A stretch of DNA of 64,000 nt from Brachyspira hyodysenteriae ATCC 27164 (GTDB lineage Bacteria; Spirochaetota; Brachyspiria; Brachyspirales; Brachyspiraceae): the NCBI RefSeq assembly GCF_001676785.2, contig NZ_CP015910.2, forward strand, positions 1,116,001 through 1,180,000, written 5' to 3'. The notes under the pieces are model-generated. The model ran no database searches. It was not told the DNA's origin and saw only the letters and a list, made by a program, of their open reading frames with translations. Shown piece after piece: positions 1 to 64,000 of the stretch (the first letter of the stretch is position 1; the number at the start of each line of letters is the position of its first letter). Both the position numbers and the translations under genes were made by a program.

Positions 1-2
1 TA

Positions 3-449
3 AAATTGTTGGATACTCCAATATTGTATCCATATCAATTTTTTGAAGCTAGTATGAATAGCACATCAGATAAAGAATCTATAATAAGATATTTAAAGTT
101 TTTAAGAGGAATATGTTTATATGCGGTAGATACTATTAGTTTTGTTCATAAGAATTTATTAGTATTAAAAAATAAATTACTGCTTAATAAAAATTTTAAG
201 AAATTAACAGATTCTAATGTATTTTCTATTATATTTATTACTCCTTATGTAAGGATAGTTGATTTAATGGAGATGTTTGGATGGAAAAGAGATAAAGCTG
301 CTAGATTATTATCAAAGTTAAGGGAAGAAGGATTATTTAGCGAAACTAAAGTAAAAAAAGAGAAAATATTTGTAAATAAATATATAATAGGGTTATTTGA
401 GTCAGGAGAAAATGAAAAACCAGAAGAGTTTTTGGATAAGTTTATATAA
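3..449 (+). CDS. Fic family protein, C-terminal part (cut by window edge)
   Basis: The reading frame is open to the left edge, so this is the 3' end of a longer gene; the TTG at position 6 is probably not a real start. The visible 148 codons begin with LDTPILYPYQFFEA, which matches the stretch that follows the catalytic core in Fic (AMP-transferase) proteins. A helical region and a winged-helix-like segment follow (about residues 80-125, 'RIVDLMEMFGWKRDKAARLL'), as in the C-terminal HTH of many Fic proteins. The HPFxxGNGR catalytic motif would lie upstream of the window and cannot be checked. Family assignment rests on pattern memory of this C-terminal region. The gene ends just before a tRNA promoter. 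Confidence 0.6.
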   Translation, partial: KLLDTPILYPYQFFEASMNSTSDKESIIRYLKFLRGICLYAVDTISFVHKNLLVLKNKLLLNKNFKKLTDSNVFSIIFITPYVRIVDLMEMFGWKRDKAARLLSKLREEGLFSETKVKKEKIFVNKYIIGLFESGENEKPEEFLDKFI

Positions 450-455
450 AAGTGC

Positions 456-483
456 TTGACATTTTTCTAAAAACATGTAAAAT
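456..483 (+). promoter_or_regulatory. Sigma-70 promoter for the tRNA-Met/tRNA-Met/rpsU unit
   Basis: TTGACA (456-461), a 16-bp spacer and TAAAAT (478-483). The first tRNA begins 26 bp past the -10. No terminator is visible before the hairpin downstream of rpsU, so this promoter could drive both tRNAs and rpsU. Confidence 0.7.
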
Positions 484-508
484 GCTTTAATATTTAATAA
501 TTAGACAT

Positions 509-581
509 CGCGGGGTGGAGCAGTTGGTAGCTCGTTGGGCTCATAACCCAAAGGCCGTAGGTTCAAGTCCTGCCCCCGCTA
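509..581 (+). tRNA. tRNA-fMet (CAT), initiator
   Basis: A complete cloverleaf of 73 nt folds with anticodon CAT at 542-544. Two initiator hallmarks are visible: position 1:72 is a C-T mismatch, and the anticodon stem carries three consecutive G-C pairs (GGG/CCC). The CCA end is not encoded; the discriminator base A is followed by ATAG. The gene is the first of a closely spaced set with an elongator tRNA-Met and rpsU. Confidence 0.93.
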
Positions 582-610
582 ATAGCCAATAATAAAGGCT
601 TATTTATTCT

Positions 611-684
611 GGCGGCGTGGCTCAGGTGGTTAGAGCATGCGGCTCATATCCGCAGTGTCAGGGGTTCAAGTCCCTTCGCCGCTA
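611..684 (+). tRNA. tRNA-Met (CAT), elongator
   Basis: Full cloverleaf, anticodon CAT at 645-647, acceptor stem GGCGGCG pairing with CGCCGCT and no encoded CCA. The acceptor stem resembles bacterial elongator tRNA-Met (GGCGG...CGCCGCTA). The three G-C anticodon-stem pairs and 1:72 mismatch of the initiator are absent. A tRNA-Ile(CAT) with lysidine modification is the alternative, but its usual GGxCC acceptor is not seen. Confidence 0.88.
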
Positions 685-713
685 ATAATTTTATAAAAAG
701 GCAGGTGAGTGAA

Positions 714-923
714 TTGGTAAGAGTATTCGCTAATGAAGGCGAACCAGTAGAAAGCGTTATTAAAAGATTCCGCAGAGCTTGTGAAAATGAAGGCATCTTA
801 CAGGATCTTAAAGAAAAACAATTCTATAAAAAACCTTCTCTTGAGAAAAAACTTCAAAGAGAAAAAGCTCTTAAGAGAATGAAGAGAAAAATCAAAAAAG
901 AACGCAGACTTGGTTTGTTATGA
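714..923 (+). CDS. rpsU: 30S ribosomal protein S21
   Basis: Small basic protein (69 aa) with the S21 pattern: VESVIKRFRRACENEGIL, then EKQFYKKPSLEKK and a lysine/arginine-rich tail. S21 sits on the 30S platform near the anti-Shine-Dalgarno end of 16S rRNA and is needed for initiation on natural mRNAs. I chose the TTG at 714 because AGGTGA, complementary to the 16S tail, ends 5 nt before it. A GTG at 705 would add three residues but has almost no room for a ribosome binding site. It lies 30 nt after the elongator tRNA-Met gene and is followed by a strong terminator, which suggests co-transcription with the two tRNAs. Confidence 0.9.
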   Translation: MVRVFANEGEPVESVIKRFRRACENEGILQDLKEKQFYKKPSLEKKLQREKALKRMKRKIKKERRLGLL

Positions 924-942
924 TTAATCTGTTTTTTTATTC

Positions 943-975
943 AAAGCATTGATATTATGTATCAATGCTTTTTTT
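943..975 (+). terminator. Rho-independent terminator after rpsU
   Basis: Perfect 11-bp stem (943-953 with 961-971), 7-nt loop, and a run of T to 975. Confidence 0.85.
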
Positions 976-995
976 AATCTAATTAACATACACAC

Positions 996-1024
996 TTGAA
1001 AATATTTATTATTTAATGTATAAT
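996..1024 (+). promoter_or_regulatory. Sigma-70 promoter of groL
   Basis: TTGAAA (996-1001), 17-bp spacer, TATAAT (1019-1024). No CIRCE element (TTAGCACTC-N9-GAGTGCTAA) is visible between here and groL. Two copies of AATTTTAAAAT (1031-1041 and 1047-1057) follow the -10. They could be an operator but are unremarkable in such AT-rich DNA. Confidence 0.75.
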
Positions 1025-1075
1025 GCTCACAATTTTAAAATGAAATAATTTTAAAATATTAATTAATGCTAATAA

Positions 1076-2737
<1,662 letters not shown>

Positions 2738-2776
2738 TAAATAGCCTATAAAAATTATAATAATTAAGTTTATAAT

Positions 2777-2816
2777 AAAAAAGCCTCAGTATTTTTTACT
2801 GGGGCTTTTATTTTAT
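2777..2816 (+). terminator. Terminator between groL and the minus-strand chemoreceptor, probably bidirectional
   Basis: A 13-bp stem with one G-T pair (2779-2791 with 2798-2810), short T-rich loop, T run on the plus strand and an A run before the stem. It can therefore act for groL and for the convergent gene that ends at 2832. Confidence 0.8.
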
Positions 2817-2831
2817 TAGGTTAATCTAATT

Positions 2832-4661
2832 TTATTTTAATGAAAAATATTCTAAATCTTTTACCATAGCTTCAGTTTTTTCTGAAACATTTTTACTGAG
2901 ATTAGCACTTTCTTGAGCCATATAGGAATTCTCTTGAGTAATATCATTTAAAGAATTGACAGCCATTTTTATTTGTGTAATATTATCATCTTCTTCTATT
3001 ATAGCATTTGTTATATTTGATAAATCTTCAGATACTTCAAATACAAAATTTTCTATATCACTTAATAGTTTAGCAGATAATTCTACAGCCTCATTTCCAA
3101 CATTTATTTTATTTATTGTATCGGATGTAATATTTGTTATTTCATTTGCAGCATCATTAACATTTTGTGCCAATGTTCTTATTTCAGAAGCAACAACTGC
3201 AAATCCTCTTCCCTGTTCTCCAGCCCTTGCTGCTTCTACTGCGGCATTAAGTGCTAATATATTAGTTTGAAATGCTATAGATTGTATCATCTTTGTTATA
3301 TCAGATATTTTTTTACTTGCTTCAGAAATATCCTGCATATCTTTTAATGTTCTGTTTGAAGCCTCCACTCCATTTTTTGTAGCCTCTGCTGCTTTAGCAC
3401 TAACTTCTTTAGCCTTTGATGAGTTTATAGAGGTATCTCTTAAAGAATTTGATAATGCCTCTATTGAACTTGCTAATTCCTCCAAAGAAGCTGCCTGAGA
3501 TGAAGTTCTATCCGATAAATGTATGCTTCCATTAGAAATTGTAGCTGCATCATTATTTATATTGTTAATCTCTTCTTTAAAATTTGATATTACTTCTGAT
3601 ATATGAGCTTGCATATCATTTATTGAGTTTACAACTCTTCCCATCTCATCTTTTCTTTTATTATATTTTTCATCAAATTTTATATGGAAATTACCTTCAG
3701 CCATTTTGGTCATATTGACTGCTACCAAATTTAAACTGTTTGATATAGGTCTTGCTATTAGCATAACTAATACAGTTTCTAAAAGTATTAGAAACAATAT
3801 AACTAACAATAGTGAAATTTTAAAAAATCCTAATGATTTATTTAATTTTGTATTTTCACCGTAACTAGTACATATCCATGATACAGAAGGAATTTTCATA
3901 CTTATTATCCAGTTCTTATTTTCTAAATTATAAAAAATTTCTTTTCCTGTAACATCATTAATATATTTTGAGAATAAATTATTTTTTAATAATGTATTTT
4001 CTTCACTAAGTAAATAGTTTTTATCTTTATGATTCAAGTATATTCCTTTATCTGTAACAACGTTAATAGTGGCATTATTTTCACTGCCATATTGATCAGA
4101 TATAGTTTGCAAATTTTTTAATGATATATCCATACCTATAACACCTTTTAAAGCATTATTTGTATAAACAGCCTTAGCAAATGTTACAACAACTTCTCCT
4201 GTAGTTGCTGCTATGTATGGAGCACTTACATAAAAATTTGTAGTTTTTAATGCACCTTGAAACCATTCCCTTGTAGTTTGATCATAATCAGGAGGTAAGC
4301 TTGACTCTAAAAGATTTATGAATGAACCTCCATTTTTGAAAGGTATATCATTAGCAAAATATAAATCTACCATTCCAGGATCTTTTAGTATTTCTCCGAA
4401 TGCTATTAACATATCCTCTTTAGATATTGGAGCAGTATTGTATGATTTGATAACTTCTATTTTAGAATTAAAATATAATAGCCAATTTGCTATATCCATC
4501 TGAACATTATTCATGAAATTTATATTTTCTCTCATAAACCTTTCTTTATATATAGGTTCATATATTAATATTATAATTATATATACTGTAAATAAAAAAG
4601 CAGAAAATGGAAATAAAAATTTAAACATTAAATTATTAATATGTTTTAAAATATTTTTCAT
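2832..4661 (-). CDS. Methyl-accepting chemotaxis protein (dCache type)
   Basis: 609 aa with standard chemoreceptor order. TM1 lies at about residues 11-33 and a periplasmic sensing region at about 40-270, with Cache-like motifs ([36 protein letters not shown]). TM2 is at about 282-305, followed by a HAMP segment, and the cytoplasmic signalling domain has the hairpin tip [20 protein letters not shown]. It should control CheA through CheW. Cache domains of this class usually bind small amino acids or carboxylates; the ligand here is not deducible. It stands alone, convergent with groL. Confidence 0.95.
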
Positions 4662-4747
4662 AAATCTACCCTCAATAATTTATATAACTATTATAGTAAT
4701 ATAAATTATTCAAGTCAAATAATATTAGATTTTTTATAAGGTATTTT

Positions 4748-6517
4748 TTATTTATTATCTCTATAATGCAGTAGATTAAGGAAATTAGTATTATAATCTT
4801 TTCTAGAAATTTCTTTGTTTTTATATAATAAATTTTTATATTTATCGTCTGTCTTTATAGTTTTATTTCTAAATCCTCCTTCCATTCTAAGTGAGTATAA
4901 AACATCTCCTATAGTAATTGATTCGGGAGGACAGCCTAAAGAATATGATATATTTGGTCCATTAGATATTTTTATAACATACATTGATTTTTCTAATGGT
5001 TCAGATATTTCTGTAATAATTGTAGGTGCTGTTCTAAGCTCTTTAGCCAATTCATACATGGTTATAGCTTTTTTTCTCTTTATAAATCTATATGATATTA
5101 TATGCATAAATTCTAATGCTATAAGTTCTTTTTCGGCAAATGATAATTTAATACTGTTTTTATCCACTCCATAAGATCTGAAATATTGTATAGAGTAGGT
5201 GAGTTCTGCTCCGAATAATATTATAAGCCATACTATATATAACAATAATAATAAAACAGGTATTTGAGCAAAAGAACTTGCAGAAGACAATTCTGCAGGC
5301 ATTATACTTGTAAGCATATTATTTTCGCTGCTTATAGTAACTATATCATCTATTTGAAAATTATATTTTAATAATTGTTCTGTTACATTTGGGGAAAAAG
5401 TTAAAAATTCAAGCATATTAGTTTCTATAGGTTCTTTTTTATATGTAGTTCCCCCTAAGCCTGTTCCAGTATTTTGTATAATAATGTAGCTTATTCTTTC
5501 TATTTTTATGCTGGATATATTATCAACATCAATTTTTTGATTTTTTTGAAGCATATTTTTATTAGTATTTAGATAATCATTATTACTAATTGTTTCTACA
5601 TTGTAATTTGTTTCTAAATTATTATTATTGTTATTTGTTATTATTGATTCTATTATATTATTTTGTTTGTCTGTAGTATTTATTTCTTTTACTAAGTATT
5701 CTATTTTATATTTATCATTATCAAATATTTGCTTATAATTTTTTACATCTATATTAAGTTTAAAATATACACTAAATAGAGTTATTATAGCCATTGCAAC
5801 CAATACTGAAGATATAGTGGCATTAGACCAATTTACTTTAGTTTGAGGTACTAATACATACAAGAATAATACTAATAAAGAAGTAGATATTATAGGTGTA
5901 ACCCAAGATAATAATATTTTAATTAATGCAGGAAGACTATGCAAACTTATAGATGTATATGTAATTAGAGTAAATGATATACCAATAAGTATGGGTATTA
6001 AAAATAATAATGCTATATAATTAGCTGCTACCCTTGGTATAGAAGTTTTTATTTTTACGCGCCATATTTTTATTAATGATCTTTGTATGCTATGAAGTAT
6101 CAACGCAACACTTACTACAGTTGATATGATACCTATTATTCCAAAACTAGCCAAATCTGTGTTATCAGCTATATTAAGTATTTGCCTTACCATAGGTTCA
6201 TAGAATGGAGCATTTTTTTCCATCCAATCGAATATAAATACAAATATATTCTGATATATATTAAATATTCTTAATATAAAAAGTCCTACTATTAATGTTG
6301 GTATGAAAGATAATGTTACAAGATATGTTAAAGCTGCTGCTCTTATTGTACAGTCATCTTTAAAGAAGTCTGTTACAGCAAAGACTATTATTCTATAAGA
6401 ATTCAAAAAAAACTTTTGTATGGGATTGAATAATTTAGGATCTGTATAATATATCTCTTCATTGAAAAAAATCTTCAATTTTTTGAAAAAATTTTTAATT
6501 TTTTGAATTTTAGTCAT
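4748..6517 (-). CDS. YihY/BrkB family inner-membrane protein with long insert and C-terminal domain
   Basis: 589 aa from the chosen ATG (MTKIQKIKNF). Another in-frame ATG at 6565 lacks a ribosome binding site and falls after the promoter of the opposing tRNA-Leu. The membrane core matches YihY/BrkB (formerly called 'ribonuclease BN'): TIRAAALTYLVTLSFIPTL, then several TM helices and a last TM with FGAELTYSIQYF. Typical members are about 290 aa. Here about 155 residues (roughly 255-410, with an Asn run) are inserted before the last helix, and about 110 residues after it look like a winged-helix domain (MYELAKELRTAPTIITEISE). Function of the family is unsettled. Confidence 0.85.
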   Translation of the reverse strand: MTKIQKIKNFFKKLKIFFNEEIYYTDPKLFNPIQKFFLNSYRIIVFAVTDFFKDDCTIRAAALTYLVTLSFIPTLIVGLFILRIFNIYQNIFVFIFDWMEKNAPFYEPMVRQILNIADNTDLASFGIIGIISTVVSVALILHSIQRSLIKIWRVKIKTSIPRVAANYIALLFLIPILIGISFTLITYTSISLHSLPALIKILLSWVTPIISTSLLVLFLYVLVPQTKVNWSNATISSVLVAMAIITLFSVYFKLNIDVKNYKQIFDNDKYKIEYLVKEINTTDKQNNIIESIITNNNNNNLETNYNVETISNNDYLNTNKNMLQKNQKIDVDNISSIKIERISYIIIQNTGTGLGGTTYKKEPIETNMLEFLTFSPNVTEQLLKYNFQIDDIVTISSENNMLTSIMPAELSSASSFAQIPVLLLLLYIVWLIILFGAELTYSIQYFRSYGVDKNSIKLSFAEKELIALEFMHIISYRFIKRKKAITMYELAKELRTAPTIITEISEPLEKSMYVIKISNGPNISYSLGCPPESITIGDVLYSLRMEGGFRNKTIKTDDKYKNLLYKNKEISRKDYNTNFLNLLHYRDNK

Positions 6518-6527
6518 ATAACACTTC

Positions 6528-6555
6528 TTGCAAAAAAAATTATATAATGTATAAT
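6528..6555 (+). promoter_or_regulatory. Promoter of tRNA-Leu
   Basis: TTGCAA (6528-6533), 16-bp spacer, TATAAT (6550-6555); the tRNA starts 14 bp after the -10. A minus-strand promoter for the YihY-family gene must lie in the same about 50-bp stretch, which is dense in TATA-like sequence on both strands. Confidence 0.6.
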
Positions 6556-6568
6556 ATATAAACATTAA

Positions 6569-6649
6569 GCGAGGGTGGCGGAACTGGCAGACGCACTAGA
6601 CTTAGGATCTAGCGCCCTAGGCATGAGGGTTCGATTCCCTCCCCTCGTA
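6569..6649 (+). tRNA. tRNA-Leu (TAG)
   Basis: Class II tRNA with a short variable arm. Acceptor GCGAGGG pairs with CCCTCGT, the anticodon loop CTTAGGA carries TAG at 6603-6605, the T arm is GAGGG-TTCGATT-CCCTC, and CCA is not encoded. It is followed after only 4 bp by the end of the convergent zinc-ribbon gene. Confidence 0.95.
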
Positions 6650-6653
6650 ATCT

Positions 6654-6920
6654 TTATACATTATCATCATTCTTTTTATCATTATCAACTTCTATAGAAA
6701 ATTTACATTTATTACAAACTTTCTTGTATCCGGAAGATGTTTTTATAATTCTCATAGAATTTTTACAATTACAAAATGGACAATCCTCATGATTTCTAAA
6801 TACTATCATTGATATGAAATCTATTATTTTACCTATACCTGACACAAAAAATAGTATTCCGAACATTAATATAAATATAAATATAATAGCTATAAAAAAT
6901 ATAATAACCAATAAATCCAC
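6654..6920 (-). CDS. Small membrane protein with zinc ribbon
   Basis: 88 aa starting at GTG; the upstream ATG runs into a stop at once. The first 40 residues are hydrophobic (one or two TM helices). The C-terminal half carries CPFC and CNKC pairs separated by 20 residues, a zinc-ribbon arrangement, then an acidic/lysine tail. No family recognised. It sits between tRNA-Leu and a small lipoprotein gene on the same strand. Confidence 0.65.
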   Translation of the reverse strand: MDLLVIIFFIAIIFIFILMFGILFFVSGIGKIIDFISMIVFRNHEDCPFCNCKNSMRIIKTSSGYKKVCNKCKFSIEVDNDKKNDDNV

Positions 6921-6956
6921 TTTTATATATCCATTACTAGTTTTGCATATTATATC

Positions 6957-7313
6957 TTAAATATAAGATTTTTTAAAGAAGTCTGAGTATATTTTTATTG
7001 TATTTGTATTAATATACTTTATAGGAAAATTTGACCAGCTATCTAGAGCATTATTCCATAATCTATAATAATAACTGCTTCCTTCTTTTTTCCATTCATA
7101 AGTATAAACTTTTTTTTCCTGACCGTCATTATTTATATATTCTATTTTATTATTATTAAAAAAAGTATATATTTCATTGCCATTATTTAGTTGCCAGCTT
7201 CCAGTGAATCTATGGTCAACAACTCCTTTTTCTACACTTATAATTTCTTTTTTCTCACAAGAACCTATAATTATTGAAAAAGATAATATAATCATAATAA
7301 ATATTTTATACAT
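6957..7313 (-). CDS. Small putative lipoprotein
   Basis: 118 aa. The N-terminus is a lipoprotein signal: a hydrophobic stretch ending IIGSC at about residues 15-19, so Cys19 would be lipidated, followed by EKKE. The remainder (SWQLNNGNEIYTFFNNNKIE, then YEWKKEGSSYYYRL) looks like a compact beta-rich domain with regular aromatic residues, similar to small lipocalin-like exported proteins, but no named family is certain. Probably anchored in a membrane. 36 bp upstream of the zinc-ribbon gene on the same strand, so possibly co-transcribed. Confidence 0.7.
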   Translation of the reverse strand: MYKIFIMIILSFSIIIGSCEKKEIISVEKGVVDHRFTGSWQLNNGNEIYTFFNNNKIEYINNDGQEKKVYTYEWKKEGSSYYYRLWNNALDSWSNFPIKYINTNTIKIYSDFFKKSYI

Positions 7314-7406
7314 TGACAGTCCTTTAATTTAATCTAGTATCATATATAGTATCGTAATAATTATCATAAAATAAAAATTGTATATTACTAATTATACATA
7401 TCAATA

Positions 7407-7434
7407 TTGATAAAATATTTTAAACATATATAAT
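7407..7434 (+). promoter_or_regulatory. Promoter of thyA-folA
   Basis: TTGATA (7407-7412), 16-bp spacer, TATAAT (7429-7434), 45 bp before the thyA ATG. Confidence 0.65.
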
Positions 7435-7478
7435 AATGATTCTGTAACAATATAGATAAAATAATATTAGGATTATTT

Positions 7479-8279
7479 ATGCAGAACTATTTAGACTTAT
7501 TAAAGAAAGTATTAGAAGAAGGCGAAGAGACTAAAGATAGAACCGGAGTAGGTACAAGAAGGATATTTGGTCCGCAATTAAGATTTAAATTTGAAGGAAA
7601 TAAAATACCAATAATAACAACAAAAAGAGTTTTTATGAAAGGTGTTATTATAGAATTACTTTGGTTTTTGCAAGGATCTACAAATATAAAATTCTTATTA
7701 GAAAATAATGTTCATATATGGGATGAGTGGGCTGATGATATGGGAGAGCTTGGACCTGTATATGGAAAACAGTGGAGAGCTTGGGAAACTAAAGAAGGAA
7801 ATAAAATAGATCAAATATCAAATATAGTGAATACATTAAGAAATAATCCTGCAAGCAGAAGAATTATTTTAAATGCATGGAATGTGGGAGAGATTGATCA
7901 AATGCATCTTCCTCCATGCCATATGATGTGTCAGTTTTCAGTTAATAGCAAAGGAGGAATCATTACTCATTTATATCAAAGATCTGCCGATTTATTTTTG
8001 GGAGTTCCTTTTAATATAAGTTCTTATGCTATACTTACAAGGCTTTTAGCTATGCATAGCGGACTTCATGCTTCAGAATTAATAATGACATTCGGAGATG
8101 CACATATTTATAATAATCATATAGAGCAGGTTAAACTTCAGCTTTCAAGAGAGCCTTTAGAGCAGACAACAGAATTATTTATAGATAATCGTCCTAATAT
8201 TTTTAGTCATGTTTATGAGGATTTCAAATTAGAAGGTTATAAATACTACCCAACTATAAAAGCGGAGGTAGCAGTTTGA
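7479..8279 (+). CDS. thyA: Thymidylate synthase ThyA
   Basis: 266 aa (E. coli 264). It methylates dUMP to dTMP with methylene-tetrahydrofolate, which is oxidised to dihydrofolate. The active-site Cys147 is in LPPCHMMCQF. The folate/nucleotide motifs DRTGVGTRRIFG, NPASRRIILNAWN and FGDAHIYNNH are intact. The stop overlaps the start of folA by 3 nt, coupling the enzyme that makes dihydrofolate to the one that recycles it. Confidence 0.97.
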   Translation: MQNYLDLLKKVLEEGEETKDRTGVGTRRIFGPQLRFKFEGNKIPIITTKRVFMKGVIIELLWFLQGSTNIKFLLENNVHIWDEWADDMGELGPVYGKQWRAWETKEGNKIDQISNIVNTLRNNPASRRIILNAWNVGEIDQMHLPPCHMMCQFSVNSKGGIITHLYQRSADLFLGVPFNISSYAILTRLLAMHSGLHASELIMTFGDAHIYNNHIEQVKLQLSREPLEQTTELFIDNRPNIFSHVYEDFKLEGYKYYPTIKAEVAV

Positions 8280-8776
8280 TAGTTTCATTAATTGCAGCAG
8301 TGGATTCTAAAAACGGCATAGGACTTAATGGTGTTATGCCTTGGGGACATATAAAAGAGGATATGCAGTTTTTTAGAAGCACAACTACAGGATATGCTGT
8401 TATTATGGGCAGAGTAACATTCGAGTCTTTAGGCTCTAAACCTCTTCCTAATAGAAAAAATATTGTTATATCTTCTAATGTAAATACAGAACTTTTGAAT
8501 AAATATGATAATCTTTTTTATGAAAAATCTTTTGAAGATTCAATTTCAAAATTGCTTTTGGAAAAAAATAAGCAGATATTTATTATAGGAGGAGAATCTA
8601 TTTATAAAAAGGCATTAGATTATGCAGATATGATATATCTTACTCATATAGATAAAGATTATCATTGCGATAGATTTTTTCCTGAAATAGATACTAATTT
8701 ATTTCAATCTGATGAATTAAAAACATTTTTCTATAATGATATAAGCGTAAATATAATTAAATATACTAGAATTTAG
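8276..8776 (+). CDS. folA: Dihydrofolate reductase
   Basis: 166 aa, normal for the family. N-terminal MIVSLIAAVDSKNGIGLNGV and MPWG precede the catalytic acid in KEDMQFF. NADPH-binding elements VIMGRVTFESLG and IFIIGGESIY are present. It reduces the dihydrofolate produced by ThyA. The start is TTG (8276) with GGAGGT six bases upstream, inside the end of thyA; no ATG would fit the conserved N-terminus. Confidence 0.95.
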   Translation: MIVSLIAAVDSKNGIGLNGVMPWGHIKEDMQFFRSTTTGYAVIMGRVTFESLGSKPLPNRKNIVISSNVNTELLNKYDNLFYEKSFEDSISKLLLEKNKQIFIIGGESIYKKALDYADMIYLTHIDKDYHCDRFFPEIDTNLFQSDELKTFFYNDISVNIIKYTRI

Positions 8777-8936
8777 ATTAAATATAATTTAATAAAATAG
8801 TTGAAAAATATAAAAACTATTATACAATTTTTGCAGATATATATCTCTATTAAAAACCAATTCTTTCCGGCATTTATATATCTTTTTATTTATTAAGCTA
8901 TGAACTATTTTGTAGCTTTAATATTTGGGGTTATTT

Positions 8937-10010
8937 ATGAATAGTATAGATAATTTGTTGGAATTAGCCAATAAAGCTTTTAATAGTGCTGATTATAAGA
9001 AATCTTTAGAATATTTTGATCAATTAATTTTTTATTATGGAGATAGTGTTGAACTTTATAATAATAGAGGATTAGCTAAGAGCAGTTTGGGAATGTATGA
9101 AGAGTCCATTGATGATTTTCAAAAGGTTATTCATATTAATCCTCATTATGTAAATGCTTACAATAATATAGGTTTAGTTAAGCATAATTTAGGAATGTAT
9201 GAGGAAGCTATTAATTTTTATAAAAAGGCTTTGGATATAGATAATAATTGTATTCAAGCTTGCAATAATATAGGATTAGCTAATCATAATTTAGGAATGT
9301 ACGAGGAAGCTATTAAATATTATATAAAGGCTATAGAAATTTCTCCTAATGTTCATACCTATAATAATATAGGATTGATAAAAAATGATTTGGGAATGTA
9401 TGAAGAAGCTATTGAATATTTTAATAAAGTTATACGATTAGATGATCATTATATAAAAGCATATTATAATATAGGACTTTCAAAATATAATCTAAAAAAT
9501 TATGATGAAGCATTAGATTATTTTAATAAGGTTTTAGAATTAGATTCTAAAAATGTACATGCATATAATAATATTGGTATAATAAAGCAGGATTTGAAAT
9601 TGCATAATGAAGCATTGGAATATTTTAATAGAGCTTTATTATTAGATAAAAATTATTCTAAAGCGTATTATAATAGAGGACTTTCATTATTAGAATTAGA
9701 ATTATATGAATGTGCTTTAGCTGATTTTAATGGATGTTTAGAATTGGAGCCTAATTATTATCCTGCATACTGCAAAAGAGGCGAAGTTAAGTTAAAATTA
9801 AAAAATTATGAGGAAGCAGTTGAAGATTTTAATAAATATATAGAATATGGAAATCCTGATAGTAAAATATATTTCTATAGAGGTTATGCTGAATATAAAT
9901 TGAAAGATTATAATAATGCTCTTAAAGATTTCAATATGTGTGATAATAATATAAAAACATTTATATTAAAAATTATATCGAAATTCAAACTTCTATTTGT
10001 AAAAAAATAA
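8937..10010 (+). CDS. Tetratricopeptide repeat protein
   Basis: 357 aa made almost wholly of about nine TPR units (34-residue period; repeated signature NNIGLxKxNLGMYEEAIxYFxKAI). There is no signal peptide, so it is probably cytosolic and a protein-protein scaffold. ATG 8937 is chosen because GGGG lies just upstream; a TTG at 8925 would place the start before that site. The last 20 residues are basic (KIISKFKLLFVKK). Stand-alone gene; partner unknown. Confidence 0.85.
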   Translation: MNSIDNLLELANKAFNSADYKKSLEYFDQLIFYYGDSVELYNNRGLAKSSLGMYEESIDDFQKVIHINPHYVNAYNNIGLVKHNLGMYEEAINFYKKALDIDNNCIQACNNIGLANHNLGMYEEAIKYYIKAIEISPNVHTYNNIGLIKNDLGMYEEAIEYFNKVIRLDDHYIKAYYNIGLSKYNLKNYDEALDYFNKVLELDSKNVHAYNNIGIIKQDLKLHNEALEYFNRALLLDKNYSKAYYNRGLSLLELELYECALADFNGCLELEPNYYPAYCKRGEVKLKLKNYEEAVEDFNKYIEYGNPDSKIYFYRGYAEYKLKDYNNALKDFNMCDNNIKTFILKIISKFKLLFVKK

Positions 10011-10151
10011 TCATAAATTATTGTTCGTAATGTGATTTTAATATTATAAAAGTTTTATTACATTTAAATAAAATAGGTTTAAATTTATTGTATATAATAT
10101 ATAATATCTCAAACTGTATATTATATGATTTGTTTATTTTAAGGAGATAAT

Positions 10152-11459
10152 TTGAGATTAGAATTAATGCTTGGCGTCAGATATTTAAGAGCCAAAAAGA
10201 AATTTTCATTTGTTTCAATAATAACTATTATATGTGTTCTTGGAATATTAGTTGGGGATATGGTAATGATTACTGTACTTTCAGTTATGAATGGCTTCCA
10301 AGATGATATAAGAGATAAAATACTTGGAATGAGGGCACATATAAATATCAGTGCTTATAGTGATCAGCCGCTTACAGATTATAAATATGTTGTTGATAAC
10401 ATAATGAACAATAAAGAAATAACAAGTGCTTATCCTTATATAGTTTTACCTTGTATAATGCGTTCATATGGTTTTACTACTCTTATAACAGTGCGTTCTT
10501 TTGAAGATAATATATTCACAACCGATAAAGACTTCATAAAATATTTTAATTTTGTTGAAGGCAATAATAAAGATATGAATACTAATGATGCTTTAATAGG
10601 ATCTGAAATGGCAAAAGATTATGCTTTGTCTATTGGCGATACTATAGATATAATTTCAGCTTCAGGAAGTTTTGAAAGAGGATTTAAACCTCAGAAAACT
10701 ACTTTCACTATTAAAGGTATTTATAAAACAGGGTATTATGAATATGACAGCAGAATGGTAATAGTTCCTCTTACTACAGGTCAGAAAATGGTTGGATATG
10801 ATAATGCTGTTACAGGCGTTGCTGTTAAGGTGAGAAATTTTTTTGATGCTGATAAAGTTGCCAAAAAAATTGATACTGATTTAAAAGAGTTTTATAATGT
10901 TATGCCTTGGATGTTATTCGATAGAAATTTCTTTCAGGCTTTGCATACAGAAAAATTGATGCTTGCATTGATACTTTCTTTTATTATATTGATAGCAGCT
11001 TTAAATATAGCTTCAAGTCAGATAATATTTGTTAAAGATAAAAGGCGTGATATTGCTATAATAAAGACATTAGGTTTAAGGCCTTCAAATGTAGCTAAAG
11101 TTTTCTTTTTGGAAGGAGCTATAATTGGTTTAATAGGTACTGTGCTTGGTGTAATATTTGGCATATTACTTGCTAATTATGTAAATGAGGCATTAGACGG
11201 CATTAGAATAATACTTCAGGTAATAGTTAATATTATATGGTTTATACCTTCTAAAATAGGAGGATTATCAATACCTATAGTACCTGATTTCTTTCCTTCA
11301 GATATATATTATGTAAGCGGAGGACTTCCTTCTATAATACATGCTTCTCAGGTTATAATGGTTGCTAGTATTTCATTCTTGCTTTCAGTTTTATTTGCTA
11401 TAATACCTGCTTATATAGCAAGCAGATATAAACCTGCGGAGGTATTGAGATATGAGTGA
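10152..11459 (+). CDS. Lipoprotein-releasing ABC transporter permease (LolC/LolE family)
   Basis: 435 aa, four predicted TM helices. TM1 (FVSIITIICVLGILVGDMVM) is followed by the family motif TVLSVMNGFQDDIRDKILG. A large periplasmic domain lies at about residues 45-270. Three C-terminal TMs include the FtsX/MacB-type segment KDKRRDIAIIKTLGL. It extracts outer-membrane lipoproteins from the inner membrane with LolD. Start is TTG 10152 with AAGGAG five bases upstream. Only one permease gene is present, so it may work as a homodimer (the LolF arrangement) unless a partner lies elsewhere. It overlaps lolD by 8 bp. Confidence 0.9.
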   Translation: MRLELMLGVRYLRAKKKFSFVSIITIICVLGILVGDMVMITVLSVMNGFQDDIRDKILGMRAHINISAYSDQPLTDYKYVVDNIMNNKEITSAYPYIVLPCIMRSYGFTTLITVRSFEDNIFTTDKDFIKYFNFVEGNNKDMNTNDALIGSEMAKDYALSIGDTIDIISASGSFERGFKPQKTTFTIKGIYKTGYYEYDSRMVIVPLTTGQKMVGYDNAVTGVAVKVRNFFDADKVAKKIDTDLKEFYNVMPWMLFDRNFFQALHTEKLMLALILSFIILIAALNIASSQIIFVKDKRRDIAIIKTLGLRPSNVAKVFFLEGAIIGLIGTVLGVIFGILLANYVNEALDGIRIILQVIVNIIWFIPSKIGGLSIPIVPDFFPSDIYYVSGGLPSIIHASQVIMVASISFLLSVLFAIIPAYIASRYKPAEVLRYE

Positions 11460-12141
11460 TAATAAAGAGGTTTTAATTAATATAGAAAATTTAAAAAAGA
11501 CTTATGCAGGACCTCCTAAAGTAGAAGTTTTAAAATCAATAAATTTAAAAGTTTATAAAAATGAAATACTTGCCATAACAGGAGAATCCGGCAGCGGAAA
11601 AACTACTCTTTTAAATTTAATTGGCGGTATAGATGATATTACAGAAGGCAGTATAGATATATTAGGTAATAACATTGGAAAAATGAATGAAGGTCAATTA
11701 GCTCATTTTAGAAATAGTTCTCTAGGTTATGTATTTCAGTTTCATAATTTGCTTGGCGAGTTTAGTGCTTTAGAAAATGTTATGATACCGTCTTTAATGC
11801 TTAAATATAATAAAAAGGAAGCCAGACAAAAAGCTGAGGTTTTGCTTGAAACAGTTGGTTTAAAAGATAGAATGGAGCATAGAATAGGAGAACTTTCAGG
11901 AGGTGAGGCACAGAGAGTTGCTATAGCCAGAGCTTTGATAAACAGACCTAGTGTAGTATTGGCTGATGAGCCTACTGGGAATTTGGATAAAAAAAATGCT
12001 GAAATGGTTAGAGAATTATTATGGAATATGACAAAACAAAGTAATGCTTCTCTGATAATAGTTACGCATTCTGTTTCTATTGCTAACATGGCTGATAGAA
12101 AATTGCGTTTGGAATATGGTGAGAATTTAATAGAATATTGA
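11452..12141 (+). CDS. lolD: Lipoprotein-releasing system ATP-binding protein LolD
   Basis: 229 aa ABC ATPase of the LolD/MacB class. Walker A is GESGSGKTT, Q-loop VFQFHNLL, signature LSGGEAQRVAIARA, Walker B VVLADEPTGNLD, and the H-loop His is in VTHS. The ATG overlaps the end of the permease gene, so the two are translationally coupled. It powers release of lipoproteins toward a LolA-type carrier; no lolA or lolB is in the window. Confidence 0.93.
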   Translation: MSDNKEVLINIENLKKTYAGPPKVEVLKSINLKVYKNEILAITGESGSGKTTLLNLIGGIDDITEGSIDILGNNIGKMNEGQLAHFRNSSLGYVFQFHNLLGEFSALENVMIPSLMLKYNKKEARQKAEVLLETVGLKDRMEHRIGELSGGEAQRVAIARALINRPSVVLADEPTGNLDKKNAEMVRELLWNMTKQSNASLIIVTHSVSIANMADRKLRLEYGENLIEY

Positions 12142-12194
12142 AATATAGTGTGTTTTACTATAAAATAAAAAAAATAATAATTTAGGTTTTTTAA

Positions 12195-14141
12195 ATGATT
12201 AAACAAATAAAAGAATTTTTCAAAAAAAAAGAAGAACATAAAAAACTTCATGAAACTGCAAGAAGCGATATTCATATAGATAAATATTATTCTTCTGATG
12301 AAAAACATGTATATAGAAGAATGTTTAAATATGCATGGAAGCAAAAAGGATTATATTTTATACCATTTATACTTAGTTTATTATATACCGTAATAAATAT
12401 ACTTCCTCCTTTTTTCGGTCAAATGGCTATAGCACTTACAGGTGGAAAATCTGCACAGCTTGTAGATAGAATACCTTTTTTGAAAAAACTATTTGAAATA
12501 GATGCTAAATCAATACTTGGAGATGCTTTCAGTTCAGGAAATATTTTCAATGCTAATTTGCTTTTGCAATTTACTGCTGTAATAATAATAGGTATTGTTT
12601 ATGTTATTTTAAGAGTTGGATTGGATTATTTTAAATCATTTTTATTCGGTTTTTGTTCTCAGGCAATAAACAGAGATGTTCAGGCTGATATGCTCAAGGC
12701 TGTATTAAATACTGATATTGGATATTTTAAGCAGGAAAGAGAAGGTACAATATTGGCTCGTATAGGTGAGGGAGGAGTGATATCAGGATTTGTTACAGGT
12801 ACTTTTCCTAATATGATTACAATACCTTTAACTTTAATACTTACATTAGCAGTACTTTTCTTTTTGAATGTTAAGCTTACATTAGTTTGTTTGATAGCAA
12901 GTCCATTAATAGCTATAGGAACAGATAAAATATCAAAACTTATAAGACCTAGAATTTCTAAATCTCAGGAAATGAATGCTAATATGAGCGGTATAATGCA
13001 GGAGAATATGAGAGGTATAGAAGTTATAAAGATATTCTCTAAAGAAGATGTAGAAGTTAATAGATATATAAATTATAATAATGAAATAATAGATTATACA
13101 AGAAAGATGACTATGGTTTCAGCATTGAACAGACCATTAGTAGAACTCATTATGATAGTTGCTATGCTGCTTATATTGGCTTATGGCGGATATTTAGTAT
13201 TTAATGGAGAAATGCCTTTTGAGTTTTTATGGGGATTTTTGCTTTATATGCTTAATATTTCTACTCCTGTAAGAGATTTATCAGGACTTTTTGTAGGTTT
13301 GCAGTCTACAAAAGTTATAGGTAAAAGAGTATTTCAAATAATGGATTTGCCTCAGGAAAAAGTTGATGATAAGTCAAAAATGGAGATGAAGCCTATAGAA
13401 AATTCTATAGAATTTAAAGATGTTGAATTCGAGTATCCTAGAAGAGGTAATGAAGAACCTTTCAAATTGGGACCTATTAATTTTAAAGTGAAAAAAGGTG
13501 ATATTGTTGCTTTTGTAGGTAATTCAGGCGGAGGTAAAACTACACTTGTAACTTTAATACCTAAATTATTTTTACCTTCATCCGGACAAATTTTATTTGA
13601 TGGAATAGATGCAAATGAAATAAATACTAGAAGTTTAAGGCAGCATATAGGAGTTGTATCACAGGAAAATATTTTATTTTATGGAAGCGTAAGAGATAAT
13701 ATTTTGTATGGCGATACTGAAGCTACAGATGATGATATGTTTAGAGCAGCAAAAATAGCACATGCTGATGAGTTTATATTGAAATTACCTAATGGTTATG
13801 ATACACATATAGGTCCTAGAGGAATTATGCTTTCTGGCGGACAGCGTCAGAGAATAGCATTAGCTAGAGCTGTTTTAAGAAAGCCGTCAATACTTATTTT
13901 AGATGAGGCTACAAGTGCTTTAGATACCGAAAGTGAAATGTATGTTCAAAAAGCATTAAATGAAATTATTAATCTTCAAACTACATTTGTTATAGCTCAC
14001 AGACTTTCAACTATTAAAAATGCTACTTATATATGTGTAGTAGAAGATGGTAAAATAATAGAATCTGGTACTCATGAAGAATTAATGAAGAAAGGCGGAA
14101 AGTATCAATATTTATATTCATTACAGTTTAGAGATAATTAA
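12195..14141 (+). CDS. ABC exporter, MsbA-like (fused TM and ATPase domains)
   Basis: 648 aa. A basic, charged N-terminal tail (about 45 residues) leads into a six-helix exporter TM domain (about 50-370). The ATPase domain has Walker A GNSGGGKTT, signature LSGGQRQRIALARA and Walker B ILILDEATSALD. The architecture matches half-size lipid or drug exporters such as MsbA. The position 53 bp after lolD, in an envelope-biogenesis cluster, hints at lipid or lipooligosaccharide flipping, but substrate cannot be read from sequence. A strong terminator follows. Confidence 0.88.
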   Translation: MIKQIKEFFKKKEEHKKLHETARSDIHIDKYYSSDEKHVYRRMFKYAWKQKGLYFIPFILSLLYTVINILPPFFGQMAIALTGGKSAQLVDRIPFLKKLFEIDAKSILGDAFSSGNIFNANLLLQFTAVIIIGIVYVILRVGLDYFKSFLFGFCSQAINRDVQADMLKAVLNTDIGYFKQEREGTILARIGEGGVISGFVTGTFPNMITIPLTLILTLAVLFFLNVKLTLVCLIASPLIAIGTDKISKLIRPRISKSQEMNANMSGIMQENMRGIEVIKIFSKEDVEVNRYINYNNEIIDYTRKMTMVSALNRPLVELIMIVAMLLILAYGGYLVFNGEMPFEFLWGFLLYMLNISTPVRDLSGLFVGLQSTKVIGKRVFQIMDLPQEKVDDKSKMEMKPIENSIEFKDVEFEYPRRGNEEPFKLGPINFKVKKGDIVAFVGNSGGGKTTLVTLIPKLFLPSSGQILFDGIDANEINTRSLRQHIGVVSQENILFYGSVRDNILYGDTEATDDDMFRAAKIAHADEFILKLPNGYDTHIGPRGIMLSGGQRQRIALARAVLRKPSILILDEATSALDTESEMYVQKALNEIINLQTTFVIAHRLSTIKNATYICVVEDGKIIESGTHEELMKKGGKYQYLYSLQFRDN

Positions 14142-14160
14142 TAGATTATTAAAATAATAA

Positions 14161-14198
14161 AAATAGCTGCTATAATTATTATTAGCAGCTATTTTTTT
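14161..14198 (+). terminator. Terminator of the lol-exporter operon
   Basis: 12-bp perfect stem (14161-14172 with 14183-14194), 10-nt loop, then a T run. The minus-strand exbD ends at 14237, and the A-rich stretch before the stem may allow bidirectional use. Confidence 0.85.
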
Positions 14199-14236
14199 AT
14201 ATTTAAGTTTTTAATAAGTATAAATTAATATGAAAA

Positions 14237-14662
14237 TTAATTATCATTTGATGTTTCAGTAGCTATGCTTAGTCTTGTAAATCCTGCATTTTTGACACTG
14301 TCTATAACAGATATTAAAGTTTGAGTTTTTACATCTTGATCTGAACGTATTTCCACAGGCTTTTCCAATTCTCCTTCTGTATCAGCTAATTTTTTTAGAT
14401 CTGCATCAATATCTTCTGATATGTATCCATTTATATATTTTTGTCCGTCTTTTGATATGCTTATTACTACGGTTTCATTTTTATCGGATCCTACTGCTGA
14501 TGTTGATTTTGGCAAACTAATTTCTATTTGAGGCGTAACTATAATTGTTGAACCCACCATGAAGAATATAAGCAAATTAAATACTATATCTATCATGGGG
14601 GTTAAATCTATTCCGCTTTTTATATTGAATCTTCTTCTAAACTTCATATGCGCACACTGCAT
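14237..14662 (-). CDS. ExbD/TolR family biopolymer transport protein
   Basis: 141 aa. Short cytoplasmic N-terminus, one TM helix (LTPMIDIVFNLLIFFMV) with the conserved Asp of the ExbD/TolR proton channel, then a periplasmic domain. It should work with an ExbB/TolQ homologue to transmit proton-motive force to the envelope, but no exbB is adjacent, which is unusual. An internal ATG at 14647 (MKFRRRF) is the likelier true start by family comparison, though neither start has a clear ribosome binding site. Lies 8 bp after the CAP-domain gene, probably one operon. Confidence 0.85.
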   Translation of the reverse strand: MQCAHMKFRRRFNIKSGIDLTPMIDIVFNLLIFFMVGSTIIVTPQIEISLPKSTSAVGSDKNETVVISISKDGQKYINGYISEDIDADLKKLADTEGELEKPVEIRSDQDVKTQTLISVIDSVKNAGFTRLSIATETSNDN

Positions 14663-14670
14663 TATTAAAG

Positions 14671-15444
14671 TTATTCTACTGTTATAGTTCTTACATTACT
14701 TAAGAAATGCTGACCTTTATATAGAATAGAAATTTTATAATCTCCTTTTCCATATTCAGCCTTGAAAGTTCTTCCTAATATAGAGTTGCCCATATCTTTA
14801 ACATCATATATTACTTTTCCTATGTATGTTTTTCCATCATCTCCTGTGATTCTAGCTTCAGGATCAGCCATTTCTACAGCCAATTTAAAATCAGTAAAAG
14901 CAGCCCCATTTAGTATTCTATATTTTACAGTTATTTCACTGCCTTCTTTAGCTTTAGGTGAGAAGTCAACAGATTCAGCAACTATGTTGGCAAATGTTAC
15001 TGTAGTATAAACACCAACACCTCTTTTTACAGCACCAACTCCTATAGCATTATATTCCTTGCTTAATATGTTCTTTTTGCTGTCAGGAGTTTTCATCAAA
15101 TCTTTAACAATGCTTTCAGCAGCTTTTTTATCAGTAAAAGGAACAACGTCTAATTTATGCAAACTTTCACTTATATTTCCAACCATTTCAGGATATAATT
15201 TTACTTGTCTTGCTTTAGAGTCTAATCCGTCTAAATCTGTATTGCTGAAGAATTTATTTTTAGCCATATTATCAGCATGATATAATGCTAATGAATGAAG
15301 TCTTTGATTATTAGGAAGAGGAGGTAAAGATACCTTACTTCTTTCTAAATTTATTAATCTAAATACTTCGTCTTCTATAGTATTAGCACTAAGTATTAAA
15401 GTTGATAAAAAGATAAATATTATTATGAAATTTAACTTTTTCAT
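14671..15444 (-). CDS. Exported CAP-domain (SCP/PR-1) protein
   Basis: 257 aa. Signal peptide of about 20 residues (MKKLNFIIIFIFLSTLILSA). The CAP domain covers about 23-150, with bacterial SCP motifs: EVFRLINLERSK, then LHSLALYHADNMAKNKFF, and GVGAVKRGVGVYTTVTFA. The remaining 100 residues form a beta-rich tail of unknown family. Bacterial CAP proteins are mostly extracytoplasmic and of unknown activity. Co-oriented with and directly upstream of exbD. Confidence 0.85.
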   Translation of the reverse strand: MKKLNFIIIFIFLSTLILSANTIEDEVFRLINLERSKVSLPPLPNNQRLHSLALYHADNMAKNKFFSNTDLDGLDSKARQVKLYPEMVGNISESLHKLDVVPFTDKKAAESIVKDLMKTPDSKKNILSKEYNAIGVGAVKRGVGVYTTVTFANIVAESVDFSPKAKEGSEITVKYRILNGAAFTDFKLAVEMADPEARITGDDGKTYIGKVIYDVKDMGNSILGRTFKAEYGKGDYKISILYKGQHFLSNVRTITVE

Positions 15445-15567
15445 TTTTAATCTCCAAAATTTTTTAAAATTATATAATTATAAATCTAATTCTATAATGA
15501 TTTTGTAAAAAATAAAAGAAAATAAATGTAAAAATAATATTATTTTTTTATGTTAGTTTTTTTCTTT

Positions 15568-15819
15568 ATGCTTTTTACTAAGAAACAGTAGATTACAGGT
15601 ACTATTATAATAGTAGGTACATCTATATTTACAAATATAGTTATAACTACAGAGGAGAGAGATTCTTATTTCAATAAGAAATTTTTCGATGAATATGCTA
15701 AGTATTTGGGACAGAATATAACTATAAAAGCTAAAGTAAAGAAAGATACTATATGGCTTTCCTACAGAAGCAAATCATTTTAGAGATATACTATTATGTG
15801 GATAGAAAATAAAGAATAA
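15568..15819 (+). pseudogene. Decayed ORF interrupted by two in-frame TAG codons
   Basis: The 531-bp gap between the CAP gene and ackA contains one frame that reads as protein from ATG 15568 to TAA 15817-15819, broken only by TAG at 15589 and TAG at 15781. The longest piece is 63 residues: a short hydrophobic segment (TGTIIIVGTSIFTNIVI), then a charged region (RDSYFNKKFFDEYAKYLGQN). No ribosome binding site precedes the ATG. It is most simply a decayed small membrane-anchored protein gene; family not recognised. Confidence 0.35.
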
Positions 15820-15839
15820 GAAAAATATCATATATTCAT

Positions 15840-15878
15840 AAAAAGGTTTTAGATATTTATGTATTTAAATCCTTTTTT
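15840..15878 (+). terminator. Terminator-like hairpin upstream of ackA
   Basis: About 15-bp stem with one mismatch (AAAAAGG...CCTTTTT), about 7-nt loop, ending in a T run. It follows the decayed ORF and insulates ackA. Confidence 0.55.
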
Positions 15879-15914
15879 ATTTATTAAGTTATTTATTAAT
15901 GAAATAAAAATTCA

Positions 15915-15942
15915 TTGATAAATATACGGAGTATGGTATAAT
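15915..15942 (+). promoter_or_regulatory. Promoter of ackA
   Basis: TTGATA (15915-15920), 16-bp spacer with TATGG just before the -10, TATAAT (15937-15942), 33 bp before the ackA ATG. Confidence 0.7.
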
Positions 15943-15975
15943 GAATAAAAATAATCAAAACTATGGAGTCATTTT

Positions 15976-17163
15976 ATGAATGTATTGGTAATAAATTCAG
16001 GAAGTTCAAGTATTAAATATCAATTATTCGCTATGCCTGAAGCAAAAGTTTTAGCTAAAGGACTTTTAGAAAAAATCGGCGAAGAAATAAGTGCTTTAAA
16101 ACACACAGCTGTAGAAAAGGGAAAAGAGAAAAAAATAGAACAGAAAGTTGCTGATCATAAAGCAGGTATGTCTTTAATTTTCTCTCTTTTAACAGACAAA
16201 GAAGTTGGCGTTATAGCTGATATGAATGAAATATCTGCTGTAGGTCATAGAGTTGTTCATGGCGGTGAAGCATTCAATAAAAGTATATTAATTACTGATG
16301 AAGCTATAAAAGCCATTGAAGCTTGCTGCGATATAGCTCCTTTACATAACCCAGCTGGTTTACAAGGTATAAGTGCTTGTAAAGAAATATTAAAAGATGT
16401 AAAAATGGTAGGTGTTTTTGATACTAGTTTCCACCAAACAATACCTGATTATGCTTATATGTATGCTGTTCCACATGAATGGTATGATAAATATAAAATA
16501 CGTCGTTATGGTTTCCATGGTACTTCTCATAAATATGTTTATGGTGAGTTCTGTAAAGTAACTAACAAACCTAATGCTAATGTTATAGTATGCCACTTAG
16601 GAAATGGTGCTAGTGTTACAGCTGTTAAAAATGGAGAGTCTATTGATACTAGTATGGGTTTAACTCCTTTAGAAGGTTTAGTAATGGGTACTAGATCAGG
16701 AGATATGGATCCTGCTGTTCCTACTTTTGTTATGGCTAAAGAAAATTTATCTGCAAAAGAAATGGATAATATTTTAAATAAAAAAAGCGGTCTTTTAGGT
16801 GTTTCTGGTGTTAGTAATGATATGAGAAACTTGGAAGAAGCTGCTAAAACTAATCCTAAGGCTGAACTTGCCATTACTATGTTCTGCTATAGAGTTAAAA
16901 AATATATAGGAGCTTATATGGCTGCTTTAGGACATCTTGATGGTATAGTATTTACAGGCGGTATAGGTGAAAATAGTGCTTATATCAGAGGAAGAATACT
17001 TGAAGGTTTAGATGAGCTTGGTATTAAATGCGATGCTGATAAAAACTCTAAAGCTAGAGGCTGTGCTAATTTTGAAAAAGATGGCGCTGCTATCAAACTT
17101 TATGTTATAGCTACTGATGAAGAAAAAGCTATAGCTATGGATACTTATAATCTTGCAAAATAA
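15976..17163 (+). CDS. ackA: Acetate kinase
   Basis: 395 aa. Interconverts acetyl phosphate + ADP and acetate + ATP, the energy-yielding last step of acetate fermentation. Diagnostic stretches are MNVLVINSGSSSIKYQLF at the N-terminus, VGHRVVHGGEAF, GFHGTSHKYV, LGNGASVTA and FTGGIGENS. Length fits the family. pta is not adjacent. GGAG lies upstream of the ATG, and a strong terminator follows, so it is monocistronic. Confidence 0.97.
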   Translation: MNVLVINSGSSSIKYQLFAMPEAKVLAKGLLEKIGEEISALKHTAVEKGKEKKIEQKVADHKAGMSLIFSLLTDKEVGVIADMNEISAVGHRVVHGGEAFNKSILITDEAIKAIEACCDIAPLHNPAGLQGISACKEILKDVKMVGVFDTSFHQTIPDYAYMYAVPHEWYDKYKIRRYGFHGTSHKYVYGEFCKVTNKPNANVIVCHLGNGASVTAVKNGESIDTSMGLTPLEGLVMGTRSGDMDPAVPTFVMAKENLSAKEMDNILNKKSGLLGVSGVSNDMRNLEEAAKTNPKAELAITMFCYRVKKYIGAYMAALGHLDGIVFTGGIGENSAYIRGRILEGLDELGIKCDADKNSKARGCANFEKDGAAIKLYVIATDEEKAIAMDTYNLAK

Positions 17164-17199
17164 GAATAAAAAATAATTTGTTATATAACATTTTTATAG

Positions 17200-17236
17200 T
17201 AGGGTGTCTTAATTATTAAGATGCCCTATTTTTTTA
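17200..17236 (+). terminator. Terminator of ackA
   Basis: 13-bp stem with two G-T pairs (17200-17212 with 17216-17228), 3-nt loop, run of seven T. Confidence 0.85.
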
Positions 17237-17309
17237 ATTTTTAAGTTAGATAATTATAATTTATTTCGATACTATAAAGTATTAATATTATATTAGGAAA
17301 TATTATTTT

Positions 17310-18935
17310 ATGAAAAAGAATATATTAATTAAATTATTTTGTTTATTATCTGTTATTTTTATTTTATCATGCCATAAAGAGCCAAAAAATATTTTGAATG
17401 AATTAACGGTATCTGTTGGCCCTGAGCCTCAAACTATAGACCCTACTAAAAATTCTGCAGTAGATGCTATGATATATACAACACATTTATTTGAAAATTT
17501 AACTATTAGAGATGAAAATAATAATATAATACCTGGTGCTGCTGAAAGCTGGACTTCATCTAATAACAATACAATATATATTTTTAATATTAGAAGCAAT
17601 GCAAAATGGTCCGACGGAATGGATTTAAAAGCTAATGATTTTGTATATGCTTGGAAACGTATAGTTGATCCTAAAAATGGAGCTTCATATTCAATACTTT
17701 TAGATGTTATAAAAAATGCAAGCGATATAATGATGGGGAAAAAAGATAAAGAAACATTAGGAGTTAAAGCATTAGATGATAAAACTTTATATGTAGAATT
17801 AGAATATCCTGTGCCTTATTTTGCGGAGATGGTAGCTCATACTGCTTATACGCCTTTGAGAGAGGATATTGTCAGTCAAAATGAGGATGGCTGGACTTTA
17901 GATGTTAATACTATGGTTGGAAACGGTGCTTTTCAAATTGTACGTTGGGATCATAATTCAAGATTAGTTGTAAGAAAAAATACAGACTATTGGAATTATA
18001 AAGAAATAAAACCGGATATTATTAATTTTGAATTTATAGATAATGATAATACAGCAATGTCAGCAATAATTAATGAAGAAATATATTTTTATCATAATAC
18101 ACCTATAAATGACAGAGAAAAACTTTTAAAAGAAGGCATAGCAAGACCAGTACCTAATATATCACTTTATTTTTATGAAGTTGATAATAGAAAAGAACCT
18201 TTTAATGATGCTAGAGTAAGAAAGGCAATTTCTTTAGCTATAGATAGAGAATATATAGTGAATAATATTATGAAAGGAGGAGAGAAGCCTGCTGCTGGTA
18301 TTGTTCCTTATAATATAAAAGATGTTGATAGTACAAATAATTTTAGGGATAAGAAAGACGGATATTTTTCTACAAAGACTGAAGATTATCAAAAGAATGT
18401 AGAAGAGGCTAGAGCTTTACTTGCAGAGGCCGGTTATCCTAATGGAGAAAATTTCCCTGTATTTGAATTTATAACAAATCCTGGTTTTCATGTTACCATT
18501 GCAGAAAGCATACAAGCTATGTTAAAAGAAGCATTAAATATAAATATGGTGATAAGGCAGGAGGAATGGGCTGTACTTTTACAAACTAGAAGAGATGGAA
18601 ATTTTGATATGGCAAGACAGGGCTGGATTGGCGGATATAATAGTCCTGCTGCATTTTTAGCTTTAGTAAAAACAGGATATGTATTGAATGAGGGTAGATA
18701 TACTAATCCTGGATTTGATAAGGCTTTATTAGACGCTTCCATTGCTGAAAGTGATTCAGACAGAAGTATGTATTTGCATAAAGCTGAAGATATTGCTATG
18801 AATGATATGGCTATTATTCCAATATATTATTATGCCGGAACTGTAATGCAGAATAAAAAATTAACTAATGTTGTTTATGATATATTCGGTATATATAATT
18901 TTAGTAGGGCTGAGATTATAGAAGAAACTAATTAA
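17310..18935 (+). CDS. Oligopeptide ABC transporter substrate-binding lipoprotein (OppA family)
   Basis: 541 aa. Lipoprotein signal ends FILSC at about residue 21. The SBP_bac_5 fold is clear: VGPEPQTIDPTKNSAVDAMI, then WKRIVDPKNGASYS, PFNDARVRKAISLAIDRE and ARQGWIGGYNSP. It captures peptides outside the inner membrane for an Opp/Dpp permease. None of the permease or ATPase genes is nearby, so it is an orphan binding protein. Convergent with the DUF2147 gene, 3 bp away. Confidence 0.93.
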   Translation: MKKNILIKLFCLLSVIFILSCHKEPKNILNELTVSVGPEPQTIDPTKNSAVDAMIYTTHLFENLTIRDENNNIIPGAAESWTSSNNNTIYIFNIRSNAKWSDGMDLKANDFVYAWKRIVDPKNGASYSILLDVIKNASDIMMGKKDKETLGVKALDDKTLYVELEYPVPYFAEMVAHTAYTPLREDIVSQNEDGWTLDVNTMVGNGAFQIVRWDHNSRLVVRKNTDYWNYKEIKPDIINFEFIDNDNTAMSAIINEEIYFYHNTPINDREKLLKEGIARPVPNISLYFYEVDNRKEPFNDARVRKAISLAIDREYIVNNIMKGGEKPAAGIVPYNIKDVDSTNNFRDKKDGYFSTKTEDYQKNVEEARALLAEAGYPNGENFPVFEFITNPGFHVTIAESIQAMLKEALNINMVIRQEEWAVLLQTRRDGNFDMARQGWIGGYNSPAAFLALVKTGYVLNEGRYTNPGFDKALLDASIAESDSDRSMYLHKAEDIAMNDMAIIPIYYYAGTVMQNKKLTNVVYDIFGIYNFSRAEIIEETN

Positions 18936-18938
18936 TAT

Positions 18939-19451
18939 TTATATTCCTTTTCCTTCTATTGTTCTTAATTGATTTACAGGAATATCTGAATATTTATTAG
19001 ATTCTTCTTTTGAGAGTCTTGTCCATTCTACGGTTGCTCCTACTATGCCTTTTTTATCTAATGATGCTTTTAGATATAATGTTTTCTTATCATCTGATAA
19101 ACTTATTTTGGCATAGTATGTGCTTCCCTGATCTGTATGATATATTCTTCCTGTTTGCCACTCACCATCTTTGAATTCTATATCATATATAAATATTAAT
19201 CCTTTTAAATCTTTATCTCTAAGTGATTTATTAGGATTATGTATGTCTAATGTACTTTTTACATCATTATGCAATGCTATTCCATAAGCATATACTTTAT
19301 TATCAATAACTATTATCTTTGCTACTTTCATTCTTCCTTTAGGTTTTTCAGGCATACCCCAGAAACCTTCAACATCTTTTGCATTGTTTTGACCGTATAA
19401 TAAAGAACTAAATATAATTATAAATATTATAGACAATATATTATTTCTCAT
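18939..19451 (-). CDS. Exported DUF2147 protein
   Basis: 170 aa from ATG 19451 (MRNNILSIIF), chosen because GGA precedes it at useful spacing; a longer frame starts at 19469. Signal peptide of about 20 residues ending LLYGQ. The mature part matches DUF2147: EGFWGMPEKPKG, then TLDIHNPNKSLRDKDLKGL, GRIYHTDQGSTYYAKISL and TVEWTRL. Members are periplasmic or secreted beta-barrel-like proteins of unknown function. Its 3' end almost touches the convergent oppA-like gene. Confidence 0.8.
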   Translation of the reverse strand: MRNNILSIIFIIIFSSLLYGQNNAKDVEGFWGMPEKPKGRMKVAKIIVIDNKVYAYGIALHNDVKSTLDIHNPNKSLRDKDLKGLIFIYDIEFKDGEWQTGRIYHTDQGSTYYAKISLSDDKKTLYLKASLDKKGIVGATVEWTRLSKEESNKYSDIPVNQLRTIEGKGI

Positions 19452-19598
19452 TTTATAATCCAAATTCATTTTTTATAAATTATATATCTAAATAATATTT
19501 TTTCTATAGCGTTTTATAATTTATATATTGATTATTATTTTTTATTATGTAAAATGAATCAATCTAAAATAAATGATATAAAATTAAGGAAACATTTT

Positions 19599-20723
19599 AT
19601 GAAAGATTCTAGAATAGAAAAATTAGCGAAAAATATAGTTACTTATTCATGTAAATTAAAAAAAGGTGAAAAAATATTAATAAAATCTTACGGTGAAGGC
19701 GAGGAAAGAAATTTAGTAAATGCTATTATTAAAGAAGTTTATAAGGTAGGTGCAAGTCCTTTTGTTTGGAATCATGATCCTCATATACTTAGAGAATTAT
19801 TGAAGCAATGTAATGAAGAGCAGATGAAAATTTGGGCTAAATCTGATTTAATGCTTATGAAAGAGATGGATGCTTATGTTGGAATATGGGGCGGATTAAA
19901 TAGTTCAGAAAGTTCTTCTGTAAAAATGGAAAATCATGCTATATATGAAAAGTTTTATCTTGATCCTGTTCATATGAAAGAGAGAGTAAAAAATACTAAA
20001 TGGGTTGTTATGAATTATCCTACACCAGCTATGGCACAGCAGGCTTCTATGAGTACAGATGAATTTGAAGATTTTTATTTTAAAGTTTGTAATTTGGATT
20101 ATTCTAAAATGTCTAAGGCTATGGATAATTTAGTAAAACTTATGAATAAAACTGATAAAGTTAGAATAGTTGGAAAGGGAACTGATTTAACTTTCTCTAT
20201 AAAAGATATACCTGCTATAAAATGTGCTGGTGAACTTAATATACCTGACGGGGAAGTATATACTGCCCCTGTGAAAAATTCTGTTAATGGTGTTTTATCT
20301 TATAATACACCTTCTTTATATAGTGACGGATTTACTTATGAGAATATTAAATTCGAATTTAAAAATGGAAAGATAATAAATGCAACTTGTAATGATACAA
20401 ACAGAATAAATAAAATATTAGACAGTGATGCTGGTTCTAGATATATAGGAGAGTTTGCTATAGGAGTTAATCCGTATATTACAGAGCCTATGAAAGATAT
20501 ATTATTCGACGAAAAAATCATGGGAAGTTTCCATTTTACTCCCGGTGCTTGCTATGATGATGCTAGTAATGGAAACAGCTCTAAAATACATTGGGATTTG
20601 GTATGTATACAGACTAAAAAATACGGCGGAGGAGAAATTTATTTTGATGATAAATTGATAAGAAAAGACGGATTATTTGTTGCTGATAGTTTAAAATGCT
20701 TGAATCCTAATAATTTAAAATAA
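19599..20723 (+). CDS. Aminopeptidase, peptidase family M29
   Basis: 374 aa from ATG 19599, preceded by AAGGA; an in-frame ATG at 19554 has no such site. M29 metallo-aminopeptidase: the N-terminal half carries KKGEKILIKSYGEGEERNLV. The C-terminal half has the usual metal-ligand acids and histidines: GELNIPDGEVYTAP, then YIGEFAIG, GSFHFTPGACY and KIHWDLV. Cytosolic, removes N-terminal residues from peptides, with cobalt or zinc in characterised relatives. The first GNAT gene follows 16 bp later and may be co-transcribed. Confidence 0.92.
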   Translation: MKDSRIEKLAKNIVTYSCKLKKGEKILIKSYGEGEERNLVNAIIKEVYKVGASPFVWNHDPHILRELLKQCNEEQMKIWAKSDLMLMKEMDAYVGIWGGLNSSESSSVKMENHAIYEKFYLDPVHMKERVKNTKWVVMNYPTPAMAQQASMSTDEFEDFYFKVCNLDYSKMSKAMDNLVKLMNKTDKVRIVGKGTDLTFSIKDIPAIKCAGELNIPDGEVYTAPVKNSVNGVLSYNTPSLYSDGFTYENIKFEFKNGKIINATCNDTNRINKILDSDAGSRYIGEFAIGVNPYITEPMKDILFDEKIMGSFHFTPGACYDDASNGNSSKIHWDLVCIQTKKYGGGEIYFDDKLIRKDGLFVADSLKCLNPNNLK

Positions 20724-20739
20724 TATAAAAGGTTTGTAA

Positions 20740-21225
20740 ATGAGTGATAAGAAATTTGATGTTAGATTTGCTGCTGTAGAAGATTGTTCTTTAATATTAA
20801 AATTTATAAAAGAGCTTGCCCGTTATGAAAAATTAGAGCATGAGGTTACTGCTACCGAAGAGATACTTAAAGAGTGGATATTTGAAAAGAAGAAATGCGA
20901 GGTTTTAATAGCTTCAGAGAATAATATTGAAATAGGATATGCATTATTCTTTCATAATTTTTCTACATTTTTGGGAAAGGCGGGAGTATATTTAGAAGAT
21001 TTATATATTAATCCTGATTATAGAGGATTAGGTTACGGAAAGAAGCTTTTGAAAGAGGTTGCAAAGATTGCAGTAGAAAGAGGGTGCGAGAGATTGGATT
21101 GGCAGTGTTTGGATTGGAATAAACCTAGCATTGATTTCTATTTATCTTTAAATGCGATACGAATGGAAGATTGGACTACATATAGATTGAGTCATGATGT
21201 TTTAAAAAGTTTTGCTAAAGAATAA
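20740..21225 (+). CDS. GNAT acetyltransferase, SSAT/thialysine-type (copy 1)
   Basis: 161 aa. GNAT fold with acetyl-CoA loop RGLGYGKKLL. The segment WQCLDWNKPSIDFY is typical of the spermidine/spermine and thialysine acetyltransferase branch. Substrate is therefore probably a diamine or lysine analogue, but this is inference. It forms a tandem pair with the next gene, with matching N-termini (MSDKKF), lengths and motifs and the same AGGTTTGTA before the ATG. It follows the M29 peptidase after 16 bp. Confidence 0.87.
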   Translation: MSDKKFDVRFAAVEDCSLILKFIKELARYEKLEHEVTATEEILKEWIFEKKKCEVLIASENNIEIGYALFFHNFSTFLGKAGVYLEDLYINPDYRGLGYGKKLLKEVAKIAVERGCERLDWQCLDWNKPSIDFYLSLNAIRMEDWTTYRLSHDVLKSFAKE

Positions 21226-21268
21226 TTTGTAAAAGAATAATTATTATAAAATTTGAAGGTTTGTATAG

Positions 21269-21754
21269 ATGAGTGATAAAAAATTTAGTATTAGATTTGC
21301 AACTGTTGAAGATATACCAACTATAATGAGATTCATAAAAGAGCTTGCTGTTTATGAGAGTTTGGAGCATGAACTTAATCTTACAGAGGAAAGTTTAAAA
21401 GAAAATATTTTTGATAAGAAAAAGGCAGAGGTTGTCATTGCTTTTGAAGATGATGTTCCAGTTGGGCATGCTGTATTTTTTGAAACTTTTTCTACTTTTG
21501 TTGGAAGGCATGGGCTTTATTTAGATGATTTATATGTCAATGAAAAATACAGAGGCTTTGGATACGGTAAGAAACTATTTGAAGAAGTTGCAAAAATAGC
21601 TCTTAGTAGAAACTGCGGAAGGCTTGAATGGCAATGTTTGGATTGGAATAAATCTAGTATAGATTTTTATTTATCAACCGGAGCTGAAATGGTTAAGGAT
21701 GCCAGAGTTTACAGACTTACCAATGATGCTTTAAAAAAATTTTTAGATTTTTAA
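21269..21754 (+). CDS. GNAT acetyltransferase, SSAT/thialysine-type (copy 2)
   Basis: 161 aa, paralogue of the preceding gene with identical length. It shares MSDKKF at the start, RGFGYGKKLFEEVAKIA at the acetyl-CoA site and WQCLDWNKSSIDFY near the end. Differences cluster in the substrate-facing C-terminal strand (GAEMVKDARVYRLT against NAIRMEDWTTYRLS), so the two may prefer different amines. AAGGTTTGTA precedes both ATGs, showing that the duplication included the ribosome binding site. Confidence 0.87.
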   Translation: MSDKKFSIRFATVEDIPTIMRFIKELAVYESLEHELNLTEESLKENIFDKKKAEVVIAFEDDVPVGHAVFFETFSTFVGRHGLYLDDLYVNEKYRGFGYGKKLFEEVAKIALSRNCGRLEWQCLDWNKSSIDFYLSTGAEMVKDARVYRLTNDALKKFLDF

Positions 21755-21821
21755 TATACAGGTACAATTACAGTTGTCAATTTTTGCTTTTTTATTAATA
21801 TAAATTATTAATTTTGTACAA

Positions 21822-22190
21822 TAATGAGTAATCATCCGCACGTATAGAGGATATTCGTTAAGGATAAGTGATACCGTGTGGGAAGGTACCGCAGCTCGCG
21901 GTTGACAAACTTAGAAATTTTCAGTATATACTAAAAATTTTTAAGTTTGTCAACTGATCCACTTTATATAATTTTATCTACTTTTTTGCCGCACAAAAAA
22001 GTAGCAAAAAACGCAAATGCTAGAACTTTATATTAAAAACATGTCTATTAAATATAGGGTATAGCCTATAAAAATGCAGTCTTTTTGATTCTTTGTGCCA
22101 ACAAAAGAACTGGGAGGGGGGCTAGTCCCCATAAATAATAAAACTAAGAAAATAATTTTTGACAAAATATAGTTGTTTAGGTATATACTA
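21822..22190 (+). repeat. Structured intergenic repeat element, copy A (upstream of pyrH)
   Basis: The gap between the GNAT pair and pyrH holds no gene. In order: a G+C-rich island with a 7-bp stem (21836-21842 with 21875-21881) and hairpin ACCGC-AGCTC-GCGGT (21888-21902); a 54-bp palindrome (21901-21954); an 11-bp hairpin (21978-21988 with 21994-22004); a TTCTTTGT/ACAAAAGAA stem near 22089-22109; a GGGG/CCCC hairpin (22116-22130); and TTGACA-17-TATATA (22159-22187). Segments 21923-21953 and 22155-22187 recur at 48742-48772 (one mismatch) and 49035-49067 (identical), so this is a dispersed element. Confidence 0.7.
21901..21954. promoter_or_regulatory. 54-bp palindrome acting as a symmetric bidirectional promoter
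   Basis: Each 27-bp half is the reverse complement of the other at 25 of 27 positions, centred between 21927 and 21928. Both strands read TTGACA, 17 bp, TATATA, and the two -10 boxes are the same six base pairs (21925-21930). RNA polymerase bound in one direction would exclude the other. Confidence 0.6.
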
Positions 22191-22223
22191 AAATATTTTT
22201 ATTTAATGATATGATATTAAATC

Positions 22224-22252
22224 TTGATTATATATGAAAAAAATAGTATAAT
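22224..22252 (+). promoter_or_regulatory. Gene-proximal promoter of pyrH
   Basis: TTGATT (22224-22229), 17-bp spacer, TATAAT (22247-22252), 31 bp before the ATG. The repeat-borne promoter at 22159-22187 lies just upstream, so pyrH appears to have two. Confidence 0.65.
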
Positions 22253-22283
22253 TCAAAAAATTAACTTTACAAAGAGGTCAATA

Positions 22284-22988
22284 ATGAAAAAAAGAGTATT
22301 GCTCAAAATATCAGGCGAAGCTTTACTTGGTCAAAAAGAATATGGTATAGATAATAATGTTGTTGATAGAATAGCATTAGAGATGAAAGAAGCTGGAAGT
22401 GATACAGAAATAGCTGTTGTTGTAGGCGGAGGAAACATTTTTAGAGGAATGCAGTTATCTGATAAAACAGGTATGGTGAGAGCTACTGCAGATTCTATGG
22501 GTATGCTTGCCACTATTATGAATGCTATAGCTTTGAAAGATAGATTTATGGCAGCAGGCACTCCTACTCAAATACTTTCTGCTTTTAATATTGAAGGTAT
22601 GATAGAAGGTTTTGAAAGAGACAAAGCAATTCGTATATTGGAAAGAGGAAATGTTTTGATAATAGCCGGAGGTACTTCTAATCCTTATTTTACAACTGAT
22701 AGTACTGCAATACTTAGAGCTTTAGAGATTGGTGCTTCTATAGTATTAAAAGGCACTAATGTTGATGGTGTTTATGATAAAGACCCTAAAAAGAATCCAG
22801 ATGCTAAAATGTATAATGAAGTAACATTTAAAGAAGCTATTAATCAAAATTTAAGAGTTATGGATATGACAGCTTTCGCTATGGCTAATGATAATAATAT
22901 GCCTATAAGAGTATTTAATATGCATACAAATGGAAACATTACAAAGGCTATTTTAGGTGAGTCTATAGGAACTTATGTACATAATTAA
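22284..22988 (+). CDS. pyrH: UMP kinase
   Basis: 234 aa from ATG 22284, preceded by AGAGG; the frame extends further up but the family start is [14 protein letters not shown]. Amino-acid-kinase fold: VGGGNIFRG, then [27 protein letters not shown] and [16 protein letters not shown]. It phosphorylates UMP to UDP and is the essential bacterial-type enzyme. In many bacteria pyrH directly precedes frr; here frr is about 12.6 kb away on the other strand. floA follows 20 bp later and is probably co-transcribed. Confidence 0.97.
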
Positions 22989-23008
22989 TTGATATTTTGG
23001 AGGTTTTT

Positions 23009-24028
23009 ATGTTTGATTATGGTTATATACCTGTTATTCCAATGTTTATTGGTATTGTTATAATATTAATATTTATCATTATTTTCTTACGCTTCTTCCC
23101 AATAGGTTTATGGGTTACTGCTTTATTTTCTGGTGTAAGAATAAATATGATAACATTAATAACTATGCGTTTAAGGAGAGTTAATCCTTCACTTATAGTA
23201 TTGAATCAGATAAAATTATGGAAGGCTGGTTTAAAAATAGGAAGCAATGAACTTGAGGCACATTATTTAGCAGGCGGAAATCCAACTGCTGTTGCTGATG
23301 CTTTGATTGCTGCTGATAAAGCTTCTTTAGATTTAAATTTTGAAAGAGCGGCCGCTATTGATTTGGCTGGAAGAGATTTAGTTGATGCTATAAGAACTTC
23401 TGTTTCCCCTAGAGTTATTGCTACACCTTTAATTGCTGCTGTTGCTAAAGACGGTATACAAGTTAAAGCTACTGCAAGAGTTACTGTTAGAACTAATATT
23501 AACAGACTTGTTGGAGGTGCAGGAGAAGAAACGATAATTGCAAGAGTAGGTGAGGGTATAGTTACTACTATAGGTAGTTCTGCTTCACATAAAGAAGTTT
23601 TAGAAAATCCTGATAGAATATCTCAAGTTGTTCTTGCTAAGGGATTAGATTCAGGTACTGCTTTTGAGATACTTTCTATTGATATAGCTGATGTTGATGT
23701 TGGAAGCAATATTGGTGCTTTCTTACAGATTGACCAAGCTGAAGCTGATAAAAAGATTGCTCAGGCTAAGGCTGAAGAGAGAAGAGTTATGGCTATAGCT
23801 AGAGAGCAGGAAATGCGTGCTCAGGTTGAAGAGATGAAAGCTAAAGTTGTTGAAGCTGAATCTCAATTACCTCTTGCTATTGCTGAAGCACTTAAAAAAG
23901 GTAATATCGGAGTACTCGATTATTACAATATGAAAAATGTTATGGCTGATACTGAAATGCGTTATAGCATATCCGGTATGGATTCAATGAGCAAAAATAG
24001 TAATTCTTCCGGTAATGTGAAACAGTAA
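23009..24028 (+). CDS. floA: Flotillin-like protein FloA
   Basis: 339 aa from ATG 23009 with GGAGG five bases upstream. The N-terminal membrane hairpin (about residues 8-45) is followed by a characteristic FloA/YqfA core: [35 protein letters not shown] and [20 protein letters not shown]. An Ala/Glu-rich coiled coil and a serine/asparagine-rich tail follow. In Bacillus, FloA scaffolds functional membrane microdomains and secretion. A strong terminator follows. Confidence 0.93.
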
Positions 24029-24053
24029 ATCATTATTATAAATAGATTATTTT

Positions 24054-24088
24054 ATAGGCTGTGTATTTTTATATGCAGCCTATTTTTA
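24054..24088 (+). terminator. Terminator of pyrH-floA
   Basis: 13-bp stem with two G-T pairs (24054-24066 with 24071-24083), TTTT loop, then T-rich DNA. The following 190 bp up to 24278 are AT-rich with no ORF or clear motif. Confidence 0.8.
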
Positions 24089-24278
24089 TATTATAAAAAA
24101 TTATAGCTTAAAAAATTTATATTTTTTAGTTTATGCCATAATAATGACAATATAATTTGATTTTGAATAATGTTTTTATTAAGATTATAAAAAATTTAGA
24201 TATAATGTCATTTATATATAATGAATAAAATTAATTCTTTTTTATAGTCAAAATAAAAATTATAAAAAACTATATTTT

Positions 24279-24359
24279 TTAGTAATTTTTACTAATATAG
24301 ATATTTTTTCACTTGACAAAAAATATTATTTGATGTATTGTTAGAGTATACAAACAATA
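24279..24359 (+). promoter_or_regulatory. ahpC promoter with two dyad operators
   Basis: Promoter TTGACA (24313-24318), 17 bp, TATTGT (24336-24341). Two inverted repeats flank it: TTAGTAA-TTT-TTACTAA (24279-24295) upstream of the -35, and TATTGTT-N10-AACAATA (24336-24359) covering the -10 and start. This arrangement fits repression, perhaps by a peroxide-sensing Fur-family regulator, but neither matches the PerR consensus exactly. Confidence 0.55.
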
Positions 24360-24377
24360 AATAAAAGGAGTTATAAT

Positions 24378-24941
24378 ATGAGTTTAATTAATAAAAAACT
24401 AATAGATTTCAAGGTTGAAGCTTATCAAAACGGTGAATTCAAAACAGTTGAAACTAAAGACGTTTTAGGAAAATGGAGTGTATTTTTCTTCTATCCAGCA
24501 GACTTTACATTTGTATGTCCTACAGAGTTAGCTGATTTAGGTACAGTATACGATGAATTAAAGAAAATTAATTGTGAAGTATATTCAGTTTCTGAAGATA
24601 CTCATTTTGTACATAAAGCTTGGGCAGATGCTACACCAACTATTAAAAATCTTAAATATACAATGCTAGGAGATCCAACAGGAGTATTAGCTAAATTCTT
24701 TGAAGTATATGTAGAAGAAGAAGGTAAAGCATTACGCGGAAGCTTTATTGTAAACCCACAAGGCGAAATCAAAGCTTATGAAGTACATGATATGGGAATA
24801 GGTAGAGATGCTAATGAATTATTACGTAAAGTTCAAGCTGCTCAATATGTAGCTGAACATGGCGGTGAAGTTTGTCCTGCTAAATGGAAACCAGGTGCTA
24901 GCACTTTAAAACCAGGAATTGATCTAGTTGGTAAGCTATAA
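24378..24941 (+). CDS. ahpC: Alkyl hydroperoxide reductase subunit C (2-Cys peroxiredoxin)
   Basis: 187 aa, the same length as E. coli AhpC. Peroxidatic Cys47 is in DFTFVCPTEL and resolving Cys166 in GGEVCPAKW, at the same positions as in E. coli. It reduces H2O2, organic peroxides and peroxynitrite. The usual partner AhpF is not adjacent. AAAGGAG precedes the ATG. Stand-alone transcription unit between a regulated-looking promoter and a strong terminator, in an organism probably exposed to oxygen at a host mucosa. Confidence 0.97.
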   Translation: MSLINKKLIDFKVEAYQNGEFKTVETKDVLGKWSVFFFYPADFTFVCPTELADLGTVYDELKKINCEVYSVSEDTHFVHKAWADATPTIKNLKYTMLGDPTGVLAKFFEVYVEEEGKALRGSFIVNPQGEIKAYEVHDMGIGRDANELLRKVQAAQYVAEHGGEVCPAKWKPGASTLKPGIDLVGKL

Positions 24942-24964
24942 TATATTAACTATATAAATATAAT

Positions 24965-24997
24965 AGGACATATAATTAATTTTATATGTCCTTTTTT
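24965..24997 (+). terminator. Terminator of ahpC
   Basis: Perfect 11-bp stem (24965-24975 with 24982-24992), 6-nt loop, six T. Confidence 0.88.
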
Positions 24998-25020
24998 ATT
25001 TTCATAATTTTTTGCAAAAT

Positions 25021-25065
25021 AAAAGACAAGAAATATTTAATAAAATAAATCTTGTCTTTTTTTAT
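25021..25065 (-). terminator. Second hairpin, terminator of fabD
   Basis: Perfect 11-bp stem (25021-25031 with 25050-25060) with an 18-nt AT-rich loop and T runs on both strands. It lies just past the fabD stop on the minus strand and can also back up the ahpC terminator. Confidence 0.65.
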
Positions 25066-25081
25066 TTTTTAGTTAACTATA

Positions 25082-25996
25082 TTATTGAATAGCAGCATTT
25101 AAAGAATCAATATCAAATACAGGTAATGCTGTTATATCAGGAGTGATTTTTTTAGTCATTCCAACTAAAACTTTTCCAGGTCCGCATTCAAATATTTTTG
25201 TTATTCCTTGTTTTTGCATATTAAGCATGCTGTCATACCATCTTACAGTTGAGAACATTTGCTTATATAAATTTTCTTTAATAGAATTAAAATCATGAAC
25301 TTCAGCTGTAACATTTGATAATACTTTATTGTCATTGTTATGTAATTCTATTTTTTCTAAGAATTCTTTTAAGCTGTCAGCAGCAGGTTTCATAAACGGA
25401 GAATGGAAAGCTCCAGATACTTTTAAAGGAAGTACTCTTTTAGCACCAGCCTCCTGAAGTTTAGGAGTAACTGCTTCTATTGCACTAAGTAATCCTGATA
25501 TAACTATCTGATCTTTTAAATTATAATTAGCAGCAACAACTTCTTTATTTTCAGGCATACATTTAGAAACTGCATCATAATCTAATCCCATAACTGCAGC
25601 CATACCATAAGGTGCATCAGCTCCAGCCTTAGCCATTAACAAACCTCTAGTTCTAGCAATTTTTACAGCATCTTCAAATGATATATATCCTGCAGCTGAA
25701 AGAGCCGTAATTTCACCCAAGCTATGACCTGCAAATAAATTTCCTTTAACGCCTTTAGCTTTTAAAGCTTCATAAACAGCCATACCTACTGTAACTAAAG
25801 CAGGCTGAGTATTTTCTGTTTTTTTAAGATCGTCTTCGCTTCCTTCAAAACATAATGCTTTGATATCAACATCATCTAAAATATTAGCTGCCTTATCGAA
25901 TATTGCTTTAGATTCAGCAACATTATCATACAAAGATTTTCCCATACCAGCACATTGAGAACCTTGACCAGGAAATAGAAATGCTATATTTGACAT
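25082..25996 (-). CDS. fabD: Malonyl-CoA:ACP transacylase
   Basis: 304 aa. N-terminal FLFPGQGSQCAGMGKSL, nucleophile Ser92 in AGHSLGEITA (same number as E. coli), and a catalytic His in SGAFHSPFM. It loads malonyl groups onto acyl carrier protein for fatty-acid synthesis. AAGGAG precedes the ATG. No other fab gene is adjacent. Confidence 0.96.
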   Translation of the reverse strand: MSNIAFLFPGQGSQCAGMGKSLYDNVAESKAIFDKAANILDDVDIKALCFEGSEDDLKKTENTQPALVTVGMAVYEALKAKGVKGNLFAGHSLGEITALSAAGYISFEDAVKIARTRGLLMAKAGADAPYGMAAVMGLDYDAVSKCMPENKEVVAANYNLKDQIVISGLLSAIEAVTPKLQEAGAKRVLPLKVSGAFHSPFMKPAADSLKEFLEKIELHNNDNKVLSNVTAEVHDFNSIKENLYKQMFSTVRWYDSMLNMQKQGITKIFECGPGKVLVGMTKKITPDITALPVFDIDSLNAAIQ

Positions 25997-26181
25997 ATTT
26001 TATTCTCCTTTTCTTATTATAAATATTTTATTTTCTTAAATTGATAATCTATAAAATATTAACAAAAAATTTAACTTTTATCAAGACATTAATTTGATTT
26101 TGATAATTCTTATATTAGTTATACTATTTTAATTAAAGTTAAAACATTCGAATCTGTAAACAACAATTTATATTTGAATAA

Positions 26182-26210
26182 TTGACATTTTATATTAAAT
26201 TGAGTATCTT
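26182..26210 (+). promoter_or_regulatory. Promoter of the CDF exporter gene
   Basis: TTGACA (26182-26187), 17-bp spacer, TATCTT (26205-26210), 37 bp before the ATG. Confidence 0.6.
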
Positions 26211-26247
26211 TAATACAATACTTAAAATTAATTTGGGGTTATAAAAT

Positions 26248-27126
26248 ATGAATACGAGTAATGAGAAGAAATCTAAATACATGATAATAGAGGGTATAGT
26301 ATCTGTAATTATTAATATATTATTATTTGCTTTTAAGTATGCTGTAGGTTTATTAACAGGTTCTCTTTCAATTATGGCAGATGCTTGGCATTCATTAAGT
26401 GATTGCATAAGCAGTATAATTGTTATAATAGGCGGAATATTTTCAAAAAGACCTCCAGATGAAGAGCATCCTTTCGGACATGGAAGAATTGAGCTTATAA
26501 CAAGTTTTGTAGTTGGAATAATGCTTGTATTTATAGGATATACTTTTTTCTCTGAAGCTATTCAAAACATTATGGATAAAAAATCAGCTTCATTTACAAC
26601 TATGGCTATAGTTGCTATGATAGTTTCAATACTTGTAAAGGAATTATTAGCACAGTATTCTTTTTGGGGATACAGAAAATCTGGTTCTAAATCATTGTAT
26701 GCAGATGCTTGGCATCATAGAAGTGATAGTGTTACTTCTATAATTATATTAGTTGGTATTTTATTTGGTAAAAGTTTTTGGTGGTTAGACAGTGTATTAA
26801 GTATATTAGTTTCGCTTGTTATATTTTATGCTGCTTTTGATGTTATTAAATCTAGCATAAAACCTTTGATAGGTGAGTATCCTTCTGAAGAAACAATTGA
26901 TAGTATAAAAAAAATAGCTGAAGAAATGAATATAGATAACACTGATTTGAATTTACATCATTTTCATATACATACTTATGGAGATCATAGTGAAATAACT
27001 TTCCATATGCGTTTTCCTAAAGATATGACTGTTTTTGATGCTCATTCAAAGGCTACATTATTTGAAAATGCCATAAGAGAAAGATTGAGTATAGAACCTA
27101 CTATACATATAGAAGCATACAAATAA
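26248..27126 (+). CDS. Cation diffusion facilitator (CDF) metal exporter
   Basis: 292 aa. Six-TM CDF protein with the metal-site motifs MADAWHSLSD in TM2 and YADAWHHRSD in TM5 (HxxxD both times). The loop PPDEEHPFGHGRIE and a C-terminal cytoplasmic domain rich in His (NLHHFHIHTYGDHSEI) are typical. It exports a divalent metal such as Zn, Mn or Fe by proton antiport; the exact metal cannot be assigned. A G-quadruplex motif lies 23 bp after the stop. Confidence 0.93.
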   Translation: MNTSNEKKSKYMIIEGIVSVIINILLFAFKYAVGLLTGSLSIMADAWHSLSDCISSIIVIIGGIFSKRPPDEEHPFGHGRIELITSFVVGIMLVFIGYTFFSEAIQNIMDKKSASFTTMAIVAMIVSILVKELLAQYSFWGYRKSGSKSLYADAWHHRSDSVTSIIILVGILFGKSFWWLDSVLSILVSLVIFYAAFDVIKSSIKPLIGEYPSEETIDSIKKIAEEMNIDNTDLNLHHFHIHTYGDHSEITFHMRFPKDMTVFDAHSKATLFENAIRERLSIEPTIHIEAYK

Positions 27127-27148
27127 AATGCTAATCTAATAAAAAATA

Positions 27149-27164
27149 GGGGCGGGTGGGTGGG
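27149..27164 (+). other. G-quadruplex motif
   Basis: Four G-runs with single-base loops: GGGG-C-GGG-T-GGG-T-GGG. This is the tightest class of quadruplex sequence and very unexpected in DNA of this composition. It lies in the 3' untranslated region of the CDF gene, so the RNA could fold as well. Confidence 0.7.
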
Positions 27165-27214
27165 CTGAGTAGATTCTCATTGATATTTTTCATTTTTATT
27201 TTATCATAAACACT

Positions 27215-27607
27215 ATGATAGAGAGTGCCGTTTTAAATGATAAAAATTTAGAAGAATATTTTTTATTTACTGATGATTCTAAATTAATAAAGTATAATAA
27301 AAAATATAATTCATATAAATATTTAATAAAAATAGAAAATATAAATTCCAAAGAAGAAGTTACGGTTTTAAAATTAATGTATCCTTATATATGTATAACT
27401 GAGGAGAAAGGATTAAATTCTGCTGTTATCAATATAGAAACATTGGAAGTAATTTATTTAAAAAGATAAGATTATCATTCTGAAGTATCAAGCTATTCTA
27501 ATGAATTTTGTATTATTAATAATGAAATACATATTATCACTCAAACTAAATGGAATACTCTTAATATAATGAATTTAAAAACTAAAGATATTTATGTAAA
27601 TATATAG
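27215..27607 (+). pseudogene. Gene remnant split by an in-frame TAA
   Basis: An 84-codon frame (27215-27469) ends at TAA, then the same frame stays open for 45 more codons to TAG at 27605-27607 with similar composition (EFCIINNEIHIITQTKWNTL). No ribosome binding site precedes the ATG. The sequence suggests beta-strand repeats (YPYICITEEKG; LEVIYLKR), as in beta-propeller-like proteins, but the family is not recognised. The most likely history is a truncated gene with a nonsense mutation. It fills most of the 557-bp gap between the CDF and PhzF-family genes. Confidence 0.45.
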
Positions 27608-27683
27608 ATTTATTATTGTTATATTTTAAAAAAGCGATAAAATAATTTAAAGTTATCATAATAATTTTTTATAGAGGCATACA

Positions 27684-28475
27684 ATGGAAAATTATTCACT
27701 TAAACAGTATATTGTTGATGCATTTACAGACAAAGTTTTTAGCGGAAATCCTGCTGCTATTTGTTTATTAGATAAATGGCTTTCAGATGATATGATGCTT
27801 AATATTGCAAAAGAGAATAATCTTTCTGAAACTGCATTCATATTAAAAAACTATAATGATTATGAACTTAGATGGTTTACTCCTGGCGGTGAAATAGATT
27901 TATGCGGACATGCAACTTTGGCATCAGCATTCGTATTAATGAATATAATTGATAAAAAGTTAAAGAATATATCCTTCAAAACTAAAAGCGGAATTTTAAA
28001 TGTTGTAAAAAATAATGATTTGTATGAAATGGATTTTCCGTCTTATGAATTAAAAAAAATAGATGTTACAGATGAAATGAAAGAGGCTATAGGATTTAAA
28101 CCATTAGAAGCATATATGGGCAGAGATTTGTTATGCGTACTTGAAAATGAAAAGCAAGTAATTGAAGCTAATATTGATATTGAAAAAGTAAAGAATCTTC
28201 AAGGACTTTTATTGCATATTACTTCTAAAGGCAGCGAATATGATTGTATTACAAGAAGTTTTGCACCGAAATTAAACGTTTATGAAGATCCTGTTTGCGG
28301 TTCAGGACATTGTCATGTTGTGCCTTTATGGGCGGATAAATTGGGTAAAAAAGATATTATAGCATTTCAGGCTTCTAAAAGGGGCGGTATATTATATTGC
28401 AGCTTTAATGGTAATCGTGTAAAATTGTCAGGAAAGGCCGCATTATACTCAAGTGCTGAAATATATATACAATAA
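27684..28475 (+). CDS. PhzF family isomerase
   Basis: 263 aa, two-lobed PhzF/diaminopimelate-epimerase-like fold. Conserved stretches are YIVDAFTDKVFSGNPAAI, then NLSETAFIL with the catalytic Glu, RWFTPGGEIDLCGHATLA and YEDPVCGSGHCHVVP. PhzF isomerises a phenazine precursor, but most bacterial homologues have unknown substrates and nothing nearby suggests phenazine synthesis. AGAGG lies before the ATG. Confidence 0.9.
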   Translation: MENYSLKQYIVDAFTDKVFSGNPAAICLLDKWLSDDMMLNIAKENNLSETAFILKNYNDYELRWFTPGGEIDLCGHATLASAFVLMNIIDKKLKNISFKTKSGILNVVKNNDLYEMDFPSYELKKIDVTDEMKEAIGFKPLEAYMGRDLLCVLENEKQVIEANIDIEKVKNLQGLLLHITSKGSEYDCITRSFAPKLNVYEDPVCGSGHCHVVPLWADKLGKKDIIAFQASKRGGILYCSFNGNRVKLSGKAALYSSAEIYIQ

Positions 28476-28552
28476 ATTTAAAAATATATTATTTAAATTT
28501 ATCATTATTTTGTTATAATTAGTTTTTATAAAAATAATTGTTTGGTGTTAAA

Positions 28553-29968
28553 ATGATTTTAGATTTGAATAAAACTTATATAAAAGTATTAAAAAAACAG
28601 AATATATTAATTTTAGGAGCTACTGTAAGAAGCGGAGTAAGTATTGCTAATATTTTATATGATATTAACAGAGCTTTTAATACTAATATTAAATATGCTT
28701 TGAGTGACAGCAAGACAGAAGAAGAACTTAAAGACAGTATAGAAGCATTAAAAGATAAAGATGTCAAATTATTTTTTGGTAATCAGGATATATCTATTTT
28801 AGATAATATTACTCTTATAATAATTTCTCCTGGAATTCCCCATACAATACCTATAGTTGAAGAAGCTAAAAGAAGAAATATAAAAATTATAGGGGAAATT
28901 GAATTTGCATACAATTTTCTTCCTAATAGAAATTATATCGCAGTAACAGGAACAGATGGAAAAACTACTACTGTTACATTAGTGCATGATATAATAAAAT
29001 CATATAAAAAAGCAAGACTTCTAGGTAATGTCGGTAACACTTTTTCAAAAGATATTGAAACAATAGAGGAGGATGAAGATGTAATATTAGAGCTTTCAAG
29101 TTTTCAATTAGAGACAGTTGAAAAATTTCATGCTCATATAGCTGCAGTATTAAATATTGCTGAAGATCATCTTGATAGATATAAAGATATTGAAGATTAT
29201 TTTAATACAAAAAAGAATATAACTATTAATCAAAATAAAAATGATTTTCTTATACTCAATTATGATAATATATATACTAATATTTGGTATAATGAGCTTA
29301 ATGGTAATTGTAAAATGAAACTTCTTACATTTTCTTTAAAAAGTAAATTTGCTACAATTTACTACAATGAAGAAGATGAATATATATATTATGAGAATGA
29401 AAAATTATTTTCTATAGCTAATAGAAAAGTGATAGGTAAACATAATATAGCCAACATATTGGCAGCTGTTTTGATATGTTTGAAAGATGATATACCTGTT
29501 GAATATATAGAAAAAGCTGTGAATAATTTTAAGGGTATAGAGCATAGAGTAGAGTTAGTTGCCACAATTAACGGAGTAAAATATGTCAATGATTCAAAAG
29601 CCACATCAATGAATTCTGTAATGAGTGCTTTAAAATCTTTTGATAAGGATATCATTCTCATAATGGGCGGAAGAAATAAAAATATAGATTTTACTCATTT
29701 AAATAATATTATAAATGCTAGAGTAAAAAAACTTATACTTATAGGAGAAGCAGCAGAGGCTCTTTCAGAGATGCTTCATTTTGAAAATAAAATTATAGTC
29801 AGAGATTTGACAGATGCTTTCAATTATGCTTCGGCTATATCAATAAATGGAGATACAGTTTTATTATCACCAGGCTGTACTAGCTTTGATATGTTTAAAA
29901 ATTATGAGGAGAGAGGAAAATATTTCAAAAGTTTGGTGTATAAACTCAGTGAAATTTCTAAAGAATAA
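28553..29968 (+). CDS. murD: UDP-N-acetylmuramoylalanine--D-glutamate ligase
   Basis: 471 aa from ATG 28553; the frame begins earlier at TTG 28538. Mur-ligase fold: ATP loop VTGTDGKTTT, then LGNVGN, LELSSFQLETVE, NIAEDHLDRY and NDSKATSMNSVMSAL. It adds D-Glu to UDP-MurNAc-L-Ala in the cytosol. The N-terminal LGATVRSGVSIA fits MurD better than other Mur ligases. An extended -10 (TGTTATAAT) lies near 28511-28519. It is separate from any mur/fts cluster. Confidence 0.94.
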   Translation: MILDLNKTYIKVLKKQNILILGATVRSGVSIANILYDINRAFNTNIKYALSDSKTEEELKDSIEALKDKDVKLFFGNQDISILDNITLIIISPGIPHTIPIVEEAKRRNIKIIGEIEFAYNFLPNRNYIAVTGTDGKTTTVTLVHDIIKSYKKARLLGNVGNTFSKDIETIEEDEDVILELSSFQLETVEKFHAHIAAVLNIAEDHLDRYKDIEDYFNTKKNITINQNKNDFLILNYDNIYTNIWYNELNGNCKMKLLTFSLKSKFATIYYNEEDEYIYYENEKLFSIANRKVIGKHNIANILAAVLICLKDDIPVEYIEKAVNNFKGIEHRVELVATINGVKYVNDSKATSMNSVMSALKSFDKDIILIMGGRNKNIDFTHLNNIINARVKKLILIGEAAEALSEMLHFENKIIVRDLTDAFNYASAISINGDTVLLSPGCTSFDMFKNYEERGKYFKSLVYKLSEISKE

Positions 29969-30075
29969 TTTAATAATTTAATATAATTATTTTATTTTTA
30001 TATTTGAATATTTTTTAAAATTATTATAGAATTAATGCTTAATAAAAATAAAAATATTTAAATTAAAAATAAAAT

Positions 30076-31893
30076 ATGGCTAAAAGTATTATAAATATAG
30101 TTAATATATCCAAAAGATTTGTTCATAAAGTATTGCTTGATAATGTAAATCTTCTTATAGAAGAGAAATCTAAAATAGGAATGATTGGAAGAAACGGAGC
30201 AGGAAAAACCACACTTTTAAAGATTCTTATGGGACTTGAAGAGGCTGATGATGGGGAAGTAATATTTTCTGATGATGTAAAAATAGGATATCTTCGTCAG
30301 CAGGGTGATTTCGATGATAATGAAAAGGTAATAGATTATCTTACTAGAGTTACAGGCAGAGAATCTTGGAAATGCTCAAAAATTGCAAGCAGATTTGGAA
30401 TAGATCATATAAAAGTTAATAATAATTTGGGAAGTTTATCAAGCGGATATAGAATGCGTGTTAAACTTGCCGAGATGATGCTTTATGAACCTAATTTTTT
30501 AATATTAGACGAACCTTCAAACTTTTTGGATTTGAATACATTGATAGATTTAGAAAATTTTTTAACAGATTATAATGGAGGTTTTTTAATAGTTTCACAT
30601 GATAGGGAATTTTTAAAAACAACATGCGAAAAAACTATTGAAATGGAAAATTCTAAAATAACATATTTTCCTGGAAATATAGAAGATTATTTTGAATATA
30701 AAGAAGAAAAAGAATATACAATAAAAAAATATAATAAGAATATAGAGGAGAGAAAGGCTCATTTAGAGAGATTTGTAGAAAGATTCAGATATAAAGCCAC
30801 TAAGGCAAAAGCTGTACAATCTCGTATAAAACAGATAGAAAAATTAAAAACTATAGAAATTAATCACCCAGCAAAGAATGTTAGAATAAAACTTCCAGAG
30901 GTTCCTGAAAAGAAAGGTTTTGCTCTTATATCTGATGATTTGGCAGTTGGATATGGAGATAAAATAGTTGCTAAAAGCGGAAGAATAGAAATAGCAAGAG
31001 GAAGCAGAGTAGCAGTGCTTGGTCAGAATGGTGAAGGTAAAACTACTTTTTTAAGAACTATAGCAGGAAGACTTGATCCTATATCTGGTACTTATAATTA
31101 TTCTTATGGTATAAAGATAGCATATTTCGGAGAGGATACTTATAAAAATGTGACTTCTAATGATACTGTATTATCTTATTTAAAGAAGAATGCCAAACAG
31201 GGATTATTAACTCAGGAGCTTTTAACACTTTTAGGAAGTTTCTTATTTTCAGGCGATGATGTTAATAAAGATATAAAAGTATTAAGCGGAGGAGAGATGG
31301 CAAGATTATCACTTCTTGCTGCTATTACTCAATGTGCTGATGTACTTATATTGGACGAGCCTACTAACCATTTGGACTTTGAAACAGTTGAGGCACTTGC
31401 TAATTCTTTGAGAGATTATGGCGGAACAATATTCTTTACTTCGCATGATAGAACTTTTGCTAGTTTGCTTGCTGATACAATTATAGAAGTTAAAGATAAA
31501 AAGCTTTCTCTTTATTCTGGAGATTATGAGGCTTATGTTTATAGGGTAAGGCTTGATGCTTTAGAAGAGGAAGAAAAAGAATTAGAATATCAAAATAAAA
31601 ATAATGCTAAAGAAAGCAGCGGTAATGATGAAAAAAACACCAATAATTATGAAGAGAGAAAAAAAATTAGAAACAGACTTTCAAGATGCGAGTCTTTGCT
31701 TAAAAAATATGAAAAGCAAATAGAGGACTATAAGAAAGAAGAGGCTGAGATATTAAAATTTTTTGAAACATCTGTGAATTATGATGATGAAAAAAGTAAA
31801 AGGCTTTTGGAAGTTAAAAAACTAATAGAAGAAACAGAAAATGAATGGCTTTTAGTTAATGAAGAGATAGATAATATAAAGGCTATGTTATAA
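30076..31893 (+). CDS. ABC-F family ATPase
   Basis: 605 aa, two ABC domains without membrane segments. Domain 1 has Walker A GRNGAGKTT and signature LSSGYRMRVKLAEM; domain 2 has GQNGEGKTT and LSGGEMARLSLLAA. A charged inter-domain linker (ERKAHLERFVERFRYKATKA) and a C-terminal coiled coil (about 515-600) are present. ABC-F proteins bind the ribosomal E site and rescue stalled ribosomes or protect against antibiotics. The coiled-coil tail resembles the Uup/YdiF branch. No obvious ribosome binding site. The next gene follows after 19 bp. Confidence 0.92.
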   Translation: MAKSIINIVNISKRFVHKVLLDNVNLLIEEKSKIGMIGRNGAGKTTLLKILMGLEEADDGEVIFSDDVKIGYLRQQGDFDDNEKVIDYLTRVTGRESWKCSKIASRFGIDHIKVNNNLGSLSSGYRMRVKLAEMMLYEPNFLILDEPSNFLDLNTLIDLENFLTDYNGGFLIVSHDREFLKTTCEKTIEMENSKITYFPGNIEDYFEYKEEKEYTIKKYNKNIEERKAHLERFVERFRYKATKAKAVQSRIKQIEKLKTIEINHPAKNVRIKLPEVPEKKGFALISDDLAVGYGDKIVAKSGRIEIARGSRVAVLGQNGEGKTTFLRTIAGRLDPISGTYNYSYGIKIAYFGEDTYKNVTSNDTVLSYLKKNAKQGLLTQELLTLLGSFLFSGDDVNKDIKVLSGGEMARLSLLAAITQCADVLILDEPTNHLDFETVEALANSLRDYGGTIFFTSHDRTFASLLADTIIEVKDKKLSLYSGDYEAYVYRVRLDALEEEEKELEYQNKNNAKESSGNDEKNTNNYEERKKIRNRLSRCESLLKKYEKQIEDYKKEEAEILKFFETSVNYDDEKSKRLLEVKKLIEETENEWLLVNEEIDNIKAML

Positions 31894-31912
31894 TTTTTAT
31901 TGGAGGAAATAA

Positions 31913-33493
31913 ATGAGGATTTTTAAAAATGCTAAAATTTATTCAATGGACAGAAATGATAATATTTATGAATCTTTAGCGGTTGAAAATGGAAGAATAG
32001 CTTTTGCTGGAACTAATGAAGAAGTAGCAAAAAAATTTCCAAATGTTGAAGATATAATTGATTTAGAAGGAAAAACAGTTATTCCTGGATTTAATGACAG
32101 CTGTGTTAATTTTGTTGAATATGCTCGTTTTAATACAATGCTTGATTTAAGTAAATGTATGTCTATAAAAGAAGTATTGGATTTAGCGCAAAATGCAAAA
32201 AAACATGAAGGCTGGATTATAGGCTGGGGATGGAATCAGGATTATTTTGAAGAAAAAAGAATGCTTACAAAAAATGATTTGGATAATATATCTAATGAAT
32301 GTCCTGTTGCATTTAGAAGATGCTGCGGAGAGATGATAGTTGCAAACAGCAAAGCACTTGAAATATGCGGTATTACAGAGGATATGAAATCTGATAGTAT
32401 AGATTTTGAAAATGGACTTATAAGTTCTAAAGATATGATATTAATATTATCAAAAATCAAATCATTAGAAATAGATACTCTTAAATCAATAATATTGGAT
32501 ACTCAGGAAGCATTTTTCAAAATGGGTATAACTTCTGTTCAAACAGATGATTTAAGAAGTTTGCCTGATTTCGATTATAGAAAAATTATAGATGCTTATC
32601 AGAAATTGCATAGAGAGAAAAAATTAAAAATAAGAGTATGCGAACAGGCACAGTTTATCAATAAAAAAGATATAGATGATTTTAGAGATTATTATTATTA
32701 TCAATATATTAATGATGAAAGATTTAAAGTAGCTCGTATAAAACTTGTTATAGATGGTGCTATAGGTTCTAGAACTGCATTATTAAGAGATGATTATAAT
32801 GATGCTCAGGGTTTCAGAGGCGTTTCTCAATATACTCAGGAAGATCTTGATGAATTAGTTGCTTATGCTAATAGTTTAGATTATTCTTTAGCAATACAGG
32901 CTACAGGAGATGGTGCTATAGATATGGCATTGAATTCAATAGAAAAAATAAAAAATACAAAAGATTTCAAATATAGAAGAAATGGTTTAATATATGCCCA
33001 AATAACAGATAAAAAATTATTTGAAAGAATGAAAGAATTGAATGTAGGTATATATTATCAGCCTATATTCCTACATTATGATATGCATATAGTTGAAGAG
33101 AGAATAGGTAAAGAAAAGGCTTCTACTTGCTATGCTTATAAAACAGCAAAAGATATGGGAGTTCATATGGGATTCGGATCATCAGGCCCTGTTGATGGTA
33201 TTAGTGTTATGGAAGGTATACATTGTGCTGTTAATAGACAGGATTTAAATGGATGGCCTGAAAATGGATGGATGCCTCAGGAAAAACTTACAGTTAAAGA
33301 TGCAGTTTATTTGTATACTATGGGAAGTGCATATATGTCTTCTGAAGATAATATCAAAGGAAGTATTGAAGAAGATAAATTAGCTGATTTTATAGTTTTA
33401 GATAGAGATATATTCGAAGTTGATACTAAAGAAATAAAGGATATAAAAATATTAAAAACTATAATTGACGGAGATATAGTTTATAGTGCTTGA
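31913..33493 (+). CDS. Amidohydrolase-fold protein (YtcJ/AepA-like) lacking metal ligands
   Basis: 526 aa, full-length YtcJ/AepA-type amidohydrolase by overall pattern: LEGKTVIPGF near residue 55, KLVIDGAIGSRTALL near 277, TGDGAIDMAL near 331 and SIEEDKLADFIVLDRD near the end. The expected metal ligands are replaced. HxH after PGF is CVN (C64, N66); the His of the H-x-x-GD motif is Gln329; the His of the EHAQ-type motif is Tyr361; the Asp of the GSDxP-type motif is Ser424. Lys277 remains. It should therefore not be a normal metal-dependent hydrolase. GGAGG precedes the ATG, 19 bp after the ABC-F gene. Confidence 0.85.
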   Translation: MRIFKNAKIYSMDRNDNIYESLAVENGRIAFAGTNEEVAKKFPNVEDIIDLEGKTVIPGFNDSCVNFVEYARFNTMLDLSKCMSIKEVLDLAQNAKKHEGWIIGWGWNQDYFEEKRMLTKNDLDNISNECPVAFRRCCGEMIVANSKALEICGITEDMKSDSIDFENGLISSKDMILILSKIKSLEIDTLKSIILDTQEAFFKMGITSVQTDDLRSLPDFDYRKIIDAYQKLHREKKLKIRVCEQAQFINKKDIDDFRDYYYYQYINDERFKVARIKLVIDGAIGSRTALLRDDYNDAQGFRGVSQYTQEDLDELVAYANSLDYSLAIQATGDGAIDMALNSIEKIKNTKDFKYRRNGLIYAQITDKKLFERMKELNVGIYYQPIFLHYDMHIVEERIGKEKASTCYAYKTAKDMGVHMGFGSSGPVDGISVMEGIHCAVNRQDLNGWPENGWMPQEKLTVKDAVYLYTMGSAYMSSEDNIKGSIEEDKLADFIVLDRDIFEVDTKEIKDIKILKTIIDGDIVYSA

Positions 33494-33523
33494 TATTATT
33501 ATTTAATATTTGATAGTAAAAAT

Positions 33524-33562
33524 AAAAAGGATTTAGCATTTAGTTGTTAAATCCTTTTTTTA
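33524..33562 (+). terminator. Terminator after the amidohydrolase-like gene
   Basis: 12-bp stem (33524-33535 with 33548-33559), 12-nt loop, T run. Nothing else is visible up to the minus-strand cdsA end. Confidence 0.8.
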
Positions 33563-33696
33563 TATATTTATAAAATATAAAAATCTATACAAAAAACAAA
33601 TAATTGTATTTACTAAAAATATAATAAAATAATATTTTAATTATATAATGATAAACTAAAAACATATGATGATAATTTTTTATCAGCTATAATATG

Positions 33697-34602
33697 TTAT
33701 TGTAATAATAAGAATACATAATATGATATTGGAGCAGTAAGTATTACGCTATCAAATATATCGAATACTCCTCCATGACCTGGAAATAACTTGCTTGAAT
33801 CCTTAGTATCATACATTCTTTTTATAAGGCTTTCTCCCATATCTCCTAAGAAACCTGTAAATGTAAATATTACAGTTAATAACATAATTTGAGGAAAAGA
33901 GAAATTAGGTATATTATTTCCTAGTAAATAGGATAAATAACCATTTGAATATAAGAAATAATATAATATTGAAAATGGTATTGTAAATATAAACATACCT
34001 ACTAAACCTTCATAACTTTTATTGGGTGAAGCACTATTTGATAATTTATGCTTGCCTAATTTTCTTCCTACAATATATCCGCCTGTATCACTTAACCAAG
34101 CACATAGCAAAATAAATACTATATAATATTTTCCGCTTGGCATAAAACGCATAAGTGATATATGCCATACTCCTAAACCTACATATATAAAACAAAAAAC
34201 AGCTGTTAATATTGCTCTTCCTTTTTCTTCAAATGTTGATACATGCACTTTGAACATATTAATGATAAATAGTATAGCTATTAATGCAAAAACCATTACC
34301 AATGACAAATCCATAGAGGGATGTTTAGTTTCTACTATTTTATAAAGATTGGAGAAATCTCCTCTGAACACATTTACATCACATATAGTTATAATATATC
34401 CCAATACCATAGCTATCATAGTTGTTATTACAGTTCTTAAATTTTTTTGTCTATGAACTTTAGCCATATAAAATATTTCTGATGCACTTAAAATAGATAT
34501 TGCTAATATTGCTAAATGAAATAAATATATAACTTTATCATAAAACATTATTATGAGAAATAATGGCAATGTTAAACATACAGATATAAGCCTTTTCTTC
34601 AT
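33697..34602 (-). CDS. cdsA: Phosphatidate cytidylyltransferase
   Basis: 301 aa, about eight TM helices. The C-terminal CdsA signature is intact: WLSDTGGYIVGRKLGKHKL, then SPNKSYEGLVG, FLGDMGESLIKR and FPGHGGVFDIFDS. It makes CDP-diacylglycerol, the branch-point precursor of phospholipids, in the inner membrane. Last gene of the frr-uppS-cdsA order, 6 bp after uppS. Confidence 0.96.
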   Translation of the reverse strand: MKKRLISVCLTLPLFLIIMFYDKVIYLFHLAILAISILSASEIFYMAKVHRQKNLRTVITTMIAMVLGYIITICDVNVFRGDFSNLYKIVETKHPSMDLSLVMVFALIAILFIINMFKVHVSTFEEKGRAILTAVFCFIYVGLGVWHISLMRFMPSGKYYIVFILLCAWLSDTGGYIVGRKLGKHKLSNSASPNKSYEGLVGMFIFTIPFSILYYFLYSNGYLSYLLGNNIPNFSFPQIMLLTVIFTFTGFLGDMGESLIKRMYDTKDSSKLFPGHGGVFDIFDSVILTAPISYYVFLLLQ

Positions 34603-34608
34603 AAATCT

Positions 34609-35331
34609 TTACAGACCTCCATATCTTCTATTTCTGTTTGAATATTCTTCTATAGCTTTTTTAAAATCTTCTTTAGAAAAATCCGGCCATAATATATCTG
34701 TAAAATATAATTCGCTGTATGAAGCCTGATACATTAGGAAATTACTCAATCTTGATTCTCCTGATGTTCTTATTATGAAATCTGGATCCGGTATTCCTTT
34801 TGTGTATAGATAATTTTGAATAAAATTTTCATCAATATTTTCTATATCTATTTTATTATTTATAGTATCATGGCATATATTTTTTATAGCATTTTTCAAT
34901 TCATCTCTAAAGCCATAATTTAAAGCTAATATGACAGTGAGTATAGGATTTTTACATTTTTCAAGAGTTTCTTTTTCTGTTTCTTCTATTGTTTCTATAG
35001 TGTCTTTTGGAAATGCTGAAATATCTCCTATATGTTTTACTAAAATATTATTTGAAATAAGTCTTTTAATTTCTTTTTTATAGAATTCTTTTAACAATTT
35101 GAATAATGCTTTTTTCTCTTCTTCGGGTCTTTTCCAATTTTCTGTGGAGAATGCATATAGTGTTAAGTATTTTATATTAAGCTCGCAGCTGGCTTCTACT
35201 ATATTAATTACATTTTCACTTCCAGCTCTATGCCCAAGACTTCTACTTTTATTATGCGACTTAGCCCATCTTCCGTTGCCATCCATGATTATAGCTACAT
35301 GTGCAGGTATATTCAGCTCATCAGTAATCAT
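34609..35331 (-). CDS. uppS: Isoprenyl transferase (undecaprenyl diphosphate synthase)
   Basis: 240 aa. Catalytic Asp17 in HVAIIMDGNGRWA, then the conserved GHRAGSENV. YAFSTENWKRPEEE and RTSGESRLSNFLMYQ near the C-terminus complete the family pattern. It builds the undecaprenyl carrier for peptidoglycan and surface polysaccharide. The start overlaps the end of frr by 4 bp. Confidence 0.96.
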   Translation of the reverse strand: MITDELNIPAHVAIIMDGNGRWAKSHNKSRSLGHRAGSENVINIVEASCELNIKYLTLYAFSTENWKRPEEEKKALFKLLKEFYKKEIKRLISNNILVKHIGDISAFPKDTIETIEETEKETLEKCKNPILTVILALNYGFRDELKNAIKNICHDTINNKIDIENIDENFIQNYLYTKGIPDPDFIIRTSGESRLSNFLMYQASYSELYFTDILWPDFSKEDFKKAIEEYSNRNRRYGGL

Positions 35332-35876
35332 ATAGTATCTAATTCTTTTTCTTTTGTATTAATCATATCATCTATTTTTTTTATGTATGAATCTGTATCA
35401 TTCTGTATTTTTTTCTCTTGAGATTTTGATTCATCTTCAGTGATAGTTTTATCTTTTAATTCTTTTTTTATTTTATCGTTTTCATCTCTTCTTATATTTC
35501 TTACAGCAATTTTAGCTTCTTCGCCTCTATGTCTAACACCTTTTTTTAATTCCTCTCTTCTTTCTTTAGTGAGTTCAGGAACTACTATTCTTATATTTCC
35601 GCCGTCATTGAAAGGGTTAAATCCTAAATCAGCTTTTAATATAGCTTTTTCTATGTCACTAACTAAACCTTTATCGAATGGCTGTATCATAATAGTTCTA
35701 GAATCTGGTGTTGAAACGTTACCTACTTGTTTTAGAGGCATACTGCTTCCATAAGCCTCTACCTTTACTCCGTCCAATATAGAAGCATTAGCTCTTCCTG
35801 TTCTTATACCTTTTAAATCATTTTGTAAACTTGAAATAGCTTTTTCCATTCTATCTTTATATGATTCTTTTGACAT
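35328..35876 (-). CDS. frr: Ribosome recycling factor
   Basis: 182 aa, about the usual 185. Motifs LKGIRTGRANASILDGVKVE, then QVGNVSTPDSRTIMIQPFDK, LGFNPFNDGGNIRI and PELTKERREELKK. It splits post-termination ribosomes together with EF-G. First gene of frr-uppS-cdsA; the usual upstream partner pyrH is elsewhere in the window. Confidence 0.97.
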   Translation of the reverse strand: MSKESYKDRMEKAISSLQNDLKGIRTGRANASILDGVKVEAYGSSMPLKQVGNVSTPDSRTIMIQPFDKGLVSDIEKAILKADLGFNPFNDGGNIRIVVPELTKERREELKKGVRHRGEEAKIAVRNIRRDENDKIKKELKDKTITEDESKSQEKKIQNDTDSYIKKIDDMINTKEKELDTI

Positions 35877-36076
35877 AGATAAAAAACCTCTTTATTTAAA
35901 ATAATTTATTTTAATAGATTATAATTTAATATAATACTATTGTCAAGTTAATTTATTTGTTTATATAATTAACAAGTTTTATAATAAAATGTATTATAAA
36001 ATTATAATTTTTTTACATTATATTTTTTTAGCAGTATTAATAAAATTATTTTTAGTATATAATACCGCAATAAACT

Positions 36077-36400
36077 ATGAGGAATAATTTATAAGTTCCT
36101 GTTTATTTGGATTAAAATGCAGATATGATGTTAATGATAATAAGTCAGATGAACTTTTAAAGGTTATATCTATTGGTATAATTTAATTCCTGTATGTCCG
36201 GGGACTTTCTGCTATTAGAAAATCTGCTGAAATTATTGACAGTAAACTTATAAATATAGATAATAAAGATGTAACAGATAATTTTGTTAATGTAGCTAAT
36301 AGGTTTTGAAAAAAGTAATGTAATATGTTCTGATTTGCTTTTTAATAATAAAGTAAAAATTATAGGAGAAAGCAGGATAAAAAAATATTTTGGATTATAA
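36077..36400 (+). pseudogene. DUF523 family relic
   Basis: Broken frames together read as a DUF523 protein. ISSCLFGLKCRYD starts at 36091, one frame off from the ATG at 36077. An IPVCPG piece in another frame stands for the 'PVCPE' box. AEIIDSKLI and DVTDNFVNVANRF (ending in TGA at about 36307) follow, then a C-terminal piece CSDLLFNNKVKIIGES to TAA 36398-36400. The GGLPTPR and SPSCG segments expected between them are missing. So it has frameshifts, stops and deletions and is dead. It fills most of the 562-bp gap between frr and manA. Confidence 0.7.
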
Positions 36401-36404
36401 TATA

Positions 36405-36432
36405 TTGAATTATTTATTTTATCTTATATAAT
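36405..36432 (+). promoter_or_regulatory. manA promoter, probably giving a leaderless mRNA
   Basis: TTGAAT (36405-36410), 16-bp spacer, TATAAT (36427-36432). The manA ATG begins 7 bp after the -10, where transcription itself would start, and no ribosome binding site is present. Confidence 0.5.
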
Positions 36433-36438
36433 TAAACT

Positions 36439-37416
36439 ATGTATTTATTAGAATTTAATGAAATAGCAAAAGAAGTTATTTGGGGCGGAAATTCTCTGAG
36501 TTCACTATATTCAAAACCTTTTGATAAAAATAAAACTATAGGTGAGAGTTGGGAAATTTGTGATTTGCCTAATGATAATAGTATAGTTTCTAATGGTGAG
36601 TTTAAAGGTAAAACTTTATCTTATTTAGTAAATGAATATGGTGAAAAACTGTTAGGTACGAAAACTAAAGAAAAACATTTTCCATTGCTTATAAAAATTA
36701 TAGATTCAAAAGATAAATTATCCATTCAAGTTCATCCAGATGAAGAATATGCTAATAAAAGACATAACAAACATGGTAAAAATGAAATGTGGTATGTTAT
36801 GGAAACTTATGGTGATGCTAAACTTCTTATAGGTATTAAAGAAGGTTTTTCAAAAGAAGATTTAAAAAAAAAATTATCTAATAATGAAAATATAGAAAAT
36901 ATGTTCAATTATTTTGATATAAAAAAGGGTGATGCTTTTTATATACCAAGCGGATGTATACATGCAATACTAGGTAATGCTGTTATAACTGAGATACAAA
37001 CACCTAGTGATGTAACTTATAGGCTTTATGATTGGAATAGAGTTGATAAAAATGGTAAATCTAGAGAACTTCATATAGAAGATGCTTTTAATGTTGTAAA
37101 AGATATTAATGCTTTCGATTTAAAATCTAACAAACAAAACCGTTTTAAAAATGAAAAATTGGAAATTAATACAGTATTTTCTAATGATTGTTTTACGGTA
37201 GAGGAATACACTATAAATGAATACTATTCTTCAAAAACTAATAATGAAACTTTTGAAATAATTATGGTTTTAGAAGGAAAAGGGCATATAGAATCAAATA
37301 TTACTGATAATATTATAAAACTTAATGCTGGAAAGACAGTTTTGATTCCAGCTGCTTTAGGTGATTATTTTATAAAAACATATGATATTATAAAAATGTT
37401 GAGGGTAACTTTATAA
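36439..37416 (+). CDS. manA: Mannose-6-phosphate isomerase, class I
   Basis: 325 aa. Cupin-type, short class-I enzyme. GESWEICDLPNDNS, then the zinc-site region KLSIQVHPDEEYA, GKNEMWYVM, and FYIPSGCIHAI with the second His. It links fructose-6-phosphate and mannose-6-phosphate for mannose use or GDP-mannose synthesis. No ribosome binding site; the promoter suggests a leaderless transcript. mlaF-like starts 1 bp after the stop, so the pair is coupled although functionally unrelated. Confidence 0.93.
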   Translation: MYLLEFNEIAKEVIWGGNSLSSLYSKPFDKNKTIGESWEICDLPNDNSIVSNGEFKGKTLSYLVNEYGEKLLGTKTKEKHFPLLIKIIDSKDKLSIQVHPDEEYANKRHNKHGKNEMWYVMETYGDAKLLIGIKEGFSKEDLKKKLSNNENIENMFNYFDIKKGDAFYIPSGCIHAILGNAVITEIQTPSDVTYRLYDWNRVDKNGKSRELHIEDAFNVVKDINAFDLKSNKQNRFKNEKLEINTVFSNDCFTVEEYTINEYYSSKTNNETFEIIMVLEGKGHIESNITDNIIKLNAGKTVLIPAALGDYFIKTYDIIKMLRVTL

Positions 37417-37417
37417 T

Positions 37418-38197
37418 ATGAGCGATATTATAGAATTAAAAGATGTACATAAGAGTTTTGGTACTCAAAAGGTGCTTAATGGTGTTAATCTTAAGGTTAA
37501 CAAAGGAGAAACTCTATCTGTTATAGGAAATTCAGGATGCGGTAAAAGTGTTCTTATCAAACATTTGATGGGATTGCTTCAGCCTGACAGCGGTACTATA
37601 ATAGTAGATGGGCATGATATTAATAAAATATCTGATAATGAACTTACAGAAGTAAGAAAAAAATTTGCTATGGTATTTCAGGGAGCTGCTTTATTTGACT
37701 CTTTGAATGTATATGAAAATGTAAGTTTCGGACTTAGAAGAATAAAGAAAGATATGCCGGAAGAAAGAATAAAAGCAAAAGTGGCTGAAGTTCTTGAAAT
37801 GGTAGGAATGCCTAATATAGAACATAAAATGCCTTCAGAACTTTCCGGAGGTATGAAAAAACGTGTCGGATTGGCTAGAGCTATAGCAATGGACCCTGAG
37901 ATATTGCTTTATGATGAACCTACAACGGGTTTGGATCCGGTTATGTCTAGGGTTATAGATGATTTAATAGTAAAAATGCAGTCTATTCTTAATGTTACTA
38001 GTATAGTTATTACACATGATATGACTAGTGTATTTAGAATGTCTGACAGAGTTGTTATGCTGTACAAAGGACAAATTATTGAGGGAGGAGATCCTGATCA
38101 TTTGGCAGAAACAGAAAATCCTCATTTGAAATTTTTCTTTATGAGCAGTATAGCTAAAAAAGGCGAAGATATAGAAAGTATTAGACCAAAAGATTAA
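37418..38197 (+). CDS. MlaF-like ABC transporter ATPase (MCE/phospholipid transport)
   Basis: 259 aa. Walker A GNSGCGKSVLIKHLMGL, signature LSGGMKKRVGLARA and Walker B ILLYDEPTTGLDPV are typical of the MlaF/Mkl group (the GMxKR after LSG is diagnostic). It would energise lipid movement between membranes. It is followed by an MlaD-like protein, but the MlaE permease that normally sits between the two is absent. Confidence 0.9.
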   Translation: MSDIIELKDVHKSFGTQKVLNGVNLKVNKGETLSVIGNSGCGKSVLIKHLMGLLQPDSGTIIVDGHDINKISDNELTEVRKKFAMVFQGAALFDSLNVYENVSFGLRRIKKDMPEERIKAKVAEVLEMVGMPNIEHKMPSELSGGMKKRVGLARAIAMDPEILLYDEPTTGLDPVMSRVIDDLIVKMQSILNVTSIVITHDMTSVFRMSDRVVMLYKGQIIEGGDPDHLAETENPHLKFFFMSSIAKKGEDIESIRPKD

Positions 38198-38255
38198 ATA
38201 TCTTTTCTTTTATAATAATATAAATTAAAATATAATTTTAGGATAAGGAAAAATC

Positions 38256-39038
38256 ATGAAAAATAAAATTAAATTAGGTATATTTTTTATTGTTACATTT
38301 GTTATATTTGTAGGAGCTATAGTATTATTGGGTAAGATAAAGGTTAGGGGTGATGGATATAGAATATATGTAGATTATGTTTTTATAGGTGATTTACAAG
38401 AAAATGGTAAAGTTTCATATAGAGGAGGCGGAATTCAAATAGGTTTTATTGAAAAAATAGCCATAAATCCTGACGGTACCATAAGAGTAACTTTATTTAT
38501 TACTGATAAGAATGTTATAATTCCTGACGGAACTAAATTCTCTATACAGACAGTTGGTTTGGGACTTGGAGAAAAATATATAATGGTATCTCCTCCTGCT
38601 ATAAATACTACAGGTATGAAAAGCATGGCCCCTAATACAATAGTAAAGGGTGTTGAACCATTTAGTATAGAAACAACATTAGGTTCTATAGGAGATATAG
38701 GTAAAGATTTAAATTTCCAGGAATTATCAGTGGTTGTAAGTAATCTTTCACAAACTATTAATTTGATATCTGGTGTTATAGTTAGTAATGAAGCTAACAT
38801 TAATAATTCAATATCAAATGCAAGTGCAACTTTAGGATATATAAATAATATTGCTAGAGATTTATCTTATGTTATAAATGATGTAGAGAAAGGACAAGGT
38901 ACAATAGGTGCTATAATGAAAGATCCTAAAGTACATACTAATTTTAATGAAATTGTTGATAATTTAAGAGTATTTACTGAAAAAATAAAAGATAATCCTT
39001 CTCTTTTGCTTTTCAGAGAAACAGATACTAAAAAATAA
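38256..39038 (+). CDS. MCE/MlaD family protein
   Basis: 260 aa. One N-terminal TM (about residues 7-26), then an MCE domain (about 35-115) with YVFIGDLQENGKVSYRGGG, GFIEKIAINPDGTIRV and LGLGEKYIMV. The C-terminal half is helical (YINNIARDLSYVINDVEKGQ), as in proteins that line a hydrophobic lipid tunnel. Anchored in the inner membrane and acting in the periplasm with the MlaF-like ATPase encoded 58 bp upstream. Confidence 0.9.
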   Translation: MKNKIKLGIFFIVTFVIFVGAIVLLGKIKVRGDGYRIYVDYVFIGDLQENGKVSYRGGGIQIGFIEKIAINPDGTIRVTLFITDKNVIIPDGTKFSIQTVGLGLGEKYIMVSPPAINTTGMKSMAPNTIVKGVEPFSIETTLGSIGDIGKDLNFQELSVVVSNLSQTINLISGVIVSNEANINNSISNASATLGYINNIARDLSYVINDVEKGQGTIGAIMKDPKVHTNFNEIVDNLRVFTEKIKDNPSLLLFRETDTKK

Positions 39039-39064
39039 ATTTAATAATTGATTGGAGGGTTAAT

Positions 39065-39958
39065 ATGTTAAATGATATTATAGAAATGCTTACAAATGGT
39101 TTTTCCAGAAAGAATAAAAATTCAAATTCTTCTGAATATAATACTATATTAGATGAAATAAAAGATCTTCCAAAATCTAAATTAAATAAATGTTTGAAAG
39201 ATGCTGAGAAAATAGCTATTAAGGCAGGTAAATATTCATTAAAATATTTTGGCTGTCCAAAAAAAGTATCAAAGAAGGGTAAGGCAGATTTATTTACGGA
39301 AGTTGATTTAAAAAATGAAAAAAAGATAAAAGAATATTTGTTAAAATGCTATCCTAAATTTGGGTTTTATGGAGAGGAATCTAAAGATAATACAAGTAAA
39401 AAATTCACTTGGATAGTGGATCCCATAGATGGAACCAGTAATTTTATACATGGATATCCTTTTTATTGTATATCTATAGGACTTGCTTATAAAGGAATAC
39501 CTATATTAGGTGTTGTATATGCTCCTCTTACAGATACAGTTTATAAAGCTCATATAAAATCTAAAGCCTATAAAAATAATAAAGTTATAAAGGTAAGCAG
39601 CAGTAATAAATTAGTAGAATCTATTATAATAACAGGATTTTATTATAATGCCAATGTTGATGATGATTTTCTTCATGACAGAATGGTAGATTTTGCTAAT
39701 ATGGTAAAAAGTACTTTAGCTTTAAGAAGAGATGGTTCAGCTGCTCTTGATATATGTATGGTGGCAGAAGGTGTTGCAGACGGATTTTTTGAATATGGCC
39801 TTTCACCTTGGGATATATGTGCCGGAACTATTATATTAAAACAGGCAGGCGGTATGGTAACTGATATAAATATGGGAGAATATGATATTTTCTCTAAGGA
39901 ACAGTATATAGCAAGCAATAAAAAAATTCACAAAGAAATGGTTAAAGTACTTGAATAA
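39065..39958 (+). CDS. Inositol monophosphatase family protein
   Basis: 297 aa. Metal-site motifs of the family are all present: FTEVDLKNEKKI, then GEESK, WIVDPIDGTSNFIHGYPFYC, and SPWDICAGTIILKQAGG. It dephosphorylates inositol phosphate or a related sugar phosphate, as SuhB/CysQ relatives do. About 30 extra N-terminal residues (SRKNKNSNSSEYNTILDEI) have no match. GGAGG before the ATG. 26 bp after the MCE gene. Confidence 0.9.
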   Translation: MLNDIIEMLTNGFSRKNKNSNSSEYNTILDEIKDLPKSKLNKCLKDAEKIAIKAGKYSLKYFGCPKKVSKKGKADLFTEVDLKNEKKIKEYLLKCYPKFGFYGEESKDNTSKKFTWIVDPIDGTSNFIHGYPFYCISIGLAYKGIPILGVVYAPLTDTVYKAHIKSKAYKNNKVIKVSSSNKLVESIIITGFYYNANVDDDFLHDRMVDFANMVKSTLALRRDGSAALDICMVAEGVADGFFEYGLSPWDICAGTIILKQAGGMVTDINMGEYDIFSKEQYIASNKKIHKEMVKVLE

Positions 39959-39969
39959 GTTTTCAATAG

Positions 39970-41418
<1,449 letters not shown>

Positions 41419-41495
41419 TTATATTATTGTTGCTAAATAAATAATAATATTTACCGACTATATTTTAGTAGTATATAAATTGTAGGTTTCAAGTT

Positions 41496-44339
41496 ATGAT
41501 TTTTAAAATGGATGATGATGTACTAAAAAGAAGGTTAAAATTTTATATGCCTGCACTTTTTGTTTTTGCAGGAATTGTTTCGGTAAGCATTTTTTCCATT
41601 TTATTGAAAACAGTTTATCAATTATCAAGTTCGTTAATAAGTTATTTGTATATATTTATTTTTATATTGATTGCTGTTTTCTGTGTGAGTATTTACTTTG
41701 ATTGTTTAAAATTAGAGAAAGGAAAATATGTTGCTATAGGCAAGATTTATGTAATAAAAGCGGGAATAGCAGTAGTTTTGGTAGCTATTTTTTCATACAG
41801 CCTTCATATATATCTTGGCAAAATTTCTATATTTGAAATGCTTAATATACGTCTTATAATGGTTATATTTTTGATTAGTGTTGCTATGTCTATTGCTTCT
41901 ACTAGTTTTAATATTTTAGTAAGACCATTATATAAAAAAACAGGTAAGAAAGAATATCATCTGCCTATAGCATATAATTTCATTCCAATTTCTATAGCTA
42001 CTGTAATATTTATTGTTACTTTCGTTAATGGTATGCATTACAGATCTGAAATAGTTTATGACAGACAGTATGACATTATTATAAAAAAAGGTTATGCTAA
42101 TGACTTCATTAATAGTATTTCAGATTCTTTAGAAAAATATGTTACAGTGTCTGATAATATAACAGGCTATATGAATATGATATATAGAAATAATTATACT
42201 TTGGATAATTATGTTGATATATTATCAAGATATTTAAGTACAAGATATACCAATGATAGTAATATTTCATCTGTAAGTGTATATTTTGGAGATTTAGAAA
42301 ATGTTAATATTATTAATATTAACACTAATGAAATTAATAAATTATCTATAGATTGGAAATATGATATTAGTGATTTAGTTGAGATTAAGACTAATTTAAG
42401 ACCTAATATAGGAGTTAATTATACTACTAGGTTGGCTACAGAAACTAATGCTTTAATAGATATAACATCAAATGCAGAAACTTTTTATATATATAATCCT
42501 ATTATTCTTAATAATAGACATGTAGGTTTTGTTAGTATAGAGGTAAGAAGTTCTGTATATTTAGATGTATTATCAAATGATATGTTTAAAAGTCAACTTA
42601 ATATATTTTTAACAGATGATACATATAATATTAAGGCTTCTAATAATCCTTCATTGATAGGTAATACTCAGAGAGATTTAGACAATACTGCCATTGGTTT
42701 GGAAATAAAAAAGAATCAGCATAACAATTACAGAAATAATATCACTGATGTAAATGTTATTTCTGTTGAAGATTCTAATGTATTAGCTATTAAATACTCT
42801 TTGTTTAATAATTTATATATTATAAACATATGGCAGCATAAAAGTGCTTATCAGAATCAATTATTTAGAAATACTATAATAAGATCTTCTGTAGCAATAT
42901 ATTTAGGTTTATTGGCATTTTTATTAGTTATATTGGCTTTAATACTTTCACTTAGAAAAACTTTGGTATTTGCTAAGAATGTATCAGAATCATTGAGTGA
43001 AGGAGAAGGTGATTTAACAATAAGACTTCCTGTTATTAGTAATAATGAATCAGGAGAGTTGGTTCACTCTTTTAATAAGTTTCTAGATAAGGTAAGAAAT
43101 ATTATAGTTAGTGTAAAAAACAATGCTTATACTTTAACAGGTAATATTCAGAATATGAGAGCTTCTATTAGTATAAGTATCAGTGATTTTAATACAATAT
43201 ATAAAGAGTTCGAAACAGAATTAGCTAATTCTAATAAGATAGCAGAGTCTTCAGCGAATGCTGCTAGAGTAAGCTTTATGCAGCGTACTAGATTTACAGC
43301 AGTTAATGAAACAGTTCAGTTATTATTAGATAATATTAATGATATTAATGATAAGATGAAGCAGCAATCAGAGGCTGTAGCTAAAACTAGTAGTTCAGTA
43401 CAGCAGATGATGGCTAATATAGTAACAGTAAGCCATGGAGCAACTAAAGCTAATGACTATGCTAAGATTTTATACACTGAAGCTCAAGATGGAAGTAATA
43501 TAGGTGAGTCAGTAGTAGGTTCTATACAAAGCATTAAAGAATATTCTAAACAGATAACTAACATTACACAGGTAATACATAATATAGCAGAACAGACAAA
43601 CCTTTTAGCAATGAATGCGGCAATAGAGGCAGCTCATGCAGGAGACCATGGCAGAGGTTTTACAGTAGTAGCAGATAAGATAAGAAAATTAGCAGAGGAT
43701 ACAGGAGAGAACTCTAAAATCATTAATGAGATAATTGAAGAGACAACACAGGCTATAGATCATACAGTATCTTTGGCTTTCAAGAGTTCAGAATCAATGG
43801 GAAAGATCTTGGAAGGATCTAATACTTTAGCAGATTTGATAGCTACAATTTCTGGTGCCAATGATGAATTAGATATAGGCAGAAGAGAAATCTTGATGAA
43901 TATCAGCAACTTAAATAATATTACAGAAGATGTACAGGAATTGTCATTGAAGCAGATGCAGATGAGTTCGGCTGTTAGTCAGAATATTTCTAGTGTAGAT
44001 AAGTTAGCGGAAGATGTAGTAAATGTAGTTAATACAGCAGAAACTGAAATGAAGGAATTAGTACATTCAATAGAAAATGTATCTAATTTATCAAGTACAA
44101 GCAGTAATAATATGGAGACAATGGATAAGAGAATTAAGGAATTGCAGTATATATTCCTTCAGTTATATAAATTAGTAATTTCTTTCAAAACAGAGAAGAC
44201 AGAGGAAGATATAGAAAAAGAGAAGAAAAAATTAACAGCAGCAGATAAAAAAAGAATTAAATTGCAGCGTAAGGCAGAGAAAGAAAAAAATAAGAGAAGA
44301 AAAGAGAAAATTGAAAGAGCTAAAAAAAGAAAGTGCTAA
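41496..44339 (+). CDS. Methyl-accepting chemotaxis protein, tandem copy 1
   Basis: 947 aa. The N-terminus has an unusual multi-helix membrane block of about six TM segments (residues 15-190), then a sensing region to about 455, another TM (about 467-487), HAMP and the signalling domain with tip [20 protein letters not shown]. The next gene is a close paralogue. The last 20 codons differ because a run of seven A (44284-44290) holds one extra base: copy 1 ends [16 protein letters not shown] instead of the KKESAKVKK tail. The ATG aligns exactly with that of copy 2. Confidence 0.93.
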
Positions 44340-44548
44340 AGTAAAAAAATAAAAGTATTATATTTTAGTATATTGAAGCATAATTTTTTTAGTAATTAAA
44401 TACAGTTTTTAACTAGTAAATTTTATTAAAAAATGGTATATTAATGAATAAAAGTAGTTTGTAAAATTAAGTAGGCTATTTTTCTAAATGTTGATATTAT
44501 TATGCCGAGAATTAAAATAATAAACCAGTATTTTATAGGTTGAATAAT

Positions 44549-47404
44549 ATGTTTTTTCAGGTAAATGAAGATAGATTAAAAAAAAGATTAAAGTTTTATA
44601 TACCAGTAGCATTTTTGATTATGGCTGCTATTTCAGTTGGTTCATATTCTATACTATTAAAAACAATTTATCAGCAGTCAAGTTCATTAAGAGGATACGT
44701 ATATATATTCATACTTTTTTTGGCTTTGTTTACAGCAGTAAGTATGTTTTTCGACTGTTTAAAAGTAGAGAAGGGAAAATCTATACCTTTAGGAAAAATA
44801 TATGTAGTTAAATCTGGTATAGCGGTAGTTTTAGTAGCTATTGTATCTTATACGGTTTATATATTAGATGGAAGTATAACATTATTTGAAATACTTAATA
44901 TACGTCTTATAATGGTTATATTCCTGATTAGTATAGCTATGGCCGTTTCATCTATATTCTTTAACATTTTAGTAAGACCATTATATAAAAAGACAGGCGG
45001 AAAAGAATATTATTTGCCTATGGTATATAATTTTTTACCTGTATCAATGGCAACTGTAATATTTATTGTTACTTTAATTAATGGTATGCATTACAGATCT
45101 GAAATAATTTATGACAGACAGTATGATATGATAGTGAAAAAAGGTTATGCTAATGACTTTATTAATAATATTTCAGATTCTTTAGCAAAATATATTGGTA
45201 TATCTGATAATATAGTAGCATATATGAATATACTATATAGAAATAATTATACTTTGAATAATTATGTTGATATATTATCAAGATATTTAAGTACAAGATA
45301 TGCCAATAATAATAATATATCATCTGTATCTATGTATCTATCAGATATTGAAAATGTTAATATTGATATTAATACTAATGGTATAGATAATTTATTAATA
45401 AATTGGAGATATAATGATATTAATAATTTAGCTGAGATTAAAACTAATTCAAGACCTAATATGGCAGGTAATTATACCACTAAATTATTAACAGAAACTA
45501 ATTCTTTAATAGATATAACACCAAATGCAGAAACTTTTTATATATATAATCCTATTATTCTTAATAATAGAAATGTAGGTTTTGTTAGTTTAGAGGTAAG
45601 AAGTTCTGTATATTTGGATGTATTATCAGATAATGTATTTAAGAGTCAGCTAAATATATTTTTAACAGATGATACATATAATATTAAGGCTTCCAATAAT
45701 CCTTCATTGATAGGTAATACCCAGAGAGATTTAGATAACACTGCTATTGGTATAGAAATAAAAAATAGTAAGTATAATAACCATAAGAATGGTATAATAG
45801 ATGTAAATGTTATTTCCATTGAAGATTCTAATGTATTAGCTATTAAATACTCTTTGTTTAATAATTTATATATTATAAATGTATGGGAGCATAGTAATGC
45901 TTATCAGAATCAATTATTTAGAAATACTATAATAAAGGCTTCTGTAGCAATATATTTAGGTTTATTGGCATTTTTATTAGTTATATTGGCTTTAATACTT
46001 TCACTTAGAAAAACTTTGGTATTTGCTAAGAACGTATCAGAATCATTAAGTGAAGGAGAAGGTGATTTAACAATCAGACTTCCTGTTATTAGTAATAATG
46101 AATCAGGAGAGTTGGTTCACTCTTTTAATAAGTTTCTAGATAAGGTAAGAAATATTATAGTTAGTGTAAAAAACAATGCTTATACTTTAACAGGTAATAT
46201 TCAAAATATGAGAGCCTCTATTAGTATAAGTATTAGTGATTTTAATACAATTTATAAAGAATTCGAAACAGAGCTTATTAATTCTAATAAAATAGCAGAG
46301 TCTTCAGCGAATGCTGCTAGAGTAAGCTTTATGCAGCGTACTAGATTTACAGCAGTTAATGAAACAGTTCAGTTATTATTAGAAAATATTAATGATATTA
46401 ATGATAAGATGAAGCAGCAATCAGAGGCTGTAGCTAAAACTAGTAGTTCAGTACAGCAGATGATGGCTAATATAGTAACAGTAAGCCATGGAGCAACTAA
46501 AGCTAATGACTATGCTAAGATTTTATACACTGAAGCTCAAGATGGAAGTAATATAGGTGAGTCAGTAGTAGATTCTATACAAAGCATTAAAGAATATTCT
46601 AAACAGATAACTAACATTACACAGGTAATACATAATATAGCAGAACAGACAAACCTTTTAGCAATGAATGCGGCAATAGAGGCAGCTCATGCCGGAGAAC
46701 ATGGTAGGGGTTTTACAGTAGTAGCAGATAAGATAAGAAAATTAGCAGAGGATACAGGAGAGAACTCTAAGATCATTAATGAGATAATTGAAGAGACAAC
46801 ACAGGCTATAGATCATACAGTATCTTTGGCTTTCAAGAGTTCAGAATCAATGGAGAAGATCTTGGAAGGTTCCAATACTTTAGCAGATTTGATAGCTACA
46901 ATTTCTGGTGCTAATGATGAATTAGATATAGGCAGAAGAGAAATCTTGATGAATATCAGCAACTTAAATAATATTACAGAAGATGTACAGGAATTGTCAT
47001 TGAAGCAGATGCAGATGAGTTCGGCTGTTAGTCAGAATATTTCTAGTGTAGATAAGTTAGCGGAAGATGTAGTAAATGTAGTTAATACAGCAGAAACTGA
47101 AATGAAGGAATTAGTACATTCAATAGAAAATGTGGCTAATTTATCAAGTACAAGCAGCCATAATATGGAGACAATGGATAAGAGAATTAAGGAATTGCAG
47201 TATATATTCCTTCAGTTATATAAATTAGTAATTTCTTTCAAAACAGAGAAGACAGAGGAAGATATAGAAAAAGAGAAGAAAAAAACAATAGCTGTAGATA
47301 AGAAAAGAATGAAATTGGAACGTAAGGCAGAGAAAGAAAGAATAAGAGAAGAAAAGAAAAGATTGAAAGAGTTAAAAAAAGAAAGTGCTAAAGTAAAAAA
47401 ATAA
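44549..47404 (+). CDS. Methyl-accepting chemotaxis protein, tandem copy 2
   Basis: 951 aa from ATG 44549 ([16 protein letters not shown]), which aligns with the start of copy 1; TTG at 44540 has no room for a ribosome binding site. Same architecture: about six N-terminal TMs, sensing region, TM, HAMP, signalling tip [20 protein letters not shown] and a lysine-rich tail ending KKESAKVKK. From about 45900 to 47260 the DNA is almost identical to 42840-44200, while the N-terminal third is clearly more divergent. The two may sense different ligands through one shared output. The OmpA-family gene begins 20 bp after the stop. Confidence 0.93.
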
Positions 47405-47424
47405 TTTATTATAATATTTATCTT

Positions 47425-48636
47425 ATGAAAAAAATTAGTTTATTTGTTTTTATATTTTCTACTTTGCTTTTTAGTATTTTACATTCAGAAATAACACATA
47501 GATTCTATTGGAATTTAGAAAAAGGAAAAAGAATAGAATCTGTAAAAACTGCTGATGTAGAGTATTATGAAAATGGTATATTAACAAGCACATACAAAGA
47601 AAGAAATATTGTTGATTTAACTGTTATTGCTATAGCTCCAAAAGGCGGTTATAGAGTAAGCGGAGTATTCAAAATTTTTAGAATGATGAAAGGTGAGAAA
47701 GTTTTTCATCTTGATGAAGAATATACAAGCGATTTTATTATTCATACTAATGGAAAATTTGAAGTTCCTTATAATTATTTTATGCCTAATGTAAGACATG
47801 TTCCTACTTTTCCTGATAATGAGGTAAAACTTACTGAATCTTGGAATAGAGAATCTATTGAAATAGTTAAAGTAAATAATGCCCCTAATTTAACAATGGC
47901 ATTGTCATCTGATTATCTATTCGCCAATATTGAAACTAATAGTGACGGAAGCAGAAATGCTGTTATACAATATCATATTATGACTGATAAAGATTTACTT
48001 CAGGCAGGACTTTCAAGAAAAGGTTATCCTGAAAGAATATATGGCTTTAATTATGGTACATTTCTTTGGGATATGGAAAAAAATATTCCTGTATCTCAGC
48101 AGGAGAGATATCAAATATTATTTGGTTATGGAAAAGAATTATCTTATGCTAGTTTGCAGTATAAGATGAATATTATCAGTACTTATAAAATTTATGATAC
48201 AATAACAAAAGAAGAAGAAGATTATAATAGAAAAAAACTTGAAGATAATCTCTACAATGATGATAATGTTACTATAGATACAGTACCGGAAGGTTTGGTA
48301 TTAAGACTTGGAGAGATTCTTTTTGATACTGATTCTTATACTTTAAAACCTGAAGCAAAAAATACTATAGATAATGTTATTAAGGCAATAAAAGAAACTT
48401 ATCCTGATAGAGAAATTATAGTAGAGGGACATACTGATAATACAGGAAGAAAAGAATATAATCAGGACTTATCAGAAAAAAGAGCAAAATCAGTTGCAGA
48501 TTATATCTTGCCTAATCTTGATCATGATAAATTATCTTATAAAGGTTTTGCAGATGATGAACCTATAGCTTCTAACGATACTCCAGACGGAAGAAGAAAA
48601 AATAGAAGAGTTGATATCATAATCAAATTAAGATAA
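47425..48636 (+). CDS. OmpA-family envelope protein
   Basis: 403 aa. Signal peptide of about 20 residues (ends SILHS). Residues 22-285 form a beta-rich domain of unknown family. Residues about 290-403 are an OmpA C-terminal domain: ILFDTDSYTLKPEAKNTI, EGHTDNTG and NRRVDIIIKLR, which binds peptidoglycan. It probably tethers the outer sheath to the cell wall. Follows chemoreceptor copy 2 closely and may share its transcript. Confidence 0.9.
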   Translation: MKKISLFVFIFSTLLFSILHSEITHRFYWNLEKGKRIESVKTADVEYYENGILTSTYKERNIVDLTVIAIAPKGGYRVSGVFKIFRMMKGEKVFHLDEEYTSDFIIHTNGKFEVPYNYFMPNVRHVPTFPDNEVKLTESWNRESIEIVKVNNAPNLTMALSSDYLFANIETNSDGSRNAVIQYHIMTDKDLLQAGLSRKGYPERIYGFNYGTFLWDMEKNIPVSQQERYQILFGYGKELSYASLQYKMNIISTYKIYDTITKEEEDYNRKKLEDNLYNDDNVTIDTVPEGLVLRLGEILFDTDSYTLKPEAKNTIDNVIKAIKETYPDREIIVEGHTDNTGRKEYNQDLSEKRAKSVADYILPNLDHDKLSYKGFADDEPIASNDTPDGRRKNRRVDIIIKLR

Positions 48637-48724
48637 TGCATTTATATTTAATCAAATATATGTATAAAAAGTTTTGGCATATAGATTGTTTGTAATAGTC
48701 TGGCAATATTAAAAAAATCATTTT

Positions 48725-49070
48725 TTATAAACTAAACTTTTAGTATATACTAAAAATTTTTAACTTTGTCAATTTTTGTTATTCTTTTTACCGCCGCACG
48801 CCACAGGCGGACAGCGTCAAAGAACCATACGAAGTACGCCTACGGCGAAAGTGCAAGTATAAAATTAGTACTAAATAATACTAATTTTGTCTTACATGTA
48901 AGATAAAATATTAAATTTAAGTTAAAATATAGTCTTTTTGCTTCTTTGTGGCAATACAACAGGCACTTCCTTCAGTCGCAAAAGAAGTGGGGTGCGGGGC
49001 AAAGCCCTGCAAATATTTTAAATTTAAAAAATTTATTTTTGACAAAATATAGTTGTTTAGGTATATATAA
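48725..49070 (+). repeat. Structured intergenic repeat element, copy B (upstream of obg)
   Basis: No gene lies between the OmpA-family gene and obg. The element shares with copy A the left segment AGTATATACTAAAAATTTTT (48742-48761) plus TTTGTCAA, and an identical 33-bp right end (49035-49067) with TTGACA-17-TATATA. Between them are a 10-bp hairpin (48861-48870 with 48879-48888), a 14-bp palindrome TCTTACATGTAAGA (48890-48903), a CTTCTTT/AAAGAAG stem and hairpin GCGGGGC-AAA-GCCCTGC (48994-49010). The left palindrome is decayed; only its minus-strand promoter half survives. Confidence 0.7.
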
Positions 49071-49095
49071 GATTATTTATTCAATATTTATAGCA

Positions 49096-49123
49096 TTGAT
49101 AAAATATGTTTTTATAATATAAT
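49096..49123 (+). promoter_or_regulatory. Gene-proximal promoter of the obg fusion gene
   Basis: TTGATA (49096-49101), 16-bp spacer, TATAAT (49118-49123), 47 bp before the ATG. The repeat-borne promoter (49039-49067) is a second, upstream one. Confidence 0.6.
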
Positions 49124-49170
49124 TAATATTCAATAAATCAAAAATAATTAATTAGCAAGGTAATAATAAA

Positions 49171-51213
49171 ATGGATCAATTTATAGATGTAGTAAGTTTT
49201 GAGATAGAAGCAGGACATGGAGGAGCTGGAAGCGTAAGTTTCAGAAGAGAAGCTCATGTACCTATGGGAGGACCTGATGGAGGAAATGGCGGAGACGGCG
49301 GAGATGTTATAGTTAGAGTGGATGCAAGAATAAATAGTTTCGGTAAGATAAAAAGCAGAAAAAGATTCAGAGCGAGAGACGGAGAACCTGGAAGAGCTAG
49401 ATTAAGCGATGGTAAAAGGGGAGATGATGTTGTTATAAGAGTTCCTATTGGTACTGTTGTTTATGATGAAGATACAAATAATATATTGGCCGATTTACTT
49501 GAAGACGGACAAAGATATACTGTTGCTAGAGGCGGAAAAGGCGGAAAAGGAAATAAATTCTACGCTACAGCTACAAATCAGGCACCGGATTATGCACAGC
49601 ATGGTTTAGATGGTGAGAAATTAAATATAAGATTAGAAGTTAAACTTATTGCTGATATTGGACTTGTAGGAATGCCTAATGCCGGTAAATCAAGTTTGCT
49701 TGCAAGACTTACAAGAGCTAATCCAAAAATTGCATCATATCCATTTACTACACTTACTCCAAATTTGGGAGTTTGTTATTTAGATTATGAGAGAAGTTTT
49801 GTTATTGCCGATATTCCGGGAATCATAGAAGGTGCCAGCGAAGGTGCAGGACTTGGACTTACTTTCTTAAGACATATAGAAAGAACAGGTGCTTTATGTT
49901 TTGTTATAGATTTAACCGATGAAGATGTGGCCGATACTTATAAAAAACTTAGAAATGAATTGAAGCAGTATAGTAAAGAATTAATAAAGAAAAAGTCTAT
50001 TATCGTACTAAATAAAACTGATATGCTTGAAAAAGATGAGATAAAAGAAAAAGTAAAAGCTATAGAAAAAGCAGTAAAAAAAGAATATAAAAATAATAAA
50101 GAAACTCATTATGAAGAGCCTGAAATATTCGCTTTATCCGTATTTAGTTTAGACGGTGAACTTCTTGATAAAGTAACAAATGCATTTTATAAAGCAAATG
50201 AAGAAAGATATGATAATACTAAAAAAGAAACTAAAGAACCTTTACTTCTTAATCAGAATAAATCTAAATCAAAGTTAAAAACAAAAAGAGTATTCGGGCC
50301 TGTAGTTTCAAAAAGGTTGGGTAATTCTTTGGGAATAGATGTTATACCTCATAAAACTTGCAGTTATAATTGCATATACTGTCAATTAGGTTCTGAGGAA
50401 AATACTAAAACTAATCTTGCTAATTATTATTCTGTTGATGAAATAATATATGAACTAAAAGAGGCTTTGCTTAATAATAAAAATATTGATTATATAACAT
50501 TTGCAGGTTCAGGGGAGCCTACCTTATATAAGGATTTGAAAAAACTTATTTATGAAATAAAGCAGATAACTGATATTCCTGTATGCATTATAACAAATGG
50601 TTCTTTGCTTTATAAACAGGAAATGCGTTCTGATTTGCTTATTGCCGATTTGGTTATACCTTCTCTTGATGCTGGTAATATGGATACATTTAAACTTATA
50701 GATCAGCCTAATAAAGAAATTGATTTTGATAAAATGGTTAATGGACTTATAGAGTTTAGGAGAGTTTTTAAAGGCGAGTATTGGCTTGAGGTATTTTTAC
50801 TTAAAGATATAAATGACAGTAAAGAAGAGCTTGATGATATAATAAAAATAGTAAATAAAATAAAACCTGATAGAGTACAGCTTGTTACAGCTACAAGAAG
50901 AACTTCAAATGAAAAGGCTAAGGCATTGAATGATGAAGAAATGGAAAAGGCAAAGAAATATTTTGAAGCAAACTGCAGTATTGAAATAGATGTGCCAAGT
51001 GTATCCGATAAGGCAAAAGGAAATACCAAAAAAATAACAGAAGAAGATATAATAAATTTTTTAATAAGACAGCCTGATACAGTTCATATGATAGCTATTA
51101 GTTTCAATGAAGATGAAAGCAGGGTAAGTGAATTATTAAAAAAATTAGTTGAAAGCGGAAAGGTGAGAGAAGAAATAGTTAATGGCGTATTGTCTTATGC
51201 AGTTAATATTTGA
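49171..51213 (+). CDS. obg: Obg GTPase fused to a radical SAM (COG0731-like) domain
   Basis: 680 aa in one uninterrupted frame. Residues 1-345 are a normal Obg/CgtA: glycine-rich OBG domain (GGPDGGNGGDGGDV), P-loop GMPNAGKS (167-174), DIPG (214-217) and NKTD (281-284). Residues 346-372 are a charged linker. Residues 373-600 are a radical SAM domain with FGPVVSKRLGNSLGIDVIP and cluster motif C397-x3-C401-x2-C404 (KTCSYNCIYCQLG), then FAGSGEPTLY. The last 70 residues resemble a winged helix (EEDIINFLIRQPDTVHMIA). Obg acts in 50S assembly and (p)ppGpp signalling; COG0731 relatives include the TYW1-like tRNA-modifying group. The usual Obg C-terminal domain is replaced. Confidence 0.9.
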   Translation: MDQFIDVVSFEIEAGHGGAGSVSFRREAHVPMGGPDGGNGGDGGDVIVRVDARINSFGKIKSRKRFRARDGEPGRARLSDGKRGDDVVIRVPIGTVVYDEDTNNILADLLEDGQRYTVARGGKGGKGNKFYATATNQAPDYAQHGLDGEKLNIRLEVKLIADIGLVGMPNAGKSSLLARLTRANPKIASYPFTTLTPNLGVCYLDYERSFVIADIPGIIEGASEGAGLGLTFLRHIERTGALCFVIDLTDEDVADTYKKLRNELKQYSKELIKKKSIIVLNKTDMLEKDEIKEKVKAIEKAVKKEYKNNKETHYEEPEIFALSVFSLDGELLDKVTNAFYKANEERYDNTKKETKEPLLLNQNKSKSKLKTKRVFGPVVSKRLGNSLGIDVIPHKTCSYNCIYCQLGSEENTKTNLANYYSVDEIIYELKEALLNNKNIDYITFAGSGEPTLYKDLKKLIYEIKQITDIPVCIITNGSLLYKQEMRSDLLIADLVIPSLDAGNMDTFKLIDQPNKEIDFDKMVNGLIEFRRVFKGEYWLEVFLLKDINDSKEELDDIIKIVNKIKPDRVQLVTATRRTSNEKAKALNDEEMEKAKKYFEANCSIEIDVPSVSDKAKGNTKKITEEDIINFLIRQPDTVHMIAISFNEDESRVSELLKKLVESGKVREEIVNGVLSYAVNI

Positions 51214-51328
51214 TATTGTATTTTATATAAATAGATCTAGTTTAAATATTGATTAATTTTATAATTTACTTCTTGATATATTTTTATTTAATAATAGAAT
51301 TATATAATATTAATATAGAATGTAAATT

Positions 51329-52075
51329 ATGAGAACCGTATTTATTATAATTTTTATAAGTATATGCTGCAATATTATATATTCATTTACCCAAAAAGAA
51401 AATGATTTAATTATGGCAGCTGAAAAGTCCGATATTATGTCAATTAGGAATATACTCAATAGCAAAGATGTTAATATTAATGTTCAGGACAGATACGGTG
51501 TTACTCCTTTGATGCATGCGGTATTCAATAAAGATATTTATATATTAGAATTATTATTAAAAAACAATGCAAATCCTAATATGCAAAATGATAGCGGTAA
51601 AACAGCTTTAATATATGCATGCAATACTTGTGATTTTGATATGATACAAATGCTTATATGGTATAAAGCTGATGTTAATCTCAGTGATAATTATAAATCT
51701 ACAGCTTTAATGTACGCTTCAAGCAGAGATACTAATATTATAAAATTACTTGCTGAATCAGGCGCTGATATTAATGCTCAGAATTTAGATGGTAAAACAG
51801 CTTTAATGTATAATATTTTAAATAAGGCCGATGCTGAAACTATTAAAACTTTTATTAGTTTAGGTGCGGATATTAATATTCAAGATATTCATGGCTATAG
51901 TGCTTTGATGTATGCTGCCATATTAGATTATAGAGAATTTGTTGAAATATTAATAGAAAATGGAGCTGATGTAAATAAAAGAAATAATTATAATAAAACA
52001 GCTTTAACTATGTCTGAAGAAAATAAAAATTATAAAATGGCTGAGATTTTAATTAAATACGGTGCAGTAAGATAA
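51329..52075 (+). CDS. Exported ankyrin-repeat protein
   Basis: 248 aa. N-terminal signal peptide (MRTVFIIIFISICCNIIYSF), then about six ankyrin repeats of 33 residues (pattern DxxGxTALMYA...LLxxGADxN). Ankyrin repeats bind other proteins; export suggests a periplasmic, surface or secreted role. Convergent with another exported ankyrin gene, 11 bp apart. Confidence 0.87.
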   Translation: MRTVFIIIFISICCNIIYSFTQKENDLIMAAEKSDIMSIRNILNSKDVNINVQDRYGVTPLMHAVFNKDIYILELLLKNNANPNMQNDSGKTALIYACNTCDFDMIQMLIWYKADVNLSDNYKSTALMYASSRDTNIIKLLAESGADINAQNLDGKTALMYNILNKADAETIKTFISLGADINIQDIHGYSALMYAAILDYREFVEILIENGADVNKRNNYNKTALTMSEENKNYKMAEILIKYGAVR

Positions 52076-52086
52076 TTAATTATTTT

Positions 52087-53367
52087 TTAATTTATAGCTT
52101 CAAGTCCAAGTAATTTTCTTATTTCTTTATTATTATTTTTTTTAACTAATTCTATTGCTTTACTGTCTACTGTAGCATTGTTTCTTATAAGTTTTCTGCA
52201 CATTTCTAAATTATTGTTTTCTACAGCTATAGCTAATGGACTATATCCTCTTTTATCTTTTACATCTACATTAGCACCATTTAATAATAAATTATCAGTT
52301 ATAGACATATTATTATTTTTTACTGCTGTATGTATAGGAGCGTATCCGTTATACATATTATTTAATTCAGATTTGGCATTTATTAAAATATTGGATATTT
52401 CAGTATCATTATTTGAAACTGCTATATTTAATGCTAATTGATTTTTATCATTCAATATGTTTACATTTGCATTATATTTTATTAAAGCATTTATAACTTC
52501 TATATATTCATTTTTTGATTTATGAGCATTCATTACAGCTAAATGCAAGGCAGTATTTCCATTTTTATCTTTTATATTTGGATTTGCATTTTTTGATAAA
52601 AGCAAATTGACACTTTCAAGCAATTTATTAGAATTATTTTCTATAACATAATGCAATGATGTTTTGAAATTTGCATTTGTGTTATCAATATTAGCACCTA
52701 ATTTTATAAGTTCGCTTGCTGCCTCTACAGAACCATGTCCAACAGCATAATGAAGCATGGTATTAGTATCTTTAGTATCAACATCTATTCCTAAATTCTT
52801 TACTAAGTAATTTATATTTTCTGTATTATTTCCAATACTTGCTGATTTTATTAAAGATATAACATCTTCGCTATTCATAAGCAGATATATATTTTTATTA
52901 AGATAAAGTTCTAATATTTGAGGATTAGCATATTCTGAAGCTAAAAACTCACTTCTTGGTTTTTCTTTCATTTGGAAATTAATATTAGCTCCGGAATCTA
53001 TTAATAATTTAACACTTTCAAAATTTTTGTTTATAGTTGCAATATCCATAGCCGAATAGTATGAACCGTCTATATATTTATTATTATTTGTTATTTTAGT
53101 ATTATTATCCAAAAGAATATTTAAATCAGTATACGGAGAATTTTTAAGTACATTTATAGAAACTGTTTGATTATTTTCAGCAGCTATATGTATTAGTGAG
53201 TATCCTCTTTCATCTTTAATATTAGGGCTTATATTTTGCGATAATAGAGTTTGTATAGTTCTGATATCTCCTGTTTTTACTGCATTAATCATTTTATTTT
53301 CATTTTCTGTTAATGCATACAGACTAATAATATTTATGAATAATGTTATTATTATAATTTTTTTCAT
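52087..53367 (-). CDS. Exported ankyrin-repeat protein, longer
   Basis: 426 aa. Signal peptide of about 20 residues (MKKIIIITLFINIISLYAL), then about ten ankyrin repeats; clear ones are DERGYSLIHIAAENNQTVSI, DKNGNTALHLAVMNAHKS and DKRGYSPLAIAVENNNLEMC. The repeat after residue 95 is irregular with a long loop. Same class as the convergent neighbour but with different repeat sequence, so not a recent duplicate. Confidence 0.87.
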   Translation of the reverse strand: MKKIIIITLFINIISLYALTENENKMINAVKTGDIRTIQTLLSQNISPNIKDERGYSLIHIAAENNQTVSINVLKNSPYTDLNILLDNNTKITNNNKYIDGSYYSAMDIATINKNFESVKLLIDSGANINFQMKEKPRSEFLASEYANPQILELYLNKNIYLLMNSEDVISLIKSASIGNNTENINYLVKNLGIDVDTKDTNTMLHYAVGHGSVEAASELIKLGANIDNTNANFKTSLHYVIENNSNKLLESVNLLLSKNANPNIKDKNGNTALHLAVMNAHKSKNEYIEVINALIKYNANVNILNDKNQLALNIAVSNNDTEISNILINAKSELNNMYNGYAPIHTAVKNNNMSITDNLLLNGANVDVKDKRGYSPLAIAVENNNLEMCRKLIRNNATVDSKAIELVKKNNNKEIRKLLGLEAIN

Positions 53368-53543
53368 ATTATTTCCATTTATTATTAAGTTAATATTATG
53401 TATACTAATACATTATAATCATCGTTTTTATATTTATTTTTATTATAACTTTTTTGTTATTAAAATATTATATAAATAAGAATAAAATATTGAAAAATAG
53501 AAAAATATAATATATACTTATGATAATATTTGGAGGTTTTTAA

Positions 53544-54116
53544 ATGGCCAGCATAGAAAGAGATAAAGCTGTTGAATTATTTAAAAAATATAATGATGAG
53601 CATTCATTATTTAAGCATGCATTATCAGTAGAAGCAGTTATGAGATATTTTGCTAGAAAAAACGGTGAAGATGAAGATGAATGGGGTATGGTAGGATTTT
53701 TACATGATATGGATTATGAAAAATATCCTGATGAACATTGCATTAAAGTTAAAGAAATACTAGAAGCTGAGGGACTTCCTGAAAGTTTTATAAGAGCAAT
53801 TCAAAGTCATGGCTACGGGCTATGTACAGATATTGAACCTTTAAGCAATATGGAAAAAACTTTATATGCTGTTGATGAACTTGCCGGTTTTATTACTGCA
53901 TGTGCTTTAGTTAGACCTTCAAAGAGTTTAGATGATATGGAAGTTAAATCCGTTAAGAAGAAACTCAAAGATAAAGCATTTGCCGCCAAAGTAGACAGAA
54001 CAGTTATAAATAAAGGTGCTGAAATGTTAGGCGTTAATATAGATGAATTAATAAAAGAAACTATAGAAGCTCTTATTCCTGTGCAAGAGAGTATAGGGCT
54101 TAAGAAAATTTCCTAA
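53544..54116 (+). CDS. HD-domain (HDIG-type) hydrolase-like protein
   Basis: 190 aa. HD-superfamily pattern: FKHALSVEAVMRYFARKNG, then FLHDMDYEKYPDEH with the HD pair, AIQSHGYG, and LYAVDELAGFITA with the last Asp. Such small HD proteins are probably metal-dependent phosphohydrolases; substrate unknown. GGAGG before the ATG. First of a four-gene run with pncA, ogt and an acetyltransferase. Confidence 0.88.
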   Translation: MASIERDKAVELFKKYNDEHSLFKHALSVEAVMRYFARKNGEDEDEWGMVGFLHDMDYEKYPDEHCIKVKEILEAEGLPESFIRAIQSHGYGLCTDIEPLSNMEKTLYAVDELAGFITACALVRPSKSLDDMEVKSVKKKLKDKAFAAKVDRTVINKGAEMLGVNIDELIKETIEALIPVQESIGLKKIS

Positions 54117-54141
54117 ATATTAATATTTACGGACTTGGGTT

Positions 54142-54783
54142 ATGAGTAAAATAAAGATACTTACAATAGTAGATATGCAAAATGATTATATGGAAGGTGG
54201 CCCTATGGCTGTTAAAGGTGCTGCTAAATTAGTACCTGTTATAAATGATCTTATAAAAAATGGAGAGTATGATGCTATAATTGCAACTCAGGATTGGCAT
54301 CCTTCAAATCATATATCTTTTGCTTCAACTCATGAAAAAGAGCCTTTTTCAAAAATTAAAGTTATAGATCAAGATACAGGGGATGAAGAGATTCTTACTT
54401 TATGGCCTCGTCATTGCGTTGCTAGGACTTATGGTTCTGCTATAGTTGACGGACTTAGAAAGAAAAGAGATTATATATATGTTCAAAAGGGAGTTGATCC
54501 TGATGATGAAGGTAACTCCGGATTTTCTTATATGCATAAAGAGTTTATAGATGCTGCAAGAGAAAATAAAGAAACTTTAGTTCTTGATTTTGTTGGGGTT
54601 GCTCTTGATTACTGTGTATTTTTTACAGCAAGAGACACTGCTGAATATGTGGCTTCTATAGATGCAGAATATTTAGTAAGTGTAAATGTACTTGAATACG
54701 CTTCTGCGGCTGTTAATCCAGAATCTATTGAGGGGTTATATACTTCTTGTCCTCTTATCAATCTTAAAAAGGTTAAATTGTGA
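54142..54783 (+). CDS. pncA: Nicotinamidase
   Basis: 213 aa, isochorismatase fold. Catalytic triad Asp11 (VDMQND), Lys116 (VQKGVDP) and Cys158 (GVALDYCVFF); metal ligands Asp52 and His54 (TQDWHPSNH), plus His91 (WPRHC). Hydrolyses nicotinamide to nicotinate for NAD salvage. The end overlaps the GTG start of ogt by 4 bp. Confidence 0.95.
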   Translation: MSKIKILTIVDMQNDYMEGGPMAVKGAAKLVPVINDLIKNGEYDAIIATQDWHPSNHISFASTHEKEPFSKIKVIDQDTGDEEILTLWPRHCVARTYGSAIVDGLRKKRDYIYVQKGVDPDDEGNSGFSYMHKEFIDAARENKETLVLDFVGVALDYCVFFTARDTAEYVASIDAEYLVSVNVLEYASAAVNPESIEGLYTSCPLINLKKVKL

Positions 54784-55316
54784 AAATTATTAGGCTTGAA
54801 AAAAAATCTAATTTTAGTAAAGCCTATATTCATAAAAGCCCTATTGGGGATTTAATACTAACAGCAGATGAAACTTATAAGTATATCACATCATTGGAAT
54901 TTAATTTAAATAATATTAAAGTATCATCAAATGATGAAGAACCATCTATAATAAAGCAAGCAAAAAAAGAATTAGATGATTATTTTTCAAATGGTTTAAA
55001 AAAATTCTCTCTTCCTTTAGCTATATATGGTACTGACTTTCAATATAATGTTTGGATGGAAACTTCAAAGATACCTTTTGGAAAAGTTGTTACCTATTCC
55101 GATATAGCAAGAAATATTTCAGATAAAAAGGGAAGCATATCTAGAGCAGTAGGAACAGCCGAAGGAAAAAATAAAATAGCTATTATAATACCTTGTCATA
55201 GAGTTGTAGGAGTAAATAAAAAGTTAACAGGATATGCAGGAGGACTTGATAAAAAAGAATATTTACTCAAGCTTGAAGGTTTTAATATAGTTAATTCTAA
55301 AATTATAATTGAGTAG
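54780..55316 (+). CDS. ogt: Methylated-DNA--protein-cysteine methyltransferase
   Basis: 178 aa, GTG start overlapping pncA (GTGA). Acceptor Cys139 in IIIPCHRVVG; the DNA-binding helix region is IPFGKVVTYSDIARNI and SRAVGTAEGKN, followed by LTGYAGGLDKKEYLL. It removes alkyl groups from O6-guanine by suicide transfer. The N-terminal domain is short and variable, as in Ogt proteins. Confidence 0.95.
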   Translation: MKIIRLEKKSNFSKAYIHKSPIGDLILTADETYKYITSLEFNLNNIKVSSNDEEPSIIKQAKKELDDYFSNGLKKFSLPLAIYGTDFQYNVWMETSKIPFGKVVTYSDIARNISDKKGSISRAVGTAEGKNKIAIIIPCHRVVGVNKKLTGYAGGLDKKEYLLKLEGFNIVNSKIIIE

Positions 55317-55328
55317 GGTTAATTTTAT

Positions 55329-55883
55329 ATGCTTAAAAAAACTTATAAAACGAATAGGCTTTTTCTAGTTCAGCCTAATGTTAATATGGCTTCAGAGATA
55401 GTTGATTTTTATAGTAGGAATAAAGAGTTTTTTGAAGAGTTTGATCCTCAAAGACCTGATGTATTTTATAAGATTAATACTCATAAAGATATAATAAAAA
55501 GAGAGCTTGAAGAAGTTAAACAAAAAAGAATGCTTAAATTTTGGATTTATAAAATTGAAGATAAAAAAAGAATTATAGGAATGATTAATTTTAGTAATAT
55601 TGTTATGGGTGTTTTTTTATCTTGTACTGTTGGTTATAAATTAGATGAATTTGAACAGAATAAGGGGTATATGACAGAGGCTTTACATGCTGCCATTATA
55701 ATAGCATTTAAAGAACTTAGATTACATAGAATAGAAGCAAATATAATGCCTCATAATAAGCCTTCATTAGAATTGGCTAAAAGATTAGGCTTTGAATATG
55801 AAGGACTTGCCAAAAAATATTTAAAGATTAACGGCAAATGGGAAGACCATGTTCATATGACTATAATAAATGATGAAGTATAA
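55329..55883 (+). CDS. GNAT acetyltransferase, RimJ/RimL-like
   Basis: 184 aa. Pattern of the ribosomal-protein N-acetyltransferase branch: TNRLFLVQPN at the start, VGYKLDEFEQNKGYMTEAL, LRLHRIEANIMPHNKPSLEL and KRLGFEYEGLAKKYLKING. Likely acetylates an N-terminal amine of a protein or a small molecule. 12 bp after ogt, so in the same operon. Confidence 0.9.
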   Translation: MLKKTYKTNRLFLVQPNVNMASEIVDFYSRNKEFFEEFDPQRPDVFYKINTHKDIIKRELEEVKQKRMLKFWIYKIEDKKRIIGMINFSNIVMGVFLSCTVGYKLDEFEQNKGYMTEALHAAIIIAFKELRLHRIEANIMPHNKPSLELAKRLGFEYEGLAKKYLKINGKWEDHVHMTIINDEV

Positions 55884-55975
55884 AAATACTTGTTTTAATA
55901 TGAAAAAAAATTTGAAACTATAGAATTATGTTTATTAATTTCTATAAAAATATATAAAATTATATCTTTAAAATC

Positions 55976-56003
55976 TTTACAAATTAAATATTATCTGTAT
56001 AAT
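55976..56003 (+). promoter_or_regulatory. Promoter of the small zinc-protein genes
   Basis: TTTACA (55976-55981), 16-bp spacer, TATAAT (55998-56003), 34 bp before the ATG, which is preceded by AGAGG. Confidence 0.6.
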
Positions 56004-56037
56004 ATACGGCGAAAAATAAATTATAAGAGGTGTATAA

Positions 56038-56328
56038 ATGTCTGTAAAATGTGTTTGGTGCGGTAAAAATGTAGAAGAAATACAAGGGCAGGCTACTATG
56101 GATACATGCGATGATTGTGAGGATTTTTTTGAAGAACATATTGATGATATAGCAGAATCTTTAAATGAGCTTCTTAAAAAGAATGAATCTTCATCATCTA
56201 AACCTACAGAAAAAAAGGCTTGGGTTAGCTATTCTCTTATAACAGCTATACATATGCTTAGTTCCAAACCTTATATAGAATTTAAAGACTCTAAATATAA
56301 AGATTTAATTTCAGGTGATAAAAAATGA
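56038..56328 (+). CDS. Small zinc-ribbon protein
   Basis: 96 aa. C5-x2-C8 and C24-x2-C27 form a zinc-ribbon knuckle pair (KCVWCGK; DTCDDCED), then an acidic helix and a serine-rich linker. No TM. Family not recognised; zinc ribbons of this size often bind nucleic acid or act as adaptors. The stop overlaps the next start by 4 bp (ATGA). Confidence 0.7.
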   Translation: MSVKCVWCGKNVEEIQGQATMDTCDDCEDFFEEHIDDIAESLNELLKKNESSSSKPTEKKAWVSYSLITAIHMLSSKPYIEFKDSKYKDLISGDKK

Positions 56329-56642
56329 GAACATTATATATAATAACTTTTGTATTTTTTTGTTTTACTGCTAGCTTAAGGCCTAAAGCTCAGGAAAATT
56401 TTTATTGCGAATACTGCGGAAATAAGTTTAGTTCAGTAAAATTATTAACTTCTCAAAATTGTATGCGTTATCCTGAAGGAAATTATAAAGGTAAGCATAA
56501 ACTTTATGAAGGTATAGAAAAAGATGAATATACTTGCAAATACTGCGGTAATCAATATAAAACTATAAAACAATTAACTTCAGCAAAATGTATTCGTTAT
56601 CCAAATGGTAATTATAAGGGATATCATTCACCTGCTTTATAA
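56325..56642 (+). CDS. Tandem CCCH zinc-module protein with N-terminal signal
   Basis: 105 aa. A hydrophobic N-terminus (MRTLYIITFVFFCFTASL) looks like a signal peptide or anchor. The rest is two copies of one module with identical spacing, C-x2-C-x14-C-x11-H: C28, C31, C46, H58 and C71, C74, C89, H101. Each contains YCGN, LTS and RYPxGNYKGxH. This should bind one zinc per module outside the cytoplasm, which is uncommon. No named family recalled. Translationally coupled to the upstream zinc-ribbon gene. Confidence 0.7.
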   Translation: MRTLYIITFVFFCFTASLRPKAQENFYCEYCGNKFSSVKLLTSQNCMRYPEGNYKGKHKLYEGIEKDEYTCKYCGNQYKTIKQLTSAKCIRYPNGNYKGYHSPAL

Positions 56643-56718
56643 TATTAATAGTAATGAATCAGGTCATAAAAATATTGATTTATTATATAGAATATAATTG
56701 ATTGTTTTGGGGAAATAT

Positions 56719-57099
56719 ATGTCTGATAATGAAAATAATTATAATGAAAAAGAAGAAGAAAAGGTATTTGAACCGGAAATAGTTAATAATGATGATACTG
56801 ATAAAAATAAATCTCTAAATTCTATACTTTCTTGGATTCCGTTTATATTAGCTTTGATATATACAATTTCTCCTGTTGATTTTATTCCAGATGTCATACC
56901 TGTTGCCGGTTGGGGAGAAGATGCTCTATTTTTAATAGCATCAGCTTTGCATGGCATTCAAAATACTGTTTTAGATAAAAATACATCTATATATAAAATT
57001 GTTAAATATATAAAATGGGCTGCATTTATATTTACTATTATATTTATACTTATATTGGTTCTTCTTATAGTATTAGTTTTCAAAGTTTCATCTAATTAG
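56719..57099 (+). CDS. YkvA family (DUF1232) membrane protein
   Basis: 126 aa from ATG 56719, preceded by GGGG; TTG 56698 is rejected. Acidic N-terminal 40 residues, then the DUF1232 core LALIYTISPVDFIPDVIPVA followed by GWGEDALFL. A C-terminal TM helix (about 99-121) ends the protein. Function of DUF1232 is unknown. Confidence 0.85.
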   Translation: MSDNENNYNEKEEEKVFEPEIVNNDDTDKNKSLNSILSWIPFILALIYTISPVDFIPDVIPVAGWGEDALFLIASALHGIQNTVLDKNTSIYKIVKYIKWAAFIFTIIFILILVLLIVLVFKVSSN

Positions 57100-57190
57100 T
57101 AATTATATATATACTGTAATTTTCTATATTTAATTTAAAAATATAAATTCCGATTATAAAATAGTTAGAATATATTTTAAAGATAGAAAG

Positions 57191-58576
57191 ATGGAAGAGA
57201 TACAAAAATATTGGAATGAATTTTTAGATATTATAAGTGAAGATGATGAGTTTGCGGGTATTGCCCTATTGAAAGGAAGTGTTTTAATAGCTGATAATGA
57301 GAATAAAGCTGATATAGTATGTTCTGGAGATTTTACAGCGGCACATATAAAAAAAGATTTTTTAGAAAGAATAAAAGATTTTTTTGAAGATAGACTAGGG
57401 CATAATATAGATATAGATGTAAAAGTAGATGCTGAATTAGTTAATAAATATCTACATATAGAAGAAGCTGAAGAATCTATTGATAATAATAAAGAAAATA
57501 ATTCTAATAAAAATACATTAGAAGCATCAAAAAAAGAAAATTTTTATAGTAAAAGCAATTTAAATGATTATTTCAGATTCGATAATTTTATACAAGGTAA
57601 TAATAATAGATATGTATTTGAAGCTGCTAAATATGTATCATCCAATCCAGGTAAAGAATATAATCCTCTCTATATATATGGAAGTGTAGGCATAGGAAAG
57701 ACACATTTACTTCAGGCTATAGGTAATAGTTATATGCAAAATAATCCTAATGCTAAAGTTCTTTATATAGATGGAAGCGGTTTCAGAGATGAATATGTAT
57801 CAGGACTTCAGAGCAAAAAACCTGAAATTTTTAAGAGAAGATATAAGTCTTTGGATATGCTTTTATTAGATGATTTGCAGCTTCTTGAAAGTGCCCAGGA
57901 AACATCTAAAGAGTTATTTGAGATATTTCAGGCTTTGGATAATGCCTCAAAACAGATGGTATTTGTAAGCGATAAGCCGCCTAAAGAGTTGAGAAATATA
58001 GAAGCAAGATTAAAAAATAGATTTGAAAAGAGTCTTATTCTTTCAATAGAACCTCCTCAATATGAAACAAGACTTGCAATAATAGAGAGAAAGTTATTCG
58101 ATTTGCATACTAGCATAGATGAAGAAGTTATGAAATATATGGCAGAAAATATTACTACCGATGTTAGGAAAATTGAAGGTGCAATAAGGGCTTATTTATC
58201 CATAAGAGATTTAATGAAAATAACACCAAATATAGAGCAATGTGAAAAACTTGATATATTCAAAGATTATTTTACTAACAAGCCTAAATTAAAAAATGCT
58301 ACAATAAAAGAGATAAAAAAGATAGTGGCAGACTATTACGGCATAGAAATATCATCTTTTGAGAGCAAAGATAGAACAAAGTTTATATCTAAAGCTAGGC
58401 ATGTTGCTATATATTTAGCTTGCGAATATTCTAAGAAATCGGTTACAGAAATAGGACTTGATTTTAACAGAGATCATGCCTCTGTAATACATGCCAGAGA
58501 TAAAGTGAAAGATGAATTGAAAACAGGCTCCCATTTATACTCAGAAATTAATGATATAATAGCAGGAATATCATAA
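57191..58576 (+). CDS. dnaA: Chromosomal replication initiator DnaA
   Basis: 461 aa. Domain I is at about 1-90 and a variable Asn/Glu/Lys-rich domain II at about 91-122. AAA+ domain III has Walker A GSVGIGKT (164-171) and Walker B LLLDDLQLL. Domain IV carries the DNA-binding signature EIGLDFNRDHASVIHARDKV. Both Walker motifs and the signature deviate slightly from the common GGVGLGKT and DHTTVLHA forms. It binds DnaA boxes and opens oriC. dnaN is not downstream; grpE follows after a 516-bp gap, so this is not the classical dnaA-dnaN origin region. Confidence 0.92.
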   Translation: MEEIQKYWNEFLDIISEDDEFAGIALLKGSVLIADNENKADIVCSGDFTAAHIKKDFLERIKDFFEDRLGHNIDIDVKVDAELVNKYLHIEEAEESIDNNKENNSNKNTLEASKKENFYSKSNLNDYFRFDNFIQGNNNRYVFEAAKYVSSNPGKEYNPLYIYGSVGIGKTHLLQAIGNSYMQNNPNAKVLYIDGSGFRDEYVSGLQSKKPEIFKRRYKSLDMLLLDDLQLLESAQETSKELFEIFQALDNASKQMVFVSDKPPKELRNIEARLKNRFEKSLILSIEPPQYETRLAIIERKLFDLHTSIDEEVMKYMAENITTDVRKIEGAIRAYLSIRDLMKITPNIEQCEKLDIFKDYFTNKPKLKNATIKEIKKIVADYYGIEISSFESKDRTKFISKARHVAIYLACEYSKKSVTEIGLDFNRDHASVIHARDKVKDELKTGSHLYSEINDIIAGIS

Positions 58577-58603
58577 AATTATTAAATAAAATCTAAAAAA
58601 TCA

Positions 58604-58631
58604 TTGACTTTTATATGATTTTATATATAAT
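58604..58631 (+). promoter_or_regulatory. Promoter of the candidate small RNA
   Basis: TTGACT (58604-58609), 16-bp spacer, TATAAT (58626-58631), beginning 28 bp after the dnaA stop. Confidence 0.6.
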
Positions 58632-58637
58632 TACAAC

Positions 58638-64000: not shown

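Follow-up and report, generated by a model that had tools for sequence, protein, structure and literature searches.

A conserved in-frame fusion of the GTPase Obg with a radical SAM/winged-helix protein in Brachyspira and two other genera

In the window, that is, the 64,000-nucleotide stretch of the Brachyspira hyodysenteriae ATCC 27164 genome that was analysed (contig NZ_CP015910.2, positions 1,116,001 to 1,180,000), a single ATG-started frame of 680 amino acids without internal stop raises the question of whether an Obg GTPase has been joined to a radical SAM enzyme and, if so, what the enzyme does there. An earlier note, made from the letters alone, had described an in-frame fusion of a complete Obg with a radical SAM domain carrying a CX3CX2C motif and with a winged-helix-like tail. 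Our analysis bore this out, with Obg at residues 1-345, a linker at 346-371 and the radical SAM/winged-helix part at 372-680; the three cysteines lie at exactly the residues claimed (C397, C401 and C404), and the tail stands as a prediction, its elements being placed at residues 624-678 by predicted secondary structure.

Layout and conservation of the fusion gene

The features of the gene, all on the plus strand, are:

49171..51213, +, fusion gene of obg and a radical SAM protein, 680 amino acids; one open frame, the same in 28 of 29 family genomes
49171..49647, +, glycine-rich N-terminal domain of Obg, residues 1-159; Pfam GTP1_OBG at 5-159, E 5e-55
49648..50205, +, GTPase domain of Obg, residues 160-345; Pfam MMR_HSR1 at 163-282, G motifs at 167, 190, 214, 281 and 323
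50206..50283, +, lysine-rich linker, residues 346-371, variable in length and sequence; pLDDT below 50 at 346-369, alignment and start-codon checks
50284..50970, +, radical SAM domain, residues 372-600; Pfam Radical_SAM, alignments A1 and A2, model with mean pLDDT 92.3
Motifs within the radical SAM domain: FGPVVSKRLGNSLGID at residues 375-390, cysteines C397/C401/C404, and GSGEPT at 446-451
50971..51210, +, tail, predicted winged helix, residues 601-680 (elements at 624-678); predicted secondary structure, HTH-type Pfam matches in some relatives

The N-terminal domain matched the whole Pfam GTP1_OBG model (1-155), the GTPase motifs were intact at all five positions, and the Obg half passed the NCBIfam model Obg_CgtA (TIGR02729) with 414.3 bits against a cut-off of 280.25; one Obg copy was detected in the genome. 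Like Obg/CgtA of E. coli (ObgE) and B. subtilis (Obg), the protein has a full glycine-rich N domain and a G domain, followed by a C-terminal module carried on a linker, whereas in the fusion that module consists of an entire radical SAM/winged-helix protein, about 310 amino acids long. An Obg with such a complete module is a new Obg architecture, built from a known Obg and a known superfamily. In the open-access literature, we found no report of an Obg with an enzyme as its C-terminal module, and the accessible portions of PMC12548448, PMC3223725 and PMC6925170 hold nothing on a link between Obg and a radical SAM protein.

A match to the fusion was obtained in all 29 genomes of the family, which spans Brachyspira and two other genera, with identity down to 56%. 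Both halves are full length in one frame in 26 of them; in G008 they share one frame, which a contig end truncates at residue 537, in G009 the single frame is shorter and ends at residue 608, and G006, the only family genome not spanning the join, is split by contig ends. The earlier note had named a stop or frameshift near residues 346-372 as the sign of two separate proteins, and none was seen in any of the 28 genomes whose sequence covers the region. The comparison across Brachyspira and other spirochaetes that it proposed showed the C-terminal radical SAM half joined to Obg in 28 of the 29 family genomes and free in the loci elsewhere that could be judged. An artefact of assembly or sequencing has virtually no probability and is ruled out by the identical single-frame join, which recurs across three genera in 28 of the 29 genomes; three of these assemblies (G007, G016 and G019) consist of one contig. 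The genes around the fusion vary between genera and the join is constant. By these sequence comparisons, the join of Obg to the radical SAM protein is real, conserved and selected, far beyond chance.

The radical SAM half and its free relatives

Pfam Radical_SAM matched residues 392-554 (E 8e-17, 62.3 bits against a cut-off of 29.5), and the three motif cysteines were invariant across 75 aligned members. This half is the full-length counterpart of a free protein of about 310 amino acids, of a kind that we take to be 'COG0731-like'. Its identity to nine free spirochaete relatives is 34-43% over the whole length (alignment A1), and full-length homologues outside the family reach 34-49%; all share the motifs FGPVxS(R/K)RLGxSLG (FGPVPSRRLGxSLG), CX3CX2C and GSGEPT as well as the winged-helix tail, but the homologues outside the family stand alone in the loci that could be judged. 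Where the other 74 sequences show conservation of 90% or more, at 41 positions, the window copy agrees at 40. The exception, P208 in domain numbering, is R in the g1 and g2 copies checked, E in G009, and P still in g3.

The predicted model of the radical SAM half was confident (mean pLDDT 92.3, pTM 0.90) and gave a radical SAM barrel followed by the helix-helix-helix-strand-strand order of a winged helix. On the tail of the window protein all HTH models stayed below the Pfam cut-offs, and the tails of some relatives matched the TrmB, HTH_20, MarR_2 and DprA_WH models with E down to about 1e-5. In the full-length model (pTM 0.51) no defined packing between the halves was predicted; the Obg half was also of low confidence at 182-209 and 220-232.

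A profile search of the genome for the free copy that the earlier note had asked about returned no second family member, the fusion scoring 414 bits and the next matches 40 and 31 bits. A distant radical SAM match lies on the 32.6-kb second contig, presumably a plasmid (G000:C2:27028-27570, L003); in the abstract of PMC4267127, plasmid genes including a radical SAM protein are tied to virulence. At E <=1e-20, a member of the radical SAM family was present in 124 of 296 spirochaete genomes, 29 of the family and 95 others. It is unfused in 94 of these 95, and G082 cannot be judged because its match begins at a contig end. The longest frame among the 95, with 534 amino acids (G076), was rejected as an Obg fusion, its radical SAM part being N-terminal, and the remaining frames, of at most 412 amino acids, are too short for both halves. 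A 900-amino-acid frame in G031 (243 in a second search) was likewise rejected, being a separate 240-amino-acid ORF behind the stop of a 653-amino-acid ORF. Among the Obg matches listed outside the family, 31 of 32 genomes (the 32nd being G042) had open frames of 321-404 amino acids.

The relatives from other genomes numbered at least 584, of which the best 80 were retained, and the two Brachyspira loci among these 80 were both fused; in 5 of the 80 loci (L076, L085, L086, L111 and L114) the radical SAM ORF was not called despite the locus-search match. With the Obg half as query, no Obg turned up near the free relatives in any of 92 non-Brachyspira loci (78 further and 14 spirochaete), the only match there being a weak one (E 8e-6) to a 574-amino-acid protein. 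In three spirochaete genomes (L042, L043 and L044) a short radical SAM form of about 240 amino acids adjoins a methionine-aminopeptidase-like gene (Pfam on one). In a quick tree of 75 sequences, for which, as for alignment A2, 58 of the best 80 relatives had been hand-picked without a fixed rule, both Brachyspira loci and 20 others of the 80 being left out, the eight fused copies formed one clade (SH-aLRT 99), which is consistent with a single fusion event. The placement of its sister had weak support, and none of the nine free spirochaete copies grouped with the clade.

The earlier note had also placed this half with enzymes of the tRNA- or rRNA-modification type, which may hold, although neither family scores nor fold neighbours single out an RNA enzyme. 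The curated cut-offs were all missed, mostly widely: 40.6 against 317.95 bits for TYW1 (TIGR03972), 19.5 against 290 for RlmN (TIGR00048), 27.7 against 530 for Cfr (NF000424), 58.5 against 180 for prokaryotic viperin (NF038283) and 54.2 against 325.25 for MoaA (TIGR02668), so that membership of these five families was rejected. The tRNA wybutosine enzyme TYW1 shares the radical SAM fold (Z 20.0, 2yx0) but requires a second, N-terminal cysteine triad for a second cluster, and the fusion has no extra conserved cysteines that could hold one: none was found ahead of the motif within the radical SAM part of the window copy, and only the three motif cysteines are common to this half of all seven fused copies compared. 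The solved TYW1-type proteins 2z2u, 6djt and 2yx0 were distant matches only. RlmN and Cfr, which methylate 23S rRNA at A2503, share the fold as well (RlmN Z 19.2), but the genome has its own separate RlmN above the cut-off, and a replacement of RlmN by the fusion was therefore discarded. The fold neighbours of the model, namely PFL-AE (Z 20.4), TYW1 (20.0), NifB (19.7) and RlmN (19.2), were tied across peptide-, tRNA-, metal-cluster- and rRNA-acting enzymes in a VIA-align list from which the absence of a family was not counted as exclusion. Substrates of all four kinds are thus possible, because no curated cut-off was reached and the fold matches are tied.

The neighbours of the free relatives were clustered over 100 loci, two of them from Brachyspira, and the counts, taken without a background rate, are descriptive: MinD/ferredoxin ATPases 21, sensor-kinase-like proteins 17 (by eye), MBL hydrolases 14, DUF5320 12, ARMT1-like 11 and TrmO 9. 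Ten proteins were scanned for these names, one per named group except the kinases, and the others were named by eye. Loci L045, L060, L069, L095 and L100 exemplify the recurring MinD/ferredoxin, MBL, DUF5320, ARMT1-like and TrmO neighbours, many in anaerobes. An RNase E/G-type gene lies downstream in 4 of the 100 loci and is adjacent in 2 (Pfam on one of the four); it and the tRNA enzyme TrmO were the RNA-related neighbours recognised in the clusters. Free relatives thus adjoin Fe-S/metal genes more than ribosome genes. In the B. hyodysenteriae genome itself TrmO was not found, and a MinD-ferredoxin protein gave no full-length match. In the spirochaete G060, the free relative has, at a distance of about 3.4 kb, a gene that by eye resembles the one for the 16S rRNA methyltransferase KsgA. 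A different radical SAM protein, TIGR03960, also occurs in many of the genomes with a family member and probably lies in the rplU-rpmA-obg operon of Clostridia; it was given no weight because a shared anaerobic lifestyle could account for the co-presence. At E 1e-40 it was absent from G009 and also from the less complete G008 and G020.

Selection and possible roles of the fusion

Within the genus, median dN/dS was 0.034 for the Obg N domain, 0.037 for the G domain, 0.110 for the linker, 0.062 for the radical SAM domain and 0.116 for the tail (218-252 pairs with dS >0.15, from the genus without G008 and G009). Judged by these ratios, both halves are under purifying selection, and the linker and tail are under a looser one. 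The fused copies checked in other genera keep 37/42, 39/42 and 41/42 of the conserved family positions. In G009, a 2.0-Mb Brachyspira genome (L030, G009:C2:104935-106749), the fusion is kept and the winged helix lost, together with 20 of 45 conserved family positions, two of which lie within the lost tail; the cluster cysteines and GEPT are kept. A neutral simulation with about 25% of bases changed on the G009 side gave no stop-free copy in 300 runs, which is why the half is probably still maintained there as a protein, perhaps with altered function; the simulation was simple, and a recent release from selection is compatible with its outcome. The G009 pattern implies that Obg can persist after the ancestral activity has been altered or lost.

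Several precedents bear on what such a join could do. The passages available of PMC4028186 place E. coli ObgE in the peptidyl-transferase centre, near the stalk base and the sarcin-ricin loop, with a CTD that lacks density and is dispensable for 50S binding; they describe Obg as a ppGpp-responsive factor and Obg CTDs as flexible modules of diverse kinds, for which contacts with species-specific partners have been suggested. In human mitochondria, late intermediates of the large subunit carry the Obg protein GTPBP5 together with the rRNA methyltransferase MRM2, and methylation is partly reduced when GTPBP5 is absent, according to a study cited in the sections available of PMC7797037 and PMC8209036. 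What is alike is that late large-subunit assembly involves an Obg GTPase together with an enzyme that modifies rRNA; however, GTPBP5 and MRM2 are separate proteins, and MRM2 is an ordinary methyltransferase rather than a radical SAM enzyme.

The best reading, which we hold tentatively, is that the Obg body tethers a radical SAM enzyme to maturing 50S subunits. The protein would be an ordinary Obg with a complete radical SAM/winged-helix enzyme as its species-specific C-terminal module, and its ribosome-binding body would bring the enzyme to the subunits. On a linker of about 25 residues, the enzyme could modify rRNA, a ribosomal protein or a bound tRNA close by for as long as Obg holds GTP or ppGpp, and the winged helix may aid binding of the RNA or protein substrate. 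The site and the extent of one modification would thereby depend on a late step of 50S assembly. A tethered enzyme fits the model because the linker has pLDDT below 50, although parts of the Obg half are of low confidence as well. The conserved join, selection on both halves, the lack of a detected second copy in the genome, the improbability of separate translation (see below), the Obg precedents and, as weak context, the RNase E/G-type neighbour of some relatives support the ribosome reading by sequence and by analogy; against it stand neighbours that are not ribosome-assembly genes, the lack of an Obg near free relatives, the tied folds, the lack of packing, the losses in G009 and the ATG of L031. 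That RNA modification is coupled to 50S maturation as a 'checkpoint', as the earlier note had suggested, is something we infer by analogy, and it finds its best support in the Obg CTD precedent and the GTPBP5-MRM2 association (PMC4028186, PMC7797037 and PMC8209036, each available in part).

Somewhat less probable, and on balance unlikely, is that Obg acts as a passive carrier, the fusion giving shared expression or stability only while the enzyme keeps an ancestral, unrelated job, for example on a metal cofactor or a metabolic protein. The Fe-S/metal-type and assorted metabolic genes around the free relatives point this way, as do the predicted disorder of the linker and the wide occurrence of relatives without Obg. 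Yet the join outlasted divergence to 56% identity and a change of gene order, and a passive join might have split somewhere; moreover, the two recurrent neighbours that were tested, TrmO and the full-length MinD-ferredoxin protein, are both missing here.

We regard it as distinctly unlikely that the half serves as a sensor or regulator, its oxygen-labile cluster and SAM binding reporting the redox or SAM state so as to tune Obg and slow 50S assembly and growth under stress. Such a role would suit the diverse CTDs of a ppGpp-responsive factor (PMC4028186, in part) and G009, which keeps the Fe-S cysteines and loses many other family positions, but the high retention of family positions in the copies of the other genera argues for catalysis and not for binding alone, and the model shows no confident packing of the halves.

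The tethered-enzyme reading can be extended to an enzyme that modifies the large subunit, gated by the GTPase cycle of its carrier, with free bacterial and archaeal relatives acting likewise on the ribosome or translation. We consider this extension doubtful; if true, this one fusion would reveal the function of widespread uncharacterised free relatives. In any case, the fusion offers a way into a radical SAM family that is uncharacterised and occurs in many phyla, and it equips a genus with a pig pathogen among its species with an unusual Obg. A published suggestion is that Obg CTDs connect the ribosome to pathways particular to a species, and here the pathway has an assayable catalytic signature.

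The linker and the surroundings of the gene

The linker of the window copy shows 14% and 16% identity to those of the two other genera compared, varies in length and is predicted to be disordered in the full-length model (pLDDT <50 at 346-369). A disordered, faster-evolving stretch is what a cleavage site could look like, and in six of the 28 copies an ATG lies ahead of the cysteine motif, five times within an FGPV-M-SKRLG motif and once (L031, genus g2) at the start of the module, exactly where the free proteins begin. Both observations would fit halves that are joined in the gene but cleaved or separately translated in the cell, in which case there would be no functional fusion. This possibility is nonetheless very improbable. 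No linker motif conserved across genera was seen in the alignment by eye, the linker of the window copy contains no in-frame ATG, and no ribosome-binding-site-like stretch lies ahead of the in-frame ATG of L031. The commonest candidate start, a TTG at 387, would delete the conserved FGPVxSKRLG motif if used. Over the 60 codons that lead up to the first cysteine, no start codon common to all 28 copies was found, and four of them lack any ATG, GTG or TTG; separate translation of the radical SAM half is, from these codons, unlikely.

A GC-rich interspersed element lies upstream of the gene at 48985-49007 and has 18 copies in the genome at <=2 mismatches (reversed control, 0). Downstream, at 51329-53367, two ankyrin-repeat-like genes lie on opposite strands (translations read by eye). 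Further upstream, at 41496-47404, lies a tandem pair of chemotaxis-receptor-like genes. Their identity is 65-94% in the first 1400 aligned bases and rises to 95-99.5% in the following 1400, a pattern that suggests gene conversion.
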